A stretch of 64,000 nt of DNA from Actinomadura oligospora ATCC 43269 (GTDB taxonomy: Bacteria > Actinomycetota > Actinomycetes > Streptosporangiales > Streptosporangiaceae): contig NZ_JADG01000010.1 in assembly GCF_000518265.1 (NCBI RefSeq), positions 124,001 to 188,000 on the forward strand, given 5' to 3'. Below are positions 1 through 64,000 of the stretch, in pieces (positions within the stretch are counted from its first letter, which is position 1; every line of letters begins with the position of its first letter). The notes beneath the pieces were generated by a model. That model was not told the DNA's origin, ran no database searches, and was given only the letters and a program-made list of their open reading frames with translations. The position numbers and the translations under genes are program-made.

Positions 1-145
1 GGAGGGCGACCAGGTCGTCGTCGTGTCGGCCGCCACCTCGTCCGGCACCGGAAGGCAAGGCGGCTTCCCCGGTGGCGGGCCGGGTGGCGGAGGCTTCCCG
101 GGCGGCGGCGCCGGAAGCGGGTTCGGCGGCGGAGGGCGTCGGTGA
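1..145 (+). CDS. MacA/HlyD-like efflux adaptor, C-terminal end (5' truncated by window)
   Basis: Only the last 47 residues lie in the window. They begin EGDQVVV, as at the end of the last beta domain of periplasmic adaptor (MacA/HlyD) proteins, then run into a Gly/Phe/Pro-rich tail with GGFPGGG repeats ending in GRR. The stop overlaps the GTG start of the downstream ABC ATPase, so the genes are translationally coupled. Adaptors of this class link an ABC permease to export. In a Gram-positive cell it would be membrane-anchored outside. The identity rests on the short conserved end plus the MacB-type neighbours. Confidence 0.7.
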   Translation, partial: EGDQVVVVSAATSSGTGRQGGFPGGGPGGGGFPGGGAGSGFGGGGRR

Positions 146-959
146 CCGCCACCGACGCGACGCGCGCCCTCGCCGCCGGGCCGGGCGGCGCGGCGCCGCC
201 CGTCCTCGACCTCCAGGCCGTCACCAAGGTGTACGGCACGGGCGACACTGCCGTGCATGCCCTGCGCGGTGTCACCCTGACCGTCGAGCGCGGCGACTAC
301 GTCGCGGTGATGGGCGCGTCCGGGTCCGGCAAGTCCACGCTCATGAACATCGTCGGCTGCCTGGACGTGCCGTCCGGCGGCCGGTACCGGCTGGACGGCC
401 TGGACGTCGGCGGCCTCGACGAGCGCCGCCTGGCGATCCTGCGGAACCGCCGGATCGGGTTCGTGTTCCAGTCGTTCAACCTCATCCCGCGCATGTCCGC
501 GCTGGCGAACGTCGAACTGCCGCTCGCCTACGGCGGGGTCCGCCGGGACGAGCGCCGCCGCCGCGCGCTCGCCGCGCTCGCCGAGGTCGGGCTCGCCGAC
601 CGGGTCCGGCACGAGCCGAACGAGCTGTCCGGCGGCCAGCAGCAGCGCGTCGCGGTCGCCCGCGCCCTGGTCACCGCGCCGACCCTGCTGCTCGCGGACG
701 AGCCGACCGGCGCCCTGGACAGCGCGTCCACCGCCGACGTCCTCGCCATCTTCGACCGGCTCAGCCGGTCCGGCCGGACGCTCGTCGTGATCACCCACGA
801 GGAGGAGGTCGCCGCGCACGCCAAGCGGGTCGTCCGGCTCGTGGACGGCCGGGTCGCGGGCGACCGGCGCCGCGTCCCGGTGGACGCGCCGCCGCCCGCT
901 CTCGGCGCCTCGTCCACCGGGACGCCGCCCGAGCTCGGCGGCCTCCGGGAGGGCCCGCG

Positions 960-963
<4 letters not shown>
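142..963 (+). CDS. MacB-type ABC transporter ATP-binding protein
   Basis: A 273-residue nucleotide-binding subunit of an export-type (lolD/macB family) ABC transporter. Walker A (GASGSGKST) is near residue 60, the Q-loop is in FVFQSFNLIP, the signature is LSGGQQQR, Walker B is LLLADEPTGALD, and the H-loop is VITHEE. The GTG start overlaps the stop of the adaptor gene, and its own stop overlaps the ATG of the permease, giving a tight adaptor-ATPase-permease operon. The last 30 or so residues are Pro/Ala-rich and not conserved. The substrate cannot be told from the sequence. Confidence 0.93.
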
Positions 964-2276
<1,313 letters not shown>

Positions 2277-2316
2277 ATCCGGACCGCGCCATGACCGACC
2301 CAACGAAAGGCCTCCG

Positions 2317-3012
2317 ATGAACGACGGCACCACCCCCGGCCCCACGCCCCTCCCGCCCCAGGGCCCCACCCCGACCCCGCCCGGCGGCCCAACTCCGCCC
2401 GGCGGCGGGTCGGCCCCGTCGCCGCGGTCGGAGGTGCTGGAGTCGTCCCCGTTCAAGGACGACCTGGACAAGGAACTCGCGGGCCGCGGCCCGAGCGGCC
2501 GGTCACCGAACAGCCCGACGCTCTACCTCGTCGCGGCCGTCCTGCTCGTCGCTGGGTTCGTCGGCGGGATCTTCACGGACAAGGCGATGTCGGACGGCAA
2601 GTCCGGATCGTCCGACAACCGCGCCGCAGGCGGCCCGAACGGACGCGGCTTCGGAGGAGGGTACGGCGGCGGCGGGTACGGCGGTGGCCGCAACGGCGGG
2701 GGCGGCTTCGGCGGGATGACCGCCGGAACCGTCACCAAGGTCGACGGCGACACCCTCTACCTGAAGACGAACGACGGCAAGACGGTCACGGTCAAGACCA
2801 ACGGCTCTACCAAGATCCAGATCACCAGGGCAGGCACGGTCAAGGACCTCAAGACCGGCGAGACGCTCATCGTCCGTGGGGAGGCCGGCAGCGACGGCTC
2901 CGTGACGGCGACCAGCGTCAACGAGGGCGGCGGCTTCGCCGGACGCCGTGGCCAGGGCGGCGCGGGAGGTGACCAGGGCTTCCCGGGCGGCCCGCCCCCG
3001 CAGGGCGACTGA
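2317..3012 (+). CDS. Membrane-anchored Gly-rich protein with small beta (DUF5666-like) domain
   Basis: A 231-residue protein: Pro-rich cytoplasmic N-terminus, one transmembrane helix (TLYLVAAVLLVAGFVGGIF), a Gly/Tyr-rich linker, then a compact domain (TAGTVTKVDGDTLYLKTNDG through GETLIVRGEAGSDG) resembling the DUF5666/OB-like extracellular domain, and a Gly/Pro-rich end. I chose the ATG at 2317 because GAAAGG lies 6 bases before it; a longer in-frame start at 2269 would overlap the permease and lacks such a site. It is the last gene of the MacAB-like operon. The function is unknown; an accessory subunit is inferred. Confidence 0.72.
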   Translation: MNDGTTPGPTPLPPQGPTPTPPGGPTPPGGGSAPSPRSEVLESSPFKDDLDKELAGRGPSGRSPNSPTLYLVAAVLLVAGFVGGIFTDKAMSDGKSGSSDNRAAGGPNGRGFGGGYGGGGYGGGRNGGGGFGGMTAGTVTKVDGDTLYLKTNDGKTVTVKTNGSTKIQITRAGTVKDLKTGETLIVRGEAGSDGSVTATSVNEGGGFAGRRGQGGAGGDQGFPGGPPPQGD

Positions 3013-3229
3013 CACCCGAAAACGCGCCGGAGAACGAGCGCGCGCGGCAGCGGGAGCAGCAGCGGGACGGGGCGCAGGGGACGGCGGGCGCCGGGCGTTC
3101 ACGCGGTGTTCGCCGAACCGTCCGGAGTCCGGAGTGTGCCAGAGTGTCATGCTTTGGTGTGCGGTGGGAAGGTGACGACTGCCGGGTTCCGCTCGGTCCC
3201 CGGCAGGATCTCTCCCCCCGGAGGTCGAC
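3013..3229. promoter_or_regulatory. Intergenic leader of the phosphoesterase gene
   Basis: 217 bases without a gene. Near its end is an 8-bp perfect inverted repeat (CTGCCGGG at 3179-3186, CCCGGCAG at 3199-3206), followed by the ribosome binding site GGAGG at 3220-3224 ahead of the ATG at 3230. A tandem 7-mer TCCGGAG occurs twice just upstream (around 3120-3135). No clear -35/-10 pair is visible. Confidence 0.4.
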
Positions 3230-4129
3230 ATGTCAGGTGCTCCCACCGCCGCCTTCCCGCGTGCGGGCCGCTCCCGCCTCCGCGCCGCCCTCGCGGCGTG
3301 CGCGCTCGCCCTCACGGGCGCGGCGGGCCTCGCCACCGCCCCCGGCGCGGCGAGGGCCGCCACGGTCCCGACGCCGGACCACACCGTGGTCGTGGTCTTC
3401 GAGAACCACTCGTACTCGCAGGTCGTGGGCACCTCCAGCGCGCCGTACATCACCTCCCTCGCCAACGGCGGCGCCAACCTCACCCAGTCCTACGCCCTGA
3501 CCCACCCGAGCCAGCCGAACTACTTCGACCTGTTCTCCGGCAGCACGCAGGGCGTCACCAACGACACCTGCCCCCCGCCCGGCTCCCCCTACTCCACCGC
3601 CAACCTCGGCTCCGAACTCCTGGCCGCCGGACGGACCTGGGCCAGCTACAACGAGGGGCTCCCGTCCCAGGGCTCCACGACCTGCTCCAACAGCGCGGGC
3701 AGGTACGCGCGCAAGCACAACCCGTGGTTCTCGTTCACCAACGTCCCGGCGTCGTCCGGGTTCACGTTCGCGCAGTTCCCGACGGACTACACGACCCTGC
3801 CGAACGTCTCGTTCGTCGTCCCGAACCTGTGCAACGACATGCACGACTGCTCGGTCTCCACGGGCGACACGTGGCTGAAGAGCAAGCTGGACGCCTACGC
3901 CCAGTGGGCGACGACCCACAACAGCGTCCTGGTCGTCACCTTCGACGAGGACAACAGCCTGTCCGGCAACCGGATCGCGACGATCTTCTACGGCGCGCAC
4001 GTGAAGCAGGGCGCGTACTCGACCAGGTACAACCACTTCAACGTCCTGCGCACCCTCGAGGACATGAACGGCACCACCCACGCGGGCAGCGCCGCCACCG
4101 CCACCCCCATCACCGAGATCTGGCAGTAG
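3230..4129 (+). CDS. Secreted phosphoesterase (acid phosphatase / PLC-like family)
   Basis: A 299-residue exported enzyme of the phosphoesterase family (PF04185: acid phosphatases and phospholipase C-like proteins). A basic N-terminus and hydrophobic core (LAACALALTGAAGLATAPGA) form a signal peptide ending near ARAA. The mature part has the metal-site motif VVFENHSYSQVVG, then LTHPSQPNYFDLFSG, CNDMHDC and VVTFDEDN, all typical of the alkaline-phosphatase-like fold. GGAGG stands 5 bases before the ATG. It is single-gene and convergent with the next gene across a strong terminator. The likely role is release of phosphate from organic esters outside the cell. Confidence 0.85.
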   Translation: MSGAPTAAFPRAGRSRLRAALAACALALTGAAGLATAPGAARAATVPTPDHTVVVVFENHSYSQVVGTSSAPYITSLANGGANLTQSYALTHPSQPNYFDLFSGSTQGVTNDTCPPPGSPYSTANLGSELLAAGRTWASYNEGLPSQGSTTCSNSAGRYARKHNPWFSFTNVPASSGFTFAQFPTDYTTLPNVSFVVPNLCNDMHDCSVSTGDTWLKSKLDAYAQWATTHNSVLVVTFDEDNSLSGNRIATIFYGAHVKQGAYSTRYNHFNVLRTLEDMNGTTHAGSAATATPITEIWQ

Positions 4130-4169
4130 GCGCGGCGGGCCCTCCCGCCTGAGGGCCGTCCGAACACGG

Positions 4170-4203
4170 CGAACGGCCGGGCCCCCGAAAGCCCGGCCGT
4201 TCG
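4170..4203. terminator. Bidirectional hairpin between convergent genes
   Basis: A perfect 13-bp stem (4170-4182 with 4191-4203) around an 8-base loop CCCCGAAA, placed between the stops of the phosphoesterase (+) and the oxidoreductase (-). No U-run follows, as is common in actinomycete terminators. Confidence 0.75.
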
Positions 4204-4243
4204 TCGCGCAAAGCTCATGCGCCGCTCGTGCGGCGCGCGAGGC

Positions 4244-5257
4244 TCAGTCGTGGACGAGGCGGACGAGCATCTTGCCGATGTTGGCGCCGCGCATCATCGC
4301 CCGGAACGCCTCGAAGGCGTTCTCGATGCCGTCGACCACGGTCTCCTCGGCGACGAGCGAGCCGTCCCGCAGCCAGCCCGCGGCCCGTGCCGCGTACTCG
4401 GGCGCGAGCCCGAGGTGGTCGGTGACGATCATCCCGCGCAGGGTGAGCCGCTTGCCGACCGCGAGCGGCAGGTTGCGCGGGCCGGACGGGAGCTCGGTGG
4501 CGTTGTAGGCGGAGATCGCCCCGCACAGCGCGATCCGCCCGAAGGTGTTCATCGCGCCGATCGCGGCCTCGAGGTGGTCGCCGCCGACGTTGTCGAAGTA
4601 GACGTCCACGCCCTCCGGCGCGGCCTTGGCGAGCTGGCCGGGCAGGTCGCCCTGCCGGTAGTCGATCCCCGCGTCGAAGCCGTACGTCCCGGTGAGACGG
4701 CGCACCTTCTCCGGGCCGCCCGCCGAGCCGATCACGCGCGTCGCGCCGAGCCGCCGGGCGATCTGCCCGGCCACCGACCCGACCGCGCCCGCCGCGCCGG
4801 AGACGAACACCGTGTCACCGTCCTGGACCGGCGCGATCACGGTGAGGCCCGCGTAGGCGGTGAGCCCGGTGGAGCCGAGGACGCCCAGGTACGCCTGGGC
4901 GGGGGCGAGCGCGGTGTCCACGGCCCGCACCTCCGCCGCGCGCAGCAGCGCGTACTCGCGCCAGCCGAGGAAGTGCGTGACGGTCGTGCCGACCGGGACG
5001 TCCGCCGCGCCGGACGCGACGACCGTGCCGACCGCCGCGCCGGTCATCGGCTCGTCCAGCCCGAACGGCGGGACGTAGGACGGGACGTCGTTCATCCGCC
5101 CGCGCATGTACGGGTCGACGGAGACGAAGTCGTTCCGGACGACGACCTGCCCCTCCTCGGGGCCCGGGACGGTCACGGTCGTGAACGCGACGTCGGACGC
5201 CTCGGGCTCGCCCTCGGGACGGGCGGCGAGCCGCCATTCGCGGCTGGTGAAGGACAT
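4244..5257 (-). CDS. Zinc-independent NADP-dependent oxidoreductase (MDR, leukotriene B4 reductase type)
   Basis: A 337-residue medium-chain reductase. The N-terminal part carries the VSVDPYMRGRM motif typical of the prostaglandin/alkenal reductase (PTGR, CurA-like) branch, which reduces activated C=C bonds of enals and enones. The NADPH fold has VFVSGAAGAVGSVAGQ, and YFDNVGG plus GRIALCGAIS follow. There are no zinc ligands. It lies 28 bases downstream of the PfpI-like gene on the same strand and probably shares its transcript. A role in electrophile detoxification is inferred from family and neighbour. Confidence 0.9.
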   Translation of the reverse strand: MSFTSREWRLAARPEGEPEASDVAFTTVTVPGPEEGQVVVRNDFVSVDPYMRGRMNDVPSYVPPFGLDEPMTGAAVGTVVASGAADVPVGTTVTHFLGWREYALLRAAEVRAVDTALAPAQAYLGVLGSTGLTAYAGLTVIAPVQDGDTVFVSGAAGAVGSVAGQIARRLGATRVIGSAGGPEKVRRLTGTYGFDAGIDYRQGDLPGQLAKAAPEGVDVYFDNVGGDHLEAAIGAMNTFGRIALCGAISAYNATELPSGPRNLPLAVGKRLTLRGMIVTDHLGLAPEYAARAAGWLRDGSLVAEETVVDGIENAFEAFRAMMRGANIGKMLVRLVHD

Positions 5258-5285
5258 GGCGGCTCTCCCGGTGAGGACGTGCTGG

Positions 5286-5978
5286 TCAGGCCAGCATCTT
5301 GAGGATCTCGGCGGCGAGCGGCCCGGACGAGGCCGGGTTCTGGCCGGTGGCCAGGGTGCGGTCGGTCTCCACGTGGGGCTTCCAGGGCTCGCCCGCCTGG
5401 AAGTCCACCCCGGCCTCGACGAGCCGGTCCTGGAGGAGCCACTTGGCCTTCTCCGCGAACCCGGCGAGGGTCTCCTCGGCGTTGGTGAACGCGGTCACGC
5501 GGTATCCGGCGAACGCGTTGGACCCGTCGTCCTTGATCGCGGCCAGCATAGCGGCCGGGGCGTGGCAGACGATGCCGAGCGGCGTGCCGCCCGCCAGGGC
5601 CTCGGTGAGCAGGCGTCCGGAGTCGGCGTTGACCGCGAGGTCCTCCATGGGGCCGTGCCCGCCCGGGTAGAAGACGGCGTCGTAGTCGGCGAGCCGGACG
5701 TCCGCCAGCCTGACCGGGGTGCGGAACTCCTCGTGCTCCAGGGTCGCGGCGATCCGGTCGGCGCCCTCCTGACCACCGTTCGCGTCGGCGGTGAGGCTGC
5801 CCGCGTCGGCGGTGGGGACGACTCCGCCGGGCGTGGCGACCGTGACGGTGTGCCCGGCCTCGGTGAACGCCTCGTAGGGCGCCACGGCCTCCTCGGCCCA
5901 GAAGCCGGTCGGGTGCTTGGTGCCGTCGGCCAGGGTCCAGTGGTCGACGCCGGTCATCACGAACAGGATCTTTGCCAT
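5286..5978 (-). CDS. DJ-1/PfpI family (Hsp31-like) protein
   Basis: A 230-residue class I glutamine-amidotransferase-like protein of the Hsp31/YDR533C glyoxalase-III subgroup. The nucleophile elbow is GIVCHAPAA with Cys138-His139, and the acidic partner lies in GFWAEE (Glu29/Glu30). The segment AVFYPGGHGPMEDL is the usual oxyanion region. Members act as glutathione-independent glyoxalases or stress chaperones. It starts at ATG 5978 after GGGAG. Being followed by an enal reductase, it fits a carbonyl/electrophile defence pair, possibly under the adjacent LysR regulator. Confidence 0.88.
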   Translation of the reverse strand: MAKILFVMTGVDHWTLADGTKHPTGFWAEEAVAPYEAFTEAGHTVTVATPGGVVPTADAGSLTADANGGQEGADRIAATLEHEEFRTPVRLADVRLADYDAVFYPGGHGPMEDLAVNADSGRLLTEALAGGTPLGIVCHAPAAMLAAIKDDGSNAFAGYRVTAFTNAEETLAGFAEKAKWLLQDRLVEAGVDFQAGEPWKPHVETDRTLATGQNPASSGPLAAEILKMLA

Positions 5979-6075
5979 GGCTGCGCTCCCAGGGATGGTC
6001 TCGGATCAGGATGTGCCCGAACCGGGGGTTCGTTCACCAGACCGGAGCGTAGTCGGGGTGTTCTCGGCCCTACCA

Positions 6076-6103
6076 ATAGACAGTCCTATGCCGTCCATTG
6101 GGA
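6076..6103. promoter_or_regulatory. Candidate LysR binding site ahead of the PfpI gene
   Basis: ATAG-N6-CTAT (6076-6089) is a small inverted repeat in the gap between the LysR gene and the PfpI gene. CCTATG followed by ATTGGGA (6085-6103) recurs with longer spacing at the LysR start (7029-7059). The recurrence suggests one regulator acts at both places. This is a weak prediction. Confidence 0.3.
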
Positions 6104-6113
6104 TTCTGATGGG

Positions 6114-7040
6114 TTAGCAGGACAGGTGGGCCAGCGTCCGGAGGTGCTCGCGGACGAGTCCGACGTGCGGGGACGGGTGGGCCCCGGTGCGCTGGACGAG
6201 GAACGCGGTGTTGATCGGCGGGTCCTCCGGGGTGAGCAGGGGGACCAGTGAGCCATCGGTCAGCTCGGCCTGGCAGAGGTAGCGCGGCAGGACGGTCACG
6301 CCGAGCCCCGCGACGGCGGCGGCCTTGATCGCGCGCAGGTCGGGCATGACCAGGGCGGGTTCCGCGGTGAGCCTGGTGTCGAAGACGTGGCGCCAGTAGC
6401 GGCGCAGGATGGGCAGGTCCTCGGCGTAGGAGAGCAGCGGGACGTCCGCCAGCGCCGCGGGCCCGTCGGCGGCCAGGCGCTCCGGGCCGACGCGCTCGGC
6501 CCAGGACGGGGCCGCGACCAGGACGAACGTCTCGTCCGCGAACGGCTCGGCGAGCAGCGCCCGGCCGCGCGGGCGGATCGTCGACACCACCAGGTCGAAG
6601 CGTCCGGCGCGCAGCCCGGCCAGCAGGTCCTCCGCGACGCCGGTGACGATCCGCAGCCGCACGCCACGGGAGGTCAGCGGCCCGAGCGCCGGGACGACCG
6701 CCGCCGACAGGAACTCGGCGGGCCCGGCCAGCAGGACCGGCGGCTCCGGGGCGGGCTCGTCGGCCGCGCCGCCCCCGGCGACGGCCTCCAGGGCGTCCAT
6801 GGGGGCGGCCAGCCGCGCGGCCAGGTCGTCGGCGGCCGGGGTGGGGGTGACCCCGCGCGGCAGCCGCTCGAACAGCTGGCGTCCGGTGCGTTCCTCCAGG
6901 GCGCGCAGCTGCGTCGTGACGGTCGGCTGGGACAGCCCGACGAGCCGCGCGGCGGCGGTCAGCGACCCGGCGCGGTAGACGGCGAGGAACGTCCGCAACT
7001 GCGCCAGGTCGAGCGGCCCATGGGAATTCCTATGGCTCAC
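6114..7040 (-). CDS. LysR family transcriptional regulator
   Basis: A 308-residue LysR regulator with an N-terminal winged helix-turn-helix (DLAQLRTFLAVYRAGSLTAAA, then LVGLSQPTVTTQLRALEE) and a substrate-binding domain containing VRLRIVTGVAEDLLAGLRAG and RYLCQAEL. The GTG start has AAGG almost touching it, so the exact start is uncertain. It lies 24 bases after the P450 gene and 135 bases before the PfpI gene on the same strand. It most likely controls the PfpI/oxidoreductase pair rather than the peptide operon, but read-through from upstream is possible. Confidence 0.9.
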   Translation of the reverse strand: MSHRNSHGPLDLAQLRTFLAVYRAGSLTAAARLVGLSQPTVTTQLRALEERTGRQLFERLPRGVTPTPAADDLAARLAAPMDALEAVAGGGAADEPAPEPPVLLAGPAEFLSAAVVPALGPLTSRGVRLRIVTGVAEDLLAGLRAGRFDLVVSTIRPRGRALLAEPFADETFVLVAAPSWAERVGPERLAADGPAALADVPLLSYAEDLPILRRYWRHVFDTRLTAEPALVMPDLRAIKAAAVAGLGVTVLPRYLCQAELTDGSLVPLLTPEDPPINTAFLVQRTGAHPSPHVGLVREHLRTLAHLSC

Positions 7041-7064
7041 ACCTTCGAGTGTATTGGGAAACGG

Positions 7065-8291
7065 TCATTGTGAGCGGTCGGGTGTGAAGGTGACCGGGAC
7101 TTGCTTCAGCCCGCGCAGCATCCCCGGATGGCGGGGCAGGTCGGCGACCGGGACCGCGAGGGCCAGGTCCGGGAAGCGGCGCAGCAGCGTCGTCAGCGCG
7201 GTGACGATCTCCAGCCGGGCCAGCGCCGCGCCCAGGCAGTGGTGGATCCCGTGCCCGAACCCGATCTGCGGGTTGTTCTCGCGGAACACGTCCAGCACGT
7301 CCGGGTCGGGGTAGCGGGCCGGGTCGCGGTTCGCCGCGCCGATCGACACGATGACCATCTCGCCGCGCGGGATGACCGTGCCGCCGATCGGGACGTCCTC
7401 CAGCGTGAACCGGGCGACGCCGCGCGCGACCGGGCCGTCGAAGCGGAGCAGCTCGTCCACCGCGCGCGGGATGAGGTCCGGGTCGGCCCGCAGCGCGGCG
7501 AGCTGGTCGGGATGGGTGAGCAGCGTGACGACGGCGTTGGCGAGGAAGCACAGCGTGGTCTCGTGCCCGGACAGGAACAGCATGATCGTCAGGCCGACGA
7601 GCTCGTCGTCGGAGACGTCCTCGTTGGCGTGCGCGGTGACCAGGGCGCTCAGCAGGTCCTCGCCCGGCCGCGCGCGCTTCAGCGCGATCTGCTCCAGGAA
7701 GAACTCCGACATCTCGGCGCGGGCGGCGTCGGCACGTTCCAATGTCGCGCCGTCCGCGGGCGGCATCGCCAGGCCCACCGACCAGTTCCGGAACCGCTCG
7801 CGCGCCAACGGCACGCCGAGCAGTTCGCAGATCACCGCGATCGGCAGCGGCAGCGCCAGCCCCTCGACCAGGTCGCCCCGGCCGTCCGCGGCGCACGTGT
7901 CGAGCAGCTCGTCCACGATCTCCTGGACGCGCGGGGCCAGCCCGGCGACCCGGCGGGCGGTGAACGCCTTCGCCACGATGGCGCGCATCCGGGAGTGGTC
8001 GGGCGGGTCGCTCGCGAGCAGGCTCTCCATCAGGACGTTGCGGCGGCGCTCCGGCGGCAGCCCGGCGACGATGCGCGGCGCGGCCTCCAGGTCGGCGGAG
8101 AACCGGGGGTCGTTGAGCGCGAACACGGCCTCCTCGTAGCCCGTGACGGCCCAGGCGTCGACCTTGCCGCGCATCCGCACGCGGTGCACGGGCGACTCGG
8201 CGCGCATCTCGGCGAACAGCGAGTACGGGTCGAGCCACTGCGCGAAGTCCCGGGGGAGGTCGAAGACCTTGTGCGTGGTTTCAGTGGTCAT
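7065..8291 (-). CDS. Cytochrome P450 (second P450 of the MKYWH operon)
   Basis: A 408-residue bacterial class I P450. I-helix SGHETT (241-246) contains the normal acid-alcohol pair; the K-helix has E280-L-L-R283; the haem loop FGHGIHHCLG places the thiolate at Cys352. AGGAAAGGA lies just before the ATG. It follows the oxygenase gene by 35 bases and closes the run of P450, pentapeptide, methyltransferase and oxygenase genes. It is a canonical monooxygenase, unlike the first P450 of the operon, so it may hydroxylate the peptide product or act on something unrelated. Redox partners are not encoded nearby. Confidence 0.92.
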   Translation of the reverse strand: MTTETTHKVFDLPRDFAQWLDPYSLFAEMRAESPVHRVRMRGKVDAWAVTGYEEAVFALNDPRFSADLEAAPRIVAGLPPERRRNVLMESLLASDPPDHSRMRAIVAKAFTARRVAGLAPRVQEIVDELLDTCAADGRGDLVEGLALPLPIAVICELLGVPLARERFRNWSVGLAMPPADGATLERADAARAEMSEFFLEQIALKRARPGEDLLSALVTAHANEDVSDDELVGLTIMLFLSGHETTLCFLANAVVTLLTHPDQLAALRADPDLIPRAVDELLRFDGPVARGVARFTLEDVPIGGTVIPRGEMVIVSIGAANRDPARYPDPDVLDVFRENNPQIGFGHGIHHCLGAALARLEIVTALTTLLRRFPDLALAVPVADLPRHPGMLRGLKQVPVTFTPDRSQ

Positions 8292-8326
8292 TCAGGTCCT
8301 TTCCTGGCGGAGTGTTCGGGGGGCGG

Positions 8327-9322
8327 TCAGGGCTGGCGGGAGGAGTGGGGACGGGCGGGGCGGACGGCGTCGGTCACCGAGGTGCCGCGGCGCACGCGGC
8401 ACCGCGCGCACGGCTCGCCGGAGTCGAGGTCGAGCTGGAGGGTGCGCTCCTCCGTCCAGCCCTCGAACCGGAACTCGCCCGACCCGACGTGGACGAGCGC
8501 GAACAGCGGGGCGCCGTCCCCGCCGCACAGGACGAGCCGTCCGTCCGCGACGCGCACCGAGCCGGGCACGTCCGGACGCGGCGTCCCGTCGTCGTCCTCC
8601 GACCAGTCCGGGACCGCGGCGGGCATGTCGAACTCGCAGGTCAGCGCGTCCATGTCGGTGGGGCTCAGCGGCTTGGGGGAGCGCGCGTACAGGACGTCCC
8701 GCCACGGCAGCCGGTCGCGGAACTCCGCGGGGAACAGGGCGAGCAGCTCCGGCGTGAGCCCGACGTCGATCACCGGGTGGACGCGCGGCGCGTCCCCGTC
8801 GTTGCGGACGAAGTGGAGCCGGTCGAAGTCGCCGAACCAGAGCCGTCCGGCGTCCCCGTGCCGCTCCTCGCCGCCGATGACCACGACCGCGCCCGGGTTG
8901 GTGATGACCGGGCCGTGCAGCCGCATCGCGCCCCACGGGTAGCCGCACTTGCCGTCCCGGTGCTCGTGGCAGCGCGCGCCCGGCCCGAGCGCCATCAGCC
9001 GGACGGCCCGCAGCGGGGCGGGGATGCCCGCGAGCAGCCCGGCCATGTACGGCGTCCGCGCCAGGTACGGGGTGTCGGCGTGCGGGACCAGGCCCGCGCC
9101 GCCCGGGTCCGTGAGCGCGAGGTCGCCGCCCGGGGAGCGCAGCGACAGGATCCGCCAGTCGATCTCCGCCTCCCGGCGCAGGCCCTCCTGGCCGTAGGAG
9201 CGCTGCGCCTTCCAGGTGGAGTCGCGCAGCGCCTCCGCCTCGGCGGCGAGCACGTCCGCGTCGTAGACCCGGTCCAGCGGGACGGCCGTCGGGATCCGCG
9301 TCTCCGCGCTGACGGCCGTCAT
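8327..9322 (-). CDS. Aspartyl/asparaginyl beta-hydroxylase-like Fe(II)/2-oxoglutarate oxygenase
   Basis: A 331-residue protein whose first 190 residues match the aspartyl/asparaginyl hydroxylase cupin. CHEHRDG gives a His-x-Asp pair (H121, D123), RLHGPV follows, GRLWFGDFDRLHFVRN supplies the distal His170, and Arg180 is the likely 2-oxoglutarate ligand. About 130 extra C-terminal residues, including FRFEGWTEERTLQLD and CARC, are not part of that fold. The ATG overlaps the methyltransferase stop (ATGA), so the two are translationally coupled. In RiPP clusters such enzymes hydroxylate side chains; hydroxylation of the MKYWH product is inferred. Confidence 0.82.
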   Translation of the reverse strand: MTAVSAETRIPTAVPLDRVYDADVLAAEAEALRDSTWKAQRSYGQEGLRREAEIDWRILSLRSPGGDLALTDPGGAGLVPHADTPYLARTPYMAGLLAGIPAPLRAVRLMALGPGARCHEHRDGKCGYPWGAMRLHGPVITNPGAVVVIGGEERHGDAGRLWFGDFDRLHFVRNDGDAPRVHPVIDVGLTPELLALFPAEFRDRLPWRDVLYARSPKPLSPTDMDALTCEFDMPAAVPDWSEDDDGTPRPDVPGSVRVADGRLVLCGGDGAPLFALVHVGSGEFRFEGWTEERTLQLDLDSGEPCARCRVRRGTSVTDAVRPARPHSSRQP

Positions 9323-10089
9323 GGCGCGGCCTTCCGCACCACCACCGCGCCCGGATCGTCCGGGAGGGGCGTCGCCTGCGCGAGCCCGTCGCCCTCCGCC
9401 GGGTGCAGCCCCACGGCGGCCAGGTCCTTCAGGACGGGCTCGGGCCGGTGCATGTTGTGCAGCCGCTCGGTCGGCTCGGTCGCGATCAGCTCGCCGCGCA
9501 CGTACGTCCGGTAGGTCTGGCGCAGCCGGGACAGGTCGGGGCCGAGCCGTTCCGCCGCGGCCGACAGGGTGTACCGGCAGTCGCCGAGGACCTGCTCGTC
9601 CATCACGCGTTCCTCGAGGTCCGGCGCGGGCATGCGCAGCACCGTGTCCATCACGCACAGGCCGCCCGGTTCCAGGTGCGCGGCGATCGCGGCGAACAGC
9701 GTCGGCCGTTCGGCGGGCGGGACGTGCTCCAGCACGCCGCCCATGTAGACGTAGCCGAAGGTGCGGCCGAGGTCGAAGGCCGGCGCGGTGCCCTGCAGCA
9801 CGGTCACCTTGCTCCGCAGGTCGGGACGCTGCGCGAGCTTGGAGATGAGCACGGCCCGCATGGTGGGGGAGCGTTCCAGGCAGGTCAGGGTGCGGGCCCG
9901 CTCGGCGACGGCGAGGGCGAGGCGTCCCGTGCCGGACCCGATCTCCAGCGCGTCCACGTCCGGCGGCGTCAGGTTGGCGAAGAACGACACCGACGGCAGC
10001 GCGTCCTCGCCCGAGCGGAACAGGTCGTAGTAGCCGGGGGTGAAAGCGTACGGATCGCTGAATGCGGTCGGGGCGGCGCCGTTCGACAC
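9319..10089 (-). CDS. Class I SAM-dependent methyltransferase
   Basis: A 256-residue methyltransferase with motif I ALEIGSGTGRLALAVA (47-62), an acidic motif II region (LTCLERS), motif III TFGYVYMGGVLEHVP and EPGGLCVMDTVLRM. I place the start at GTG 10089, preceded by GGGAG with good spacing; an upstream frame extension is Arg/Pro-rich and not family-like. It is the first enzyme gene downstream of the pentapeptide gene, separated from it by a strong hairpin. N- or O-methylation of the crosslinked peptide is a plausible role; related methyltransferases occur in cittilin and myxarylin clusters. Confidence 0.88.
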   Translation of the reverse strand: MSNGAAPTAFSDPYAFTPGYYDLFRSGEDALPSVSFFANLTPPDVDALEIGSGTGRLALAVAERARTLTCLERSPTMRAVLISKLAQRPDLRSKVTVLQGTAPAFDLGRTFGYVYMGGVLEHVPPAERPTLFAAIAAHLEPGGLCVMDTVLRMPAPDLEERVMDEQVLGDCRYTLSAAAERLGPDLSRLRQTYRTYVRGELIATEPTERLHNMHRPEPVLKDLAAVGLHPAEGDGLAQATPLPDDPGAVVVRKAAP

Positions 10090-10138
10090 GTTTCTCCCTG
10101 CGGGATCTGTGCGTAGGGTGGACGGTGGGAAGACGGGC

Positions 10139-10172
10139 GTTCGCGGCCGCCGGTCGCACGACGGCCGCGAAC
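10139..10172 (-). promoter_or_regulatory. Hairpin between pentapeptide gene and methyltransferase gene
   Basis: Perfect 11-bp inverted repeat (10139-10149 with 10162-10172), 12-base loop, no U-run. It sits 24 bases after the MKYWH stop. Such intercistronic hairpins commonly stabilise the upstream message or partly terminate, raising precursor over enzyme. Confidence 0.6.
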
Positions 10173-10195
10173 TCGCGAACCTCATGTGGTGCTCA

Positions 10196-10213
10196 TCAGT
10201 GCCAGTACTTCAT
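10196..10213 (-). CDS. Pentapeptide RiPP precursor MKYWH (biarylitide-type)
   Basis: An 18-base gene reads ATG AAG TAC TGG CAC TGA. It begins 16 bases after the P450 stop and has the best ribosome binding site in the region (AAGGGAGGA, 10218-10226, 4 bases before ATG), which a chance 5-codon frame would not need. The described biarylitide precursor BytA is the pentapeptide MRYYH, crosslinked by the P450 BytO to an N-acetylated Tyr-Tyr-His tripeptide. MKYWH keeps the basic residue 2, Tyr3 and C-terminal His5, with Trp at position 4. Inferred product: a Tyr-His (or Tyr-Trp) biaryl-bridged YWH macrocycle. Too short for gene finders. Confidence 0.82.
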   Translation of the reverse strand: MKYWH

Positions 10214-10217
10214 GGGG

Positions 10218-10226
10218 TCCTCCCTT
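10218..10226 (-). promoter_or_regulatory. Strong ribosome binding site of the MKYWH gene
   Basis: AAGGGAGGA on the minus strand, 4 bases upstream of the pentapeptide ATG and just outside the P450 stop codon. Its strength is the main evidence that the five-codon frame is translated. Confidence 0.8.
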
Positions 10227-10229
10227 CTC

Positions 10230-11567
10230 TCACTCCTCAATGGGTGACGGGACGTCCGACCCTGCGCGGCCCAGCGCGACACGCATCCGGGCGGGGCTGC
10301 GCAGGGTCAGGGCGACCCGGTAATCGGGCGCGCCCAGGGCGCGCAGTGACGCGGATCGCTCCGCGAGGACGGCCAGCACCGTCCGCGTCTGGACGGCGGC
10401 GAAGGGCGCGCCGAGGCAGGAGTGCGAGCCCCTGCCGAACCCCAGGTGCGGATTCGGATGCCGGTCGGGTCTGAGGTCGTGCGGGGCGTCGAACCGCGCC
10501 GGGTCGCGGTTGGCCGCGCCGAGGAACAGCGTCACGTCCTGGCCGGGCTCGATCTTCCTGCCGCCCAGCTCCGCGGGCGCGACGCACACCCTGCCGAGCG
10601 CCTGGACGGGCGAGCAGAAGCGCGCCAGCTCGTCCACCGCGCGCGGCGACGGGTCGGCGGCGAACGCCTCGAGCGCGCCGGGCCGCTCCAGCAGCGTGAT
10701 GACCGCGAGCGACAGCAGCTTGCTCGCCGAGGTGTACCCGGCGTGCAGCAGCACCCGCAGCGTGTTCGCGGCGACCACGCGGTCCAGCTCGCCCGCCTTC
10801 ACCGCGTCGGCCACGGCCCGGACGATCCCGTCCGGCGGCGGGTCGGCGAGCCAGCCGTCGGTGAGGGCCGACAGGTCCGCCCGCGCCGCCATCGCCGGTT
10901 CGAGCCGCTCGGGGAACACCCCGCCGTCCATCCCGGCCGCGACGGTCTCGGCCACGGGCGCCAGCCACGCCGGGTCCGGCTCCGGGACGCGCAGGTACCG
11001 GCAGATCGTCGACACCGTGAGCGGTTCGCAGAAGTCGGTCACGACGTCGAAGGACGACCGTCCGGACAGCCCGTCCAGCAGGGCGCGGGCGCGTTCGGCG
11101 ACCATCGGCGCGGTCTCGGCGCGGTCCAGCTCGCGCAGCGCGTCCACCAGCGGACGGCGCGCGGCGGTGTGCCCGGGCGGGTCGAGCGTCTGGACGCTCA
11201 CCGCCTGCGGCGGCATCGCGACACCGGCGCGGCGCGGGTCGGCGCCGAACCTCGCGCCGTCCCGCAGCACCGCGACGCAGTCGGCGTGCCGGGTCAGCAG
11301 CCAGGTGCCGAGGCCGTCGTGCCAGGCGACCGGGTCGCGCGAACGGAGCTCGTCGAACACCGGGTGCGGGTTCGGGAGCGCCGCGGGCTCGGCCAGAGCG
11401 CGGACGGGGTCGAACGACGAGGCGCCGGAGGCGGGCCGGGAGGCGGCGGGTGGGGGAGCGGCGGGTCGGGAGTCGGCGGGTGAGGGGGCGGGCAGGTGGT
11501 CAGGAGTCGGGCCACGTGCGTACCGGGGGTTCTCCTCGGTGCGAGCGTGTGTCACATCGTTGTCCAC
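10230..11567 (-). CDS. Cytochrome P450, candidate peptide biaryl-crosslinking enzyme
   Basis: A 445-residue P450 with a disordered Pro/Ala-rich N-terminus (about 1-50). The haem loop FGRGSHSCLG gives Cys384, and the K-helix has E313-L-A-R316. The I-helix reads HAGYTSAS: the usual acid-alcohol pair is replaced by Thr-Ser (276-280), suggesting an O2-activation route other than simple hydroxylation. GTG start after GGGGAG. Its stop is 16 bases from the MKYWH ATG, so the two must be co-transcribed. By analogy with BytO it would couple aromatic side chains of the pentapeptide. Confidence 0.9.
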   Translation of the reverse strand: MDNDVTHARTEENPRYARGPTPDHLPAPSPADSRPAAPPPAASRPASGASSFDPVRALAEPAALPNPHPVFDELRSRDPVAWHDGLGTWLLTRHADCVAVLRDGARFGADPRRAGVAMPPQAVSVQTLDPPGHTAARRPLVDALRELDRAETAPMVAERARALLDGLSGRSSFDVVTDFCEPLTVSTICRYLRVPEPDPAWLAPVAETVAAGMDGGVFPERLEPAMAARADLSALTDGWLADPPPDGIVRAVADAVKAGELDRVVAANTLRVLLHAGYTSASKLLSLAVITLLERPGALEAFAADPSPRAVDELARFCSPVQALGRVCVAPAELGGRKIEPGQDVTLFLGAANRDPARFDAPHDLRPDRHPNPHLGFGRGSHSCLGAPFAAVQTRTVLAVLAERSASLRALGAPDYRVALTLRSPARMRVALGRAGSDVPSPIEE

Positions 11568-11683
11568 GCGGCTCCCCGGTCAAGGAGGACAGTGGGCTTC
11601 CGTGATCACTGCATGGAAACTAACCCTGTCTCCGGTCGATGTCCATTGTCAGGAATGGCCGAAGAAGAATCCCCACCGCGCCC
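11568..11683 (-). promoter_or_regulatory. Upstream region of the MKYWH operon
   Basis: The only intergenic stretch upstream of the first P450, bounded by a terminator hairpin. CTGACA followed 18 bases later by CAGGGT on the minus strand is a weak -35/-10 candidate. No palindromic operator was found. Confidence 0.3.
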
Positions 11684-11720
11684 CCTCGGGCCGGACGCCC
11701 ACCGGACGCCCGGCCCGAGG
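11684..11720 (-). terminator. Hairpin ending the UPF0261/PEP-hydrolase operon
   Basis: Perfect 11-bp stem (CCTCGGGCCGG at 11684-11694 with its complement at 11710-11720), 15-base loop, 10 bases past the stop of the TIM-barrel gene; a pyrimidine-rich ATTCTTCTTC follows on the minus strand. It separates that operon from the peptide operon. Confidence 0.6.
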
Positions 11721-11729
11721 CCACCCGGC

Positions 11730-12560
11730 CTACCGGCCGCGCAACTGTTTGAACGCCCGTGTCTGCGCGGTCAGGGCGCGCTCGGTCGGCAGCCGCTCCA
11801 TACTGCTGGCGCCGTAGAACCCATGGCAGTTCTTGGCGTTCGCGAGAACGTACGCCGCGTCCTCGGGATCGGCGATCGGGCCGCCGTGGCACAGCACCAG
11901 GACGTCGTCGCGCTCGTTCAGCGCCGCCTCGGACCACGCGTCGATAAGCGCGACGCAGTCGTCCAGCGACTTGGCGGTCTCCGCGCCGATCGCCCCGCCG
12001 GTCGTCAGGCCCATGTGGCAGACCACGATGTCGGCGCCCGCGCGGGTCATCGCGACCGCGTCGTCCGCCGAGAACACGTACGGCGTCGTCAGCAGGCCGG
12101 CGGCGCGGGCGGCCTCGACCAGCTCGACCTCCAGCGCGTAGCCCATGCCGGTCTCCTCGAGGTTGGCGCGGAACACGCCGTCGATGAGGCCGACCGTGGG
12201 GAAGTTCTGGATGCCGGAGAACCCCAGTTCGCGCAGTCTCGCCAGGAAGGGGCCGCGGAGCAGGAACGGGTCGGTGCCGTTCACCCCGGCGAGCACCGGC
12301 GTGCGCTCCACGACGGGCAGCACCTCGGCGGCCATCTCCAGGACGATCTCGTTGGCGTTGCCGTAGGCGAGCAGCCCCGCCAGCGAGCCGCGCCCGGCCA
12401 TCCGGTACCGGCCGGAGTTGTAGATGACGATGAGGTCGATGCCACCGGCCTCCTCGCACTTGGCCGACAGGCCCGTCCCGGCGCCGCCGCCGACGATCGG
12501 CTCGCCCCGCCGGGCCATGTCGGTGAAGCGCTCGACCAGCTCAGCGCGCGCGAAACTCAT
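11730..12560 (-). CDS. Phosphoenolpyruvate hydrolase-like TIM-barrel protein (Tm-1 C-terminal type)
   Basis: A 276-residue protein of the PEP hydrolase-like family (PF09370): [55 protein letters not shown] and [16 protein letters not shown] are family hallmarks. The ATG overlaps the UPF0261 stop. In tomato Tm-1, and in many fungi and bacteria, these two proteins are halves of a single polypeptide; here they are separate but coupled. The substrate and reaction are not established for the family. Confidence 0.85.
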
Positions 12561-13765
12561 CGGGAGACCTCCTGGAAGGCCGCGACGAGCGCGGCGGCGA
12601 ACTCGGGATCGTTGATGTTGTGCGGCGACCGGACGAGCCGCCGGTCCGCGGTCTGCTCGACCCGGGCCTCCAGGGTCTCGAACAGGACGCGGTCGGCCTC
12701 CGGGTCCCAGAACGGCTGCCCCGGCGCGTCCAGCGCGGACACCCCGCCCTCGGGGAGCAGGAACCGCACGGGCCCGTCCATGGCGTTCAGCTTCGCGGCG
12801 ATGAACTCCGCGATCTCGCGGCACTCGTCCGGGCTGGTGCGCATGAGCGTCACCTGCGCGTTGTGCTCGTAGAACAGCCGGTCGGCGTACCGCGCGGGGA
12901 CGGTGTCGCGCGCGCCGAAGTTCACCATGTCGAGCGCGCCGCACGATCCGACGTACGGGACGTCCGCCCGAGCGAACACGTCGAGCCGTTCCGGGCCCGC
13001 GCTGAACACGCCGCCGCCGACCAGGTCGCAGATCTCGGTGGTGGTGATGTCCAGGACGGCGTTGATCAGGCCGTCCCCGGCCAGTGCCTCCATCGCCCGG
13101 CCTCCGGTGCCGACGGCGTGGAAGACCAGCGTGTCGTGGCCGCCGGACAGCCGCTCGGCGACCGCCGTCACGCACGGCGTCGTCACGCCGAACATCGTCA
13201 GCGCCACGGCCGGACGGTCCTTCGCGGGCGGGATCGGGTGCGTGACCATCCCGGCGAGGGCGTGCGCGGCGTTCCCGATCACCTGCCGGGAGATCCGGTT
13301 CAGCCCGGCGACGTCGGTCACCGAGTGCATCATGGCCAGGTCGCTGACCCCGACGTACGGCGCGACGTCCCCGGCCGCGACCGTGCTGACCAGCAGCTTC
13401 GGGACGCCCACGGGCAGCGCGCGCAGCGCGGGCGCGATCATCGCCGTGCCGCCGCTGCCGCCGAGCCCGAGCACCCCGGCCACATCGCCGCGTCCGGTGA
13501 GGAACCGCTCGAACGCCACGGCCATCGCCGAGACGGCCGTGCCGCGGTCGCCGGTGAACACCGCCTCCGCGCCGCCCGGATGGGACGCCGCGACCTCCGC
13601 CGCCGTCACGTCCGCGCCCTTCGCGTCATGCTCGCGGGTCGACACGTCCACCGTGCGGACCGGCGTCCCCGCCGCCGCCACCAGCTCCGCCGCGTACCTC
13701 AGTTCCGCGCCCTTGGTGTCGAACGTCCCGACCACATAGGCCACCCGACCGTTTTCACCAGCCAT
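12557..13765 (-). CDS. UPF0261 / Tm-1-like ATP-binding domain protein
   Basis: A 402-residue member of UPF0261 (PF06792), the ATP-binding N-terminal module of tomato Tm-1. It contains [39 protein letters not shown] and the [10 protein letters not shown] region. I prefer ATG 13765 (GGGAAG upstream) because the extra N-terminal residues of the longest frame are not conserved. It forms a two-gene unit with the PEP-hydrolase-like gene. Tm-1 blocks tobamovirus RNA replication in plants; the bacterial role is unknown, so no function is assigned. Confidence 0.87.
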
Positions 13766-13887
13766 CAGGCTTCCCACCTCCCTGGACGCTCCCGACGCTA
13801 CCTCGGGCGACACGGTCGGACGCCCCCGCCCCGGGGCGCGCGCCACCGGTCCTTGGACGGGGCGTGAGGGTGGGCCATGATGGCGCC

Positions 13888-14325
13888 ATGCCGAAGCCCT
13901 ACGCGAGCGCGGTCATCGACGCCCCGGTGGACGACGTGTGGACGTGGGTCCGCGCGTTCGGCGGGATCGCCGAGTGGCACCCCGCGCTGGAGACCTGCGT
14001 CCTTCAGGAGGGCGACGACGGCACCGTCGGGGCCGTCCGCCGCCTGACCTCGGGCGACGCCGTCTTCGTCGAGCGCCTGACCGCGCTGGACGACGCCGAG
14101 CGCACCCAGACCTACGAGTTCCTCGAGAGCCCGTTCCCGGTCCGCCGCTACCGCGCGACGATCCGGGTCGCGCCGGTCACCGCGTCCGGCGCGAGTTTCG
14201 TCGAGTGGTGGGCCGACTACGAGGCGGACGAGGCGGAGACGGGCATGCTCACGCCGTTCTTCCGCGACAAGGTCTTCGCCGCGGGGCTCGCCGAACTCGG
14301 GGCCCACGTCACCGGGTCCCGCTGA
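13888..14325 (+). CDS. SRPBCC (polyketide cyclase/START-like) family protein
   Basis: A 145-residue helix-grip protein: [21 protein letters not shown] at the start, [19 protein letters not shown] and the C-terminal long helix ending [17 protein letters not shown]. These are the marks of SRPBCC ligand-binding proteins. I chose ATG 13888 to fit the family N-terminus; a GTG 24 bases upstream is possible. Divergent from the UPF0261 gene. The ligand is unknown. Confidence 0.85.
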
Positions 14326-14326
14326 T

Positions 14327-14352
14327 CCCCCAGGGGCGCTGCCCCTCAGGGG
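14327..14352. terminator. Small hairpin between convergent genes
   Basis: AGGGGC-GCT-GCCCCT (14332-14346) nested within an outer 4-bp C/G pairing, filling the 20 bases between the SRPBCC stop (+) and the stop of the small minus-strand gene. Confidence 0.45.
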
Positions 14353-14567
14353 TCGGCGCGCGGCGGCCGGGATCCGATCGCGGCGAACCCGGCGAAGCCC
14401 AGGTGCTCCGAGCGGTCCGGGAGCTCCACGTAGCCCGGGTGCCCGGGTTCGGCGTTCTCCCCGGTGAGGTCCGCGAGCGCCTCGTTCAGCAGCGCCTCCT
14501 CCCTGAGAAGTCGCGCGGTCTCGGACAGCGCCGCGGCGTAGGCGTCGTCGGCGTCCAGAGTCGGCAT
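14346..14567 (-). CDS. Small hypothetical protein (73 aa)
   Basis: I do not recognise this protein. The frame MPTLDADDAYAAAL is preceded by AAGGAGG at a spacing of about 10, so translation is likely. Residues 6-35 form an acidic/leucine-rich amphipathic helix (ETARLLREEALLNEALADL); the rest is polar with GFAGFAAIGSRPP at the end. It has no signal peptide, membrane segment or Cys pair. It is alone, between two convergent/divergent genes. Confidence 0.55.
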   Translation of the reverse strand: MPTLDADDAYAAALSETARLLREEALLNEALADLTGENAEPGHPGYVELPDRSEHLGFAGFAAIGSRPPRADP

Positions 14568-14746
14568 GACCCCGGGCCTCCTTCCGGTGAATGATCCCTC
14601 GCGCACAGTCAACTCCGGTAGTGGATCATGTCAAGGGGGCCGGGCGTCAAGGCCGCGCGGATCGTCACCGGAGCGGACCCTTGGCGACCGGGGTCACGGG
14701 TATCTCTCTGTGAGCCGATCGCCCCGCCCGCCCCGAGGAGACGCGC

Positions 14747-15679
14747 ATGCCCGCCGTGCCCGAGCCGTACCTGCAGGAGATCGCCGACGGAGTCCACGCC
14801 CACATCCAGCCGGACGGCACCTGGTGCCTCAGCAACGCCGGCGTGCTCGTCGGACCGGACGCCGTCACGCTCGTCGACACGGCCGCGACCGAGCGGCGGA
14901 CGCGCCTGCTGCGCGAGGCCGTCGCGTCGGTCACCCACCGGCCGGTCCGGACGGTCGTCAACACCCACCACCATGGCGACCACACCCACGGCAACCACCT
15001 GTTCGCGGGCCGGGCGCGCCTGATCGGGCACGACCTGTGCCCGCCCGCCGTCCTCGAACAGGGGACGCTGGTGAAGCGGCTGTGGCCGGACGTGGAGTGG
15101 GGCGAGGTCCCGGTCACCCCGCCGAGCATCACCTTCTCCGAACGGATGACCCTCCACCTCGGGGAACTCCGCGTCGAGCTGCACCACGCGGGCCCGGCGC
15201 ACACCGACAACGACGTCGTGGTGTGGATCCCCGAGCGGCGGACGCTGCTGGCCGGGGACATCGTGTTCAACGGCGGCACCCCGTTCGTCCTGTGGGGATC
15301 GGTGTCCGGGACGCTCGCCGCGCTGGACCGGCTGCGCGCGCTCGGGGCCCGGCACGTCCTGCCCGGGCACGGGCCGGTCGGCGGCCCCGAGCTGTTCGAC
15401 CGGACCGAGCGCTACCTGCGCTGGATCCAGACCCTCGCCCGGGACGCCGCGGACGCCGGACTCACCCCGTTGCAGGCCGCCCGCGAGGCCGACCTCGGCG
15501 AGTTCGCCGACTGGACCGACCCCGAACGCGTCGTCGGCAACCTGCACCGGGCCTTCCACGAACTCCCCGGCGCGGCCGGGCGGGCCGGGGCCGAACCCGG
15601 CGCGCCGCTCGACACCCGCGCCGCCTTCCTCGAGATGATCGAGTACAACGGCGGGAGGCCCCTGACCTGCCTGGCCTGA
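14747..15679 (+). CDS. MBL-fold metallo-hydrolase
   Basis: A 310-residue metallo-beta-lactamase-fold protein. The di-metal motif is VNTHHHGDHTHGNHLF (HxHxDH); further ligands lie in LHHAGPAHTDND, LLAGDIVF and HVLPGHGPVGG. GAGGAG stands 7 bases before the ATG. The layout (NTHHHGDHTHGN, then LPGHGP) is that of cyclase/glyoxalase-II-like hydrolases rather than true beta-lactamases. It is single-gene and convergent with the carboxylase. The substrate is not deducible. Confidence 0.88.
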   Translation: MPAVPEPYLQEIADGVHAHIQPDGTWCLSNAGVLVGPDAVTLVDTAATERRTRLLREAVASVTHRPVRTVVNTHHHGDHTHGNHLFAGRARLIGHDLCPPAVLEQGTLVKRLWPDVEWGEVPVTPPSITFSERMTLHLGELRVELHHAGPAHTDNDVVVWIPERRTLLAGDIVFNGGTPFVLWGSVSGTLAALDRLRALGARHVLPGHGPVGGPELFDRTERYLRWIQTLARDAADAGLTPLQAAREADLGEFADWTDPERVVGNLHRAFHELPGAAGRAGAEPGAPLDTRAAFLEMIEYNGGRPLTCLA

Positions 15680-15705
15680 GGCGCCCGGGCGGCGCACCGG
15701 GGACG

Positions 15706-21237
<5,532 letters not shown>

Positions 21238-21270
21238 CGGCCGAGCCTCCAAACACCCGTGAACACGATG

Positions 21271-21297
21271 GGCGACACCCGGCACCGGGATGTCGCC
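21271..21297 (-). promoter_or_regulatory. Leader hairpin upstream of the carboxylase
   Basis: GGCGACA and TGTCGCC (21271-21277, 21291-21297) enclose a second pairing (CCCGG/CCGGG), giving a 12-bp stem with one bulge, 34 bases upstream of the GTG. It may be a 5'-UTR structure or a regulator site. The remaining gap up to the TetR stop (21452) shows no gene. Confidence 0.4.
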
Positions 21298-21451
21298 TAG
21301 TCCGTCCTCCAGCCTGTCCGATTCCGGCCCTGCACACCAATGCGTGCGGCCACACGTGCCGGGCCCTCTGCCTTGTGGGAACCCCACAAACGGTACGCCG
21401 CCTCTCGGTGACGGTCTTATCACCGTGTGCTGTTTCGCCCCTTCGGGGCGA

Positions 21452-22084
21452 TCATGCCGCCGGGCCGTAAACGGCGCTCAGGACGACGTGCAGCAGGGTG
21501 TCGATCAGGTCGTCCTGGTCGAGGACGGGCTCCCGGCCGGTGAACAGGGCGGTCATCGAGCGTTCGACCATGAGGCTCAGGGCGGTCGCCAGATCGCGCG
21601 CGGGCGGGCCGTCCGCGGCGGCGCCCGCGGCCCGCTCGGCCTCGATGATCGCCGCGTCCCGGTCGACCCAGCCCGTCATGAGCCGCGACCAGAGCGCCCC
21701 GATCTCCGGATCGGTCGCGCGCGCCGCGTCCGCCGCGGCGGTGACCGCGCGGTGCGAGCCGAAGGCGCCGAGGAACGCGGTCAGGACGTCCCGCCAGAAG
21801 GCCGCCGGGTCGGCGATGGGGGAGGGCGGGCGCGGGACGATCGCGCGGTCGGCCTCCTCGGCCACCCGGTCGAGCAGCGAGAGCAACACGTCCTTCTTGC
21901 CCGAGAAGTAGAAGTAGAAGGTCGGGCGGGAGATGCCCGCGCCGGACGCCAGGTCCTCGATCGAGATCTCGGTCAGCGGACGCTCGGCCAGCAGCCGTTC
22001 GGCCGTCGCGAGGATGGCCGCCTCGCGCTCGTCGCCCGACGGGCGGGACGGGCGGCGGCCGCGCGAGGCCCGTGACGTCGTCAT
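21452..22084 (-). CDS. TetR/AcrR family regulator (EthR-like)
   Basis: A 210-residue TetR repressor. The HTH spans EAAILATAERLLAERPLTEI and EDLASGAGISRPTFYFYFSGK, a pattern close to the EthR branch (SRPTFYFYF, then KKDVLLSLLDRV). The C-terminal ligand domain ends in VLSAVYGPAA. I start at ATG 22084; the longer frame would run through the operator sites. Two palindromes upstream imply autoregulation and control of the divergent dehydrogenase. The carboxylase 214 bases downstream may also be a target. Confidence 0.88.
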   Translation of the reverse strand: MTTSRASRGRRPSRPSGDEREAAILATAERLLAERPLTEISIEDLASGAGISRPTFYFYFSGKKDVLLSLLDRVAEEADRAIVPRPPSPIADPAAFWRDVLTAFLGAFGSHRAVTAAADAARATDPEIGALWSRLMTGWVDRDAAIIEAERAAGAAADGPPARDLATALSLMVERSMTALFTGREPVLDQDDLIDTLLHVVLSAVYGPAA

Positions 22085-22113
22085 GTTCTCGATCCTAGAC
22101 AACGTCGAATCCG

Positions 22114-22165
22114 TCGACACGGTGTCGAGATCTACGCTACGTCGGGAACATCGACACAGTGTTGA
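22114..22165. promoter_or_regulatory. Two TetR-type operators between divergent genes
   Basis: TCGACAC-G-GTGTCGA (22114-22128) is a perfect 15-base palindrome; TCGACAC-A-GTGTTGA (22151-22165) matches it with one mismatch. Centres are 37 bases apart. They lie between the TetR start and the dehydrogenase start. Confidence 0.75.
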
Positions 22166-22245
22166 GAGTTGGGGGGAATAAAGGGACATAGAGCTACAAA
22201 CGTCGCGCCCGTCCCAGGGATGCGGCGGATCGGGAGGCGATGAGC

Positions 22246-23256
22246 ATGCTGGCCGGACGGCTTCACTTCACCGGGGAGGGCGGACGGGAGTTCCGGATCG
22301 ACGAGGTGCCGGTGCCGGAGCCCGGTCCGGACCACGTGCTGGTCAAGGTCGAGGCGGCCGGGGTCTGCCTGTCCGACGTCCACCTCATCGACGGCACCCT
22401 GACCCCGTTCCTGCTCACCGACGACGCCGTCACCCTCGGCCACGAGACCGCGGGGACCGTCCACGCCCTCGGCCCGGGCGTCACCGGCGCGAAGGTCGGC
22501 GACCGCGTCCTGCTCCAGGCGGGCGAGGAACGCGGCGGCATGACCTACACGCGCGGCGTCGACTACGACGGCGGGTGGGCCGAGTACGCCCTCGCCCGCG
22601 TCGACACCCTCGTCCCGATCCCGGACGACCTGCCGTTCGAGCAGGCGTGCTTCGTCCCGGACGCGGTCTCCACCCCGTGGGGCGCGATCACCGCGACCGC
22701 CGGGGTCCGCCCGGCCGAGGCGGCCGGCGTCTGGGGCGTCGGCGGGCTCGGCGCGCACGGCGTCCAGCTGCTGAGGATGGCCGGGGCCGCCCCGATCATC
22801 GCGGTCGACCCGCTGCCCGCCGCCCGCGAGCGCGCGCTCGAGTTCGGCGCGGACCTCGCCCTCGACCCCGCCGACCCCGCCTTCCGGGACCGGATCCTCA
22901 CCGCCACGGGCGGCCTGGGCGTCGCCGCCGCGTTCGACTTCGCGGGGGTGCCCGCCGTCCGCGAGCAGGCCGTCTCGGTCCTCGCCCCCGGCGGACGCCT
23001 CACCCTCGTCGGCCTCACCGACAAGCCCATCACGATCACCGACGGCACCCTGTTCAGCTTCTTCCAGAAGAAGCTGCTCGGGCACTACGGCTCCACGCCC
23101 GAGCACGTCGTCGAGCTCGTCAAGCTCCTGCGGACGCACCGGCTCGACTTCTCGCGCTCGGTCAGCGCCGTCATGCCGCTCGCGGACGCCGCCAGGGCCG
23201 TCCACGCGCTGGAGACCAAGGAGGGCGACCCGATCCGCATCGTCCTCAAGCCCTGA
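22246..23256 (+). CDS. Zinc-dependent alcohol dehydrogenase (MDR) lacking the structural zinc lobe
   Basis: A 336-residue medium-chain dehydrogenase with catalytic-zinc residues in GVCLSDVHLID and LGHETAGTV, and the NAD-binding motif GVWGVGGLGAHGVQLL. The four Cys of the structural zinc lobe are absent; only two Cys occur in the protein. GGGAGG lies 8 bases from ATG 22246 but only 2 from the alternative ATG 22240, so the downstream start is preferred. It is divergent from the TetR gene across paired operators, so the TetR ligand is probably its substrate or a related alcohol or aldehyde. Confidence 0.88.
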   Translation: MLAGRLHFTGEGGREFRIDEVPVPEPGPDHVLVKVEAAGVCLSDVHLIDGTLTPFLLTDDAVTLGHETAGTVHALGPGVTGAKVGDRVLLQAGEERGGMTYTRGVDYDGGWAEYALARVDTLVPIPDDLPFEQACFVPDAVSTPWGAITATAGVRPAEAAGVWGVGGLGAHGVQLLRMAGAAPIIAVDPLPAARERALEFGADLALDPADPAFRDRILTATGGLGVAAAFDFAGVPAVREQAVSVLAPGGRLTLVGLTDKPITITDGTLFSFFQKKLLGHYGSTPEHVVELVKLLRTHRLDFSRSVSAVMPLADAARAVHALETKEGDPIRIVLKP

Positions 23257-23314
23257 CGGCTTCTCCACGCCGTCCCCGGGTAGGCCTGGTGCCGAGGCGA
23301 CACGGGAGGGCACC

Positions 23315-24655
23315 ATGCGAGGCGACCGCACCCCGGACCTGGACCGGATCCCCGGCCCGCCCCCGCAGGACGGCGCGGAGGCCGTCGCCGCGGCCGGTGG
23401 CCTGCACAACTACCAGCTGAAACTGCACGCCGAGCACGGCCCGGTCGTCCGGTTCGCCCTGCCCGGCGCGGACCCGGCGGTGTCGGTCGCCGACCCCCTC
23501 CTGCTGGAGGCGGTGGCCGGGATCGACAAGCGTCCGGAGGCCCTGTTCGCCTTCCTGGCCCCGCTCCAGGAGGCGGGCAACCTCCAGACGCTCCCGGCCG
23601 CCGAGCACACTCTGTGGCGGCGGGTGCTCCTGTCCGTCCTGGCCGGACGGCCCTCGCACGAGGCCCACTTCGGCCGCCTCGCCGAGCTGACCGTCCAGCT
23701 GGCCGACCGGTGGGCGCGGCAGGGCGAGGTCGAACTGCAGAAGGACCTCAGCGAACTGTCGCTGCGCATGATCAGCGCCTACGCGCTCGGCGGCGGCCTG
23801 TCCCCGGAACGGTCGGGACGCGTCGTCGCGGCGTTCGAGGACGTCCTGACCGAGTACCTGGCCCGCCTCTACCAGGTCGAAGGCGGGCCCGGGGCGCGCG
23901 CCGCGTCCTCGCTGGCCTACCTGCGCCGCACCGTGGACGACGTCCTCGCCGCCCACCGCGTGACGCCCGGCCGCAGCGATCTCGTCTCGGCCCTGGCCAG
24001 GGCCGACATCCCTCCGGCCCGCATTCGCGACACGGTGCTGATGACCATGCTCGCCGCCCACCACACCACCGGCGTCGCCATCTCCTGGACGCTCTACCTG
24101 CTGTCCCGCCACCCGGACGCGGCCACGCGCGCCGCCGCCGAGGTCGACGCCGTCCTGGGCGGACGATCCGTCCCCGAATACGCCGACCTCCGGCGGATGA
24201 CCTACCTGGACCGAGCCCTCAAGGAGGCCATGCGCCTGTTCCCGCCGGGTCCGTACGGCGCCCGCGAGGCCACCGAGGACGTGGCGCTCGGCGAGTACAC
24301 CGTCCCGGCGGGCACGACGATCTTCCTTCCGATCTGGGCCGTCCACAAGAACCCCCGGTACTGGCCCGACCCGGAGCGGTTCGACCCCGACCGTTTCACC
24401 CCGGAGGCGTCGGCCGGACGTCCGCGCCTCGCCCACATCCCGTTCGGACTCGGCCCGCGAAGCTGCGAGGGCGCGGCCCTGGCGATGGTCGAGGCGCAGC
24501 TCGTCCTGGCCGTCCTGCTGAAGCGCTTCCGGTTCCGCCTCACGCCGGGACGGTCGATCACGCCGATCGAGCGCTTCGTCCTGTGGGCCGAGGGCGACAT
24601 CCGCATGGACCTCACGCCCCGCGCCGGGGTCACTTCCCCTCGAGCCGGCGCCTGA
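23315..24655 (+). CDS. Cytochrome P450 (third in window)
   Basis: A 446-residue P450 of the CYP4/CYP102-like style: IPGPPPQDG near the N-terminus, I-helix MLAAHHTTGVAIS (acid of the usual pair replaced by His), K-helix LKEAMRLFPPGPYGAREA, PERFDPDRF, and the haem loop PFGLGPRSCEG. GGAGG precedes the ATG. It lies 58 bases after the dehydrogenase and could share its transcript. The 3' end overlaps the convergent S4 gene by 26 bases. Fatty-acid or terpenoid hydroxylation is typical of the style but not shown. Confidence 0.9.
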   Translation: MRGDRTPDLDRIPGPPPQDGAEAVAAAGGLHNYQLKLHAEHGPVVRFALPGADPAVSVADPLLLEAVAGIDKRPEALFAFLAPLQEAGNLQTLPAAEHTLWRRVLLSVLAGRPSHEAHFGRLAELTVQLADRWARQGEVELQKDLSELSLRMISAYALGGGLSPERSGRVVAAFEDVLTEYLARLYQVEGGPGARAASSLAYLRRTVDDVLAAHRVTPGRSDLVSALARADIPPARIRDTVLMTMLAAHHTTGVAISWTLYLLSRHPDAATRAAAEVDAVLGGRSVPEYADLRRMTYLDRALKEAMRLFPPGPYGAREATEDVALGEYTVPAGTTIFLPIWAVHKNPRYWPDPERFDPDRFTPEASAGRPRLAHIPFGLGPRSCEGAALAMVEAQLVLAVLLKRFRFRLTPGRSITPIERFVLWAEGDIRMDLTPRAGVTSPRAGA

Positions 24656-25058
24656 TCTTGTCCGGATCGCCGAACACCGGCGCGTTCACCTGCTCCCGCA
24701 GACGCTCCATCTCCCGCCGGTCCCGCTTGGTCGGACGCCCCGCGCCCCGGTCGCGCAGCCCGGCCGGCATGGTCAGCTCACGCGGCGGCGGAGGCGGGCT
24801 GTTGTCGACCAGGCACTCCGCGGCCACCGGCGCCCCGACCCGCTTGCGGATGACCTTCTTCACCTCGACCACCCGCTCGCGGCCCTCGACCCGGACCCGC
24901 ACCTCGTCCCCGGCCTTGACCGTCGTGGCGGGCTTCGCGCGCTCGTCGTTCACCCGCACGTGCCCGGCCCTGCACGCCGCCGTCGCCTGCGACCGGGTCT
25001 TCAACAGCCGGACCGACCAGATCCACAGATCGACCCGCACCGTCTCCTCACCTGACAT
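24630..25058 (-). CDS. S4 domain RNA-binding protein (Hsp15-like)
   Basis: A 142-residue protein with an N-terminal S4 domain (RVDLWIWSVRLLKTRSQATA, then GHVRVNDERAKPATTVKAGD) and a basic, Pro-rich C-terminal tail (GRPTKRDRREMERL). The Hsp15 family binds stalled 50S subunits. The ATG at 25058 has no good ribosome binding site; a GTG 18 bases in (after GAGGAG) is an alternative start. Immediately upstream is a very strong G-quadruplex motif. It converges on, and overlaps, the P450 gene. Confidence 0.88.
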   Translation of the reverse strand: MSGEETVRVDLWIWSVRLLKTRSQATAACRAGHVRVNDERAKPATTVKAGDEVRVRVEGRERVVEVKKVIRKRVGAPVAAECLVDNSPPPPPRELTMPAGLRDRGAGRPTKRDRREMERLREQVNAPVFGDPDKIRRRLEGK

Positions 25059-25072
25059 GATCCGCAGACTAA

Positions 25073-25098
25073 CCCCACCCCCCACCCACCCCCGCCCC
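25073..25098 (-). promoter_or_regulatory. G-quadruplex motif in the leader of the S4 gene
   Basis: The minus strand has five G-tracts (4, 5, 3, 6 and 4 G) separated by single bases, 15 bases upstream of the S4 start codon. Single-base loops make the most stable class of quadruplex. Confidence 0.6.
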
Positions 25099-25159
25099 AT
25101 TTTCCCGATCACCCCCGCCCGGACGACTCGATGGCCGGATAACTGGGCCATTGACGGGA

Positions 25160-25193
25160 TTGACGGCAACTGTGGAAGTGATCCTGCTATAAG
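25160..25193 (+). promoter_or_regulatory. Candidate promoter of the beta-propeller gene
   Basis: TTGACG occurs twice (25151-25156, 25160-25165) and an extended -10 (TGC-TATAAG, hexamer 25188-25193) lies downstream. The 22-base spacer is long, so the extended -10 is the main support. ATG follows at 25239. Confidence 0.45.
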
Positions 25194-25238
25194 TGGATCA
25201 CCCCGCATGTCGTCCGTTCGCCGTACGGAAGTGGTGGC

Positions 25239-26618
25239 ATGCCCGAACCCCAGGCCCGGCCCGGCCTCCTGTCGTCCGCCGAGCCCCCTCCAGCGCACCC
25301 GCCCCGCACGGGCAGGCGCTGGTCGTCCATCCCGCGCTGGGCGAAGGCCGGAGCGGCGGCAGCCGTGGCGCTGCTGGTCGCGTCCGGCCTCGGGCTGACG
25401 GTCTGGGGCGAGCGGCCTCGTCCGGACTGGACGATGGACGGTCCGCACGGCGCGTTCCCTGCGGCCGTGGCGTCAGGGGCTCCGAAGAACCCGACGAAGA
25501 CGATCGCGTCGTTTCGCTACTCACCGGCCGTCTTCGAAGGAGTGGCCATCAAGGCCCTTCACGACGCGGAGTCGGTCATCGTGTCCGACCTGCGCTCCGG
25601 CCGCGTGTACTGGACGTTCACCGGCCATCGGCGGCGCGTCGTGGCCGCCGCGCTCGACGAGAACACCGGCCGTCTGATGGCGGTGTGGGCCCGTCATGAC
25701 CACGACGGCGATATGACCGAGGCGCCGGCGCGGGTCACGATGCTGGACATCCGGACGGGGAAGGTCGTCTGGGACCGGGGGATCGACCGGAAGGCGGTGA
25801 TCCCCGACGGATTCTGGGCCCCGAACATCGAGGCCTCGGCGGTGATCCAGATCGACGGAAAAGTGGTCGCGCTGGATCCGGCGACCGGCCGCGTGCGCTG
25901 GCAGATCCCCGACGATTGCGAGCGCTCCGGGCTGGTCGCCACGGCGAGCACGGTGATCGTCAACCATGTCTGCCATGACGACGAGACCGTGGAGTCCTTC
26001 GACGCGACCACCGGGCGGCGGCTGTGGGGCAAGACCTTCGCGAGGTGGCGGCCGGGGCGCGAATTCGCCCGCTCGCTGCCCGTGAGGGTCGAGGCCCTCG
26101 ACCATGACCGCGTCGCGGTCTGGATACGCGACCACGAGGCGGTCTACGACGCGCGGACCGGAGGCGAACTCGCCGTGTCCCGGGGTGCCGAAGGGACGGT
26201 CACCAGGAACAACGACCTGGTGTTCAGTGGCGGGGTGCAGGTCGGCACGTGTTGGACGGACCGGGCCCACAAGGTCGTCACCGGGATCTGCGCGAACGAC
26301 GTGTCGTCCGGCCGCAGGCTGTGGACGTACTGGTATCCGGGCGAGGACGAGCAGTACGTGCTGAACACCTCGATGCCGGTGGCGGCGGCGGACGGCCGTG
26401 TCTACTCGCTGAGCAGTGACCGCGGTGGTGAGTCCGCCGACCGCCTGACCATCAACGACGCTCGCACCGGTGCCGTGCTCGCTCGGATTCCGTTGTCGCT
26501 GCCCGAAGGGCTCTTCCAACTGGGTGGGGTGGGGGATGGCGTGGTGAGGCTGCGCAACCTTGAGGCCGGCTCGCGGGCTGACGTCGTCCAGACGGTCGTT
26601 CTCGGTGACGGAACATAG
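25239..26618 (+). CDS. Membrane-anchored PQQ-like beta-propeller protein
   Basis: A 459-residue protein: Pro-rich cytoplasmic N-terminus, one transmembrane helix (AGAAAAVALLVASGLGLTVWG, about 37-57), then WD/PQQ-like blades with the recurring pattern DxxTGRxxW (LDIRTGKVVWDRG, LDPATGRVRWQIP, FDATTGRRLWGKT, DVSSGRRLWTYW). The BamB/PQQ-repeat family acts as an extracellular scaffold or sensor domain. No catalytic residues are recognisable. GGAAG precedes the ATG. It stands alone. Confidence 0.8.
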   Translation: MPEPQARPGLLSSAEPPPAHPPRTGRRWSSIPRWAKAGAAAAVALLVASGLGLTVWGERPRPDWTMDGPHGAFPAAVASGAPKNPTKTIASFRYSPAVFEGVAIKALHDAESVIVSDLRSGRVYWTFTGHRRRVVAAALDENTGRLMAVWARHDHDGDMTEAPARVTMLDIRTGKVVWDRGIDRKAVIPDGFWAPNIEASAVIQIDGKVVALDPATGRVRWQIPDDCERSGLVATASTVIVNHVCHDDETVESFDATTGRRLWGKTFARWRPGREFARSLPVRVEALDHDRVAVWIRDHEAVYDARTGGELAVSRGAEGTVTRNNDLVFSGGVQVGTCWTDRAHKVVTGICANDVSSGRRLWTYWYPGEDEQYVLNTSMPVAAADGRVYSLSSDRGGESADRLTINDARTGAVLARIPLSLPEGLFQLGGVGDGVVRLRNLEAGSRADVVQTVVLGDGT

Positions 26619-26655
26619 GGGCGCCTGGTTCGTCCGGGATGGTTACGGTGGGGCG

Positions 26656-27690
26656 GTGGAGCTGATCCGGCGGCTGCGGGTTTCGCGTGGGGACGTGGTG
26701 TTCGCGGTGGTGGCGGCTTTGGTGGGGTTAGGGGCTCCGGCTGTTCGGGGGCTTGCCGGGGAGCGGGCGTTGTGGCCCTGGGGTGGGGTGCTGGTTCTGG
26801 TGGCGGCGGCGGCGCTGGCGGTGCGGCGGCGGTTCCCGGTCTCGGTGCTCGTCGTCGTGACGTCGGCGGTGCTTCTGTACTACCCGCTCGGGTATCCGGG
26901 CGGCGCGATCGCGCTGGTGTTCCCGGTCGCGTTGTTCACGGTGGCGGTGGAGCGCCGGTTATGGGTGGCGCTGACCGTCGCCGGGGTCGTCGTGGGGGTG
27001 GCCGTGGGGGCGGGGCTCGTTCGCGGCCGGCGGCTCATGGACGACAACGCGCTGGCGTGGCTGGCGCTGGGCCTGCTCATCACGGTCTGGCTCGGTCACT
27101 ACGTGCGCGGACGGCGGGCCCGGACGGAGGAGGCGGAGCGGCGCGCGGCGGAGGCGGAGGCCACGCGCGAGCAGGAGGCGGCGCGGCGGGCCGTCCAGGA
27201 GAGGCTGCGGATCGCGCGGGAGCTGCATGACGTGCTCGCCCACCAGATCTCGCTGATCAACGTCCAGGCGGGGGCGGCGCTGCACCGGCGGGACGAGCCG
27301 GAGCGGGCCTACACCGCGCTGGAGGCGATCAAGCAAGCGAGCCGCGAGACGCTGCGGGAGCTGCGGACGGCGCTCGGCGTGCTCCGGCAGGTGGACGAGG
27401 ACGTGGCGGCGGTGGCGCCCGCGCCGTCGCTGGAACGGGTCGACGAGCTGCTGGACCAGGCGGTCGCGGCGGGCCTCGCGGTCCGGCTGGACGGACGGGA
27501 CGCGGCGGCCGGGCTGCCCGTCGAGGTCGATCTGGCCGGGTACCGGATCGTCCAGGAGGCGGTGACCAACGCGGTGCGGCACGCGCGGGCGAGGACGATC
27601 ACGGTGCGGATCGAGCGGTCCGCCGGAGCGCTGGTGGTGCAGGTGGACGACGACGGGCGGGGACCGGTGGACGGGACGGCGGCGGGCGGT
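26656..27690 (+). pseudogene. Sensor histidine kinase, 3'-truncated
   Basis: A NarL-type (HisKA_3) sensor kinase. GTG 26656 opens four to five transmembrane helices, then a coiled linker, the H-box RIARELHDVLAHQISLINVQ, the N-box EAVTNAVRHARA and the D/G1 box VDDDGRG. Homology stops about 15 codons later, where GNGLVGMRERV (G2 box) should follow. From about 27690 the DNA is the 3' part of an MMPL gene in the opposite orientation. Without the G2 box and ATP lid the kinase should be inactive. The partner LuxR-type response regulator expected directly downstream is missing. Confidence 0.8.
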
Positions 27691-28463
27691 GGCGGGCGCG
27701 CGACGAGCCGTCCGACGCGTCCCCACAGGCCCCGGACGTCGTCCGCCGGGGGAGCGCCCGGCTCGTGCTTCGGGACGAGCGGCCAGAAGATCCACCGGCC
27801 GAGCGTCACCAGCAGCGCGGGCAGCAGGGTCGTCATCGCCGCGAGCGCGGCGATGACACCGGCGGCGGCCACGGGCCCGAGACCCCGGTTGCTGTTCATC
27901 GTCGCGGCGAGCAGGCACAGCATCCCGGCGGCGACCGTCCCCGCCGAGGCCAGGATCGCCGGGCCCACGCGGCGCAGCGCGGCGGCCATCGCCTCGTGCC
28001 GGTCGGCGTGCCGCCGCAGCTCCTCGCGGTACCGCGCGACCAGCAGCAGCGCGTAGTCCGTCGCGACGCCGAACACCAGGACGGTCAGGATCCCCGAGGT
28101 CTGCCCGTTGAAGGTCAGCCCCGCGCTCCCGCGCGACGCGATGTCCCGAGCCTTCTGCACGGCGTCGGCCCGCGCCTTGGCCTGGTCCGCCGCGGTGACG
28201 CCCGCCGGACGCTCGTACACGACCACGGCGGTGACCGGCTCCCCGGAGCGGAAGCGTTCGTCCAGCTTCACCACCTGCGTCGACTGCGCGCCCGCCGGAA
28301 GCCAGCTCGCCGCGTCGTCCTTCTGGACGTCCTTGAGCCGCCCCGAAAGCGGCCCCAGCGCCACCAGCAGAACGACCCAGAACGCGAGCACCCCCCACTT
28401 GGCGCGCCTGCCCGAAACGACCGCCGTCAGGCGTCCTCCGGAACCCTTCCGGCTTCCGTTCAC
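27691..28463 (-). pseudogene. MMPL family transporter, truncated and internally deleted
   Basis: Remnant of an MMPL/RND exporter (normally about 700 residues). GTG 28463 with GGAGG upstream gives a normal N-terminus (VLAFWVVLLVALGPLSGRL, ASWLPAGAQSTQVV). After about 110 residues the frame jumps, near 28110, from GSAGLTFNGQ straight to TSGILTVLVFGVATDYALLL, skipping the first membrane block. It continues to GLWGRVGRLVARP and ends at the junction with the kinase at about 27690. At least two deletions are needed. Whether a peptide is still made is unknown. Confidence 0.78.
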
Positions 28464-28574
28464 GATGAGTGCCTCCTAGCTCTCGACCAGGCACTCATCG
28501 TCATTCCGCCCCCCGTCCCGGCGCGTCGGGCCTCAGAGGGCACTCCGCTTACAGCCCGAGCCGTAACCCCCGCC

Positions 28575-28604
28575 CCGTCCGTACACCGCGAGATGTACGG
28601 ACGG
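28575..28604. promoter_or_regulatory. Palindrome upstream of the MMPL remnant
   Basis: CCGTCCGTACA (28575-28585) and its perfect complement (28594-28604) around an 8-base spacer, between the secreted-protein stop and the MMPL start. It could be an operator for a TetR/MarR repressor of the transporter or the terminator of the upstream gene; no U-run. Confidence 0.5.
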
Positions 28605-28623
28605 AGCAGCAGGACGAGCGGAC

Positions 28624-29781
28624 CTACGACACGCGGGTGAACGGGTTGGGCGTGGCGCCGGTGAACCGGTGGAGCTGGGCGCGGGCGGTCTGCTTCTTCA
28701 CGCCGCCCTCGGTGATCTGGGCGCTCTCGACGACGTAGTAGAGGCCCTTGCCCACGGCGACCAGGCCGAACTGGCCGGACGAGTCCGACCACCCGCGGAC
28801 GCCGGTCGCGCCGTCCAGCTCACCGCGCGGGGACAGGGGGATGACCTTGCCCTTCTCGGCGTTCGGCTGGCCCTTCAGCGTCTCGACCCTCGGCTTCGCC
28901 GTGGCGTCCACGGCGAACAGGGCGTAGTTCGGGAAGCCGGGCTTGACGCCCTTGTACGCCGCCATCAGCCAGGTGCCGGAGCTCGGGTCGTACTCCAGGT
29001 TCTGGACGCCGTAGGTGGTGTTGCCGGTGTGGACGAAGTACTTGCCGCCGGTCCTGGACGGCCCGCTGGTGTGCGGGGCCTCCTGCGTGAGGGGCTTCTC
29101 GTAGCTCTTCCAGTGCTTGGTGTCGTACTGCAGGACGACCTGGTAGTCGTTGTCCGCGCGTCCGGTGTTGGAGTAGATCCCGTAGGCGACGGACAGGCGC
29201 TGCGGGCCGCCGCGCTTGCCGAAGGCCGGGCCGAACGCGACGCCGTCGATCCCGCTGCAGCCGTAGCGGTGGTCGGGGGTCGCGCCGATGTTGCCGTCGA
29301 AGACGCCGTCGCCGTTCATGTCGGCGGAGTAGTCGTCCACGACCTCCTTGAGGTACACGGTCGACACGACGCCCGACTCCTCGGCGCTCATGCCCATGCG
29401 GTCGATCTTGTCGACGTCGAAGATCGCGATGTAGAAGGACTTGGCCTCCTTGTACTCCAGCGATCCGTAGACGCGGCCGTCCTCGTCGTTGAAGTCGAGG
29501 TCGCCGAGGTGGCCGGTGAAGCCGACGACCGAGCCGATCGGCTTTCCGGACAGGTCGGTCTTCACCAGCAGGTCGGTGAACGAGAAGTACATGAAGCCGT
29601 GCCGCCGGTCCACGGCGATGCCCTGGACGTGGGGGGACTTCCACGCGCCGCCGTAGACCTCCTTCGGCAGGTCGGGACGCGAGGACGCGCCCGGACGGGA
29701 CGGGGAGTCGGCGAGGGCGGCGGTGGGACCGGCGACGGCGAGGGCCGCGCCCAGGACGGAACTCAGCAGCACAGTACGCAT
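28624..29781 (-). CDS. Secreted beta-propeller-like protein with an EF-hand-like loop
   Basis: A 385-residue exported protein. Signal peptide MRTVLLSSVLGAALAVAGP with likely cleavage after ALA-D (near residue 24). The mature part is beta-rich with repeated VYGSLEY/YDTKHW/LEYDPSSG blade-like motifs. At residues 154-162 is DMNGDGVFD, a nine-residue Asp/Asn loop like the calcium site of EF-hands and dockerins. It ends with Pro-Asn-Pro-Phe-Thr-Arg-Val-Ser. I do not recognise a named family or catalytic site; a carbohydrate-related extracellular role is only a guess. Confidence 0.7.
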   Translation of the reverse strand: MRTVLLSSVLGAALAVAGPTAALADSPSRPGASSRPDLPKEVYGGAWKSPHVQGIAVDRRHGFMYFSFTDLLVKTDLSGKPIGSVVGFTGHLGDLDFNDEDGRVYGSLEYKEAKSFYIAIFDVDKIDRMGMSAEESGVVSTVYLKEVVDDYSADMNGDGVFDGNIGATPDHRYGCSGIDGVAFGPAFGKRGGPQRLSVAYGIYSNTGRADNDYQVVLQYDTKHWKSYEKPLTQEAPHTSGPSRTGGKYFVHTGNTTYGVQNLEYDPSSGTWLMAAYKGVKPGFPNYALFAVDATAKPRVETLKGQPNAEKGKVIPLSPRGELDGATGVRGWSDSSGQFGLVAVGKGLYYVVESAQITEGGVKKQTARAQLHRFTGATPNPFTRVS

Positions 29782-29944
29782 GAGGGTTTCGGTCTCCGGG
29801 TGTGAGGTGTTTCGGACAGGGTTGAACCCCGGCCGATGGTGGTGGCGAGAGCGTCCCCTCGCCCGATGATCACCGTTTGGCCCGGAAACGTACCCCGCCT
29901 GTCAAGTCCCCCACGATCCGGTGAACTCTCGCCGTGGCGGCGCG

Positions 29945-29966
29945 CACCGGCCCGTCACGGCCGGTG
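29945..29966 (-). terminator. Hairpin after the DeoR gene
   Basis: CACCGGCC-CGTCAC-GGCCGGTG, 8 bp perfect with a 6-base loop, beginning about 10 bases past the DeoR stop. The rest of the gap (29782-29976) has no gene. Confidence 0.5.
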
Positions 29967-29976
29967 AAATCGCAGG

Positions 29977-30825
29977 TCAGCGCTCTGTCGGCAAGGGCCA
30001 GGACGGTGTGCCGTCCCGTCCGGCGACATGCAGGTGGACGCCCCGCGCCCGCAGCGCCTCCACGTCGGACGCGGGCGTGCCCGCGTCCACGATGACCAGG
30101 TCGAAGTCGGTCAGCGGCGCGAGCTGGAAGAGACCGTTTTTCGTGAATTTCGTGTGGTCGGCCAGGAGCACCCGCCGGTCGGCCGACTCCATCAGCGCGC
30201 GCTTGACCGCGACCGTCTCCTGCGACTGGTGGTAGCACTGGCCGTTGGTGATCGCCGTCGTGGACATGAACAGCAGGTCCGCGCGCAGCGACCGGATCGC
30301 CTCGGACGTGCGCAGGCCGAGGAAGGCGTCGTAGGCCGGGTAGTACGCGCCGCCGAGGGCGATGAGGTCGACGCCGGACTCGCCGGTCAGCGCGTTCACC
30401 GCGGCCAGGAAGTTGGTGATCACCGTGACCGGGCCGCGTCCGGGCAGCAGCCCGGCCAGCTCCAGCGCGGTGGTGCTCTCGTCGATCATCACGGTCGCGC
30501 CCGCGCCGACCAGGCCCGCGGCGGCCCCGGCCAGCGCGCGCTTCTCGGCGGCCATGGCCTGGCGGCGGTGCCGGACGTCGCCGTGGTAGCTCGCGGACGG
30601 CTCGGCGGTCGCCCCGCCGCGCACCTTGCGCAGCCACCCGGTGCTCTGCAGCTCGTCCAGGTCGCGGTGGATGGTCATCGTGCTGACCCCGTGCGCCGCG
30701 GCCAGGTCCCTGATCCGGACGAAGCCCTCGTCGGTCACCTGCCTGCGGATGGCCTCGCGCCGGCGGCGGGTGCTTCCGCCGTCGGCGTCCGGTCCGGTCG
30801 TGCTCGGAGGCGTGTCGTCGGTCAC
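29977..30825 (-). CDS. DeoR/GlpR family transcriptional regulator of sugar metabolism
   Basis: A 282-residue DeoR-type repressor: winged HTH (RRREAIRRQVTDEGFVRIRD, AAHGVSTMTIHRDLDELQS, then WLRKVRGGA) and a sugar-phosphate-binding DeoRC domain (VMIDESTTALELAGLL, ITNFLAAVNAL, LIALGGAYYPAYDAFLG, LLADHTKFTKNGLFQLAPL). I choose GTG 30825, since GAAGGGA lies 6 bases upstream; an ATG 45 bases earlier has no such site. Divergent from the sugar-uptake operon, with repeated sites between them, so it almost certainly represses that operon and itself; the effector is probably a phosphorylated intermediate made by one of the FGGY kinases. Confidence 0.9.
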   Translation of the reverse strand: MTDDTPPSTTGPDADGGSTRRRREAIRRQVTDEGFVRIRDLAAAHGVSTMTIHRDLDELQSTGWLRKVRGGATAEPSASYHGDVRHRRQAMAAEKRALAGAAAGLVGAGATVMIDESTTALELAGLLPGRGPVTVITNFLAAVNALTGESGVDLIALGGAYYPAYDAFLGLRTSEAIRSLRADLLFMSTTAITNGQCYHQSQETVAVKRALMESADRRVLLADHTKFTKNGLFQLAPLTDFDLVIVDAGTPASDVEALRARGVHLHVAGRDGTPSWPLPTER

Positions 30826-31179
30826 CGGGGTCCCTTCCGGGGGGTGGCCGGCCGGGGCCGGCGGGGTCATCGATGTGACGTTCGTGTTGGAAGTAACGTA
30901 CTACGTACCCCCGCACGCCTGTGACGGCGTCCCCGGTCGGAACCGCGATGGGTGCGGAGAAATCCCCGGGTACAGTCGGTGAGCAGCAGCGTTGGAAGTG
31001 ACGATCTTCACGCTCGGATCGGTCTAAGTCACAGGATTCGATGTGAAGTTCACGGCGTCATGTTGACATTCGCAGGTGAACCGGTGTTGTCTTCACAACC
31101 GCAGCGGCGCGACGTCGGCGCTGTTCCACCCCCGGCCCAGCCGCCCGGGTTCCACGGGCGGAGCATCGAGGAGAACTCA
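30826..31179. promoter_or_regulatory. Divergent control region between DeoR and the sugar operon
   Basis: 354 bases without a gene. GTTGGAAGT(A/G)ACG occurs at 30886-30898 and 30991-31003 as direct repeats exactly 105 bases apart. CGATGTGA(C/A)GTTC(G/A)(T/C)G occurs at 30871-30886 and 31039-31054, 168 bases apart; the second copy holds the perfect palindrome GTGAAGTTCAC (31043-31053). GTTGT-CTTC-ACAAC lies near 31086. The clustered GTGAA/TTCAC half-sites are candidate DeoR operators. Confidence 0.65.
31063..31092 (+). promoter_or_regulatory. Candidate promoter of the sugar operon
   Basis: A consensus -35 TTGACA (31063-31068) and a weak -10 TTGTCT (31087-31092), spacer 18, just downstream of the GTGAAGTTCAC palindrome, so a bound repressor could block it. 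Confidence 0.4.
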
Positions 31180-32256
31180 GTGAGGAAGCTGTCCTTCCGC
31201 ACGGCCGCCGCAGCGGTCGCGGCACTGGCCGTGCTGGCCCCGGCGGCCACCGCCTGCTCGTCCAAGGACTCCGGATCCGGAGGCGGCGGCGGGGACAAGG
31301 CCAAGGTCGCGTTCCTGATGCCCGACATCGCCTCGACCCGTTACGAGCAGTACGACGCGCCGCTGTTCAAGGCCAAGATGAAGGAACTCTGCGGCGGCTG
31401 CGAGGTGCTCTACCAGAACGCCAACGCCGACGCGGCCAAGCAGCAGCAGCAGGCCACCTCCGCGCTCGCGCAGGGCGCCAAGGTCATCGTCATCGACCCG
31501 GTCGACTCGGCCGCCGCCGCCTCGATCGTCCGGATGGCGCAGTCGCGCAAGGCCACGGTCATCGCCTACGACCGGCCCATCCCGGCCGCCAAGGCCGACT
31601 ACTACGTCTCGTTCGACAACGAGAAGCTCGGCCAGATGATCGGCCAGTCGCTGGTCGACAGGCTGAAGGAGTCCAAGGCCCAGGGCGGCCTGCTCCAGGT
31701 CAACGGCTCGCCGACCGACGCCGCCGCCGCCCTGATCAAGAAGGGCGTGCACAGCGCGGTCGACCCGAGCGGCTTCAAGCTGCTCGCCGAGTACGACACC
31801 CCGAACTGGGAGCCGTCCAAGGCCCAGGAGTGGGTGTCCGGCCAGATCAGCAAGTTCCACACCCAGATCGCCGGCGTCGCCGCCGCCAACGACGGCACCG
31901 GCGGCGGCTCGATCGCCGCGTTCAAGGCCGCCGGCGCGAAGGTCCCGCCGGTCACCGGCAACGACGCCGAGCTCGCCGCGGTCCAGCGCGTGGTGTCGGG
32001 CGACCAGTACAACACCATCTCCAAGCCCATCAAGATCGTGGCCGAGGCCGCGGCGGTCGCCGCCTACGACTTCGTCCAGGGCAAGAAGCCGCAGGGCAAC
32101 GCCACGCTGTTCGACACCCCGTCCCAGCTGTTCGTCCCGACCGTGGTGACGCAGCAGAACATCAAGGACGTGGTGAAGCAGGGCGGCGCGCTCGAGCCCA
32201 AGCAGGTCTGCACCGGCGTGTACGCCCAGGCGTGCACCAAGCTCGGCATCCAGTAG
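31180..32256 (+). CDS. Sugar ABC transporter substrate-binding lipoprotein
   Basis: A 358-residue periplasmic-binding-protein family 4 lipoprotein (ribose/xylose-binding type). The signal peptide ends in a lipobox (PAATAC, Cys26). Features: KVAFLMPDIASTRYEQYDAP, KVIVIDPVDSAAAASIV, VIAYDRPIPAAKADYYVSFDNE, AANDGTGGGSIAAFKAAG and VTGNDAELAAVQRVVSGDQ. GTG 31180 has GAGGAG 6 bases upstream. First gene of the operon. The close match in pattern to xylose-binding proteins points to a pentose or polyol ligand, not proven. Confidence 0.92.
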   Translation: MRKLSFRTAAAAVAALAVLAPAATACSSKDSGSGGGGGDKAKVAFLMPDIASTRYEQYDAPLFKAKMKELCGGCEVLYQNANADAAKQQQQATSALAQGAKVIVIDPVDSAAAASIVRMAQSRKATVIAYDRPIPAAKADYYVSFDNEKLGQMIGQSLVDRLKESKAQGGLLQVNGSPTDAAAALIKKGVHSAVDPSGFKLLAEYDTPNWEPSKAQEWVSGQISKFHTQIAGVAAANDGTGGGSIAAFKAAGAKVPPVTGNDAELAAVQRVVSGDQYNTISKPIKIVAEAAAVAAYDFVQGKKPQGNATLFDTPSQLFVPTVVTQQNIKDVVKQGGALEPKQVCTGVYAQACTKLGIQ

Positions 32257-32351
32257 CCCGGCAGCCGGAAGACCGGTAGCCCGGTCGACCGGCGCACAGA
32301 GAAGACCTCCGGAATGGACGTCCCGCAGGGGGCGTCCGGGTGGCGAACCCC

Positions 32352-32393
32352 GGCGGCGTCCTCCTCGTCCCCATCCACGAGGAGGACGCCGCC
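32352..32393 (+). promoter_or_regulatory. 17-bp intercistronic hairpin after the binding-protein gene
   Basis: Perfect 17-bp inverted repeat (32352-32368 with 32377-32393), loop CCCCATCC, inside the 203-base gap between the binding-protein and ATPase genes. No U-run. Likely stabilises the upstream message or trims downstream expression, giving more binding protein than membrane complex. Confidence 0.75.
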
Positions 32394-32459
32394 CCACCCC
32401 ACGGATCGCCACCCTCCGGCCCGCCCCCTCTGCCCACGAAAGCCTCACGAAGGTTCGTC

Positions 32460-33356
32460 ATGTCCTCATCGCCACCCTCGCCGACCCGGTCGGTCGCGGC
32501 GGACGCCGGGACGTCGGGCGGCACGCCCGCGCCCCTGCTGTCGCTGCGCGGCATCAGCAAGTCCTTCGGCGCGGTCGCCGCGCTCTCAGGCGTCGACCTC
32601 GACGTCTCCGCGGGCGAGGTCGTCGCCCTCGTCGGCGACAACGGCGCCGGGAAGTCCACCCTGGTCAAGACGCTGTCCGGGGTGCACCCGCCGGACTCGG
32701 GGACCATCACCTTCGAGTCGCGCGAGGTGAGCGTCACCAGCCCGGCGGCGGCGCAGCAGCTCGGCATCGCCACCGTGTTCCAGGACCTCGCGCTCTGCGA
32801 GAACCTCAACGTGATCGAGAACCTGTTCCTCGGCCGCGAGCTGCGCGGGCTGCGGCTGGACGACGTCACGATGGAGGTCCGCTCCCGTGAGCTGCTGAAG
32901 CAGCTCTCGGCGAAGATCCCGTCGGTGCGGGTGCCGATCGCGGGGCTGTCCGGCGGGCAGCGGCAGACCGTGGCGATCGCCCGGTCGCTGCTCGGCGACC
33001 CCAAGGTCATCATCCTGGACGAGCCGACCGCCGCCCTCGGCGTCGCGCAGACCGCCGAGGTCCTCAACCTCATCGAGCGGCTCCGCGAGCGCGGCCACGG
33101 CGTCATCATGATCAGCCACAACATGGCCGACGTGAAGGCGGTCGCCGACACCGTCGCGGTGCTGCGGCTCGGCCGCAACAACGGCGTGTTCGACGCGGCC
33201 ACCACCTCCGCCGAGGAGCTCGTCGCGGCCATCACCGGCGCCACCGACAACGAGGTGACGCGCCGCGCCCTCCGCTCGGCCGGAGCCGCCGCCGTCAAGA
33301 CCCCCGCGCAGCCCGCCGGGACCACCGCCGACAAGGAAGGTGACGCCGATGAGTGA
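32460..33356 (+). CDS. Sugar ABC transporter ATP-binding protein (single-domain)
   Basis: A 298-residue ATPase of the ribose/xylose importer class, but with one nucleotide-binding domain instead of the usual two (about 500 residues). Walker A GDNGAGKST, Q-loop VFQDLALCENLNV, signature LSGGQRQT, Walker B VIILDEPTAALG, and ISHNMADV (H-loop). The ATG 32460 follows GAAGG by 6 bases; upstream residues of the longest frame are encoded by the intercistronic hairpin and are not homologous. The stop overlaps the permease start. Confidence 0.92.
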   Translation: MSSSPPSPTRSVAADAGTSGGTPAPLLSLRGISKSFGAVAALSGVDLDVSAGEVVALVGDNGAGKSTLVKTLSGVHPPDSGTITFESREVSVTSPAAAQQLGIATVFQDLALCENLNVIENLFLGRELRGLRLDDVTMEVRSRELLKQLSAKIPSVRVPIAGLSGGQRQTVAIARSLLGDPKVIILDEPTAALGVAQTAEVLNLIERLRERGHGVIMISHNMADVKAVADTVAVLRLGRNNGVFDAATTSAEELVAAITGATDNEVTRRALRSAGAAAVKTPAQPAGTTADKEGDADE

Positions 33357-34599
33357 CGTCGACGTCCGGCCGCCCGCGGCGGCCACCGGGACCGCGGGCG
33401 CGGCGGACGAGCCGTCCGGCGTGCGCGGCGCGTTCTCCGCCCTCACCGCCCGGATGCGCGGCGGCGACCTGGGCGTGGCGCCCGTGGTCGCCGGGCTGAT
33501 CGTCATCTGGACGGTCATGCAGATCCTCAACCCGGTCTTCCTGTCCAGCGACAACCTGTCGAACCTCACCATGGAGATGGTGCCGGTCGGCGTCATCTCG
33601 CTCGGCGTGGTCTTCATGCTGCTGGTCGGGCAGATCGACCTGTCGGTCGGCTCGCTGAGCGGCGTCTCCGCGGCGGTCACCGCCGTGCTGTTCGTCGACC
33701 AGGGCTTCAACCCGTGGCTGGCGGTGCTCGCCGCCGTCGCCCTCGCCTGCCTGATCGGCTGGGTGTACGCGCAGGTCTTCAACCGGTTCGGCGTGCCGAG
33801 CTTCGTCATCACCCTCGCCGGCCTGCTCGGCTTCCTCGGCCTGCAGCTGCACGTCCTCGGCGCCAAGGGCGCGATCAACCTGCCGTTCGACTCCAAGCTG
33901 GTCACCTTCGCCCAGCTGGACTTCGTCCCGCCGTGGCTCGCCTACACGCTGGTCGTGATCGCCGCCGCCGCGCTGTACGGCACCGGCCAGGCCCGCGCGT
34001 CGGCGCGCCGCAAGGCCGGGCTGACCGCGACGTCCCAGCGGATGCTGGTCCTGCGCAGCGTGGCCGTCCTCGCCGGGCTCGCGCTGGCGGTCTGGTACCT
34101 CAACCGGGACCGCGGCGTCGGCTGGATGTTCGTCTTCTTCCTGGCCCTGGTGCTCGTCGCCAACTACGTCCTGACCCGCACCAAGTACGGCAAGGCCGTG
34201 TACGCGGTCGGCGGCAACGTGGAGGCGGCGCGCCGCGCGGGCATCAACGTCCGCACCATCTACACCTCGGCGTTCGTCATCTGCACGACGCTCGCGGCGA
34301 TCGGCGGCATCCTCGCCGCCGCGCGGCTGGCCGCGGCCAACCAGAGCACCGGCGCGGGCGACGTCAACCTGAACGCGATCGCCGCCGCCGTCATCGGCGG
34401 GACGAGCCTGTTCGGCGGACGGGGCGGCGCGTGGGCCTCCCTGCTGGGCATCCTGGTCATCCAGTCCATCTCCAACGGGCTGACGCTGCTGAACCTGGAC
34501 TCGTCCTACCGGTTCATGGTCACCGGCGTCGTCCTCATGCTGGCGGTGGCGCTGGACTCGGTCGCCCGCCGCTCGCGTGCCTCAGCGGGCCGGGCCTAG
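33349..34599 (+). CDS. Sugar ABC transporter permease (xylH/rbsC-like)
   Basis: A 416-residue branched-chain/ribose-type permease with about 10-11 transmembrane helices, including LMLLVGQIDLSVGSLSGVS, GRGGAWASLLGILVIQSISN and the conserved AVGGNVEAARRAGINV loop. The ATG 33349 lies inside the ATPase stop (ATGAGTGA) and behind AAGGAAGG; GTG 33340 is an alternative. Its long central loop with LTATSQRMLV is typical of XylH-like permeases. It forms the channel with the preceding ATPase. Confidence 0.93.
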   Translation: MSDVDVRPPAAATGTAGAADEPSGVRGAFSALTARMRGGDLGVAPVVAGLIVIWTVMQILNPVFLSSDNLSNLTMEMVPVGVISLGVVFMLLVGQIDLSVGSLSGVSAAVTAVLFVDQGFNPWLAVLAAVALACLIGWVYAQVFNRFGVPSFVITLAGLLGFLGLQLHVLGAKGAINLPFDSKLVTFAQLDFVPPWLAYTLVVIAAAALYGTGQARASARRKAGLTATSQRMLVLRSVAVLAGLALAVWYLNRDRGVGWMFVFFLALVLVANYVLTRTKYGKAVYAVGGNVEAARRAGINVRTIYTSAFVICTTLAAIGGILAAARLAAANQSTGAGDVNLNAIAAAVIGGTSLFGGRGGAWASLLGILVIQSISNGLTLLNLDSSYRFMVTGVVLMLAVALDSVARRSRASAGRA

Positions 34600-34617
34600 C
34601 GGAGCGGGAGACCTCTG

Positions 34618-36135
34618 ATGGCAGTCGTGTGCGTCGACGCGGGCACCACGATGATCAAGGTCGTCGGGTACGACGGCGACGGCGCCGAGCGGGTCGTGGT
34701 CCGCCGCCCCACCGAGGTGCGGCGGCCCGCGCCCGGCCACGTCGAGCAGGACATGGACGAGGTCTGGCGGGCGGTCGCGAGCGGCGTGCGCGAGGTGCGC
34801 GAGCGGCTCGGCGACGCGCCGGTGTCCTACCTCGCGGTCACCGCGCAGGGCGACGGCTGCTGGCTGGTGGACGCCTCGGGCCGTCCGACCGGCCCGGCGA
34901 TCCTCTGGAACGACGGCCGCGCCGCCGACACCGTCGCAGGCTGGGCCGACGCGGGCGTCATGGACACCGCGTTCCGGACGAACGGCTCGGTGTCGTTCGC
35001 CGGGGTGCCCACCGGCATCCTCACCTGGCTCCGCGCGCACGACCCGGACCGGCTCGCCCGCTCCGCCGCCACCCTCACCTGCGGCGGCTGGATCTTCTCC
35101 CGGTTCACGGGCGAGATCGCGGTGGACGAGTCGGACGCGTCGGTCCCCTTCATGGACATCCGCACGCGCGACTACTCGGGCGAGCTGCTGCGCCTGTACG
35201 ACATGGAGTGGGCGCGTCCGCTGCTGCCCGAGATCCGGTCCGACGACCGGCGCGTCGCCGGGCTGACGGCCTCGGCCGCGGCGGAGCTCGGCCTGCCCGC
35301 GGGCACGCCGGTGGCCCTCGCGCCCTACGACGTCGCCTCGACGGCGTTCGGCGCGGGAGCCACCGAGACCGGCCAGGCGTGCGTCATCCTCGGCACCACC
35401 GTGTGCACCGAGACGATCGTCGACGCGCCCGTCCTGGACGGCGAGGCGACCGGCCTGACCCTGCCCCTCGGCCTCGCGGGCGGCTACCTGCGGGCCTTCC
35501 CGACGCTGTCGGGCGGGCAGGTCGTCGACTGGGCCTGCCGCCTGCTCGGCATGGACGGCGACCCCGGCGGCCTCGCCGACCTGGCCGCGCAGGCTCCGCC
35601 CGGCGCCGACGGCCTGCTGTTCCTGCCCTACCTGTCCCAGGCGGGGGAGCGGGTGCCGTTCCTCGACCCCCGGGCGCGCGGCGCGTTCCACGGGCTGACC
35701 GTCGACCACGAGCGTCCGCACATGGCGCGGGCCGTCCTCGAGGGACTGACGATGGTCGTCCGCGACTGCCTCGCCGCCGCGGGGACGCCCGCCACCGAGC
35801 TGCGCGTCAGCGGCGGCGGCTCGGCCAGCCCGGTGTGGCTGGCGATGATGGCCGACGTCACCGGCGTCCCGGTCGTCCGCACCACCGACGCCGAGGCGGG
35901 CGCGCGCGGCGCGTTCCTGGTCGGCGCGGTCGCCACCGGACGGGCCGCCACGATCGCCGAGGCCGCGCGCGCCCACGTCCACGTCGGCGACGCCCACCGT
36001 CCCGACCCGGACCGCGCCGCGTTCTACGCGCGGATGTACCAGACCTTCCTCGACGTGCGGAGCGCCGCGGCGGCCACCTGGCCGATCCTGGCGGACGCGC
36101 GTCGCCGCAACCGAACCGACGGGGGGACCCTGTGA
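34618..36135 (+). CDS. FGGY family carbohydrate kinase (first of two)
   Basis: A 505-residue FGGY kinase: N-terminal phosphate loop CVDAGTTMIKVVGYDGDG, GPAILWNDGRAADTVAG, second-domain LGTTVCTETI, and the adenosine motif LRVSGGGSASPVWLAMMADV. It belongs to the xylulose/erythritol-kinase style but diverges from XylB, so the substrate is not named. GGGAG lies 8 bases before ATG. It is followed at once by a second FGGY kinase (GTGA overlap), which suggests successive or alternative phosphorylation of two related sugars. Confidence 0.9.
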   Translation: MAVVCVDAGTTMIKVVGYDGDGAERVVVRRPTEVRRPAPGHVEQDMDEVWRAVASGVREVRERLGDAPVSYLAVTAQGDGCWLVDASGRPTGPAILWNDGRAADTVAGWADAGVMDTAFRTNGSVSFAGVPTGILTWLRAHDPDRLARSAATLTCGGWIFSRFTGEIAVDESDASVPFMDIRTRDYSGELLRLYDMEWARPLLPEIRSDDRRVAGLTASAAAELGLPAGTPVALAPYDVASTAFGAGATETGQACVILGTTVCTETIVDAPVLDGEATGLTLPLGLAGGYLRAFPTLSGGQVVDWACRLLGMDGDPGGLADLAAQAPPGADGLLFLPYLSQAGERVPFLDPRARGAFHGLTVDHERPHMARAVLEGLTMVVRDCLAAAGTPATELRVSGGGSASPVWLAMMADVTGVPVVRTTDAEAGARGAFLVGAVATGRAATIAEAARAHVHVGDAHRPDPDRAAFYARMYQTFLDVRSAAAATWPILADARRRNRTDGGTL

Positions 36136-37625
36136 CCCGGCCAAGCGCCCGGGACGAGGCGGTATGGATCGGCATCGACCTGGGCACCCAGAGCGTCCGG
36201 GCCGTCGCCGTGACGGCCGGGGGCGAGGTGCTCGGAACCGGCGGACACCCGCTGACCGACCACCGCGACGGCCCCCGGCACGAGCAGGACCCGGAGGAGT
36301 GGTGGACGGCCGTGGGCGCGGCCTGCCGCCAGGCGCTGCGCGACGTCCCCGCCGAGACCGTCCAAGCGGTCGCCGTGGACGGCACGTCCGGCACCATCCT
36401 GCTCGCCGACGGAGCGGGCCGTCCGCTGACGCCCGGCCTGATGTACGACGACACCCGCGCGGCCGACCAGGTCGAGCGCATCAACCGCGCGGGCGGGCAC
36501 GTCTGGGGGCGGCTCGGCTACCAGCGGATGCAGCCCGCCTGGGCGCTGCCCCGCCTGCTGTGGCTGCTGGAACACCGTCGCGAGCTCGTCGCGGACGGCG
36601 TCCGGCTCGCGCACCAGACCGACTTCGTCAACATGCGCCTCACCGGCGGTCCCGTCGCCACCGACCTCAGCACCGCGCTGAAGACCGGTGCCGACCTCGT
36701 CGCCGAGGACTGGCCCCGGGACGTCCTGTCCGACCTGGGTGTTCCCGACGGCCTCCTCCCGGCGTTGGAACGTTCCGGCACCCCGCTCGGCACCGTCTCG
36801 GCGTCCGCCGCCGAGCACACCGGGCTGCCCGCGGGGATCCCGGTCGTCTCCGGATGCACCGACGGCTGCGCGTCCCAGCTCGGCACCGGCCGCCTCACGG
36901 TCGGCTCCTGGAACTCGGTCCTCGGCACGACCCTGGTCCTCAAGGGCGTCACCGACGACCTCCTCCAGGACCCGCTCGGCGTCGTCTACTCCCACCGCGC
37001 GCCCGACGGACGCTGGCTGCCCGGCGGCGCGTCCAGCACGGGCGCGGGACGCATCACCCGCGACTTCCCCGGCCGTGACCTGGCCGAACTCGACCGTGCG
37101 GCAGCCGCGTACGAGCCGTCCGACGCGGTGACCTACCCGCTGGTGTCGGCGGGGGAGCGGTTCCCGTTCGTCGCGGCGGACGCGCGCGGCTTCGTCCTCG
37201 GCGAGCCCCGCGACGACGCCGAGCGGTTCGCGTCGATCCTCCAGGGCGTCGGGTACGTCGAGCGGCTGTGCTTCGACTACCTCGCCATGCTCGGCGCGCC
37301 CGTCGGCGGCGACCTCACCCTCACCGGCGGCGCCGCCCGCAGCGCCTACTGGTCCCAGCTGCGCGCCGACATCCTCGGCCGCCCCGTGATCCTGCCCGAG
37401 CACGCCGAGCCCGCGCTCGGCGCGGCCGTCCTCGCCGCCTCGGCCGGACGGTCGCTGCCCGAGGTCGCCGCCGGGATGGTCTCCGTCCGCGCGACGCTGG
37501 ACCCCCGACCCACCCACCACACCCGGTTCGACGACGGCTACCTCCGCCTGGTCGCCGAACTGGAACGGCGCGGCTGGCTGCCTCAGCCGGTCGCCGAGCA
37601 CGCACGGGAAAGGACGCCCGCATGA
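36132..37625 (+). CDS. FGGY family carbohydrate kinase (second of two)
   Basis: A 497-residue FGGY kinase with IGIDLGTQSVRAVAVT, a DGTSGTILLADGAG loop, LMYDDTRAADQ, LAHQTDFVNMRLTGG, VVSGCTDGCASQLGTG, GSWNSVLGTTLVLKG and LTGGAARSAYWSQLRADI. The GTG overlaps the stop of the first kinase. The two kinases share only the family skeleton, so this is not a recent duplication. Probably phosphorylates a second polyol/ketose in the same pathway. Confidence 0.9.
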   Translation: MTRPSARDEAVWIGIDLGTQSVRAVAVTAGGEVLGTGGHPLTDHRDGPRHEQDPEEWWTAVGAACRQALRDVPAETVQAVAVDGTSGTILLADGAGRPLTPGLMYDDTRAADQVERINRAGGHVWGRLGYQRMQPAWALPRLLWLLEHRRELVADGVRLAHQTDFVNMRLTGGPVATDLSTALKTGADLVAEDWPRDVLSDLGVPDGLLPALERSGTPLGTVSASAAEHTGLPAGIPVVSGCTDGCASQLGTGRLTVGSWNSVLGTTLVLKGVTDDLLQDPLGVVYSHRAPDGRWLPGGASSTGAGRITRDFPGRDLAELDRAAAAYEPSDAVTYPLVSAGERFPFVAADARGFVLGEPRDDAERFASILQGVGYVERLCFDYLAMLGAPVGGDLTLTGGAARSAYWSQLRADILGRPVILPEHAEPALGAAVLAASAGRSLPEVAAGMVSVRATLDPRPTHHTRFDDGYLRLVAELERRGWLPQPVAEHARERTPA

Positions 37626-38281
37626 CCCGCCTGGTCCTGGTCCGCCACGGCGAGACCGAATGGCACGCCGAGAACCGGTACGCCGGGGTCTCCGACGTCG
37701 CGCTGACCCCGCGGGGGCTCGAGCAGGCCGGCCTCCTGGCCGGCTGGGCGCGGGGGGCGGGACTGTCGGCGCTCTGGTCGTCCGACCTCACCCGCGCCCG
37801 GCTCACCGCGTCCTTCAGCTCCGAGGCCACCGGCCTGCCGCTGCAGGTCGACCCGCGCCTGCGCGAGCTGGACTTCGGACGCGCCGAGGGGCTCACCCGC
37901 GCCGAGATGCGCGAACGCTTCCCCGACGCCCTCCGCGCGTTCCACGACGACCCGGTCAGCGGCCACCTCCCCGGCGGGGAGGATCCGCAGGCCGCCGCCG
38001 AGCGCTTCACCTCGTGCCTGGACGACATCGTCGCCCGGCACCCGGACGGACGCGTCATGGTCGTCGCCCACACCACCGCGATCCGCCTGGTGCTGTGCCA
38101 CTACCTCGGCGTCCCGCTGCGCGACTACCGCCGCGTGTTCCCCTCGGTGGGCAACTGCGCCCTCAACGAGATCGAGATCAGCGACGGGCGCGCCGCCCTG
38201 CTGGTGTTCAACACCCCGCTGCGCGGAGCCCTCGGCGTCGCCTGCGACGGCGACCGCCCCCAGACCACCTCCGCGCGCTAG
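37622..38281 (+). CDS. Histidine phosphatase family protein
   Basis: A 219-residue phosphoglycerate-mutase-like phosphatase. LVLVRHGETEWHAENRYAG gives the phospho-accepting His, LRELDFGRAEGLT the acid/base region, and VVAHTTAIRLVL the second His. The ATG overlaps the kinase stop (ATGA) and follows GGAAAGGA. Placing a sugar-phosphate phosphatase right after two sugar kinases is odd for a simple catabolic route; it may remove phosphate from a dead-end or inducer phosphate, or be a specific pathway step. Confidence 0.9.
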   Translation: MTRLVLVRHGETEWHAENRYAGVSDVALTPRGLEQAGLLAGWARGAGLSALWSSDLTRARLTASFSSEATGLPLQVDPRLRELDFGRAEGLTRAEMRERFPDALRAFHDDPVSGHLPGGEDPQAAAERFTSCLDDIVARHPDGRVMVVAHTTAIRLVLCHYLGVPLRDYRRVFPSVGNCALNEIEISDGRAALLVFNTPLRGALGVACDGDRPQTTSAR

Positions 38282-38290
38282 GAGTCAACG

Positions 38291-39325
38291 ATGACCACCC
38301 GTGTCCTCGCCGCAGGCGACCACTTCGTCCTCAACCGGCTCCTGGTCGACGCCGTCCGCGCCGAGACCTCCGCCGAGCTGGAGTTCACCGAGCTCACCCT
38401 GCCCTGGCCCGTCGTCCCGTTCGGCCGCGTCGCCGAGGTGGACGAGGCGTCCGGCACCGAGGACGAGCTCATCGAGGCGCTCCAGGGCGTCCAGGTCTGC
38501 GTCACCCAGATGGCGCCGCTCACGCGGCGCGTCCTGGAGGCCTGCCCCGACCTGCGGTTCTTCGGCGTCAGCCGCGGCGGACCGGTCAACGCCAACCTGG
38601 AGGCCGCGACCGAACACGGCGTCGCGGTCGCCTTCGCCCCCGGACGCAACGCCGCCGCCACCGCCGAGCACACCCTCGGCATGATCATGGCGGCCGTCCG
38701 GCGGATCCCGCAGACCCACTCCGACCTGCACGCGGGCCAGTGGCGCGGCGACTACTACCGCTACGAGGACGTCGGCCCGGAGATCGAGGGCAGCACCGTC
38801 GGCCTCGTCGGCTACGGCGCGGTCGGCAGCCGCGTCGCCCGCATGCTCAACGCGCTCGGCGCGCGCGTCCTCGTCCACGACCCCTACGCGACCGACCTCG
38901 GCGACGTCGCCGAGCTCGTCCCGCTGGACGAGCTGCTCTCCCGCGCGCAGATCCTCTCCCTGCACGCCCGCGTCACCCCGGAGACCACCGGGATGATCGG
39001 CGCCGCCGAACTCGCCGCCCTCCCCGAGGGGGCCGTCGTCGTCAACTGCGCCCGTGGCGCGCTGCTCGACTACGACGCCCTCTGCGACGCGCTCGACAAG
39101 GGCCACCTCTACGCCGCCGCCTGCGACGTCTTCCCCGAGGAGCCGATCCCGGCCGGGTCCCGGCTCCTCACCACCCCGAACCTCACCGTCACCCCGCACC
39201 TGGCCGGGGCCAGCAAGCAGACCGCCATGAACGCCGCCCGCATCCTCGCCAAGGACGTGGCCCGGCACCTCAAGGGCGAGCCCCTCCTCCACTGCGCCAA
39301 CCCCGAGGTCCTCAAGACCAAGTGA
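38291..39325 (+). CDS. NAD-dependent 2-hydroxyacid dehydrogenase
   Basis: A 344-residue D-2-hydroxyacid dehydrogenase (3-phosphoglycerate/erythronate dehydrogenase fold). NAD motif GLVGYGAVGSRVARML, substrate Arg in VVNCARGALLDYDAL, catalytic Glu in VFPEEPIPAG and His in VTPHLAGASKQT. GGAG precedes the ATG by 8 bases. Last gene of the sugar operon. Its presence means a 2-hydroxy acid or its phosphate is a substrate or product, so the operon may handle a sugar acid (for example a tetronate) or oxidise a phosphorylated aldonate. Confidence 0.9.
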   Translation: MTTRVLAAGDHFVLNRLLVDAVRAETSAELEFTELTLPWPVVPFGRVAEVDEASGTEDELIEALQGVQVCVTQMAPLTRRVLEACPDLRFFGVSRGGPVNANLEAATEHGVAVAFAPGRNAAATAEHTLGMIMAAVRRIPQTHSDLHAGQWRGDYYRYEDVGPEIEGSTVGLVGYGAVGSRVARMLNALGARVLVHDPYATDLGDVAELVPLDELLSRAQILSLHARVTPETTGMIGAAELAALPEGAVVVNCARGALLDYDALCDALDKGHLYAAACDVFPEEPIPAGSRLLTTPNLTVTPHLAGASKQTAMNAARILAKDVARHLKGEPLLHCANPEVLKTK

Positions 39326-39337
39326 CCCATGAAACGG

Positions 39338-39367
39338 CCCCCGGCGCAGCCCGCGCCGGGGGTCTTT
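39338..39367. terminator. Terminator of the sugar operon (bidirectional)
   Basis: CCCCCGGCGC-AGCCC-GCGCCGGGGG (10-bp perfect stem, 39338-39362) followed by TCTTT on the plus strand and preceded by AAA (UUU on the minus strand). It also serves the convergent MBL gene. Confidence 0.85.
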
Positions 39368-39400
39368 CGCGTCTCAGGCCGCTCTTGTGGACGCGCCTGC

Positions 39401-40366
39401 TCAGCGGTGCTGGTGCTGCTCCGGGAGGTGGCTGTCCGGGTGGACCCAGGGGAGGACGTTGGCGGGCGTCTCGGCGTCCTGTTGGAAGAACGCGAGGACG
39501 TCGGCGTCCGAGTGACGCAGGCTGAAGTGGGTCAGGACGAACAGCGTCCGCGGATGCGCCTCGACCACGGGACGCAACTGGCTCCAGACGGTGTGGCCGA
39601 CGCGGTCGGCGCGTTCCCGCTGGTCCTCGTCCAGGTAGGTGCACTCGGTGATGATGACCGGGTAGTCGAACAGCCAGGGGTTCCGCTCGAACACGCTGAC
39701 GTGGGTGTCGCCGAGGAAGGCGAACAACGGCCGCTTGACCTCCTGCTCGACCACGGCACCGTCCTCGCGTGCGCGCGCGATGAGACGCCCGAACTCCTTG
39801 CCCCGGCCCTCGGCCACCAGCCGACGCCGCAGCTCGTCGAACTCTGGGGACAGCGCCTTGGTGCTCTGGGAGAAGGCGTACCCGACGCAGGGCACCTTGT
39901 GATCGCACTCGACCACCCGCACGTGGTGCCCGGCGCGTCCGAAGGTGAACTCGTCGCCGCCTCGCACCTTGTGCAGCCGGTGGCCCGTCGCCAGGGCGGG
40001 ATCGTACGCCGGGCCGTGGTTCAGCTCGGCGCTCGCGCGGATGTAGGACTCGGCGTAAGGCAGGGCGTCCGCGGGCAGGTGGATGTCCACGCCGGACGGA
40101 TTGGTCGCCAGGTAGTCGAGGTCCTTGGCGTGATCGTGATGGGTGTGGGTCAGGAAGACCGTGTCGACCTGCCGCCCCTCGCAGAGCCCGGCGTCGAGGC
40201 TGCACCGCAGCTCGGGGATGTGAAAGAACGTCTTGTCGTTCGCGCGCGAGTAGCCGGTGAGCGTCAGCCCGGTCCCGGGTATCCGCCACGTCTTCCACTG
40301 CCGGAACGGATGCCCTTGCTCCAGACGGGCAGGGTGGTCGATCTGAACCATGTCAGGAGTGGCCAT
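39401..40366 (-). CDS. Ribonuclease Z-like MBL-fold hydrolase
   Basis: A 321-residue MBL protein close in layout to tRNase Z: FLTHTHHDHAKDLDYLA (HxHxDH plus downstream Asp), VRVVECDHKVPCVGYAFSQ (the Asp-His-x-x-Pro-x-x-Gly-Tyr motif of RNase Z), FAFLGDTHVSVFE, IITECTYLDED and LTHFSLRHSD. Length matches short-form RNase Z, but the flexible exosite arm is not evident, so a related hydrolase is possible. The start at ATG 40366 has only GAGAG upstream; an internal ATG 15 bases on is an alternative. A G-quadruplex motif lies in its upstream region. Confidence 0.8.
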   Translation of the reverse strand: MATPDMVQIDHPARLEQGHPFRQWKTWRIPGTGLTLTGYSRANDKTFFHIPELRCSLDAGLCEGRQVDTVFLTHTHHDHAKDLDYLATNPSGVDIHLPADALPYAESYIRASAELNHGPAYDPALATGHRLHKVRGGDEFTFGRAGHHVRVVECDHKVPCVGYAFSQSTKALSPEFDELRRRLVAEGRGKEFGRLIARAREDGAVVEQEVKRPLFAFLGDTHVSVFERNPWLFDYPVIITECTYLDEDQRERADRVGHTVWSQLRPVVEAHPRTLFVLTHFSLRHSDADVLAFFQQDAETPANVLPWVHPDSHLPEQHQHR

Positions 40367-40461
40367 CTCTCGTGGGTGTCAAAGAGGGCGCCCGGCTTGC
40401 CCCCGGCCCGCCTCAATTCCGCAGAACCCTCGCACAAACCCCCCAAAACCGCACCGCATTT

Positions 40462-40489
40462 CCCCAACCCTCACCCCAAACCCCCACCC
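40462..40489 (-). promoter_or_regulatory. G-quadruplex motif upstream of the RNase Z-like gene
   Basis: On the minus strand five G-tracts (3, 5, 4, 3, 4) are separated by 1-3 bases, about 95 bases upstream of the start codon. The whole gap 40367-40580 is strikingly C-rich on the plus strand and holds no gene. Confidence 0.5.
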
Positions 40490-40580
40490 AGTGCCCGTCC
40501 CAGGACAGCGGCGCATTGGTCACTCCGCTCATGCCCGCCACACGCCGCGGGATCGCGATCGTGCCTGGCAGAGTGAGCAT

Positions 40581-40787
40581 GTGCCGATCGAACGATCACG
40601 TGTCGAGGTGTGGGACGTCGGTCAGATCCGCTTTCGTGAGGGTTCGGCGCCGAGGCTGTCCGATGCCGACCTGGCGGCCATGGACGACGTGTGGGAGTCG
40701 ATGGTCAGGGGCACCCCGGAGCTGTTCGACGGTCCGGCGGTGCGATGCGCCGACCTGCGATGGGACGCCCACAGACCTTGGCGGTGA
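40581..40787 (+). pseudogene. Short Nudix-like N-terminal remnant
   Basis: GTG 40581 opens 68 codons (RVEVWDVGQIRFREG, then RLSDADLAAMDDVWESMVRG and LFDGPAVRCADLRWD), which resembles the N-terminal lead-in of actinobacterial Nudix hydrolases. The frame stops before any Nudix box (GX5EX7REUXEEXGU). It is therefore a broken gene or a tiny unrelated protein; the family assignment is from memory of the pattern and is tentative. Confidence 0.45.
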
Positions 40788-40888
40788 CCTCTCGGCTTCC
40801 AGGGGGCCGGTCGAGTAGCCTCGGCGGTCGTGCGGGGTCGTCCTGCGGAGTTCGTGGGGCCGGTGGCTCCGATTTCTTGAGGGAAGCG

Positions 40889-43110
40889 TTGGCGATAGTC
40901 GGTCGATTCGTACCTTCCGGCGGCGCGGATCAGTGCGCCGCGTCCACGTCGTCGGGCGAGGCTCTGGCGTCGCTCGACGGACTTGACGACGTCCCGTGGG
41001 CTGACCTCAGACATGCGTACGGGGCGGCCGAGGATGTTCCGGGGGCGCTTCGGGCGCTGGCACGTCCCGGCGGGGACGCCGAACGTGAAGAACTGCTGGA
41101 TCACCTGGTCGCCTCGATCTACCACCAGGGTGGGGCCGTGTACTCGGCGGGCGCGGCGGCCGTGCCCTTCCTTGTCGAACTGGCGGCGACGCCCGGCCTG
41201 ACGCTGAAGGCAGAGATCGTCGAGTTGATCGGCCAGTTCGTGGCCCTGCAGAACCAGATGCGCGAGCCCTGGCGGTCGAACAAGCACGCCGTGTCCTGCC
41301 GGGCGGCGCTGGTCGCCGAGCACGACACGCTGGTCGCGCTGCTGGACGACGCCGACCGCGCGGTCCGCACTGCCATGGCCGCACTGCTGTGGGACTACGC
41401 CCGATGGTCACCCCGCGCAGAGGACGCCACGACCGCCCTGATCAGCCGCGATGCGGTGGAGTCGGACCTGGCCCTGCGCGTGTCCCTAAGACTGCGCGGC
41501 GCGCGAGCAGCGGCCAGGGCGCGCGAAACGAACGCATCCTCGGCTGACGCGCTCGCGGCGGCCGTTCGCCGCCTCACGGCACCGGACCGGGACACCGACG
41601 CGCTCAAGTTCGCCTGCCTGGCCGCGAACAAGCGTCTCGACCCGGACGCCGTCCACTGGCGGGACCTGCTCGAGGAGGCCCTCGCGCCGACCACTCCCCA
41701 CGAGGTCTACTCGGCATGGGACGACGGCGGTTCACGCCTGGCCAGGGCCTTGTGTGCCTTGTGCGAGGACGACACGAACGCACACCTGAACATCATCCGT
41801 GCACTGATCGATCACGAGTGGCCGCAGGTGCGCACAGGTGCTCTGCAGGCGGCCGGGGACGCGATGCTGCGGTGGCGCTCGGCCGTGCCGGAGCTGGTCC
41901 CGCCGGTCGGGGCCGCCCTGACGGATTCCGAACCGGAGAACCGCAGGAGTGCCGCCGATCTCCTCGCGGCGGTCGGCCCCGCCGGTACCGCGTTCGATGA
42001 CCGCCTCGCCGCCGCGCTCGACGACCCGGACCGTCCGACCGCGACCCGGGCCGCCTGGGCGTTGGCCAGGCACGGGGACGCGCGTGCCGTCCCCACACTG
42101 GTGCACGCCCTGGACCACCTGGAGGACGGCGGGTTCGGGGCGTCCAGCCACTACAGCGGGCGCTGGTACTGGTTCTCGCAACCCCCCTTGCGCGAGCCCT
42201 TGTCGCGTGCGCCGGACGGCACGGACCACTGCTGGCCCCCGCACTGCGGTCCGCACTCGCGCGGTGCCTGGCGGAGCGGCCAACCGTTGCGGACAGCCTG
42301 CCGCGACTCCACCTGCTCTGCGATGCCCTGGCGGCATGCGGTCCCGCAGCGGACGTGGCGGTGCCCGAGTTGGAAGCGCTGCTCCAATCCACGCACCCGC
42401 AGTTGGCGTGCACCGTGATCGAAGCCGTCGGGCCCGCGGCTGCGCACTGCGTCCCACATCTCAAGCGGGTGGAGCGCAACGCCCTGGAGGGACCTCCCAC
42501 GCCGGATTCCGCAGGTCTCGCGCTGACCGTCGCGCGGACCCGATTCGCCGTCACCGGCGACGAGACGGCCCTGCTGAGCACCGTGGACGAGGTGCTCACC
42601 TTGACGGCTCCTCTGCGCGAGGGCGCCGGAACGGAACTCAAGAACAGCCGCCCAGCCTCGGCGACGGAGGCTTCGGCGCGCTGGCACGTGGCGACGCTCG
42701 CGAGTGCCTTGGCCCGCTGCCTCTCCCCGCTGGGGCCAAGGGCCGGAACGGGCCGCACGACCTGGCTTGAGCAGTGGCTACGGGCGAACCAGCGGTTGTG
42801 GAGGAGCCACGAGGCCATCCCCGTCGCCCGGGCGCACTGGAAGGTGACCGGCGACAGCCACCTGGCCCTCCAGGTGTTCCAAAGCGTCCTGGACGCACCT
42901 CCCGGCGCGGCCTACAGCCAGATCGAACTGGCCGCGCTGCGCAACGTCGCAGAAATGGGGCCCGAAGCCCAGGCACTCGCACCGCTGCTGCACGCATGCC
43001 TGGACCGGGACGAGCGGATCAGCGACAACGGTGGCTGGCGCGGCATAGCCCTGGACGACGAGGCCCAGCAACTGGCCACGGCCGCCCTGTCCGCCTCGCC
43101 ACAGCCCTGA
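40889..43110 (+). pseudogene. HEAT-repeat protein gene with one frameshift
   Basis: Two overlapping frames together encode a roughly 740-residue alpha-solenoid. The first (TTG 40889 after GAGGG) has DGLDDVPWADLRHAYGAAED, EELLDHLVASIYHQGGAVY and HEAT repeats such as RAAWALARHGDARAVPTLVHAL. Near 42182-42197 the frame must slip by one base; beyond it the -1 frame reads ALVACAGRHGPLLAPALRSA and continues with HEAT-like helices to 43110 (LSASPQP). A missing C in the C6 run (42182-42187), or a lost G at 42196, restores one frame. True pseudogene, programmed slip and sequencing error cannot be told apart. Confidence 0.75.
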
Positions 43111-43180
43111 GCCCCAGCCCCCGGGCCTTCGCGTGGCCGGTGAGCAGCAGCCGCAGGCGGCAGACCCGGTAAAGGGAAGG

Positions 43181-43208
43181 GCTGGGCGCGTCCGAGAACG
43201 CACCCAGC
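43181..43208 (-). terminator. Imperfect hairpin in the HEAT/helicase convergent gap
   Basis: GCTGGGCGCGT and ACGCACCCAGC (one mismatch, loop CCGAGA) followed on the minus strand by CCTTCCCTTT. It lies about 130 bases past the helicase stop. The rest of 43111-43339 has no gene. Confidence 0.45.
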
Positions 43209-43339
43209 CAGTCGTATCGGCCCCCTGGGCCTGCGCAAGCGCCGGACGTGAACCCGCGCACGCTCACCCTTGGTCAGCGACCCATGGCCCACGCTGCGCG
43301 GCGCGTGATCCCCAGCGCCGACCCCTCCCTGCCGAGGAC

Positions 43340-45049
43340 CTAGTTGGTCGGGGTGCGGCGGGCGCCCTGGCGGTTGGAGGTGCGGGCGCCGGTGCCGGTG
43401 GTGCTGCCCGCGGCTCCGCCGGACGTCGACCGGCGGCGGGGCTTGCGGCCCTCCGAACCGGCCGCGGCCTGGCGGTCGGAGCCGCGACCGGCCGTGGTGG
43501 CACCGCCCTTGGCGTTGCCGGATCCCGAACGGCGACCGCCGGTCGCGGACGCGCCGCCGGACGCCTGCGAGGACGAGTTCCGGGTGCCCGTTCCGGCGGT
43601 GGCGGCTGTTCCGGTGCCGGACGTCCCCGCGCCTCGGCGTCGGCGGCCGGACCGCCTGCCGCGCCCGGCGCCGGACTTCTGCTCCGGACGGGTTCCCGCC
43701 GGGGACGCCTGCTGCGGCACCTCGATGGTGACGGGCACGCCGGACGGTTCGCGGGCGCCCGTGATGGTCGCCAGCTCCGTGTCGTCCGAGGTGACGCTCG
43801 CCGTCTTCGGGCGGATGCCCGCGTCCGACATGAGCCGGGAGACGTCCCGCTTCTGGTCGGGCAGGACCAGCGTGACCACGCCGCCGGAGCCGCCCGCGCG
43901 GGCCGTGCGTCCACCTCGGTGGAGGTAGTCCTTGTGGTCGCCCGGGGGATCGACGTTCACGACGAGGTCGAGGTCGTCGATGTGCAGGCCCCGGGCCGCG
44001 ACGTTCGTCGCCACCAGCGCGGTGACCTGGCCGTTCTTGAACTGCTCCAGGGTGCGGTTGCGCTGCGGCTGGGAGCGTCCCCCGTGCAGCGCCGCCGCGC
44101 GGACGCCGACGGCGAGGAGCCGCTTGGCGAGCCGGTCGGCGGACCTCTTGGTGTCGAGGAACAGGATGACCCGGCCGTCCCGGGCGGCGATGCGCGTGGT
44201 GACGGCCTTCTTGTCGGTCTCGTCCTGGACGTGGAGGAGGTGGTGCTCCATGGTGGTCACGGCGCCCGCGGACGGGTCGACCGAGTGCACCACGGGGTCG
44301 TTCAGGAAGCGCTGCACCAGGCGGTCGATGTTGCGGTCCAGGGTGGCCGAGAAGAGCATGCGCTGCCCGTCGGGCCGCACCTGCTGGATCAGCCTGGTGA
44401 TCTGCGGCAGGAAGCCCATGTCGGTCATCTGGTCGGCCTCGTCCAGCACCGTGACGCGGATGTCGCCGAGCAGGCAGTCGCCGCGTTCGACGAGGTCGTT
44501 GAGCCTGCCGGGGGTCGCCACGACCACCTCGGCGCCGCCGCGGATCGCCGCGGCCTGCCTGCTGATGGACAGGCCGCCGACCACGGTGGCCAGCCGGAGG
44601 CCGACGGCCGACGCGTACGGGGTCAGCGCGTCGGTCACCTGCTGGGCGAGTTCACGCGTGGGCACCAGCACGAGGGCGAGGGGCGCCTTGGGCGCGGCGC
44701 GCCGTCCGGCGGTGCGGGCCAGGAGCGCGAGCCCGAACGCGAGGGTCTTGCCGGAGCCGGTGCGGCCCCGTCCGAGCACGTCACGGCCGGCGAGCGAGTT
44801 GGGCAGCGTGGCGGCCTGGATGGGGAAGGGAGTGGTGAGGCCCTGCTCGGTGAGGGTCTTCAGCAGTCCCGCGGGCATGTCGAGGTCGGCGAACTCCTCG
44901 ACGGCGGGTAGTGCGGGGGTCGTGCTCTCCGGCAGCCGGAACTCCCTCGGAGCCGCCCCGGACCGGGGGGACGACCCGGACCGCGGGGACGACGCGGACC
45001 GCGGGGATGACGAGGCGCGCCGGTTCGGCTGGTGGGGCCTGCGGGACAT
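43340..45049 (-). CDS. DEAD-box RNA helicase with basic Gly/Ser-rich tail
   Basis: A 569-residue DEAD-box ATPase. Q-motif FADLDMPAGLLKTLTEQGLT with PIQ, Walker A GRTGSGKT, VPTRELAQQV, TPGRLNDLVERG, VLDEADQM (a DEAD variant reading DEAD), FSATL, ALHGGRSQPQRNRTLEQF, VATNVAARGLHI and HRGGRTARAG. About 160 C-terminal residues are Arg/Gly/Ser/Thr-rich and probably RNA-binding and disordered. It lies downstream of the cold-shock gene behind a terminator-like hairpin; co-expression with a CspA protein fits a role in unwinding structured RNA in the cold. Confidence 0.93.
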   Translation of the reverse strand: MSRRPHQPNRRASSSPRSASSPRSGSSPRSGAAPREFRLPESTTPALPAVEEFADLDMPAGLLKTLTEQGLTTPFPIQAATLPNSLAGRDVLGRGRTGSGKTLAFGLALLARTAGRRAAPKAPLALVLVPTRELAQQVTDALTPYASAVGLRLATVVGGLSISRQAAAIRGGAEVVVATPGRLNDLVERGDCLLGDIRVTVLDEADQMTDMGFLPQITRLIQQVRPDGQRMLFSATLDRNIDRLVQRFLNDPVVHSVDPSAGAVTTMEHHLLHVQDETDKKAVTTRIAARDGRVILFLDTKRSADRLAKRLLAVGVRAAALHGGRSQPQRNRTLEQFKNGQVTALVATNVAARGLHIDDLDLVVNVDPPGDHKDYLHRGGRTARAGGSGGVVTLVLPDQKRDVSRLMSDAGIRPKTASVTSDDTELATITGAREPSGVPVTIEVPQQASPAGTRPEQKSGAGRGRRSGRRRRGAGTSGTGTAATAGTGTRNSSSQASGGASATGGRRSGSGNAKGGATTAGRGSDRQAAAGSEGRKPRRRSTSGGAAGSTTGTGARTSNRQGARRTPTN

Positions 45050-45069
45050 GCGGTGGTAAGCCTTCCTGG

Positions 45070-45116
45070 AAACAGCACAAAACCGGGGCCTGCACCATGG
45101 CGGTGCGGACCCCGGT
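45070..45116 (-). terminator. Terminator/attenuator between cold-shock and helicase genes
   Basis: A 15-bp stem with one wobble and one mismatch (45102-45116 with 45082-45096), 5-base loop, followed by TTTTGTGCTGTTT on the minus strand. It sits in the 88-base gap after the cold-shock stop, so helicase transcription needs read-through or its own promoter. Confidence 0.75.
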
Positions 45117-45137
45117 CAGTGGATACGCGTCCGGCGA

Positions 45138-45344
45138 TCAGGCGGGGACGATGTTCTCCGCCTGCGGGCCCTTCTGACCCTGCGTGACGTCGAAGGAGAC
45201 CCGCTGGCCCTCCTGGAGCTCACGGTAGCCCTGGGTCGCGATGTTGGAGTAGTGGGCGAAGACGTCGGGACCGCCGCCGTCCTGCTCGATGAAGCCGAAA
45301 CCCTTTTCAGAGTTGAACCACTTCACGGTGCCCTGAGTTGCCAT
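45138..45344 (-). CDS. Cold-shock protein (CspA family)
   Basis: A 68-residue single cold-shock domain with RNP1 KGFGFIEQD and RNP2 VFAHYSNI, starting [15 protein letters not shown] and ending [13 protein letters not shown]. These OB-fold proteins melt RNA secondary structure and can act as antiterminators. GGAGAAGG precedes the ATG. The helicase gene downstream is the natural partner. Confidence 0.97.
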
Positions 45345-45389
45345 GACCTTCTCCGATCTGTAGGCAGAGGCCCCATCCGGAGATGCCGG

Positions 45390-45434
45390 AAAAAAACAAA
45401 TGCGCCCGATGGATGAACATTCCCGTCAGGCGCA
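45390..45434 (-). terminator. Intrinsic terminator upstream of the cold-shock gene
   Basis: TGCGCCTGA / TCGGGCGCA (9-bp stem, one wobble; 45426-45434 with 45401-45409) followed by TTTGTTTTTTT on the minus strand: the most classical terminator in the window. It ends the FBP transcript and lies only 46 bases upstream of the cold-shock start. Confidence 0.8.
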
Positions 45435-45463
45435 CATAAGTTTCATGGGTACCACAACTGCAA
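45434..45463 (-). promoter_or_regulatory. Candidate cold-shock promoter overlapping the terminator
   Basis: TTGCAG (45458-45463) and TTATGT (45434-45439), spacer 18, minus strand. Transcription would start near 45427, inside the upstream arm of the terminator hairpin, so the leader of about 83 bases would carry the U-run but not the full hairpin. Confidence 0.35.
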
Positions 45464-45503
45464 CGCCTTCACTGTAGCACAGTTCGCGGACTGCGGGGAA
45501 ACG

Positions 45504-46001
45504 TCATCGGGTGACCTTGGCCAGCAGGGCGTGGAGGTTGGCGCGGGTGCGGGCGATCTTGTCGTCCAGGCTGAGGGTCTCCTCCATGTCGCGGGCGCCG
45601 ACCGACTCCCTCCGGCCGCGGACGAAGAGGGAACAGGCCAGGTCGGAGCACATGTACTGGCCGACCGAGTTGCCCTGGCGGCCGTCCTCGCCGGTGCGGC
45701 GCGCGGTCATCAGGGCGACGCCGCCGCCCGTCCGGGTGGTCAGGCACAGCGAGCACATGCTGCGGGTGGTGAAGCCCCGGGAGGCCGCGGCGGTGGCGCG
45801 CAGGGAGATCCCGACGAGGCGTCCGTCGTGCTCGGCGACCAGGTAGGCCCGCTCGGGGGCGGCGGGGTCGCGCCAGCCGAGGAAGTCCAGGTCGTCCCAG
45901 GCGAGCTCGGCGAAGTCCCTGGGCAGGTGGAGCCGGGTGGCCTCGCCCTTGGAGCAGTTGACGAAGGACGTGCGGACGTCCCGTTCGGTGAGCGGCTTCA
46001 T
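45504..46001 (-). CDS. FBP-domain protein (EF-G-binding treble-clef zinc finger)
   Basis: A 165-residue protein ending in the FBP C-terminal zinc finger (PF16571) found in FusB-type EF-G-binding proteins: SMCSLCLTTRTGGGVALMTA, then YMCSDLACSLFVRG supply four Cys. FusB proteins rescue EF-G stalled by fusidic acid; actinobacterial homologues are widespread and not necessarily resistance factors. ATG 46001 lacks a ribosome binding site but lies 7 bases from a good -10 box, pointing to a leaderless message. Divergent from a TetR gene. Confidence 0.85.
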   Translation of the reverse strand: MKPLTERDVRTSFVNCSKGEATRLHLPRDFAELAWDDLDFLGWRDPAAPERAYLVAEHDGRLVGISLRATAAASRGFTTRSMCSLCLTTRTGGGVALMTARRTGEDGRQGNSVGQYMCSDLACSLFVRGRRESVGARDMEETLSLDDKIARTRANLHALLAKVTR

Positions 46002-46008
46002 GGTCGCG

Positions 46009-46037
46009 AAGGTAGTCAAGCTAGGGGTACTATGCAA
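46009..46037 (-). promoter_or_regulatory. Promoter of the FBP gene (leaderless)
   Basis: TTGCAT (46032-46037), 17-base spacer, TACCTT (46009-46014), then 7 bases to ATG 46001, so transcription should begin at the start codon. Confidence 0.55.
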
Positions 46038-46072
46038 ATTGTTAAAGGGCTTAAGTTTCTGGGAGGGGGCTC

Positions 46073-46645
46073 ATGGCGCGGGCCGGAGTGACACCCGAAC
46101 GCCTGGCATGGGCGGCGGCGGAGCTCGCCGACGAGGTCGGCTTCGACAACGTGACGGCCTCGGCGGTCGCGCGCGGGTTCGGGGTCACGGTGGCGAGCCT
46201 GTACGCGCACGTCGCCAACGCCCATGACCTGCGGGTTCGTGTGGCGCTGCTCGCCCTTGAGGAACTGGCCGACCGGGTCGGCGACGCCGTGACCGGACGC
46301 GCGGGCAAGGACGCCCTGGTCGCCTTCGGCAACGCCTACCGCGCCTACGCGCAGCAGCACCCGGGGCGCTATGCCGCCGCGCGCCTGCGCCTCGACCCGG
46401 AAACGGCGGCCCGAAGCGCGGGCCCCCGGCACTCCGCGATGGCGCGCGCGATCCTGCGCGGCTACGGCGTCCCGGACGAGGAGCAGAACCACGCCGTCCG
46501 CCTGCTGGGCAGCACGTTCCACGGCTTCGTCAGCCTGGAGGCGTCCGGCGGCTTCGAGCACTCGGGCGACCCGGAGACCTCCTGGACCAGAGCCTTGGAC
46601 GCCCTCGACGTCGCCCTGCGCAACTGGCCGTCCCCGTCCGCCTGA
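46073..46645 (+). CDS. TetR/AcrR regulator with WHG domain
   Basis: A 190-residue TetR protein. HTH: RLAWAAAELADEVGFDNVT, AVARGFGVTVASLYAHVAN. The C-terminal part contains STFHGFVSLEASGGF, the WHG/TetR_C_33 signature region. GGGAGG precedes the ATG by 6 bases. It is divergent from the FBP gene, with an AT-rich stretch (46035-46058) between them that could hold its operator. The ligand is unknown. Confidence 0.88.
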   Translation: MARAGVTPERLAWAAAELADEVGFDNVTASAVARGFGVTVASLYAHVANAHDLRVRVALLALEELADRVGDAVTGRAGKDALVAFGNAYRAYAQQHPGRYAAARLRLDPETAARSAGPRHSAMARAILRGYGVPDEEQNHAVRLLGSTFHGFVSLEASGGFEHSGDPETSWTRALDALDVALRNWPSPSA

Positions 46646-46681
46646 CCTCCGTCCGCGCCATCGCCCACCGCCCCGCGCCGC

Positions 46682-47110
46682 CTAGGCGAAGGGGTCGAAG
46701 TGGCTCCGGGATTCCTCGCGCCAGAGCGAGACGGTGGCCGCGATTCCGACGGCGACGGGGAGGATGTCGATGAGCTTCGCCCATCCGGGGGCGTCCTGTG
46801 TCAGGGAGTAGAAGAAGGACAGTGTGCCGATGGCCATGAAGACGGTGGACAGGACCCGTCCCCATGAGCGTCCGTCCCGGCACACCTTGGCCATCCATAT
46901 CCACAGCCCGGTGCCGATCAGGCTGAAGACGACGGCCATGCCGGTGCCGACCCGGACGACGGTATCAATCTGATCCGGGCTGAGGTTGCCCTGCTCCTGG
47001 AGACGTGAACGCATTGAGCCCATCAGGGACAGCTTGATGGGCAGGAAGATCAGGCTGACAACTGCGCCGAAGTACATCCATTTGATGGCGGTGGCAACGG
47101 TGTCCGGCAA
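46682..47110 (-). CDS. Four-helix membrane protein, unknown function
   Basis: A 142-residue protein with four predicted transmembrane helices: WMYFGAVVSLIFLPIKLSLM, VRVGTGMAVVFSLIGTGLWI, VLSTVFMAIGTLSFFYSLT and LIDILPVAVGIAATVSLW. The second loop carries CRDGRSWGRVLSTV, seen in small actinobacterial membrane proteins. I prefer TTG 47110, 7 bases after AAGGGGG; a longer frame to 47206 adds basic, non-hydrophobic residues. Convergent with the TetR gene. Not otherwise recognised. Confidence 0.7.
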   Translation of the reverse strand: MPDTVATAIKWMYFGAVVSLIFLPIKLSLMGSMRSRLQEQGNLSPDQIDTVVRVGTGMAVVFSLIGTGLWIWMAKVCRDGRSWGRVLSTVFMAIGTLSFFYSLTQDAPGWAKLIDILPVAVGIAATVSLWREESRSHFDPFA

Positions 47111-47132
47111 TTGAGAACCCCCTTGTAGTGGA

Positions 47133-47152
47133 CGTCCGCCCCAGGGCGGACG
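47133..47152 (-). repeat. Hairpin in the leader of the four-helix protein gene
   Basis: CGTCCGCC-CCAG-GGCGGACG, 8-bp perfect stem, about 20 bases upstream of the proposed TTG start. The gap 47111-47290 shows no other feature. Confidence 0.4.
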
Positions 47153-47290
47153 CTCCGACAGCACCCCGTCGAGCACGCGCCGCCGCGAACCGCGGTGCGT
47201 GTGCAATGTGGGTTAGGTGTTCTTGGAACGCCGAGGGTTCCCTTGAATCGCCGGATCGGGGCTAGCTGACCACGTACGGCCAATCGGTGG

Positions 47291-48136
47291 TCAAAGGGCG
47301 AGCATGGCTGCGGCGACGTCATTTGCCGCCGCCTTCGGGATCACGGTCGCGGCGTCCTCGAGGACGAGCAGACGTGCGCCGGGGATCTCGCGTGCGAGCG
47401 CCTCGCCGTTGCCGACCGGGAAGAACGGGTCGCGGCGGCCGTGGACCACGAGCGCGGGCAGGGCGAGTTCGGGCAGGCGCTCGCGCCAGCGCGGCGCGCA
47501 GTCGAGCTTCGAGAAGACCATGCCCAGCTGGTTGGCCATCTGGAGGGCGGGGTCCGTGCCCGGCGTCCGGTCGAAGACGCGCTCGGCGTTCGCGCGTGCC
47601 GCGGCGGGATCGTTTCCGAGGACCTCCGCGCCTGCGGCGGCGAACTCCGCCACGGCGGCGCGGTCGGACCACTCGGGCATCGGGCGCGAGAACAACCGGC
47701 CCATCGTCGCGCCGTCGTGGTCGGGGAGGTCGTCGTCGACCGGGCCCGGCGCGACGGGCCGCGTCGCGACCAGGGTGAGGGCCGAGAACGCGTCCGGGTG
47801 GTCGAGCGCGGCGACCTGGGCGACCATCCCGCCGACGCCGATGCCCGCCAGGTGCGCCGGACGGTCGTCCAGGCCGCGGGCGAGCGCGGCGGCGTCGGCG
47901 GCGAGGTCGCGCAGCGTGTACGTCGGGGCGCCGGGGTCGACGGTCGTGGACGCGCCGGAGTCGCGCAGGTCGTAGCGGACGACGTGCCGTCCGCCGCGGG
48001 CGAGCGCCTCGCAGAGCGCGTCGGGCCAGGAGAGCATGGTCGTGCCTCCCGCGAGCAGGACGAGCGGCGCCGCCGTGTCGCCGAAGTGCTCGACCCCGAG
48101 CGTGACACCGTCGGGAGTGCGGAACGTCGAACGCAT
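47291..48136 (-). CDS. Alpha/beta-hydrolase fold protein lacking the catalytic Ser and His
   Basis: A 281-residue alpha/beta-hydrolase. It has the oxyanion-side LVLLAGGTTMLS, VRYDLRDSGAS and the acid region LVVHGRRDPFFPV. The nucleophile elbow reads AGIGVGGMVAQ, so Ser of GxSxG is Gly. Near the C-terminus the usual GHxxP is EDAATVIP, so the catalytic His is missing too. The fold looks intact and the frame is open, so this is a pseudo-enzyme (binding or scaffold role) rather than a decayed gene. Confidence 0.85.
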   Translation of the reverse strand: MRSTFRTPDGVTLGVEHFGDTAAPLVLLAGGTTMLSWPDALCEALARGGRHVVRYDLRDSGASTTVDPGAPTYTLRDLAADAAALARGLDDRPAHLAGIGVGGMVAQVAALDHPDAFSALTLVATRPVAPGPVDDDLPDHDGATMGRLFSRPMPEWSDRAAVAEFAAAGAEVLGNDPAAARANAERVFDRTPGTDPALQMANQLGMVFSKLDCAPRWRERLPELALPALVVHGRRDPFFPVGNGEALAREIPGARLLVLEDAATVIPKAAANDVAAAMLAL

Positions 48137-48198
48137 GCTCTACCTCCAGGACGCCTGCGTGATCGCGCCACACCCTACGCCGGGCGTCGGACAGTCCC

Positions 48199-48723
48199 CT
48201 ACGGCCTGGTGTCGGGCTGGATCCCGGCGACGAGGTTGAACGAGCCGGTGAGCATGTTGAGCGTGACCAGGCCGACGATCTCGGAGATCACCCGGTCGCT
48301 CCAGCCGTGCTCGCGCAGCGCCGCCACGTCGTCGGAGGTGAGGGACGACGGCTCGCTCAGGACGCGGAGGGCGAAGCCCATCAGGGCCGCCTCCCGGACG
48401 TCGGTCGAGGTGCCCTGCCGGGCCAGGGCGATGTCGGTGTCGGTCAGCCCCGCCGCGCGGGCGGCCTCGATGTGGGCCTCCATGCAGGTGCCGCAGCCGA
48501 TCCACTCCTGGAGCGTCAGGGAGACCTTCTCGCTCAGCGCGCGGGGCATCTTGACCCGCTTCATCGCCCGGGAGAGGTCGAGGTAGCCCTGCAGCAGCGC
48601 CGGGGAGTGGGCCATCGTGCTCACCATCTCGCCGGCCGATCCGTGCCGTCCGACGATGTCGCCGAGCAGTTCCTGGGACTTGCCCGATGCTTCCTCGGGG
48701 GTGAGGGGCCGCAGGTTGCGCAT
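48199..48723 (-). CDS. Carboxymuconolactone decarboxylase (AhpD-like) family protein
   Basis: A 174-residue CMD-fold protein with the redox motif EWIGCGTCMEAHI (E-x4-C-x2-C-x3-H), as in AhpD-type alkylhydroperoxidases. Helix-rich throughout; VGLVTLNMLTGSFNLVAG is the usual C-terminal segment. AGAAGAAG precedes the ATG. CsoR-like palindromes stand upstream, suggesting control by a copper- or persulfide-responsive repressor encoded elsewhere. A peroxide/thiol stress role is inferred. Confidence 0.87.
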   Translation of the reverse strand: MRNLRPLTPEEASGKSQELLGDIVGRHGSAGEMVSTMAHSPALLQGYLDLSRAMKRVKMPRALSEKVSLTLQEWIGCGTCMEAHIEAARAAGLTDTDIALARQGTSTDVREAALMGFALRVLSEPSSLTSDDVAALREHGWSDRVISEIVGLVTLNMLTGSFNLVAGIQPDTRP

Positions 48724-48745
48724 CTTCTTCTCCGATCCCGACTTT

Positions 48746-48793
48746 TACCCATGGGGGGTATATGGGAGGACAGTAACACCCTCCGGGGGGTAT
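48746..48793 (-). promoter_or_regulatory. CsoR-family-like operator pair
   Basis: TACCC-ATGGG-GGGTA (48746-48760) is a perfect inverted repeat of the ATACCC/GGGTAT type used by CsoR/CstR repressors. GGGGGGTAT occurs twice (48753-48761, 48785-48793), 32 bases apart. Confidence 0.55.
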
Positions 48794-48891
48794 GTGTTCC
48801 CAGGGCGGCCGGGACGTTGGACGACGGCGGCCCTGCCCGCCCCGCCCCTCCGCTCCGGTGGGGCCCGCGCGCACTTCGGCGTCCGACCTCG

Positions 48892-50046
48892 TCAGGCGGT
48901 GAAGCCGATGAGGCCGGCGGTTTTTCCCGCCTCGCGGAGTTGTTTGGAGGTGACGCCCTGCGCGCCGGTCAGGTCGACGTCGGTGAGGTCCGCGCCGGTG
49001 AGGTCGGTGTCGGTGAGGTTCGCGCGGGTGAGGTTCGCGCCCGTGAGGTCCGCGCCGGTGAGGTCCGCGCCCGTGAGGTTGACGCGGGTGAGGTCGGCGT
49101 CGGTGAGGTCCGCGTGGGTCAGGTTCGCGCGGATGAGGTTCGCGCCGCTCAGATCCGCCCAGGTCAGGTCCGTCCGGATCAGCGTCGCCTCGGTCAGGGT
49201 GGCGCCGGTCAGGTTCGCGCCGGGCAGTTCGGCGCGGTTCAGGTCCGCCTGGGCGAGCGTCACGCGGGTCAGCGTCGCCCGGCGCAGCAGCGCGCCGATG
49301 AGGTCGGCCCAGGTCAGGTCCACGTCGGTCAGGTCGGCCCAGGTGAGGTCCGCCCGGATGAGGCTCGCGCTGGTCATGTTCGCGCCGGTGAGGTTCGCGC
49401 GGTGCAGGTCCGCGCCGGTGAGGTCGGCGCCGGGCAGGGTCGCGCCCGTCAGGGTCACGCGGGCCATGTTCGCCCAGGTCAGGGTCGCTTTGGCCAGGTC
49501 GGCGCCGGGCAGGCTCGCGTCGGCCAGGTTCGCGTGGTGGAGGTTCGCGCCGGTCAGGTTCGCGTCCGGGAGGTTGAGCGGCCTCGCCCACGTGGGTGGA
49601 CGCAGGATGGACCGGAGGGCCGCCTGGACGTCGGGGGATCCGCCGCCGAAGGTGTTGCGGCGCAGGAACGCCTCCAGCACGTCGAAGACCTCGGCACGGT
49701 GCAGACGGGAGTCGCGCGCCACATGCTGGAGGGCGTAGACCGCGCCCAGCCGCTGGTCGCTGTGGTCGGCGGACAGCGCCTCCAGCGCGTTGCTGAACCG
49801 GTCGGTGACCTGGCCCCGGTGCGCGAGCTGGTAGCCGCGGGCGGTGTAGAGCAGCGTCAGGGCCACGAAGATTCCCCCGGCGACCGACACCACCAGCATC
49901 CGCGCGTTGTGCCGGTCCTTCGGATCCGCCAGGTGCATCAGATCGGGCGTCTTCCAGAGCGCCCATCCGTACGCCAGGGCCAGCAGGCTGACGCCGGGTG
50001 CGCTCAGCACCCGTACCCTCGCCGCCCACTGCATAACCAGCCGCAT
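48892..50046 (-). CDS. Membrane-anchored pentapeptide-repeat protein
   Basis: A 384-residue protein. Two transmembrane helices (about 17-35 and 50-68), a helical segment with LGAVYALQHVARDS and VFDVLEAFLRRN, then from residue about 157 to 360 some 40 tandem pentapeptides of A(D/N)LxX type (GADLTGADLTGANLTRANL), forming a right-handed quadrilateral beta-helix. The DNA is correspondingly repetitive. Fluoroquinolone-protection proteins share the fold, but this membrane-linked form is a different common actinomycete architecture with no assigned function. Confidence 0.9.
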   Translation of the reverse strand: MRLVMQWAARVRVLSAPGVSLLALAYGWALWKTPDLMHLADPKDRHNARMLVVSVAGGIFVALTLLYTARGYQLAHRGQVTDRFSNALEALSADHSDQRLGAVYALQHVARDSRLHRAEVFDVLEAFLRRNTFGGGSPDVQAALRSILRPPTWARPLNLPDANLTGANLHHANLADASLPGADLAKATLTWANMARVTLTGATLPGADLTGADLHRANLTGANMTSASLIRADLTWADLTDVDLTWADLIGALLRRATLTRVTLAQADLNRAELPGANLTGATLTEATLIRTDLTWADLSGANLIRANLTHADLTDADLTRVNLTGADLTGADLTGANLTRANLTDTDLTGADLTDVDLTGAQGVTSKQLREAGKTAGLIGFTA

Positions 50047-50477
50047 GAGTCCATGTCCCCTCAGACGTGCCGCAGCCGAATCGATTGTTCTACGACAACA
50101 AGAGCGTCATGGCCCAAACCGCAGGGACCATGCCGGGCCCTCCTCGGGGCTAGCGCTCCAGGTCAGGGCCCTGCGGCGGCGGGCGAGCCACCCGGCGGCC
50201 CGCCCTGGACGCCGGTCTGGCGTCCGGGCGTCCGCGCTCGGGGAGGCGTGGACGATCAGGCGGTGTCGGCAGAGAGTGTCCTCGAGGTGACTACCTGGTC
50301 ACGTCGACTGCACCCCGATCCGGCGCACAGCGCGCGAGCGGCATGGCCGCGGGGGACGGCGTCCAGCCCGGCCGGAACACCCGGCCGGGCTGGACGACGG
50401 ACGAGACGTCCGGCGGGGCTACGGACGCGACCGCCGGACGGGACGACGGGCGGACGCGACGCCCGGCGGTCGTGTTC
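50047..50477. other. 431-base gene-free gap with several strong inverted repeats
   Basis: No credible gene. It contains GGACGCC-GGTCT-GGCGTCC (50207-50225), GTGAC-TACCTG-GTCAC (50287-50302) and a perfect 16-bp stem with 5-base loop AACAC (50360-50375 with 50381-50396). The last is about 80 bases past the epoxide hydrolase stop and is probably its terminator, although no U-run follows. Confidence 0.6.
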
Positions 50478-51614
50478 TCAGCGGACGAGGCGGAAGAAGG
50501 CGCGGACGTCGGTGACCAGCAGGTCCGGGGCCTCCATCGCGGCGAAGTGGCCGCCCCGGTCGAACTCCGACCAGTGGACGACGTTGTGCTCGCGTTCGGC
50601 GATGCGGCGGACGCCGGGGTCGCCCGGGAACACCGCCACCCCGGTCGGCACGTCGGACTTCTCGACCGGCCGTCCCCAGTCGGCCGCGCCCTCCCGGTAC
50701 AGGCGGGACGACGAGGCGGCGGTGCCCGTGAACCAGTAGATGGAGACGTCGGTGAGCAGCTGGTCGCGGTCCACGGCGTCCTCGGGGAGGTCGTGGGCCG
50801 GGTCGGTCCACTCCTTGAACTTCTCCACGATCCAGGCCAGCTGGCCGGCGGGGGAGTCGTTCAGGCCGAACGCGAGCGTCTGCGGACGGGTGGACTGGAT
50901 CATCGCGTACCCGGCGCGGTCCTGGTCGGAGTACTGCGCCAGCCTGCCCAGTTCCACCTCCGTGAGCCCCTCCATCTCGTCCGGGGCGAAGGTCGGGAAG
51001 CCCAGCGCGCCGTTCACATGGACGCCGACGACGTTGTCCGGGGCGACGCGTCCGAGCTCGGGGGAGACCACCGCGCCGGTGTCGCCGCCCTGCGCGCCGT
51101 ACCGCTCGTAGCCGAGGCGGCTCATCAGCTCGGCCCACGCGCGGGCGACGCGGCGCGGGCTCCAGCCGGTCTCGCGGGTCGGCCCGGAGAAGCCGAAGCC
51201 GGGCAGGGACGGCGCGACGACGTGGAAGGCGTCGGCCGGGTCGCCGCCGTGCGCGCGGGGGTCGGTGAGCGGCCCGACGACCTTCATGAACTCGGCGACC
51301 GACCCCGGCCAGCCGTGCGTGAGGATCAGCGGCAGCGCGTCCGGCTCCGGCGACCGGACGTGCAGGAAGTGGATGTTCTGCCCGTCGATCTCGGTCGTGA
51401 ACTGCGGGAACTCGTTGAGCGCCGCCTCCTGCCTCCGCCAGTCGAAGCCCGTCCGCCAGTACTCGGCCAGCTCCTGCGCGTACGAGGATGGGACGCCGTA
51501 GGACCAGCCGGTGCCGGGCAGCTCGTCCGGCCAGCGCGTGCCGGCCAGCCGGACCCTCAGGTCCTCCAGGTCGCCGGCGGGAACATCGATGCGGAAGGGG
51601 TTGATCTTCGTCAT
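50478..51614 (-). CDS. Epoxide hydrolase family protein
   Basis: A 378-residue alpha/beta-hydrolase of the epoxide hydrolase N-terminal (EHN) family. EHN domain [20 protein letters not shown] and WPDELPG; oxyanion motif [12 protein letters not shown]; nucleophile Asp in QGGDTGA; catalytic His in [25 protein letters not shown] supplies a lid tyrosine. It opens epoxides to diols. ATG 51614 is preferred over the TTG six bases upstream. It faces the WYL regulator across a perfect palindrome, so it is most likely that regulator's target. Confidence 0.9.
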
Positions 51615-51634
51615 GTCCAAGACTCTACGAGCTG

Positions 51635-51657
51635 CCTAGGACGACTTCGGTCCTAGG
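51635..51657. promoter_or_regulatory. Palindromic operator between epoxide hydrolase and WYL regulator
   Basis: CCTAGGAC (51635-51642) and GTCCTAGG (51650-51657), perfect 8-bp arms, spacer GACTTCG, in a 54-base divergent gap. Confidence 0.75.
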
Positions 51658-51668
51658 TTGTCGGCAGA

Positions 51669-52694
51669 ATGAAGGACATGTTGGAGACCTCGGCGCGACT
51701 GCTCAGACTGCTGTCCCTTCTGCAGACCCACCGCGACTGGTCCGGCGCGGAGCTGTCCGAACGGCTCGGCGTCACGACGCGGACCGTCCGGCGGGACGTC
51801 GACCGCCTGCGCGAACTGGGCTACCCCGTGGACGCCACTCCCGGCGCGCCCGGCTACCGCCTGGGCGCGGGGTCCGAGCTGCCTCCGCTGCTGCTCGACG
51901 ACGACGAGGCGGTCGCCGTCGCCGTCGGGCTGAGGACGGCCGCCGGAGGCACGGTCGAGGGGATCGAGGAGACGTCCGTCCGGGCCCTCGCCAAGCTCGA
52001 ACGGGTGCTGCCCGCGAGGCTCCGGCACCGCGTCAACGCGCTGCAGTCGATGACCGTCCCCATGACGGCCGCCGTCGCGCCGGTGCCGCCCGAGGTCCTG
52101 ACGGCCATCGCCGCGGCCTGCCGCGACCACGAGGTCCTGCGCTTCGACTACCGGTCGCACCAGGGGCAGGAGAGCCGTCGCTCGGCCGAACCCCACCGGC
52201 TCGTCCACTCCGGCCGCCGCTGGTACCTGGTGGGCTGGGACGTCGACAAGCGCGACTGGCGGACGTACCGCGTCGACCGGCTGTCCTTGAAGACACCGAA
52301 CGGGCCGCGCTTCGTCCCGAGAGAACCGCCCGCCGAGGATCTCGCCGCGTACACGTCCCGCGCGATCTCCAGCGCCCCGTACCGCCATCAGGCGCGCCTC
52401 ACCGTGCACGCCCCGGCGGACGTCGTGACCGCGCACATGCCGCCGACGGTCGCGACGGTCGAACCCGTCGACGCGTCCACCTGCGTCCTGCTGTGCGGCT
52501 CGAACAACCTCGACGAGATCGTCGTCTACGTCGCCCTGATGGACCTCGCCTTCGAGGCGCACGAACCGCCCGAACTGGTCGAACGGATCGCCGCCATGGC
52601 CTCCCGCCTCCAAGCGGCCTCCGACGCGGGGTCCGACGCGTCAGGGGCAGGGGAGGCGGCCGGAGGCGCGGCGGCGGACGTCGCGGGACGCTGA
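51669..52694 (+). CDS. YafY/DeoR-type regulator with WYL domain
   Basis: A 341-residue regulator. The N-terminal HTH (ARLLRLLSLLQTHRDWSGAE, LSERLGVTTRTVRRDVDRLR) is followed by the WYL ligand domain (LRFDYRSHQGQESRRSAEPH, RRWYLVGWDVDKRDWRTYRV) and a WCX-like C-terminal part, ending in an Ala/Gly/Ser-rich tail. Translation could start at either of two ATGs 9 bases apart. Divergent from the epoxide hydrolase, with a shared palindrome. Confidence 0.9.
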   Translation: MKDMLETSARLLRLLSLLQTHRDWSGAELSERLGVTTRTVRRDVDRLRELGYPVDATPGAPGYRLGAGSELPPLLLDDDEAVAVAVGLRTAAGGTVEGIEETSVRALAKLERVLPARLRHRVNALQSMTVPMTAAVAPVPPEVLTAIAAACRDHEVLRFDYRSHQGQESRRSAEPHRLVHSGRRWYLVGWDVDKRDWRTYRVDRLSLKTPNGPRFVPREPPAEDLAAYTSRAISSAPYRHQARLTVHAPADVVTAHMPPTVATVEPVDASTCVLLCGSNNLDEIVVYVALMDLAFEAHEPPELVERIAAMASRLQAASDAGSDASGAGEAAGGAAADVAGR

Positions 52695-52744
52695 GGCCAT
52701 GGCCCGGGGCCCATCGACGACGCCCGGCGTCCCGCCCTCGGCCC

Positions 52745-54523
52745 TCACTCCGGCTTGGCCGGGGCGTCCGCGCGCGGCAGGACGATGGTGAAGGTCGAGC
52801 CGCGGCCGGGCTCGCTCTCGGCGGTGAGGCTCCCGCCGTGCGCCTGGACGATCCCCTGGGCGATCGACAGGCCGAGACCGCGTCCGCCGGTCGCGCGCCC
52901 GCGCGCCGAGTCCGCCCGCCAGAACCGGTCGAACACGTGCTTCAGCTCGTCGGGCGCTATGCCGCGCCCGGTGTCGGCGACCTGGATCCCCACCGCGTCC
53001 CCGGCGGACAAGGCGCGCAGCGTGACCGTCCCGCCGGGCGGGGTCGCGGCCATCGCGTTGGTCACGAGGTTGCCGATGACCTGGCGTAGCCGGTCGGGGT
53101 CGGCGTTGACCGGCGGCACGACGTCCGCCTCGACGCCGAGCTCCACACCGTGCGACTCGGCGACCGCCCGGTGCGCCACCCGTGAGATCTCGAGGAGTTC
53201 CCGGACGTCCAGGGGGGTGCGGAGCATCTGCAGCGCGCCCGACTCGGCCAGCGCCAGGTCCTGGAGGTCGTCGATGAGCCGCTGTTGCAGCACCGCCTCC
53301 TCCAGCAGCGACAGGAGCAGGTCGGGATCGGGTTCCAGGACGCCGTCGTGCAGGGCCTCCAGGTACCCGCGGATGTTGGCCAGCGGGGTGCGCAGCTCGT
53401 GCGCGATGTCGCTGACCATGCGGTGCTGCGCCTCCTCGCTGCGCTGGAGCGAGTCGGCCATGCGGTTGAAGCCGCGGGCGAGCTCGGCGATCTCGTCCCG
53501 GCCGCGCACGGCGACCCGTTCGGACAGGTTCCCCGCGCCGAGCCGCCGCGCCGCCACGGCGAGCGCCCCGATCGGGGCGAGCACGCGGCGGCTCAGCAGC
53601 AGCGTGCAGGTGATCACGAGCACGGCGACCACCATGGCCGCGACGATGACGCGCGCCGGCTGGAACGGCCGCTGGCCGGTCGTCTCCTGCCCGTACCCGA
53701 GCCACAGCAGCAGCGGCTGGGGGGCCACCCCCTCCAGCCGCTGCTGCAACGCCTGCTCGGTGCAGACCTTGACCAGGGTGGTGGCGCGTCCGCCCGGCGC
53801 CGTGGTCGGCGGGCCCGCGCCCTGCTTGCCCGAGGGCTTGTCACCGACCTGGTACAGGCAGTCGGCCACCGCCTGCTTGTCGGCTTTGAGTTCCGTGGCG
53901 CTGCTGGCGCCCAGCTTCGCGCAGGACTCGAACTCCTCCAGCGGAAGGCCCGGTGAAGCGCCGGGTCTCAGAGGGTCTCTCGGCCAGCGGGCGGGATCCG
54001 TGGCGTTCAGGTCGACGACGCCCCCGCGCGTGAGGCACGCCCGCAGGCGCATCGCCTGGCGGTAAAAGGCGACCTGTGACGCGATCATCTTCGTGTGGGC
54101 GACGTTCGGGTCCGTGGCCGGCGGCACGGACAGCGCGGGAGGCAGTTCGCTCTGGGCGCGCAGGATGATCTGCCGCGGATCCAGCACGCCGGACGGCCGC
54201 CGGGTGACCGGACGCGCCGTCCGGGCCGCCTCGGTGTCGGTGTCGACGATCACCACGCCGTCCAGCGTGGTGAGGCGGATCCGCTGGCCGGTGCCCCGCC
54301 CGAGCCGGACGACCGGCTGGACGACCCCCTCCCAGGTGCCGTGCTTGACCCCGTAGACGTTCAGCGTGTCGTAGACGCTGTCCACCACCCGCTTCTCGAC
54401 CGCCGCCGACTCGGCGAACTCCGCGCGCGTGGCCCGGACGGTGAGCCACGCGGTCGCGCCGACCGCCGCCGCGGCGACCAGCGCGACGACGGCGAAGACA
54501 CGCGCCCGGTATCCCCAGGACAC
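52745..54523 (-). CDS. Two-component sensor histidine kinase
   Basis: A 592-residue membrane kinase. Helix 1 is VFAVVALVAAAAVGATAWLT (about 11-30), a roughly 270-residue extracytoplasmic sensor with four or more Cys, helix 2 VIVAAMVVAVLVITCTLLLS, HAMP (RRVLAPIGALAVAARRLGAG), H-box VSDIAHELRTPLANIRG, N-box VIGNLVTNAMAA, G1 VADTGRGI, F-box DRFWRAD and G2 GGRGLGLSIA. GTG 54523 is two bases from the regulator stop. It pairs with the OmpR-type regulator upstream. Confidence 0.92.
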   Translation of the reverse strand: MSWGYRARVFAVVALVAAAAVGATAWLTVRATRAEFAESAAVEKRVVDSVYDTLNVYGVKHGTWEGVVQPVVRLGRGTGQRIRLTTLDGVVIVDTDTEAARTARPVTRRPSGVLDPRQIILRAQSELPPALSVPPATDPNVAHTKMIASQVAFYRQAMRLRACLTRGGVVDLNATDPARWPRDPLRPGASPGLPLEEFESCAKLGASSATELKADKQAVADCLYQVGDKPSGKQGAGPPTTAPGGRATTLVKVCTEQALQQRLEGVAPQPLLLWLGYGQETTGQRPFQPARVIVAAMVVAVLVITCTLLLSRRVLAPIGALAVAARRLGAGNLSERVAVRGRDEIAELARGFNRMADSLQRSEEAQHRMVSDIAHELRTPLANIRGYLEALHDGVLEPDPDLLLSLLEEAVLQQRLIDDLQDLALAESGALQMLRTPLDVRELLEISRVAHRAVAESHGVELGVEADVVPPVNADPDRLRQVIGNLVTNAMAATPPGGTVTLRALSAGDAVGIQVADTGRGIAPDELKHVFDRFWRADSARGRATGGRGLGLSIAQGIVQAHGGSLTAESEPGRGSTFTIVLPRADAPAKPE

Positions 54524-54525
54524 GT

Positions 54526-55359
54526 TCAGCCCGACCGCTCGACCGGCCGCGCGACCGGCCCGAGGCCGGTCGCGTCCGCCCCGGAGCGGCCGGGTGACGG
54601 CCCGTCCACGCCGCCGGGACCCGGGTCGGCCACGGTCCCGGCCCCGGCGTCGGTGCGGTCGGGGAGGGGGCCGAGACGGTAGCCGCGGCCGTAGACCGTC
54701 TTCACGTAGACCGGGTCGGCCGGATCGTCCTCGATCTTGCGGCGCAGGTTCATGACGTGGGCGTCGACGGTCCGTTCGAGCACGTGGTGGTCGAACCCGA
54801 AGGCCAGTTCCAGGATGTGCGCGCGGGTGAACACGCGGTGGGGCTCGGCGGCGAGGATCTGCAGGATGCCGAACTCCTTGGCGGTCAGCTCCACCTTCCG
54901 TCCGGCGACCCGCACCTCGAAGCGGTCCGGGTCGATCTCCAGGTCGCCGACGCGCAGGGCCTCGGCGGACGTCTCCGCGCCCTTCCCGACGCCCGCGCGG
55001 CGGAGCAGGGCGCGGACGCGGGCGGTCAGCACCCGGGGGCTGAACGGCTTGGTCAGGTAGTCGTCGGCGCCCAGGTCGAGGCCGAGGAGCTGGTCGTCCT
55101 CGGTCGAGCGGGCGGTCAGCAGCAGGATCGGGACCGACGACTCGGCGCGCAGGATCCGGCAGACGTCCAGGCCGTCGACGCCCGGCATCATCACGTCCAG
55201 CACGAGCAGGTCCGGACGGAGCGCGCGGGCCTGCTCGAGGGCCTGGCGGCCGTCGCCGACCGCGGTGACGCGATGCCCCTCCCGTTCCAGGTAGACCTGG
55301 ATCAGGCGGGCCTGTTTGGGATCGTCTTCGGCGAGCAGGATCCGGGCGGCCGTCCACAT
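54526..55359 (-). CDS. OmpR/PhoB family response regulator
   Basis: A 277-residue regulator. Receiver: LLAEDDPKQ (acidic pocket), phospho-Asp in LLVLDVMMPG, LLTARS and LTKPFSP. C-terminal winged helix: ELTAKEFGILQILAAEPHRV, RTVDAHVMNLRRKIEDDP, VKTVYGRGYRLG. A disordered Gly/Pro tail of about 45 residues follows. First gene of the RR-HK operon. Direct repeats of the type bound by this family lie between it and the divergent dioxygenase gene. Confidence 0.93.
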   Translation of the reverse strand: MWTAARILLAEDDPKQARLIQVYLEREGHRVTAVGDGRQALEQARALRPDLLVLDVMMPGVDGLDVCRILRAESSVPILLLTARSTEDDQLLGLDLGADDYLTKPFSPRVLTARVRALLRRAGVGKGAETSAEALRVGDLEIDPDRFEVRVAGRKVELTAKEFGILQILAAEPHRVFTRAHILELAFGFDHHVLERTVDAHVMNLRRKIEDDPADPVYVKTVYGRGYRLGPLPDRTDAGAGTVADPGPGGVDGPSPGRSGADATGLGPVARPVERSG

Positions 55360-55430
55360 GATCAGGACGATACCGAGCGGGCGTACCGGACGAATCGCCC
55401 AGGCGGAGAAAGATCATTTCCGCATGGGTT

Positions 55431-55449
55431 CTTCACGGGAACTTCACGG
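55431..55449. promoter_or_regulatory. OmpR/PhoP-type direct repeats
   Basis: CTTCACGG at 55431-55438 and 55442-55449, period 11 bases. OmpR-family regulators bind such 11-base direct repeats, and TTCAC is close to the GTTCACC unit of Streptomyces PHO boxes. Candidate site for the adjacent regulator at both divergent promoters. Confidence 0.5.
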
Positions 55450-55523
55450 CCTTCGGCTTGAGTGACGCCTCGTCCGGCGGTGCCATCGGGGGGCCGCCAC
55501 CGACCACGTCCGCGGAGACGCCC

Positions 55524-56537
55524 ATGACCGACACGCTGAACCAGGTGGCGGCCGACCCGTTCACCCAGGCGGACCGGCCCACCGACGAGGATCGGCCCAC
55601 GCCCGAGGATCGGTCCGCGCAAGGAGACCGGTCCGCGCAAGGAGACCGGTTCGCGCAGGCGGACCGGTTCGCGCCGATCGACGCCGACAGCCGCCGCGCC
55701 TTCGCCGAGCAGGGCTACCTGCTGGTCCGCAACGCCCTGGACGAGGAGGCGCGGGCCCGGATCGAGGCGGCCGTCGACCGCGTCTACGAGTCCGAGGGCC
55801 GGGCCGGACGGCTCGGGGACAACGGCTCGATGCACGTGCTCGGCGCGGTGTTCCGCGACGAGGCGTTCACCGAACTGCTGGACCTGCCCACGACCTTCCC
55901 CCACCTGTGGGGGCACCTGGGCTGGAACATCTACGTCCACCACAGCCACATCGACGTCAACCCGCCCGCGCTCGAACGTCCGGCCCCCAAGTGGAGCTGG
56001 CACCAGGACGGCTACCGGCAGAACGCCGACCTGGAGATGGAGCCGCGGCCGATGTTCTCGATGAAGGTCGCCTACGTGCTGAGCGACCTGGCGGACGAGG
56101 GTCGCGGGGGCACCCTCGTCCTGCCGGGGAGCCAGCACAGCAACACCCTGGAGCGGACCGAGCCCGGCCCGGACGGTGAGTACCCGCGTCCGCCCGGCAC
56201 GGTCGAGATCACCGCGAACCCCGGCGACGCGTTCGTGTTCGACCGCCGCCTGTGGCACTCGCGGTCGCCCAACCAGTCCGCGATCACGCGGAAGATGGTC
56301 TTCCTCTGCTACACCTACCGCTGGATCCGCTGGCGGGACGACGTCTCGATCGACCGGCACAGCGCGTGGTGGCGGTCGCTGAGCCCGCTGCGCCGCCAGC
56401 TCCTCGGCGACGGCGACGAGGCCGCCAGCCACTTCGGCTTCACCCTCGAGTCGGGCGTGTGGGACGACGCCATCCCGCTGCGCGCCGAACTGAAGCAGCG
56501 CGGACACCTCGACAGGAGCCGCCACTTCCTCCGCTGA
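55524..56537 (+). CDS. Phytanoyl-CoA dioxygenase (PhyH)-like Fe(II)/2-oxoglutarate oxygenase
   Basis: A 337-residue PhyH-family enzyme. Fe ligands are in WSWHQDGY (His-x-Asp) and LWHSRSPNQS (distal His); Arg of SAITRK is the likely 2-oxoglutarate contact. LVRNALDEEARARIEAAVDR and VLPGSQHSNT are typical. ATG 55524 follows GGAG. The N-terminus carries six hexapeptide repeats starting Asp-Arg before the catalytic fold. It hydroxylates an unknown small molecule, and may be induced by the divergent two-component system. Confidence 0.88.
   Translation: MTDTLNQVAADPFTQADRPTDEDRPTPEDRSAQGDRSAQGDRFAQADRFAPIDADSRRAFAEQGYLLVRNALDEEARARIEAAVDRVYESEGRAGRLGDNGSMHVLGAVFRDEAFTELLDLPTTFPHLWGHLGWNIYVHHSHIDVNPPALERPAPKWSWHQDGYRQNADLEMEPRPMFSMKVAYVLSDLADEGRGGTLVLPGSQHSNTLERTEPGPDGEYPRPPGTVEITANPGDAFVFDRRLWHSRSPNQSAITRKMVFLCYTYRWIRWRDDVSIDRHSAWWRSLSPLRRQLLGDGDEAASHFGFTLESGVWDDAIPLRAELKQRGHLDRSRHFLR
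55572..55679 (+). repeat. Six tandem 18-base repeats in the PhyH N-terminus
   Basis: Six in-frame 18-base units encode DRPTDE, DRPTPE, DRSAQG, DRSAQG, DRFAQA, DRFAPI; the middle two are nearly identical in DNA. Copy number may vary between strains. Confidence 0.8.
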
Positions 56538-56578
56538 CGCCCATGGGGGACCTCCGAGGGAGGACCGCCCCGAGAACG

Positions 56579-56645
56579 CCCGCCCGCAGCTCGCCCGCTC
56601 GGGCGGGAACCGACCTGAGCCCCCGGCCCCGACACCGGGGGCTCA
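56579..56645. terminator. Two hairpins between convergent genes
   Basis: CCCGCCCG (56579-56586) pairs with CGGGCGGG (56600-56607); TGAGCCCCCGG (56616-56626) pairs perfectly with 56635-56645 around CCCCGACA. They separate the dioxygenase (+) and the epimerase-like gene (-). Confidence 0.75.
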
Positions 56646-56666
56646 GTCATGCCCGCTTCGAAGGCG

Positions 56667-57542
56667 TCAGGAGTAGGAGCCTTCGCGGAGGTCGGCGACG
56701 CCGCCCGGCCGCTTCGGGCTCCAGCCCAGCCGGTCACGCGTGGCCTCGGCGCCGACGGACTGGTCGAGCGCGAGCGCCACGGCGAAGGGCTCGCCCAGCT
56801 GCTCGGCGGCCTGCTCCAGCGGCCAGACGCGCGGCTCGCCGTCGACACCCGCCGCCCGACCCGCCGCGACCGCGAGATCCCGGACGGGGACGGCGGACTC
56901 GGCGACGCCGTGCCAGACCGTCCCGGCGGACGCGTCGGTCAGCACCGCCACGTAGAGGTCCGCGAGGTCGTCCACGTCCACCATGGGCCAGCGCGCGTCC
57001 GGGTCGGCCACGACGCGGGGCGCGCCGTCCTCGCCCGCCCACTGGACGAGCATCGCCGGAATCCCGCCACCGCGTCCGTGCACGATGCCCGGACGGATCA
57101 CGGCCGCGCGGACGCCGTCCCCGGCGGTGGCCAGCACCTGCCGCTCGATCTCCGGCCGGTAGCCCACGATCGGGATCGGGTCGGTCGCGGCGTCCTCACC
57201 CGCCGTCTCCGCGCCCGTCGCGCCGAGCACCCAGACGCCGCTGGTGTAGACGAACGCCCGTCCGCCGTCCCGCAGCGGAGCGGTCAGCGCCTCGATCGCG
57301 GCCTTGTCCAGCGCCGCGTCCCCGCTCGGCGTGGCGGCGTGGACGACGGCGTCGATGTCGGGCGTGACGGCGGCGGTGAGCGAGGCGGGATCGGCGAGAT
57401 CCCCCTCGCGCAGCTCGGCGGCCCCCGCGACGGACGTCCGGCCCGGACGCACCAGCGCCACGACCTCGTGTCCCGCCTCCACCAGCCGCCCGGTCAGCGC
57501 GGACCCCACGTACCCGCCCGCTCCGATGACCAGAACCCGCAT
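56667..57542 (-). CDS. NAD-dependent epimerase/dehydratase family protein (atypical extended SDR)
   Basis: A 291-residue Rossmann protein with the N-terminal VLVIGAGGYVGSALTGRLVE motif, GDLADPASL, VVHAATPSG, VYTSGVWVLG and AVIRPGIVHGRG. The active-site Tyr lies in IVGYRPEIE, where the Lys four residues on is replaced by Glu, as in many atypical SDRs, so catalysis may differ or be absent. GGAGG precedes the ATG. Divergent from a MarR regulator with palindromes between them. Confidence 0.88.
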   Translation of the reverse strand: MRVLVIGAGGYVGSALTGRLVEAGHEVVALVRPGRTSVAGAAELREGDLADPASLTAAVTPDIDAVVHAATPSGDAALDKAAIEALTAPLRDGGRAFVYTSGVWVLGATGAETAGEDAATDPIPIVGYRPEIERQVLATAGDGVRAAVIRPGIVHGRGGGIPAMLVQWAGEDGAPRVVADPDARWPMVDVDDLADLYVAVLTDASAGTVWHGVAESAVPVRDLAVAAGRAAGVDGEPRVWPLEQAAEQLGEPFAVALALDQSVGAEATRDRLGWSPKRPGGVADLREGSYS

Positions 57543-57561
57543 AACGCACCTCCATCAAAAA

Positions 57562-57606
57562 TTTCGATGTCGAAACTTTAGACCGCTCCACGTTTCGGCG
57601 TCAAAC
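57562..57606. promoter_or_regulatory. Two MarR-type operators
   Basis: TTTCGA-TG-TCGAAA (57562-57575), perfect, within a longer near-palindrome, and GTTTCG-GCG-TCAAAC (57592-57606). Both lie in the 123-base AT-rich gap between the epimerase-like gene and the MarR gene. Confidence 0.65.
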
Positions 57607-57665
57607 TATTGGACGACGAAGGTTAGATTGGACGGGCACCCTCACCGAGACCGGAGGTCCCCGAA

Positions 57666-58202
57666 GTGGCCGACCGCACCGCGCCCCCGGCGCCCGCGCG
57701 CGACGGAGTCGACGCGATCCTGGACCAGTGGAAGGGGGCGCGCCCCGACCTGGACTGCGCGCCCATGGGCATCGTCGGGCGCATCTCCCGCGCGTCCCGC
57801 CTGCTCGAACGCGCCCTCAAGGACGAGTTCGCCCGGCACGGCATCGAACCCTGGGAGTTCGACGTCCTCGGCACCCTCCTGCGCTCCGGGCCCCCGCACG
57901 TCCTCTGCGCCGGCGACCTCAGCGCCGCCGCCATGGTCAGCTCCGCGGCCCTCACCAACCGCGTCGACCGCCTCCTCGACAAGGGCCTCGTCGAACGCCG
58001 CGTCGACCCGTCCCACCGCCGCCGCGTCCTCGTCTCCCTCTCGGACAAGGGCCTCCGCGTGGCCAACGACGTCCTCGAGCACCACGTGGCCAACGAACGC
58101 CGCCTCCTCGCCGCCCTCTCCGCCGACCAGCAGACCCACCTGGCCGAAGCCCTCCGCACCCTCCTCCTCGACCTCGGCGACACCGCCCCCGACCAACCCT
58201 GA
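57666..58202 (+). CDS. MarR family transcriptional regulator
   Basis: A 178-residue MarR protein. MGIVGRISRASRLLERALKD, EFDVLGTLLRSGPPHVL, recognition helix SSAALTNRVDRLLDKG and wing VERRVDPSHRRRVLVSLSDK. GTG 57666 has GGAGG 8-9 bases upstream. It probably represses itself and the divergent epimerase-like gene through the two palindromes. Confidence 0.92.
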   Translation: MADRTAPPAPARDGVDAILDQWKGARPDLDCAPMGIVGRISRASRLLERALKDEFARHGIEPWEFDVLGTLLRSGPPHVLCAGDLSAAAMVSSAALTNRVDRLLDKGLVERRVDPSHRRRVLVSLSDKGLRVANDVLEHHVANERRLLAALSADQQTHLAEALRTLLLDLGDTAPDQP

Positions 58203-58217
58203 CTCGCTCCCAAGCGC

Positions 58218-58711
58218 TCACCCCTGATGACGCGCCCCCTCCGCCAAATACGGGATGAGTCCCTGCAGCACGACCGCCGCGTTCTCCGCGGCGACCTGGT
58301 GGCAGGCGTCGTCTTTGTTCGCGTCGGCGTTGTCGGAGATGCCGCGGATGACCAGCCAGCCCTTGGCCCTGTGCTGTCCGGTCTGCGCGTGGAAGTCCAG
58401 GGCGAGCCCTCCGGCCTCCATGTCGAGGGCGAGGGTCTTGTCGTTGACGGACACGAGGTGGCGCCGGATCGGCGAGGAGGCGTCCGCGACGACGGCCTCG
58501 CCCGTGCCGACGGGACCGGCGAGGACCTTCGCCGTGCCGGAGGGTAGGACGCAGGGTTCGCCGTGGTCGGTGAAGAAGTCGTTCACCTCCCGGCGGACCC
58601 AGGCCGGGATCTGGTGCCCCTCACTCCGCCGTCGCACCCCTGACGCCGTCTCCTTGCGCAGCTCGTAGTAGACGACCTCCTGGCCGATCACGACCTGGCC
58701 CGACGCCCCGG
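58218..58711 (-). pseudogene. Nucleosidase (MTA/SAH phosphorylase superfamily), 5'-truncated
   Basis: The frame encodes about 165 residues matching the second half of the PF01048 nucleoside phosphorylase fold: GQVVIGQEVVYYELRKE, KTLALDMEAGGLALDF (ribose-binding Met-Glu) and WLVIRGISDNADANKDD (catalytic Asp). The first 90 or so residues, with the N-terminal catalytic Glu, are absent; upstream DNA belongs to the GyrB-like gene, whose stop is at the junction. No plausible start codon with a ribosome binding site is seen. A gene remnant. Confidence 0.7.
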
Positions 58712-59362
58712 TCAGTGGCGGAGGTGGGTTCTGGTGTCGGTGCGGTGGTCGTGGAGGGTGAGGGTGGTTCCCGGGGCGGGACGGGGGACGTGGGACGGGT
58801 GCTGGGGGAGGGCGAAGATGCCGCTCAGCAACGGTGCGACGTCGCGGGGGAGTTCCGCTGCGGGGGCCAGGTAGGAATCGTCCAGGCGGTAGGTCAACCG
58901 GGTTCCGTGGCGGCCGGTCTCTTTGAGGACTTCCAGGGGGAGCTGCTCGCCGGTTCGGTCGGCGCGCTGCCTGTAGTGGCGGCCGTCGCGCCACACGTCC
59001 GCGACGGCCTCGGTGGACACGGCGGTCACCGCCGCCATTCCCGTTCGGTGGATGGGCTGACGACCGCAGAGCGGCGTCGTCATCAGTTCGGTGATCACTG
59101 GGGGATCGCGCGGGTCCGCCGGTTCGATCGGAAGACCGGGGCCGTCGTCCTCGACGCTGAACCGGAGTGGGCCCTCGATGACGACCTCGACGTGCAGCGT
59201 GGCTTCGAAGGGCGTCTCGGTCAGCGCGTCCTGGACGGCCAGGGAGAGCGCCGCGCCCGGCAGTCCGGGATCGTCGGCCGCCATGCCGAAGTACATCAAC
59301 GGACGGCGGCGAATCGCGTCGAGCGCGGTGGTGACCCTGATCCGGGACGCGTCGAAGTCCAT
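58712..59362 (-). CDS. Degenerate GyrB-like GHKL ATPase-domain protein
   Basis: A 216-residue protein resembling only the N-terminal ATPase domain of gyrase B. TALDAIRRRPLMYFG corresponds to the GyrB RKRPGMYIG motif and VEDDGPGLPIE to the G1 box, followed by ITELMTTPLCGR. The helix that should carry the catalytic Glu and Mg-binding Asn reads LSLAVQDAL, so both are missing. I start at ATG 59362 after GGGGGG. The function is unknown; a non-hydrolysing nucleotide or protein binder is possible. Confidence 0.65.
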   Translation of the reverse strand: MDFDASRIRVTTALDAIRRRPLMYFGMAADDPGLPGAALSLAVQDALTETPFEATLHVEVVIEGPLRFSVEDDGPGLPIEPADPRDPPVITELMTTPLCGRQPIHRTGMAAVTAVSTEAVADVWRDGRHYRQRADRTGEQLPLEVLKETGRHGTRLTYRLDDSYLAPAAELPRDVAPLLSGIFALPQHPSHVPRPAPGTTLTLHDHRTDTRTHLRH

Positions 59363-59444
59363 CCCCCATCCCCCCATGGAAGGCCGCGCCGTGTCCACCG
59401 CCGGGGGAACGCGTCACGTCGCTTGTTCGTCACGGTGGGTGAGT

Positions 59445-60683
59445 ATGCTCGCGCGGGTGATCCCGTTGATCGTGTTCAGCCTGGTCGCGATACTCCTGTG
59501 GACCTTCGGCGCGAAGCGGCTGGGCGACCTGCACGTCTCCGCGCCCGTGTTCATGGTCGCCTTCGGGGTCGTCGCGGGCCTGGTGTTCGGGGACGAGGTC
59601 AGGCACCAGCTCAACACCCACCTCGCGGAGCGGGCGGTGGAGTTGGTCCTCGCGGTCCTGCTGTTCGTCGACGCCGTCGAGGTGCGCGGCGGCTTCCTCG
59701 GCGGTGAGCGGGGGGCGGTGCTGCGCCTGCTGGTGCTGGCGCTGCCGCTGTCGATCGCCGCCGCGTTCGCCGTCGGGGGGCCGATGCTCGGCGTCTCGTC
59801 CTGGGGCGTGGTCCTCGCGATCGCGTGCGTGGTGATGCCGCTCGACTTCGCCCCCGCGGCCGACCTCCTCCGGGACCGGCGGCTGGACCGCGGCCTACGG
59901 CACGCGCTCGCCGTCGAGAGCGGCTACAACGACGGGCTCTTCTCGCCGGTGTTCGCCTTCGCCCTCCTGACGATCGGCTCCCCGGTCGAGCACTCCTCTT
60001 CGGGGCCGCTGTTCGGCGCCGTCCACGCCGCTCTGGGGGCCGCGGCCGTCGGCGTTGGCATGGGCGCGCTCACCGGCCTCGCGCACCGCCTGGCCGTGGC
60101 CGCCCGCTGGACGGGCGCACCGGCCGTCCGCGTCGCGATGGCCCTCGTCCCGATCATCACCTACGCGCTCGCGATCGGCGTCGGCGGCAACGGCTTCGTC
60201 GCGGCGTTTCTCGCCGGGATCGCCTACAAGGCGGGCCGGATGGGCGAGCGCGGCGAGTACCGCGACCTCGCGCGTCGCGAGCTCTCCAGCGTCGAGGACC
60301 TCAGCGTGATCTCCTCGACGATCATGTGGTTCGTGTTCGGCGCCGCCGCGGTGCTCGTCTTCAGGCTGGGGCTCGACTGGCCGCGCGTGCTCTACGGCCT
60401 GCTCGCGCTGACGCTCGTCCGCATGGTCCCGGTGTACGTCTCGATGCTCGGCTCGCCGGTGCGCTGGCGCGACCGCACCCTGCTCGGGGTCCTCGGCCCG
60501 CGCGGCACCACGTCGATCGTGTTCGGGCTGCTCGCCTACAACGCCACCCGGCAGGACGACGCGGACGTCGTCCTCTACGTCATGACGGTCGTCGTCCTCG
60601 GCAGCATCCTGCTGCACGGCATCGCGATCCCCTTCGGCCTCCACCGGTTCTCCGCCCGCGGCGAGGAACCCGCCTCCGGCTGA
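59445..60683 (+). CDS. Cation/proton antiporter (NhaP/CPA1 type)
   Basis: A 412-residue antiporter with 12-13 transmembrane helices. CPA1 signatures: the unwound helix MPLDFAPAADLLRDRRL and the ion-binding helix ALAVESGYNDGLFSP (Asn-Asp pair), with LGPRGTTSIVFGLL near the C-terminus. GGTGG precedes ATG 59445; a GTG two codons earlier is possible. It exchanges Na+ or K+ for H+ to control pH and salt. Divergent from the GyrB-like gene and convergent with the nuclease gene. Confidence 0.9.
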   Translation: MLARVIPLIVFSLVAILLWTFGAKRLGDLHVSAPVFMVAFGVVAGLVFGDEVRHQLNTHLAERAVELVLAVLLFVDAVEVRGGFLGGERGAVLRLLVLALPLSIAAAFAVGGPMLGVSSWGVVLAIACVVMPLDFAPAADLLRDRRLDRGLRHALAVESGYNDGLFSPVFAFALLTIGSPVEHSSSGPLFGAVHAALGAAAVGVGMGALTGLAHRLAVAARWTGAPAVRVAMALVPIITYALAIGVGGNGFVAAFLAGIAYKAGRMGERGEYRDLARRELSSVEDLSVISSTIMWFVFGAAAVLVFRLGLDWPRVLYGLLALTLVRMVPVYVSMLGSPVRWRDRTLLGVLGPRGTTSIVFGLLAYNATRQDDADVVLYVMTVVVLGSILLHGIAIPFGLHRFSARGEEPASG

Positions 60684-60690
60684 CCCATGC

Positions 60691-60733
60691 CCGTCGGCGG
60701 GCGCATGTGGGGATTCCCGGTGCCCGCCGACGG
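60691..60733. terminator. Hairpin between antiporter and nuclease genes
   Basis: CCGTCGGCGGGC (60691-60702) pairs perfectly with 60722-60733; 19-base loop. It fills the convergent gap. Confidence 0.7.
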
Positions 60734-60745
60734 TGTGGGGGAGGG

Positions 60746-61402
60746 CTACTTACATCCGGCGGCCGTGAGGCTCTTGTCCAGCTGGGCGCGTAGACGCGTG
60801 TTCTCGGTCGTGGTGAGCGCGCGGTTGGCCATGGTGAGCTTGATGGTCTGCGCGCTGTGGCCGCGGGTGCCGACCTGGATGTCGGTGCTGTAGCGGTTGG
60901 GGGTCAACGTCGTGGCGTTGGCGTAGGTGACCCTGATCCGGTAGTGCAGGATGCGGCCGCCGGGCTTGGTCAGGCAGCGCTTGGTCCCGGCCTCCATGCG
61001 CTCGTAGAGCCCCCGGTTGAGGCTGGCCCACTGCGGGACGAGGTCGTAGCGCTCGTCCACGCCCTTCAGCGTCGCCGCGATGAGGTGACCGCCGTCGTAG
61101 CCGGTCGTGCCGGACATGTGTCCCGCCTTGCCCTGGCAGCTGCCGCGGTCGGCGACGCTCGACTTCAGGTCGCTGGCCTCGGCGCGCTCGGGACGGCCCT
61201 TGGAGTCGGTGTGGTAGCTCGCGCCGTTCGCGTGGTAGGTCGCGTTGGGCTTGAGGTGCTCGGCGCACGGCACCTGGTCCACCTTCGAGGACGAGGCGAC
61301 CTCGCCCGCCTTCGAGTGCGGGGCGGCGCCCGCGGACGACGTGCAGGCCGTCGCGGCGGTGGCGACGGCGACAAGGGCGAGTGCGGCTCGTGCTCGGGTC
61401 AC
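60746..61402 (-). CDS. Secreted DNA/RNA non-specific endonuclease (PF13930-like)
   Basis: A 218-residue exported nuclease. GTG 61402 (GAAAGGA upstream) opens a signal peptide with a lipobox-like end, VAVATAATAC, so it may be a lipoprotein. The catalytic region TGYDGGHLIAATLKG, then LVPQWASLNRGLYERMEAG is the Asp-x-Gly-His ... Asn-Arg-Gly ... Glu layout of the Endonuclea_NS_2 (beta-beta-alpha metal) family. The small size and leader suit an extracellular nutrient or competition nuclease. No immunity gene is evident next to it. Confidence 0.85.
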   Translation of the reverse strand: MTRARAALALVAVATAATACTSSAGAAPHSKAGEVASSSKVDQVPCAEHLKPNATYHANGASYHTDSKGRPERAEASDLKSSVADRGSCQGKAGHMSGTTGYDGGHLIAATLKGVDERYDLVPQWASLNRGLYERMEAGTKRCLTKPGGRILHYRIRVTYANATTLTPNRYSTDIQVGTRGHSAQTIKLTMANRALTTTENTRLRAQLDKSLTAAGCK

Positions 61403-61447
61403 GGGCGTTTCCTTTCGACGGGGGAGCGGAACGTCCGCCGAGAAGGA

Positions 61448-61483
61448 AAACACAAATCACCCCATTACTGACAACTGGGGTGA
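61448..61483 (-). terminator. Intrinsic terminator after the YbjN-like gene
   Basis: TCACCCCA (61457-61464) pairs perfectly with TGGGGTGA (61476-61483); on the minus strand TTTGTGTTTTCC follows. The AT-rich stretch 61484-61590 just upstream has three TATGTG repeats and no gene. Confidence 0.7.
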
Positions 61484-61590
61484 CGGGCTATGAGCGTCCT
61501 ACATGCATCTATGTGTGCGTATGTGTGGACATGCGAAGTATGTGGCCGTGCGAGGACGGCACGGCACGGACGGCGTGGAACGACGGAGCG

Positions 61591-62571
61591 TCAGAAGCGG
61601 GCGCCGTGACGCGTCGGGATGCCGATGCCGAGCAGGTCGACGTTCGGTGAGATGACCTCGTGCCAGAGGTCCTCGAACGCGACGCCGTGGGATCGCAGGG
61701 CGCCGACGAGCATGCGCGCCGCGGTCTTGGCGTCCTCGTCGTCGAGTGCCGGGAACTCGCGCGTCACGCAGAAATCGTCCTCGGTGACGTCCGAGAGGAG
61801 CCAGCCGAGCCCGGTCATGGTGTCAGCCCAGGCGGAGTCGCGGTCGCCGGTGAGGGACGCGTGGATCTCCAGCGTCCAGTCCGGGTGGGTGGTCCACTGG
61901 ACGTAGTGGTCCTCGGGGGTGCGCACGACCACGGTGAAGTGGCCGGGGCCGTCCATGAGCGCGAAGTCGCGGACGACGGAGTGGAGCGTCGTCGCCAGCC
62001 GCTCCTCGAACTCCGTCCAGTCGTCGGCCCAGTAGCCGCCCGGGAGGAACAGGCCGTCCAACTCGGGTCCCCGGCCGACCACCTGCCAGTGGCCGAGGAG
62101 GCCGAGCCCGTCCTCGGGCTCGGCCCACTTCGCCGTGCGGTACTCGTCGTTCTCGACGGCCTCGGTGGGACGCGCCGTCAGGAACGCGCCGTCACCGATC
62201 CGCTCGAGCTCCAGCAGCCGAACGGGCCCGCGCCATCGCAGCAGCGGGCCCGGCCCTCGCATGATCGAGGGCGCGCCCAGCTCGTCCATGAGCGCCGAGC
62301 GGACGCGCAGGAAGAGCTCGTCGCCCTCTCCCACGCGGACGAGGACCCTGGTCTCGTGATGGTCCGCGCCACCGCGGAAGAAGAGCCCGTATGAGGTTCC
62401 TGGACCGGCGTCGTAGTCCTCCGACCGCGACCCCCGCCCCTCGGCGGCGTCCTTCGGCCGCCAGCCGAGGTGGGCGGCGGCGCGGTCGAACGCCGGGTCG
62501 TCCCATCCGGTCATGTCGAGCGTCGCGAAGCGGCGGACGAGGTCGCGTGCCTGGTCGTCGGTGGGGGCCAT
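61591..62571 (-). CDS. YbjN/TY-Chap-like domain protein
   Basis: A 326-residue soluble acidic protein. Two similar halves are suggested: ELFLRVRSALMDELG in the first and GPGHFTVVVRTPEDHYVQWTTH with LVGALRSHGV in the second, a pattern I associate with actinobacterial YbjN/type-III-secretion-chaperone-like (TY-Chap) domains. No catalytic motif or membrane segment. The ATG lacks a ribosome binding site but has TATAAG 10 bases upstream, so the message is probably nearly leaderless. The family call is tentative. Confidence 0.6.
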   Translation of the reverse strand: MAPTDDQARDLVRRFATLDMTGWDDPAFDRAAAHLGWRPKDAAEGRGSRSEDYDAGPGTSYGLFFRGGADHHETRVLVRVGEGDELFLRVRSALMDELGAPSIMRGPGPLLRWRGPVRLLELERIGDGAFLTARPTEAVENDEYRTAKWAEPEDGLGLLGHWQVVGRGPELDGLFLPGGYWADDWTEFEERLATTLHSVVRDFALMDGPGHFTVVVRTPEDHYVQWTTHPDWTLEIHASLTGDRDSAWADTMTGLGWLLSDVTEDDFCVTREFPALDDEDAKTAARMLVGALRSHGVAFEDLWHEVISPNVDLLGIGIPTRHGARF

Positions 62572-62578
62572 GGCGGAT

Positions 62579-62591
62579 GATCTTATAGATC
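62579..62591 (-). promoter_or_regulatory. Near-leaderless promoter of the YbjN-like gene
   Basis: TATAAG on the minus strand (62582-62587), embedded in GATCT-TAT-AGATC, 10 bases before ATG 62571. No good -35. The 14-base palindrome GCCGGATATCCGGC (62599-62612) stands just upstream, 6 bases past the ligase stop. Confidence 0.4.
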
Positions 62592-62618
62592 CCGTCATGC
62601 CGGATATCCGGCGAGAGG

Positions 62619-64000
<1,382 letters not shown>

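Follow-up and report, generated by a model that had tools for sequence, protein, structure and literature searches.

A five-gene operon on the minus strand of the window (the whole 64-kb stretch of DNA that was analysed) codes, in this order, for a P450, the pentapeptide MKYWH, a methyltransferase, a 2OG-oxygenase-like protein and a second P450. Almost certainly, it belongs to the biarylitides, a class of minimal RiPPs, and represents a two-P450 version of the MKYWH type already published; its distinctive part is the second P450 (P450_2), which accompanies YWH.

Operon layout and the 18-base precursor gene

The genes and elements of the operon are as follows.
10230..11567, minus strand: BytO-type P450 with a GTG start, the predicted Tyr-His cross-linking enzyme (Pfam p450)
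10214..10229, minus strand: spacer separating bytA from the P450 stop, with the ribosome-binding site AGGGAGGA (from the sequence)
10196..10213, minus strand: bytA, the 18-base precursor gene for MKYWH (from the sequence, the same DNA in relatives and pattern counts)
10139..10172, minus strand: hairpin with a 14-bp stem in the gap between bytA and the methyltransferase gene (stems also in relatives)
9319..10089, minus strand: class I SAM methyltransferase with a GTG start, a predicted N-terminal methylase (Pfam Methyltransf_25)
8327..9322, minus strand: Fe(II)/2OG oxygenase-like protein, ATGA-coupled (Pfam Asp_Arg_Hydrox)
7065..8291, minus strand: P450_2, CYP107-like, with SGHETT intact (Pfam p450, PDB matches, co-occurrence with MxYWH)

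The gene order and strand given in the initial annotation agree with the sequence and with the Pfam matches (p450, Methyltransf_25, Asp_Arg_Hydrox and p450). Its reading of the precursor gene is also borne out: bytA is the 18-base frame ATG AAG TAC TGG CAC TGA, located 16 bases past the P450 stop and preceded by a strong ribosome-binding site, AGGGAGGA. To our knowledge, bytA is among the shortest genes known. Very short frames can generally arise by chance, but it is extremely improbable that chance alone placed this one between the two enzyme genes. Neither strand of the 64 kb has another frame that fits [ATG/GTG]-x-[Y/F/W/H]-x-[Y/W/H]-stop, and the pattern ATGMRNTAYTGGCAYTRA has a single match in the 9.35-Mb genome of the window. 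The genome searches, in which the 18-base-gene pattern admitted only an ATG start and a TAA or TGA stop, covered 65 genomes of the genus, the window's own included, and 392 genomes of the Streptomyces-containing genus. The pattern ATGMRNTAYTGGCAYTRA was present in 5 of the 65, the reversed control pattern was found in none of the 65 or the 392, and a BytO homologue adjoins all 19 of 19 pattern matches. MKYWH also carries the marks of a biarylitide, namely a precursor of five residues, the third and fifth of them aromatic, and a closely linked BytO-homologous P450, here 16 bases upstream of bytA. An atropopeptide leader was considered and rejected, as the KSLK motif is absent and the leader consists of Met-Lys only. 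No protease gene was present among the six locus proteins scanned with Pfam, and the characterised biarylitide clusters in the available text of PMC12951456 are also without one.

In 7 of 7 MxYWH loci from outside Streptomyces, the pentapeptide gene is followed by a hairpin with a 14-20 bp stem. Taken singly, that of the window is weak (z -1.7), and that of locus L036 has a z of -3.85 using the whole gap versus -0.38 using 100-base stretches. Such a hairpin after bytA would keep the precursor message above the enzyme message. For the methyltransferase, GTG 10089, which lies behind AGGGAGAAAC, is a more likely start than ATG 10185, the first ATG of the mechanical ORF, and the methyltransferase gene overlaps that of the hydroxylase as ATGA at 9319-9322. 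Judged by sequence, the methyltransferase is nearest to peptide N-methylases, with a daptide_MTase match below the cut-off, similarity to 3G2M and distant similarity to CorZ (9SOT). In the oxygenase, residues H121, D/E123, H170 and R180 are conserved. An oxygenase exclusive to biarylitides was rejected, as four of the five class-sample genomes other than the window's own had the match without BytO or a pentapeptide in the stretch read.

The BytO-type P450, its relatives and known systems

The operon was initially annotated as biarylitide-type and built on MKYWH, and this was right, as the pentapeptide is kept beside the P450 in relatives. The pentapeptide gene was found in 15 of 15 genus genomes with a relative of the P450 (65 genomes searched, own included) and in all 9 non-own matches, from 8 genomes, of a 394-genome class sample, which answers the question raised in that annotation of whether relatives with the P450 keep the pentapeptide. 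One relative outside these sets, L037, has the frame MRYIR, in which the fifth residue is not aromatic.

AchB of Actinomadura hibisca makes a Tyr-His C-N cross-link on MKYWH in vitro, according to the available text of PMC13417212 (July 2026). The A. hibisca system has the same precursor, a homologous P450 and the same five-gene order at its locus. The BytO-type P450 of the window shares 72% identity and the same I-helix with the protein of the A. hibisca locus (L035) and groups with it in the BytO tree (99), from which L036 was omitted because it was read fragmentarily. This A. hibisca protein is the counterpart of AchB, and the window shares with the AchB group both an identical precursor and a P450 in the AchB clade. 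On this tree YWH requires only three changes, so the MxYWH loci are related.

A Tyr-His or Tyr-Trp bond had been proposed for the product. Because AchB makes Tyr-His on MKYWH, the cross-link is by analogy most likely Tyr-His C-N and not Tyr-Trp, and the P450 would join Tyr3 to the N-tau of His5. RufO (9DUJ, with the same sequence as 8spp) is also among the best PDB matches, slightly above P450Blt, so that the enzyme might, like RufO of the rufomycin pathway, nitrate Tyr3 and form no cross-link. The correspondence of its 72% identical relative to the cross-linking AchB makes this very unlikely, and nitric oxide synthase was absent among the six neighbouring proteins scanned.

Several features first regarded as novel have precedents. 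MKYWH biarylitides, and with them Trp4, were already published (PMC13417212, available text), a preference for a basic residue 2, such as Lys2, was reported before (PMC9113118, available text), and the P450 precedes the precursor in 28 of 28 MxYWH loci. As for the three extra enzymes said to set the operon apart, linked methyltransferases in biarylitide clusters were noted earlier (PMC9113118) and MRYVH is accompanied by an Asp/Asn-hydroxylase gene (PMC13417212). Only the second P450 is distinctive; the initial annotation listed it without recognising its tie to YWH.

Myxarylin bytAOZ similarly combines a pentapeptide, a BytO-type P450 and an N-terminus methyltransferase, which acts after leader removal, but its precursor is MNYLH, it has one P450, its methyltransferase is distantly similar to that of the window, and a 2OG oxygenase is unmentioned in the available texts (PMC12951456, PMC8708641). 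Saccharothrix variisporea savABTH also has a pentapeptide, a BytO-type P450 and an Asp/Asn-hydroxylase-like gene; it differs in MRYVH with Val4, a C-C cross-link and an amidinotransferase, and the available text reports no second P450 (PMC13417212). The atropopeptide laurentirubin B is likewise a RiPP made with two P450s that act in succession, but it has a long leader with the KSLK motif and a larger core, and its precursor is no pentapeptide (PMC11450843, available text). In contrast to the two-P450 operon of the window, the available text of PMC13417212 treats AchB alone, and none of the expressions second P450, two P450 or methyltransferase appears in its main text. No description of the pairing of P450_2 with MxYWH was found in the texts available from the literature searched.

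Co-occurrence of P450_2 with MxYWH precursors

P450_2 lies no more than 6 kb away in 28 of 28 MxYWH loci and a second P450 occurs there in 0 of 24 tabulated loci with other pentapeptides, several loci having a truncated flank, down to 850 bases at L056. The table comprises 52 loci: the window, L032-L075, L118, L027-L031 and L117. It leaves out L076 (28% identity and lacking a pentapeptide), L097 (identical in location to L118), all but one (re-read as L029) of the MRYLH genus loci L016-L021, and L098-L101 and L103-L105, which have short flanks. L104/L105 are two BytO-like P450s in tandem at an unrelated pentapeptide locus, MRYAY in G227, so YWH loci are not alone in having two P450s.

In the genus search, P450_2 was found in the same 5 of 65 genomes as the 18-base gene, with at least 77% identity and a next best of about 51%. 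In the 392 genomes of the other genus, the two were again confined to one and the same set of 14 genomes, about 1.4 kb apart; this genus was taken as Streptomyces-containing from shared coordinates (L043/G732, L054/G745), and its Streptomyces genomes overlap loci read earlier (L043 and G732). The Fisher value and combination odds, which ignore kinship, were set aside. Streptomyces P450_2 is about 52% identical to that of the window, little above unrelated CYP107-like enzymes, and many genus P450s are 41-51% identical to it. Orthology by identity alone was therefore rejected, and was judged by tree and whole-genome co-occurrence. In the tree (109 rows, leaving out P0001, most of P0061-P0120 and the L064-L069 matches), the P450_2 of the window and of Streptomyces grouped (98), together with four other P450s and with open forks.

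Proposed role of P450_2 and its implications

We give about even chances to a full scheme in which cross-linking by BytO and oxidation of the YWH core by P450_2 are joined by N-methylation and hydroxylation from the other enzymes; we infer all of this chemistry from observed genes, conservation, co-occurrence and intact motifs. P450_2 would act on the cross-linked core, with Trp4 hydroxylation as the first choice. A peptidase encoded elsewhere would remove Met-Lys to leave a cyclic tripeptide, the methyltransferase would methylate the freed N-terminus, and the 2OG oxygenase would hydroxylate a residue common to several biarylitide classes, Tyr3 or His5.

P450_2 might instead form a second cross-link without adding oxygen; a bond between Trp4 and either Tyr3 or His5, for example, would make the tripeptide bicyclic. 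The second P450 of laurentirubin B adds an aryl ether bridge to a cross-linked RiPP (PMC11450843, available text), and the MRYWY relatives, with Trp4 but no His5, are without P450_2, which suggests that the enzyme depends on the YWH product. However, P450_2 has the canonical acid-alcohol pair (SGHETT), its nearest PDB relatives, PikC and EryF, are hydroxylases, and bonding adjacent residues would probably strain so small a ring; we consider this route unlikely, though a serious candidate. It is less probable still that P450_2 merely neighbours the biarylitide genes, acting on a different substrate and staying in place through shared ancestry alone. The relatedness of the MxYWH loci would fit such a neighbour, as would a same-clade P450 of A. 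rupiterrae (L112) that has neither BytO nor a pentapeptide gene near it in the 20 kb read. The pairing nevertheless persists through a change of layout, with P450_2 on the same strand in Actinomadura and divergent in Streptomyces, and with different methyltransferases. It also persists in A. logoneensis, where the precursor and only two P450s were seen on a 6.3-kb contig and the methyltransferase and oxygenase are lost. Oxidation of the cross-linked core is our preferred role for P450_2.

The roles of the tailoring enzymes and the function of biarylitides are left open in the available text of PMC13417212. The precursor-P450_2 pairing points to the enzyme to add next and the masses to seek, and A. 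logoneensis offers a natural minimal version, with two P450s and the precursor. The pairing also suggests that the published YWH product is not the end product. We think it rather probable that YWH biarylitides form a RiPP subtype that always requires two P450s, in which the in vitro product of AchB is only an intermediate and the native compound is a Trp-oxidised or bicyclic tripeptide that, in this operon, also receives N-methylation and hydroxylation and is built from an 18-base gene by up to four enzymes. If true, this could explain the failed in vivo searches for the plain YWH product.

Gene organization of the MKYWH operon and its relatives

The initial annotation described an 18-base MKYWH frame with its own ribosome binding site behind a P450 gene, in an operon on one strand, and sequence inspection, pattern counts and Pfam searches confirmed this arrangement.

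Features of the MKYWH operon and its upstream flank (window coordinates)
11730-13846, minus strand: PEP_hydrolase and UPF0261 genes, upstream of the operon
11567-10230, minus strand: BytO-type P450 (Pfam p450), first gene in transcription order
10213-10196, minus strand: bytA, 18-base gene encoding MKYWH, 16 bases after the P450 and preceded by AGGGAGGA
10172-10139, minus strand: hairpin between bytA and the methyltransferase gene
10089 (GTG) to 9319, minus strand: methyltransferase (Pfam Methyltransf_25)
9322-8327, minus strand: 2OG-oxygenase-like gene (Pfam Asp_Arg_Hydrox), with an ATGA overlap with the methyltransferase
8291-7065, minus strand: second P450, P450_2 (Pfam p450), last gene in transcription order

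We take the operon to extend from BytO through P450_2. The upstream genes and a downstream LysR-like gene (assigned by eye) likewise border the operon in A. harenae, in A. rupiterrae and, within the limits of its contig, in A. logoneensis. The A. hibisca, Rugosimonospora and Micromonospora stretches did not show them. Elsewhere in the window, a 1905-residue ORF (15706-21423, minus strand) resembles by eye a single-chain acyl-CoA carboxylase.

The bytA gene is the sole frame of its kind within the 64-kb window. The M-x-YWH-stop pattern occurs once in the organism's own genome and, counting that genome, in 5 of 65 genus-search genomes; in the Streptomyces-containing genus of G448, 14 of 392 genomes carry it. 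The reversed control pattern was absent from all genomes of both sets. The initial annotation had proposed checking whether relatives keep the pentapeptide beside the P450, and in the genus search and the class sample they did. BytO relatives (E<=1e-60) were present in 15 of the 65 genus-search genomes (own included), and all 15 loci held a pentapeptide gene, coding for MKYWH (5), MRYWY (2), MRYRH (1), MRYLH (6) or MRHVH (1). In the class sample of 394 genomes, a pentapeptide frame lay near all 9 non-own BytO matches (8 genomes), including MRYYH, MRYAY and MFYDH. In Nocardioides speluncae (L037), a ribosome-binding site and a frame for MRYIR (alternatively MPMRYIR) lie just 3' of the BytO relative (2338-3483, 56% identical); the fifth residue is non-aromatic, and P450_2 was not found at this locus. 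Tandem pentapeptide gene pairs (MRYRH, MRHVH, MRHAH, MRYLH) were seen near a single P450 at L015, L060, L061, L066-L069 and L075. Downstream of MRYRH at L028 (7592-9151) and of MRYLH at L029 (7908-9572) is a protein of 520-555 residues whose start resembles a signal peptide; judged by eye, it may be a secreted enzyme.

In 7/7 non-Streptomyces loci, the gap 3' of bytA can pair into a continuous 14-20-bp stem, counting G-U pairs, and A. hibisca, Rugosimonospora and Micromonospora form it from differing sequences. The comparison with shuffled sequences covered folding energy, with z-scores from -1.7 (window) to -5.7. The window's hairpin alone makes a weak case; the argument is the repeated position across loci. 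The folded Streptomyces loci also have strong stems downstream, which could be terminators.

Predicted chemistry of the operon

The initial annotation read the operon as biarylitide-type, with a Tyr-His or Tyr-Trp bond. The class was right, and MKYWH biarylitides had already been published in July 2026 (PMC13417212). According to the available part of that report, AchB, the A. hibisca biarylitide P450, bonds a carbon of Tyr to the N-tau of His in Nle-KYWH. It favours Trp at position 4, and yields <2% when position 5 is Tyr or Trp. A. hibisca (L035) has the same five-gene set as the window, with a BytO homologue 72% and a P450_2 77% identical. The BytO I-helix VLLHAGYTS is the same in both, and retains the His, mapped by motif and not by structure, that is described as directing C-N bonding in P450Blt (PMC10929621, available part). 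Based on the AchB product and these likenesses, a Tyr-His C-N bond made by BytO would be the expected first step. The P450Blt strain, Micromonospora sp. MW-13 (L040, 9001-13289), has a five-gene cluster laid out like the window's, with the precursor MRYWH.

BytO carries Thr-Ser in place of the usual P450 acid-alcohol pair, in keeping with a putative cross-linking role. The oxygenase retains H121, D/E123, H170 and R180, presumably the iron and 2OG ligands, as judged by family. The peptide N-methylases nearest to the methyltransferase are a daptide model (below cut-off), 3G2M, which we take to be a glycopeptide N-methylase, and, distantly, CorZ of myxarylin. CorZ is reported to methylate after leader removal (PMC12951456, available part). 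The oxygenase occurs with YWH, YLH, YRH and YDH cores in the locus table, and the 568-residue protein P0193 combines methyltransferase and Asp_Arg_Hydrox domains in a single chain, as if neighbouring genes had fused; thus both enzymes probably act on features common to these peptides. In its available portion, PMC8708641 gives methyltransferase genes as strictly absent from non-myxobacterial biarylitide clusters, which is contradicted by PMC9113118, as far as available, and by the loci found here.

P450_2 has an SGHETT motif, and its nearest PDB relatives are PikC and EryF. Our first choice is that it would add oxygen, probably on Trp4. As a second choice it may instead make a second bond, for which the second P450 of laurentirubin B offers a precedent (PMC11450843, available part). 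We infer the chemistry throughout the operon.

Pairing of P450_2 with YWH precursors

In the table of 52 loci, P450_2 lay within 6 kb of 28/28 MxYWH loci, and neither P450_2 nor another second P450 was detectable with the baits used at 24/24 non-YWH pentapeptide loci. In the genus search, P450_2 (at least 77% identity) was present in exactly the 5 of 65 genomes holding an MxYWH gene; the next best match had about 51%. A search of the 392 genomes with a Streptomyces-type P450_2 (E<=1e-130), made without reference to BytO, found P450_2 (at least 88% identity to the query) and the 18-base gene in the identical 14 genomes, one copy each and 1421-1443 bases apart; these genomes partly repeat loci already found and are not separate proof. 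In Streptomyces, P450_2 is transcribed divergently from BytO, which shows that the two stay paired even where the genes are arranged differently, and a different methyltransferase lies near P450_2 in 16 of 21 loci. The 6.3-kb contig of A. logoneensis carries BytO, MKYWH, the hairpin and P450_2, and the methyltransferase and oxygenase were not found on it. P450_2 is thus the constant partner within the examined loci. MRYWY relatives, which nest within the YWH group of the BytO tree with modest support (84-89), have no P450_2 in the locus table, suggesting that P450_2 tracks YWH and not Trp4 alone.

The BytO tree requires three changes for YWH, and the loci are related by descent. A supported set (98) of 46 rows in the P450_2 tree unites the Actinomadura-Micromonospora and Streptomyces groups, but it also takes in four further P450s and has open forks, and the tree therefore does not show that the pairing arose only once. 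Among these four, the A. rupiterrae P450 (L112, 9955-11196) is about 50% identical to P450_2, and no BytO or pentapeptide gene was found in the 20 kb examined around it. In addition, at a locus outside the 52-locus table (L104/L105, G227:C13:142440-144739), a single MRYAY frame precedes two tandem BytO-like P450 genes with about 35% identity to the window's, indicating that having more than one P450 does not by itself set YWH loci apart. This locus, together with the fact that the two genome sets overlap, weakens the view of YWH biarylitides as an obligatory two-P450 RiPP subtype, towards which we only lean. No discussion of the pairing was found in the biarylitide literature available to us. 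The class itself is known, and what merits follow-up is that YWH biarylitides come paired with a second P450.
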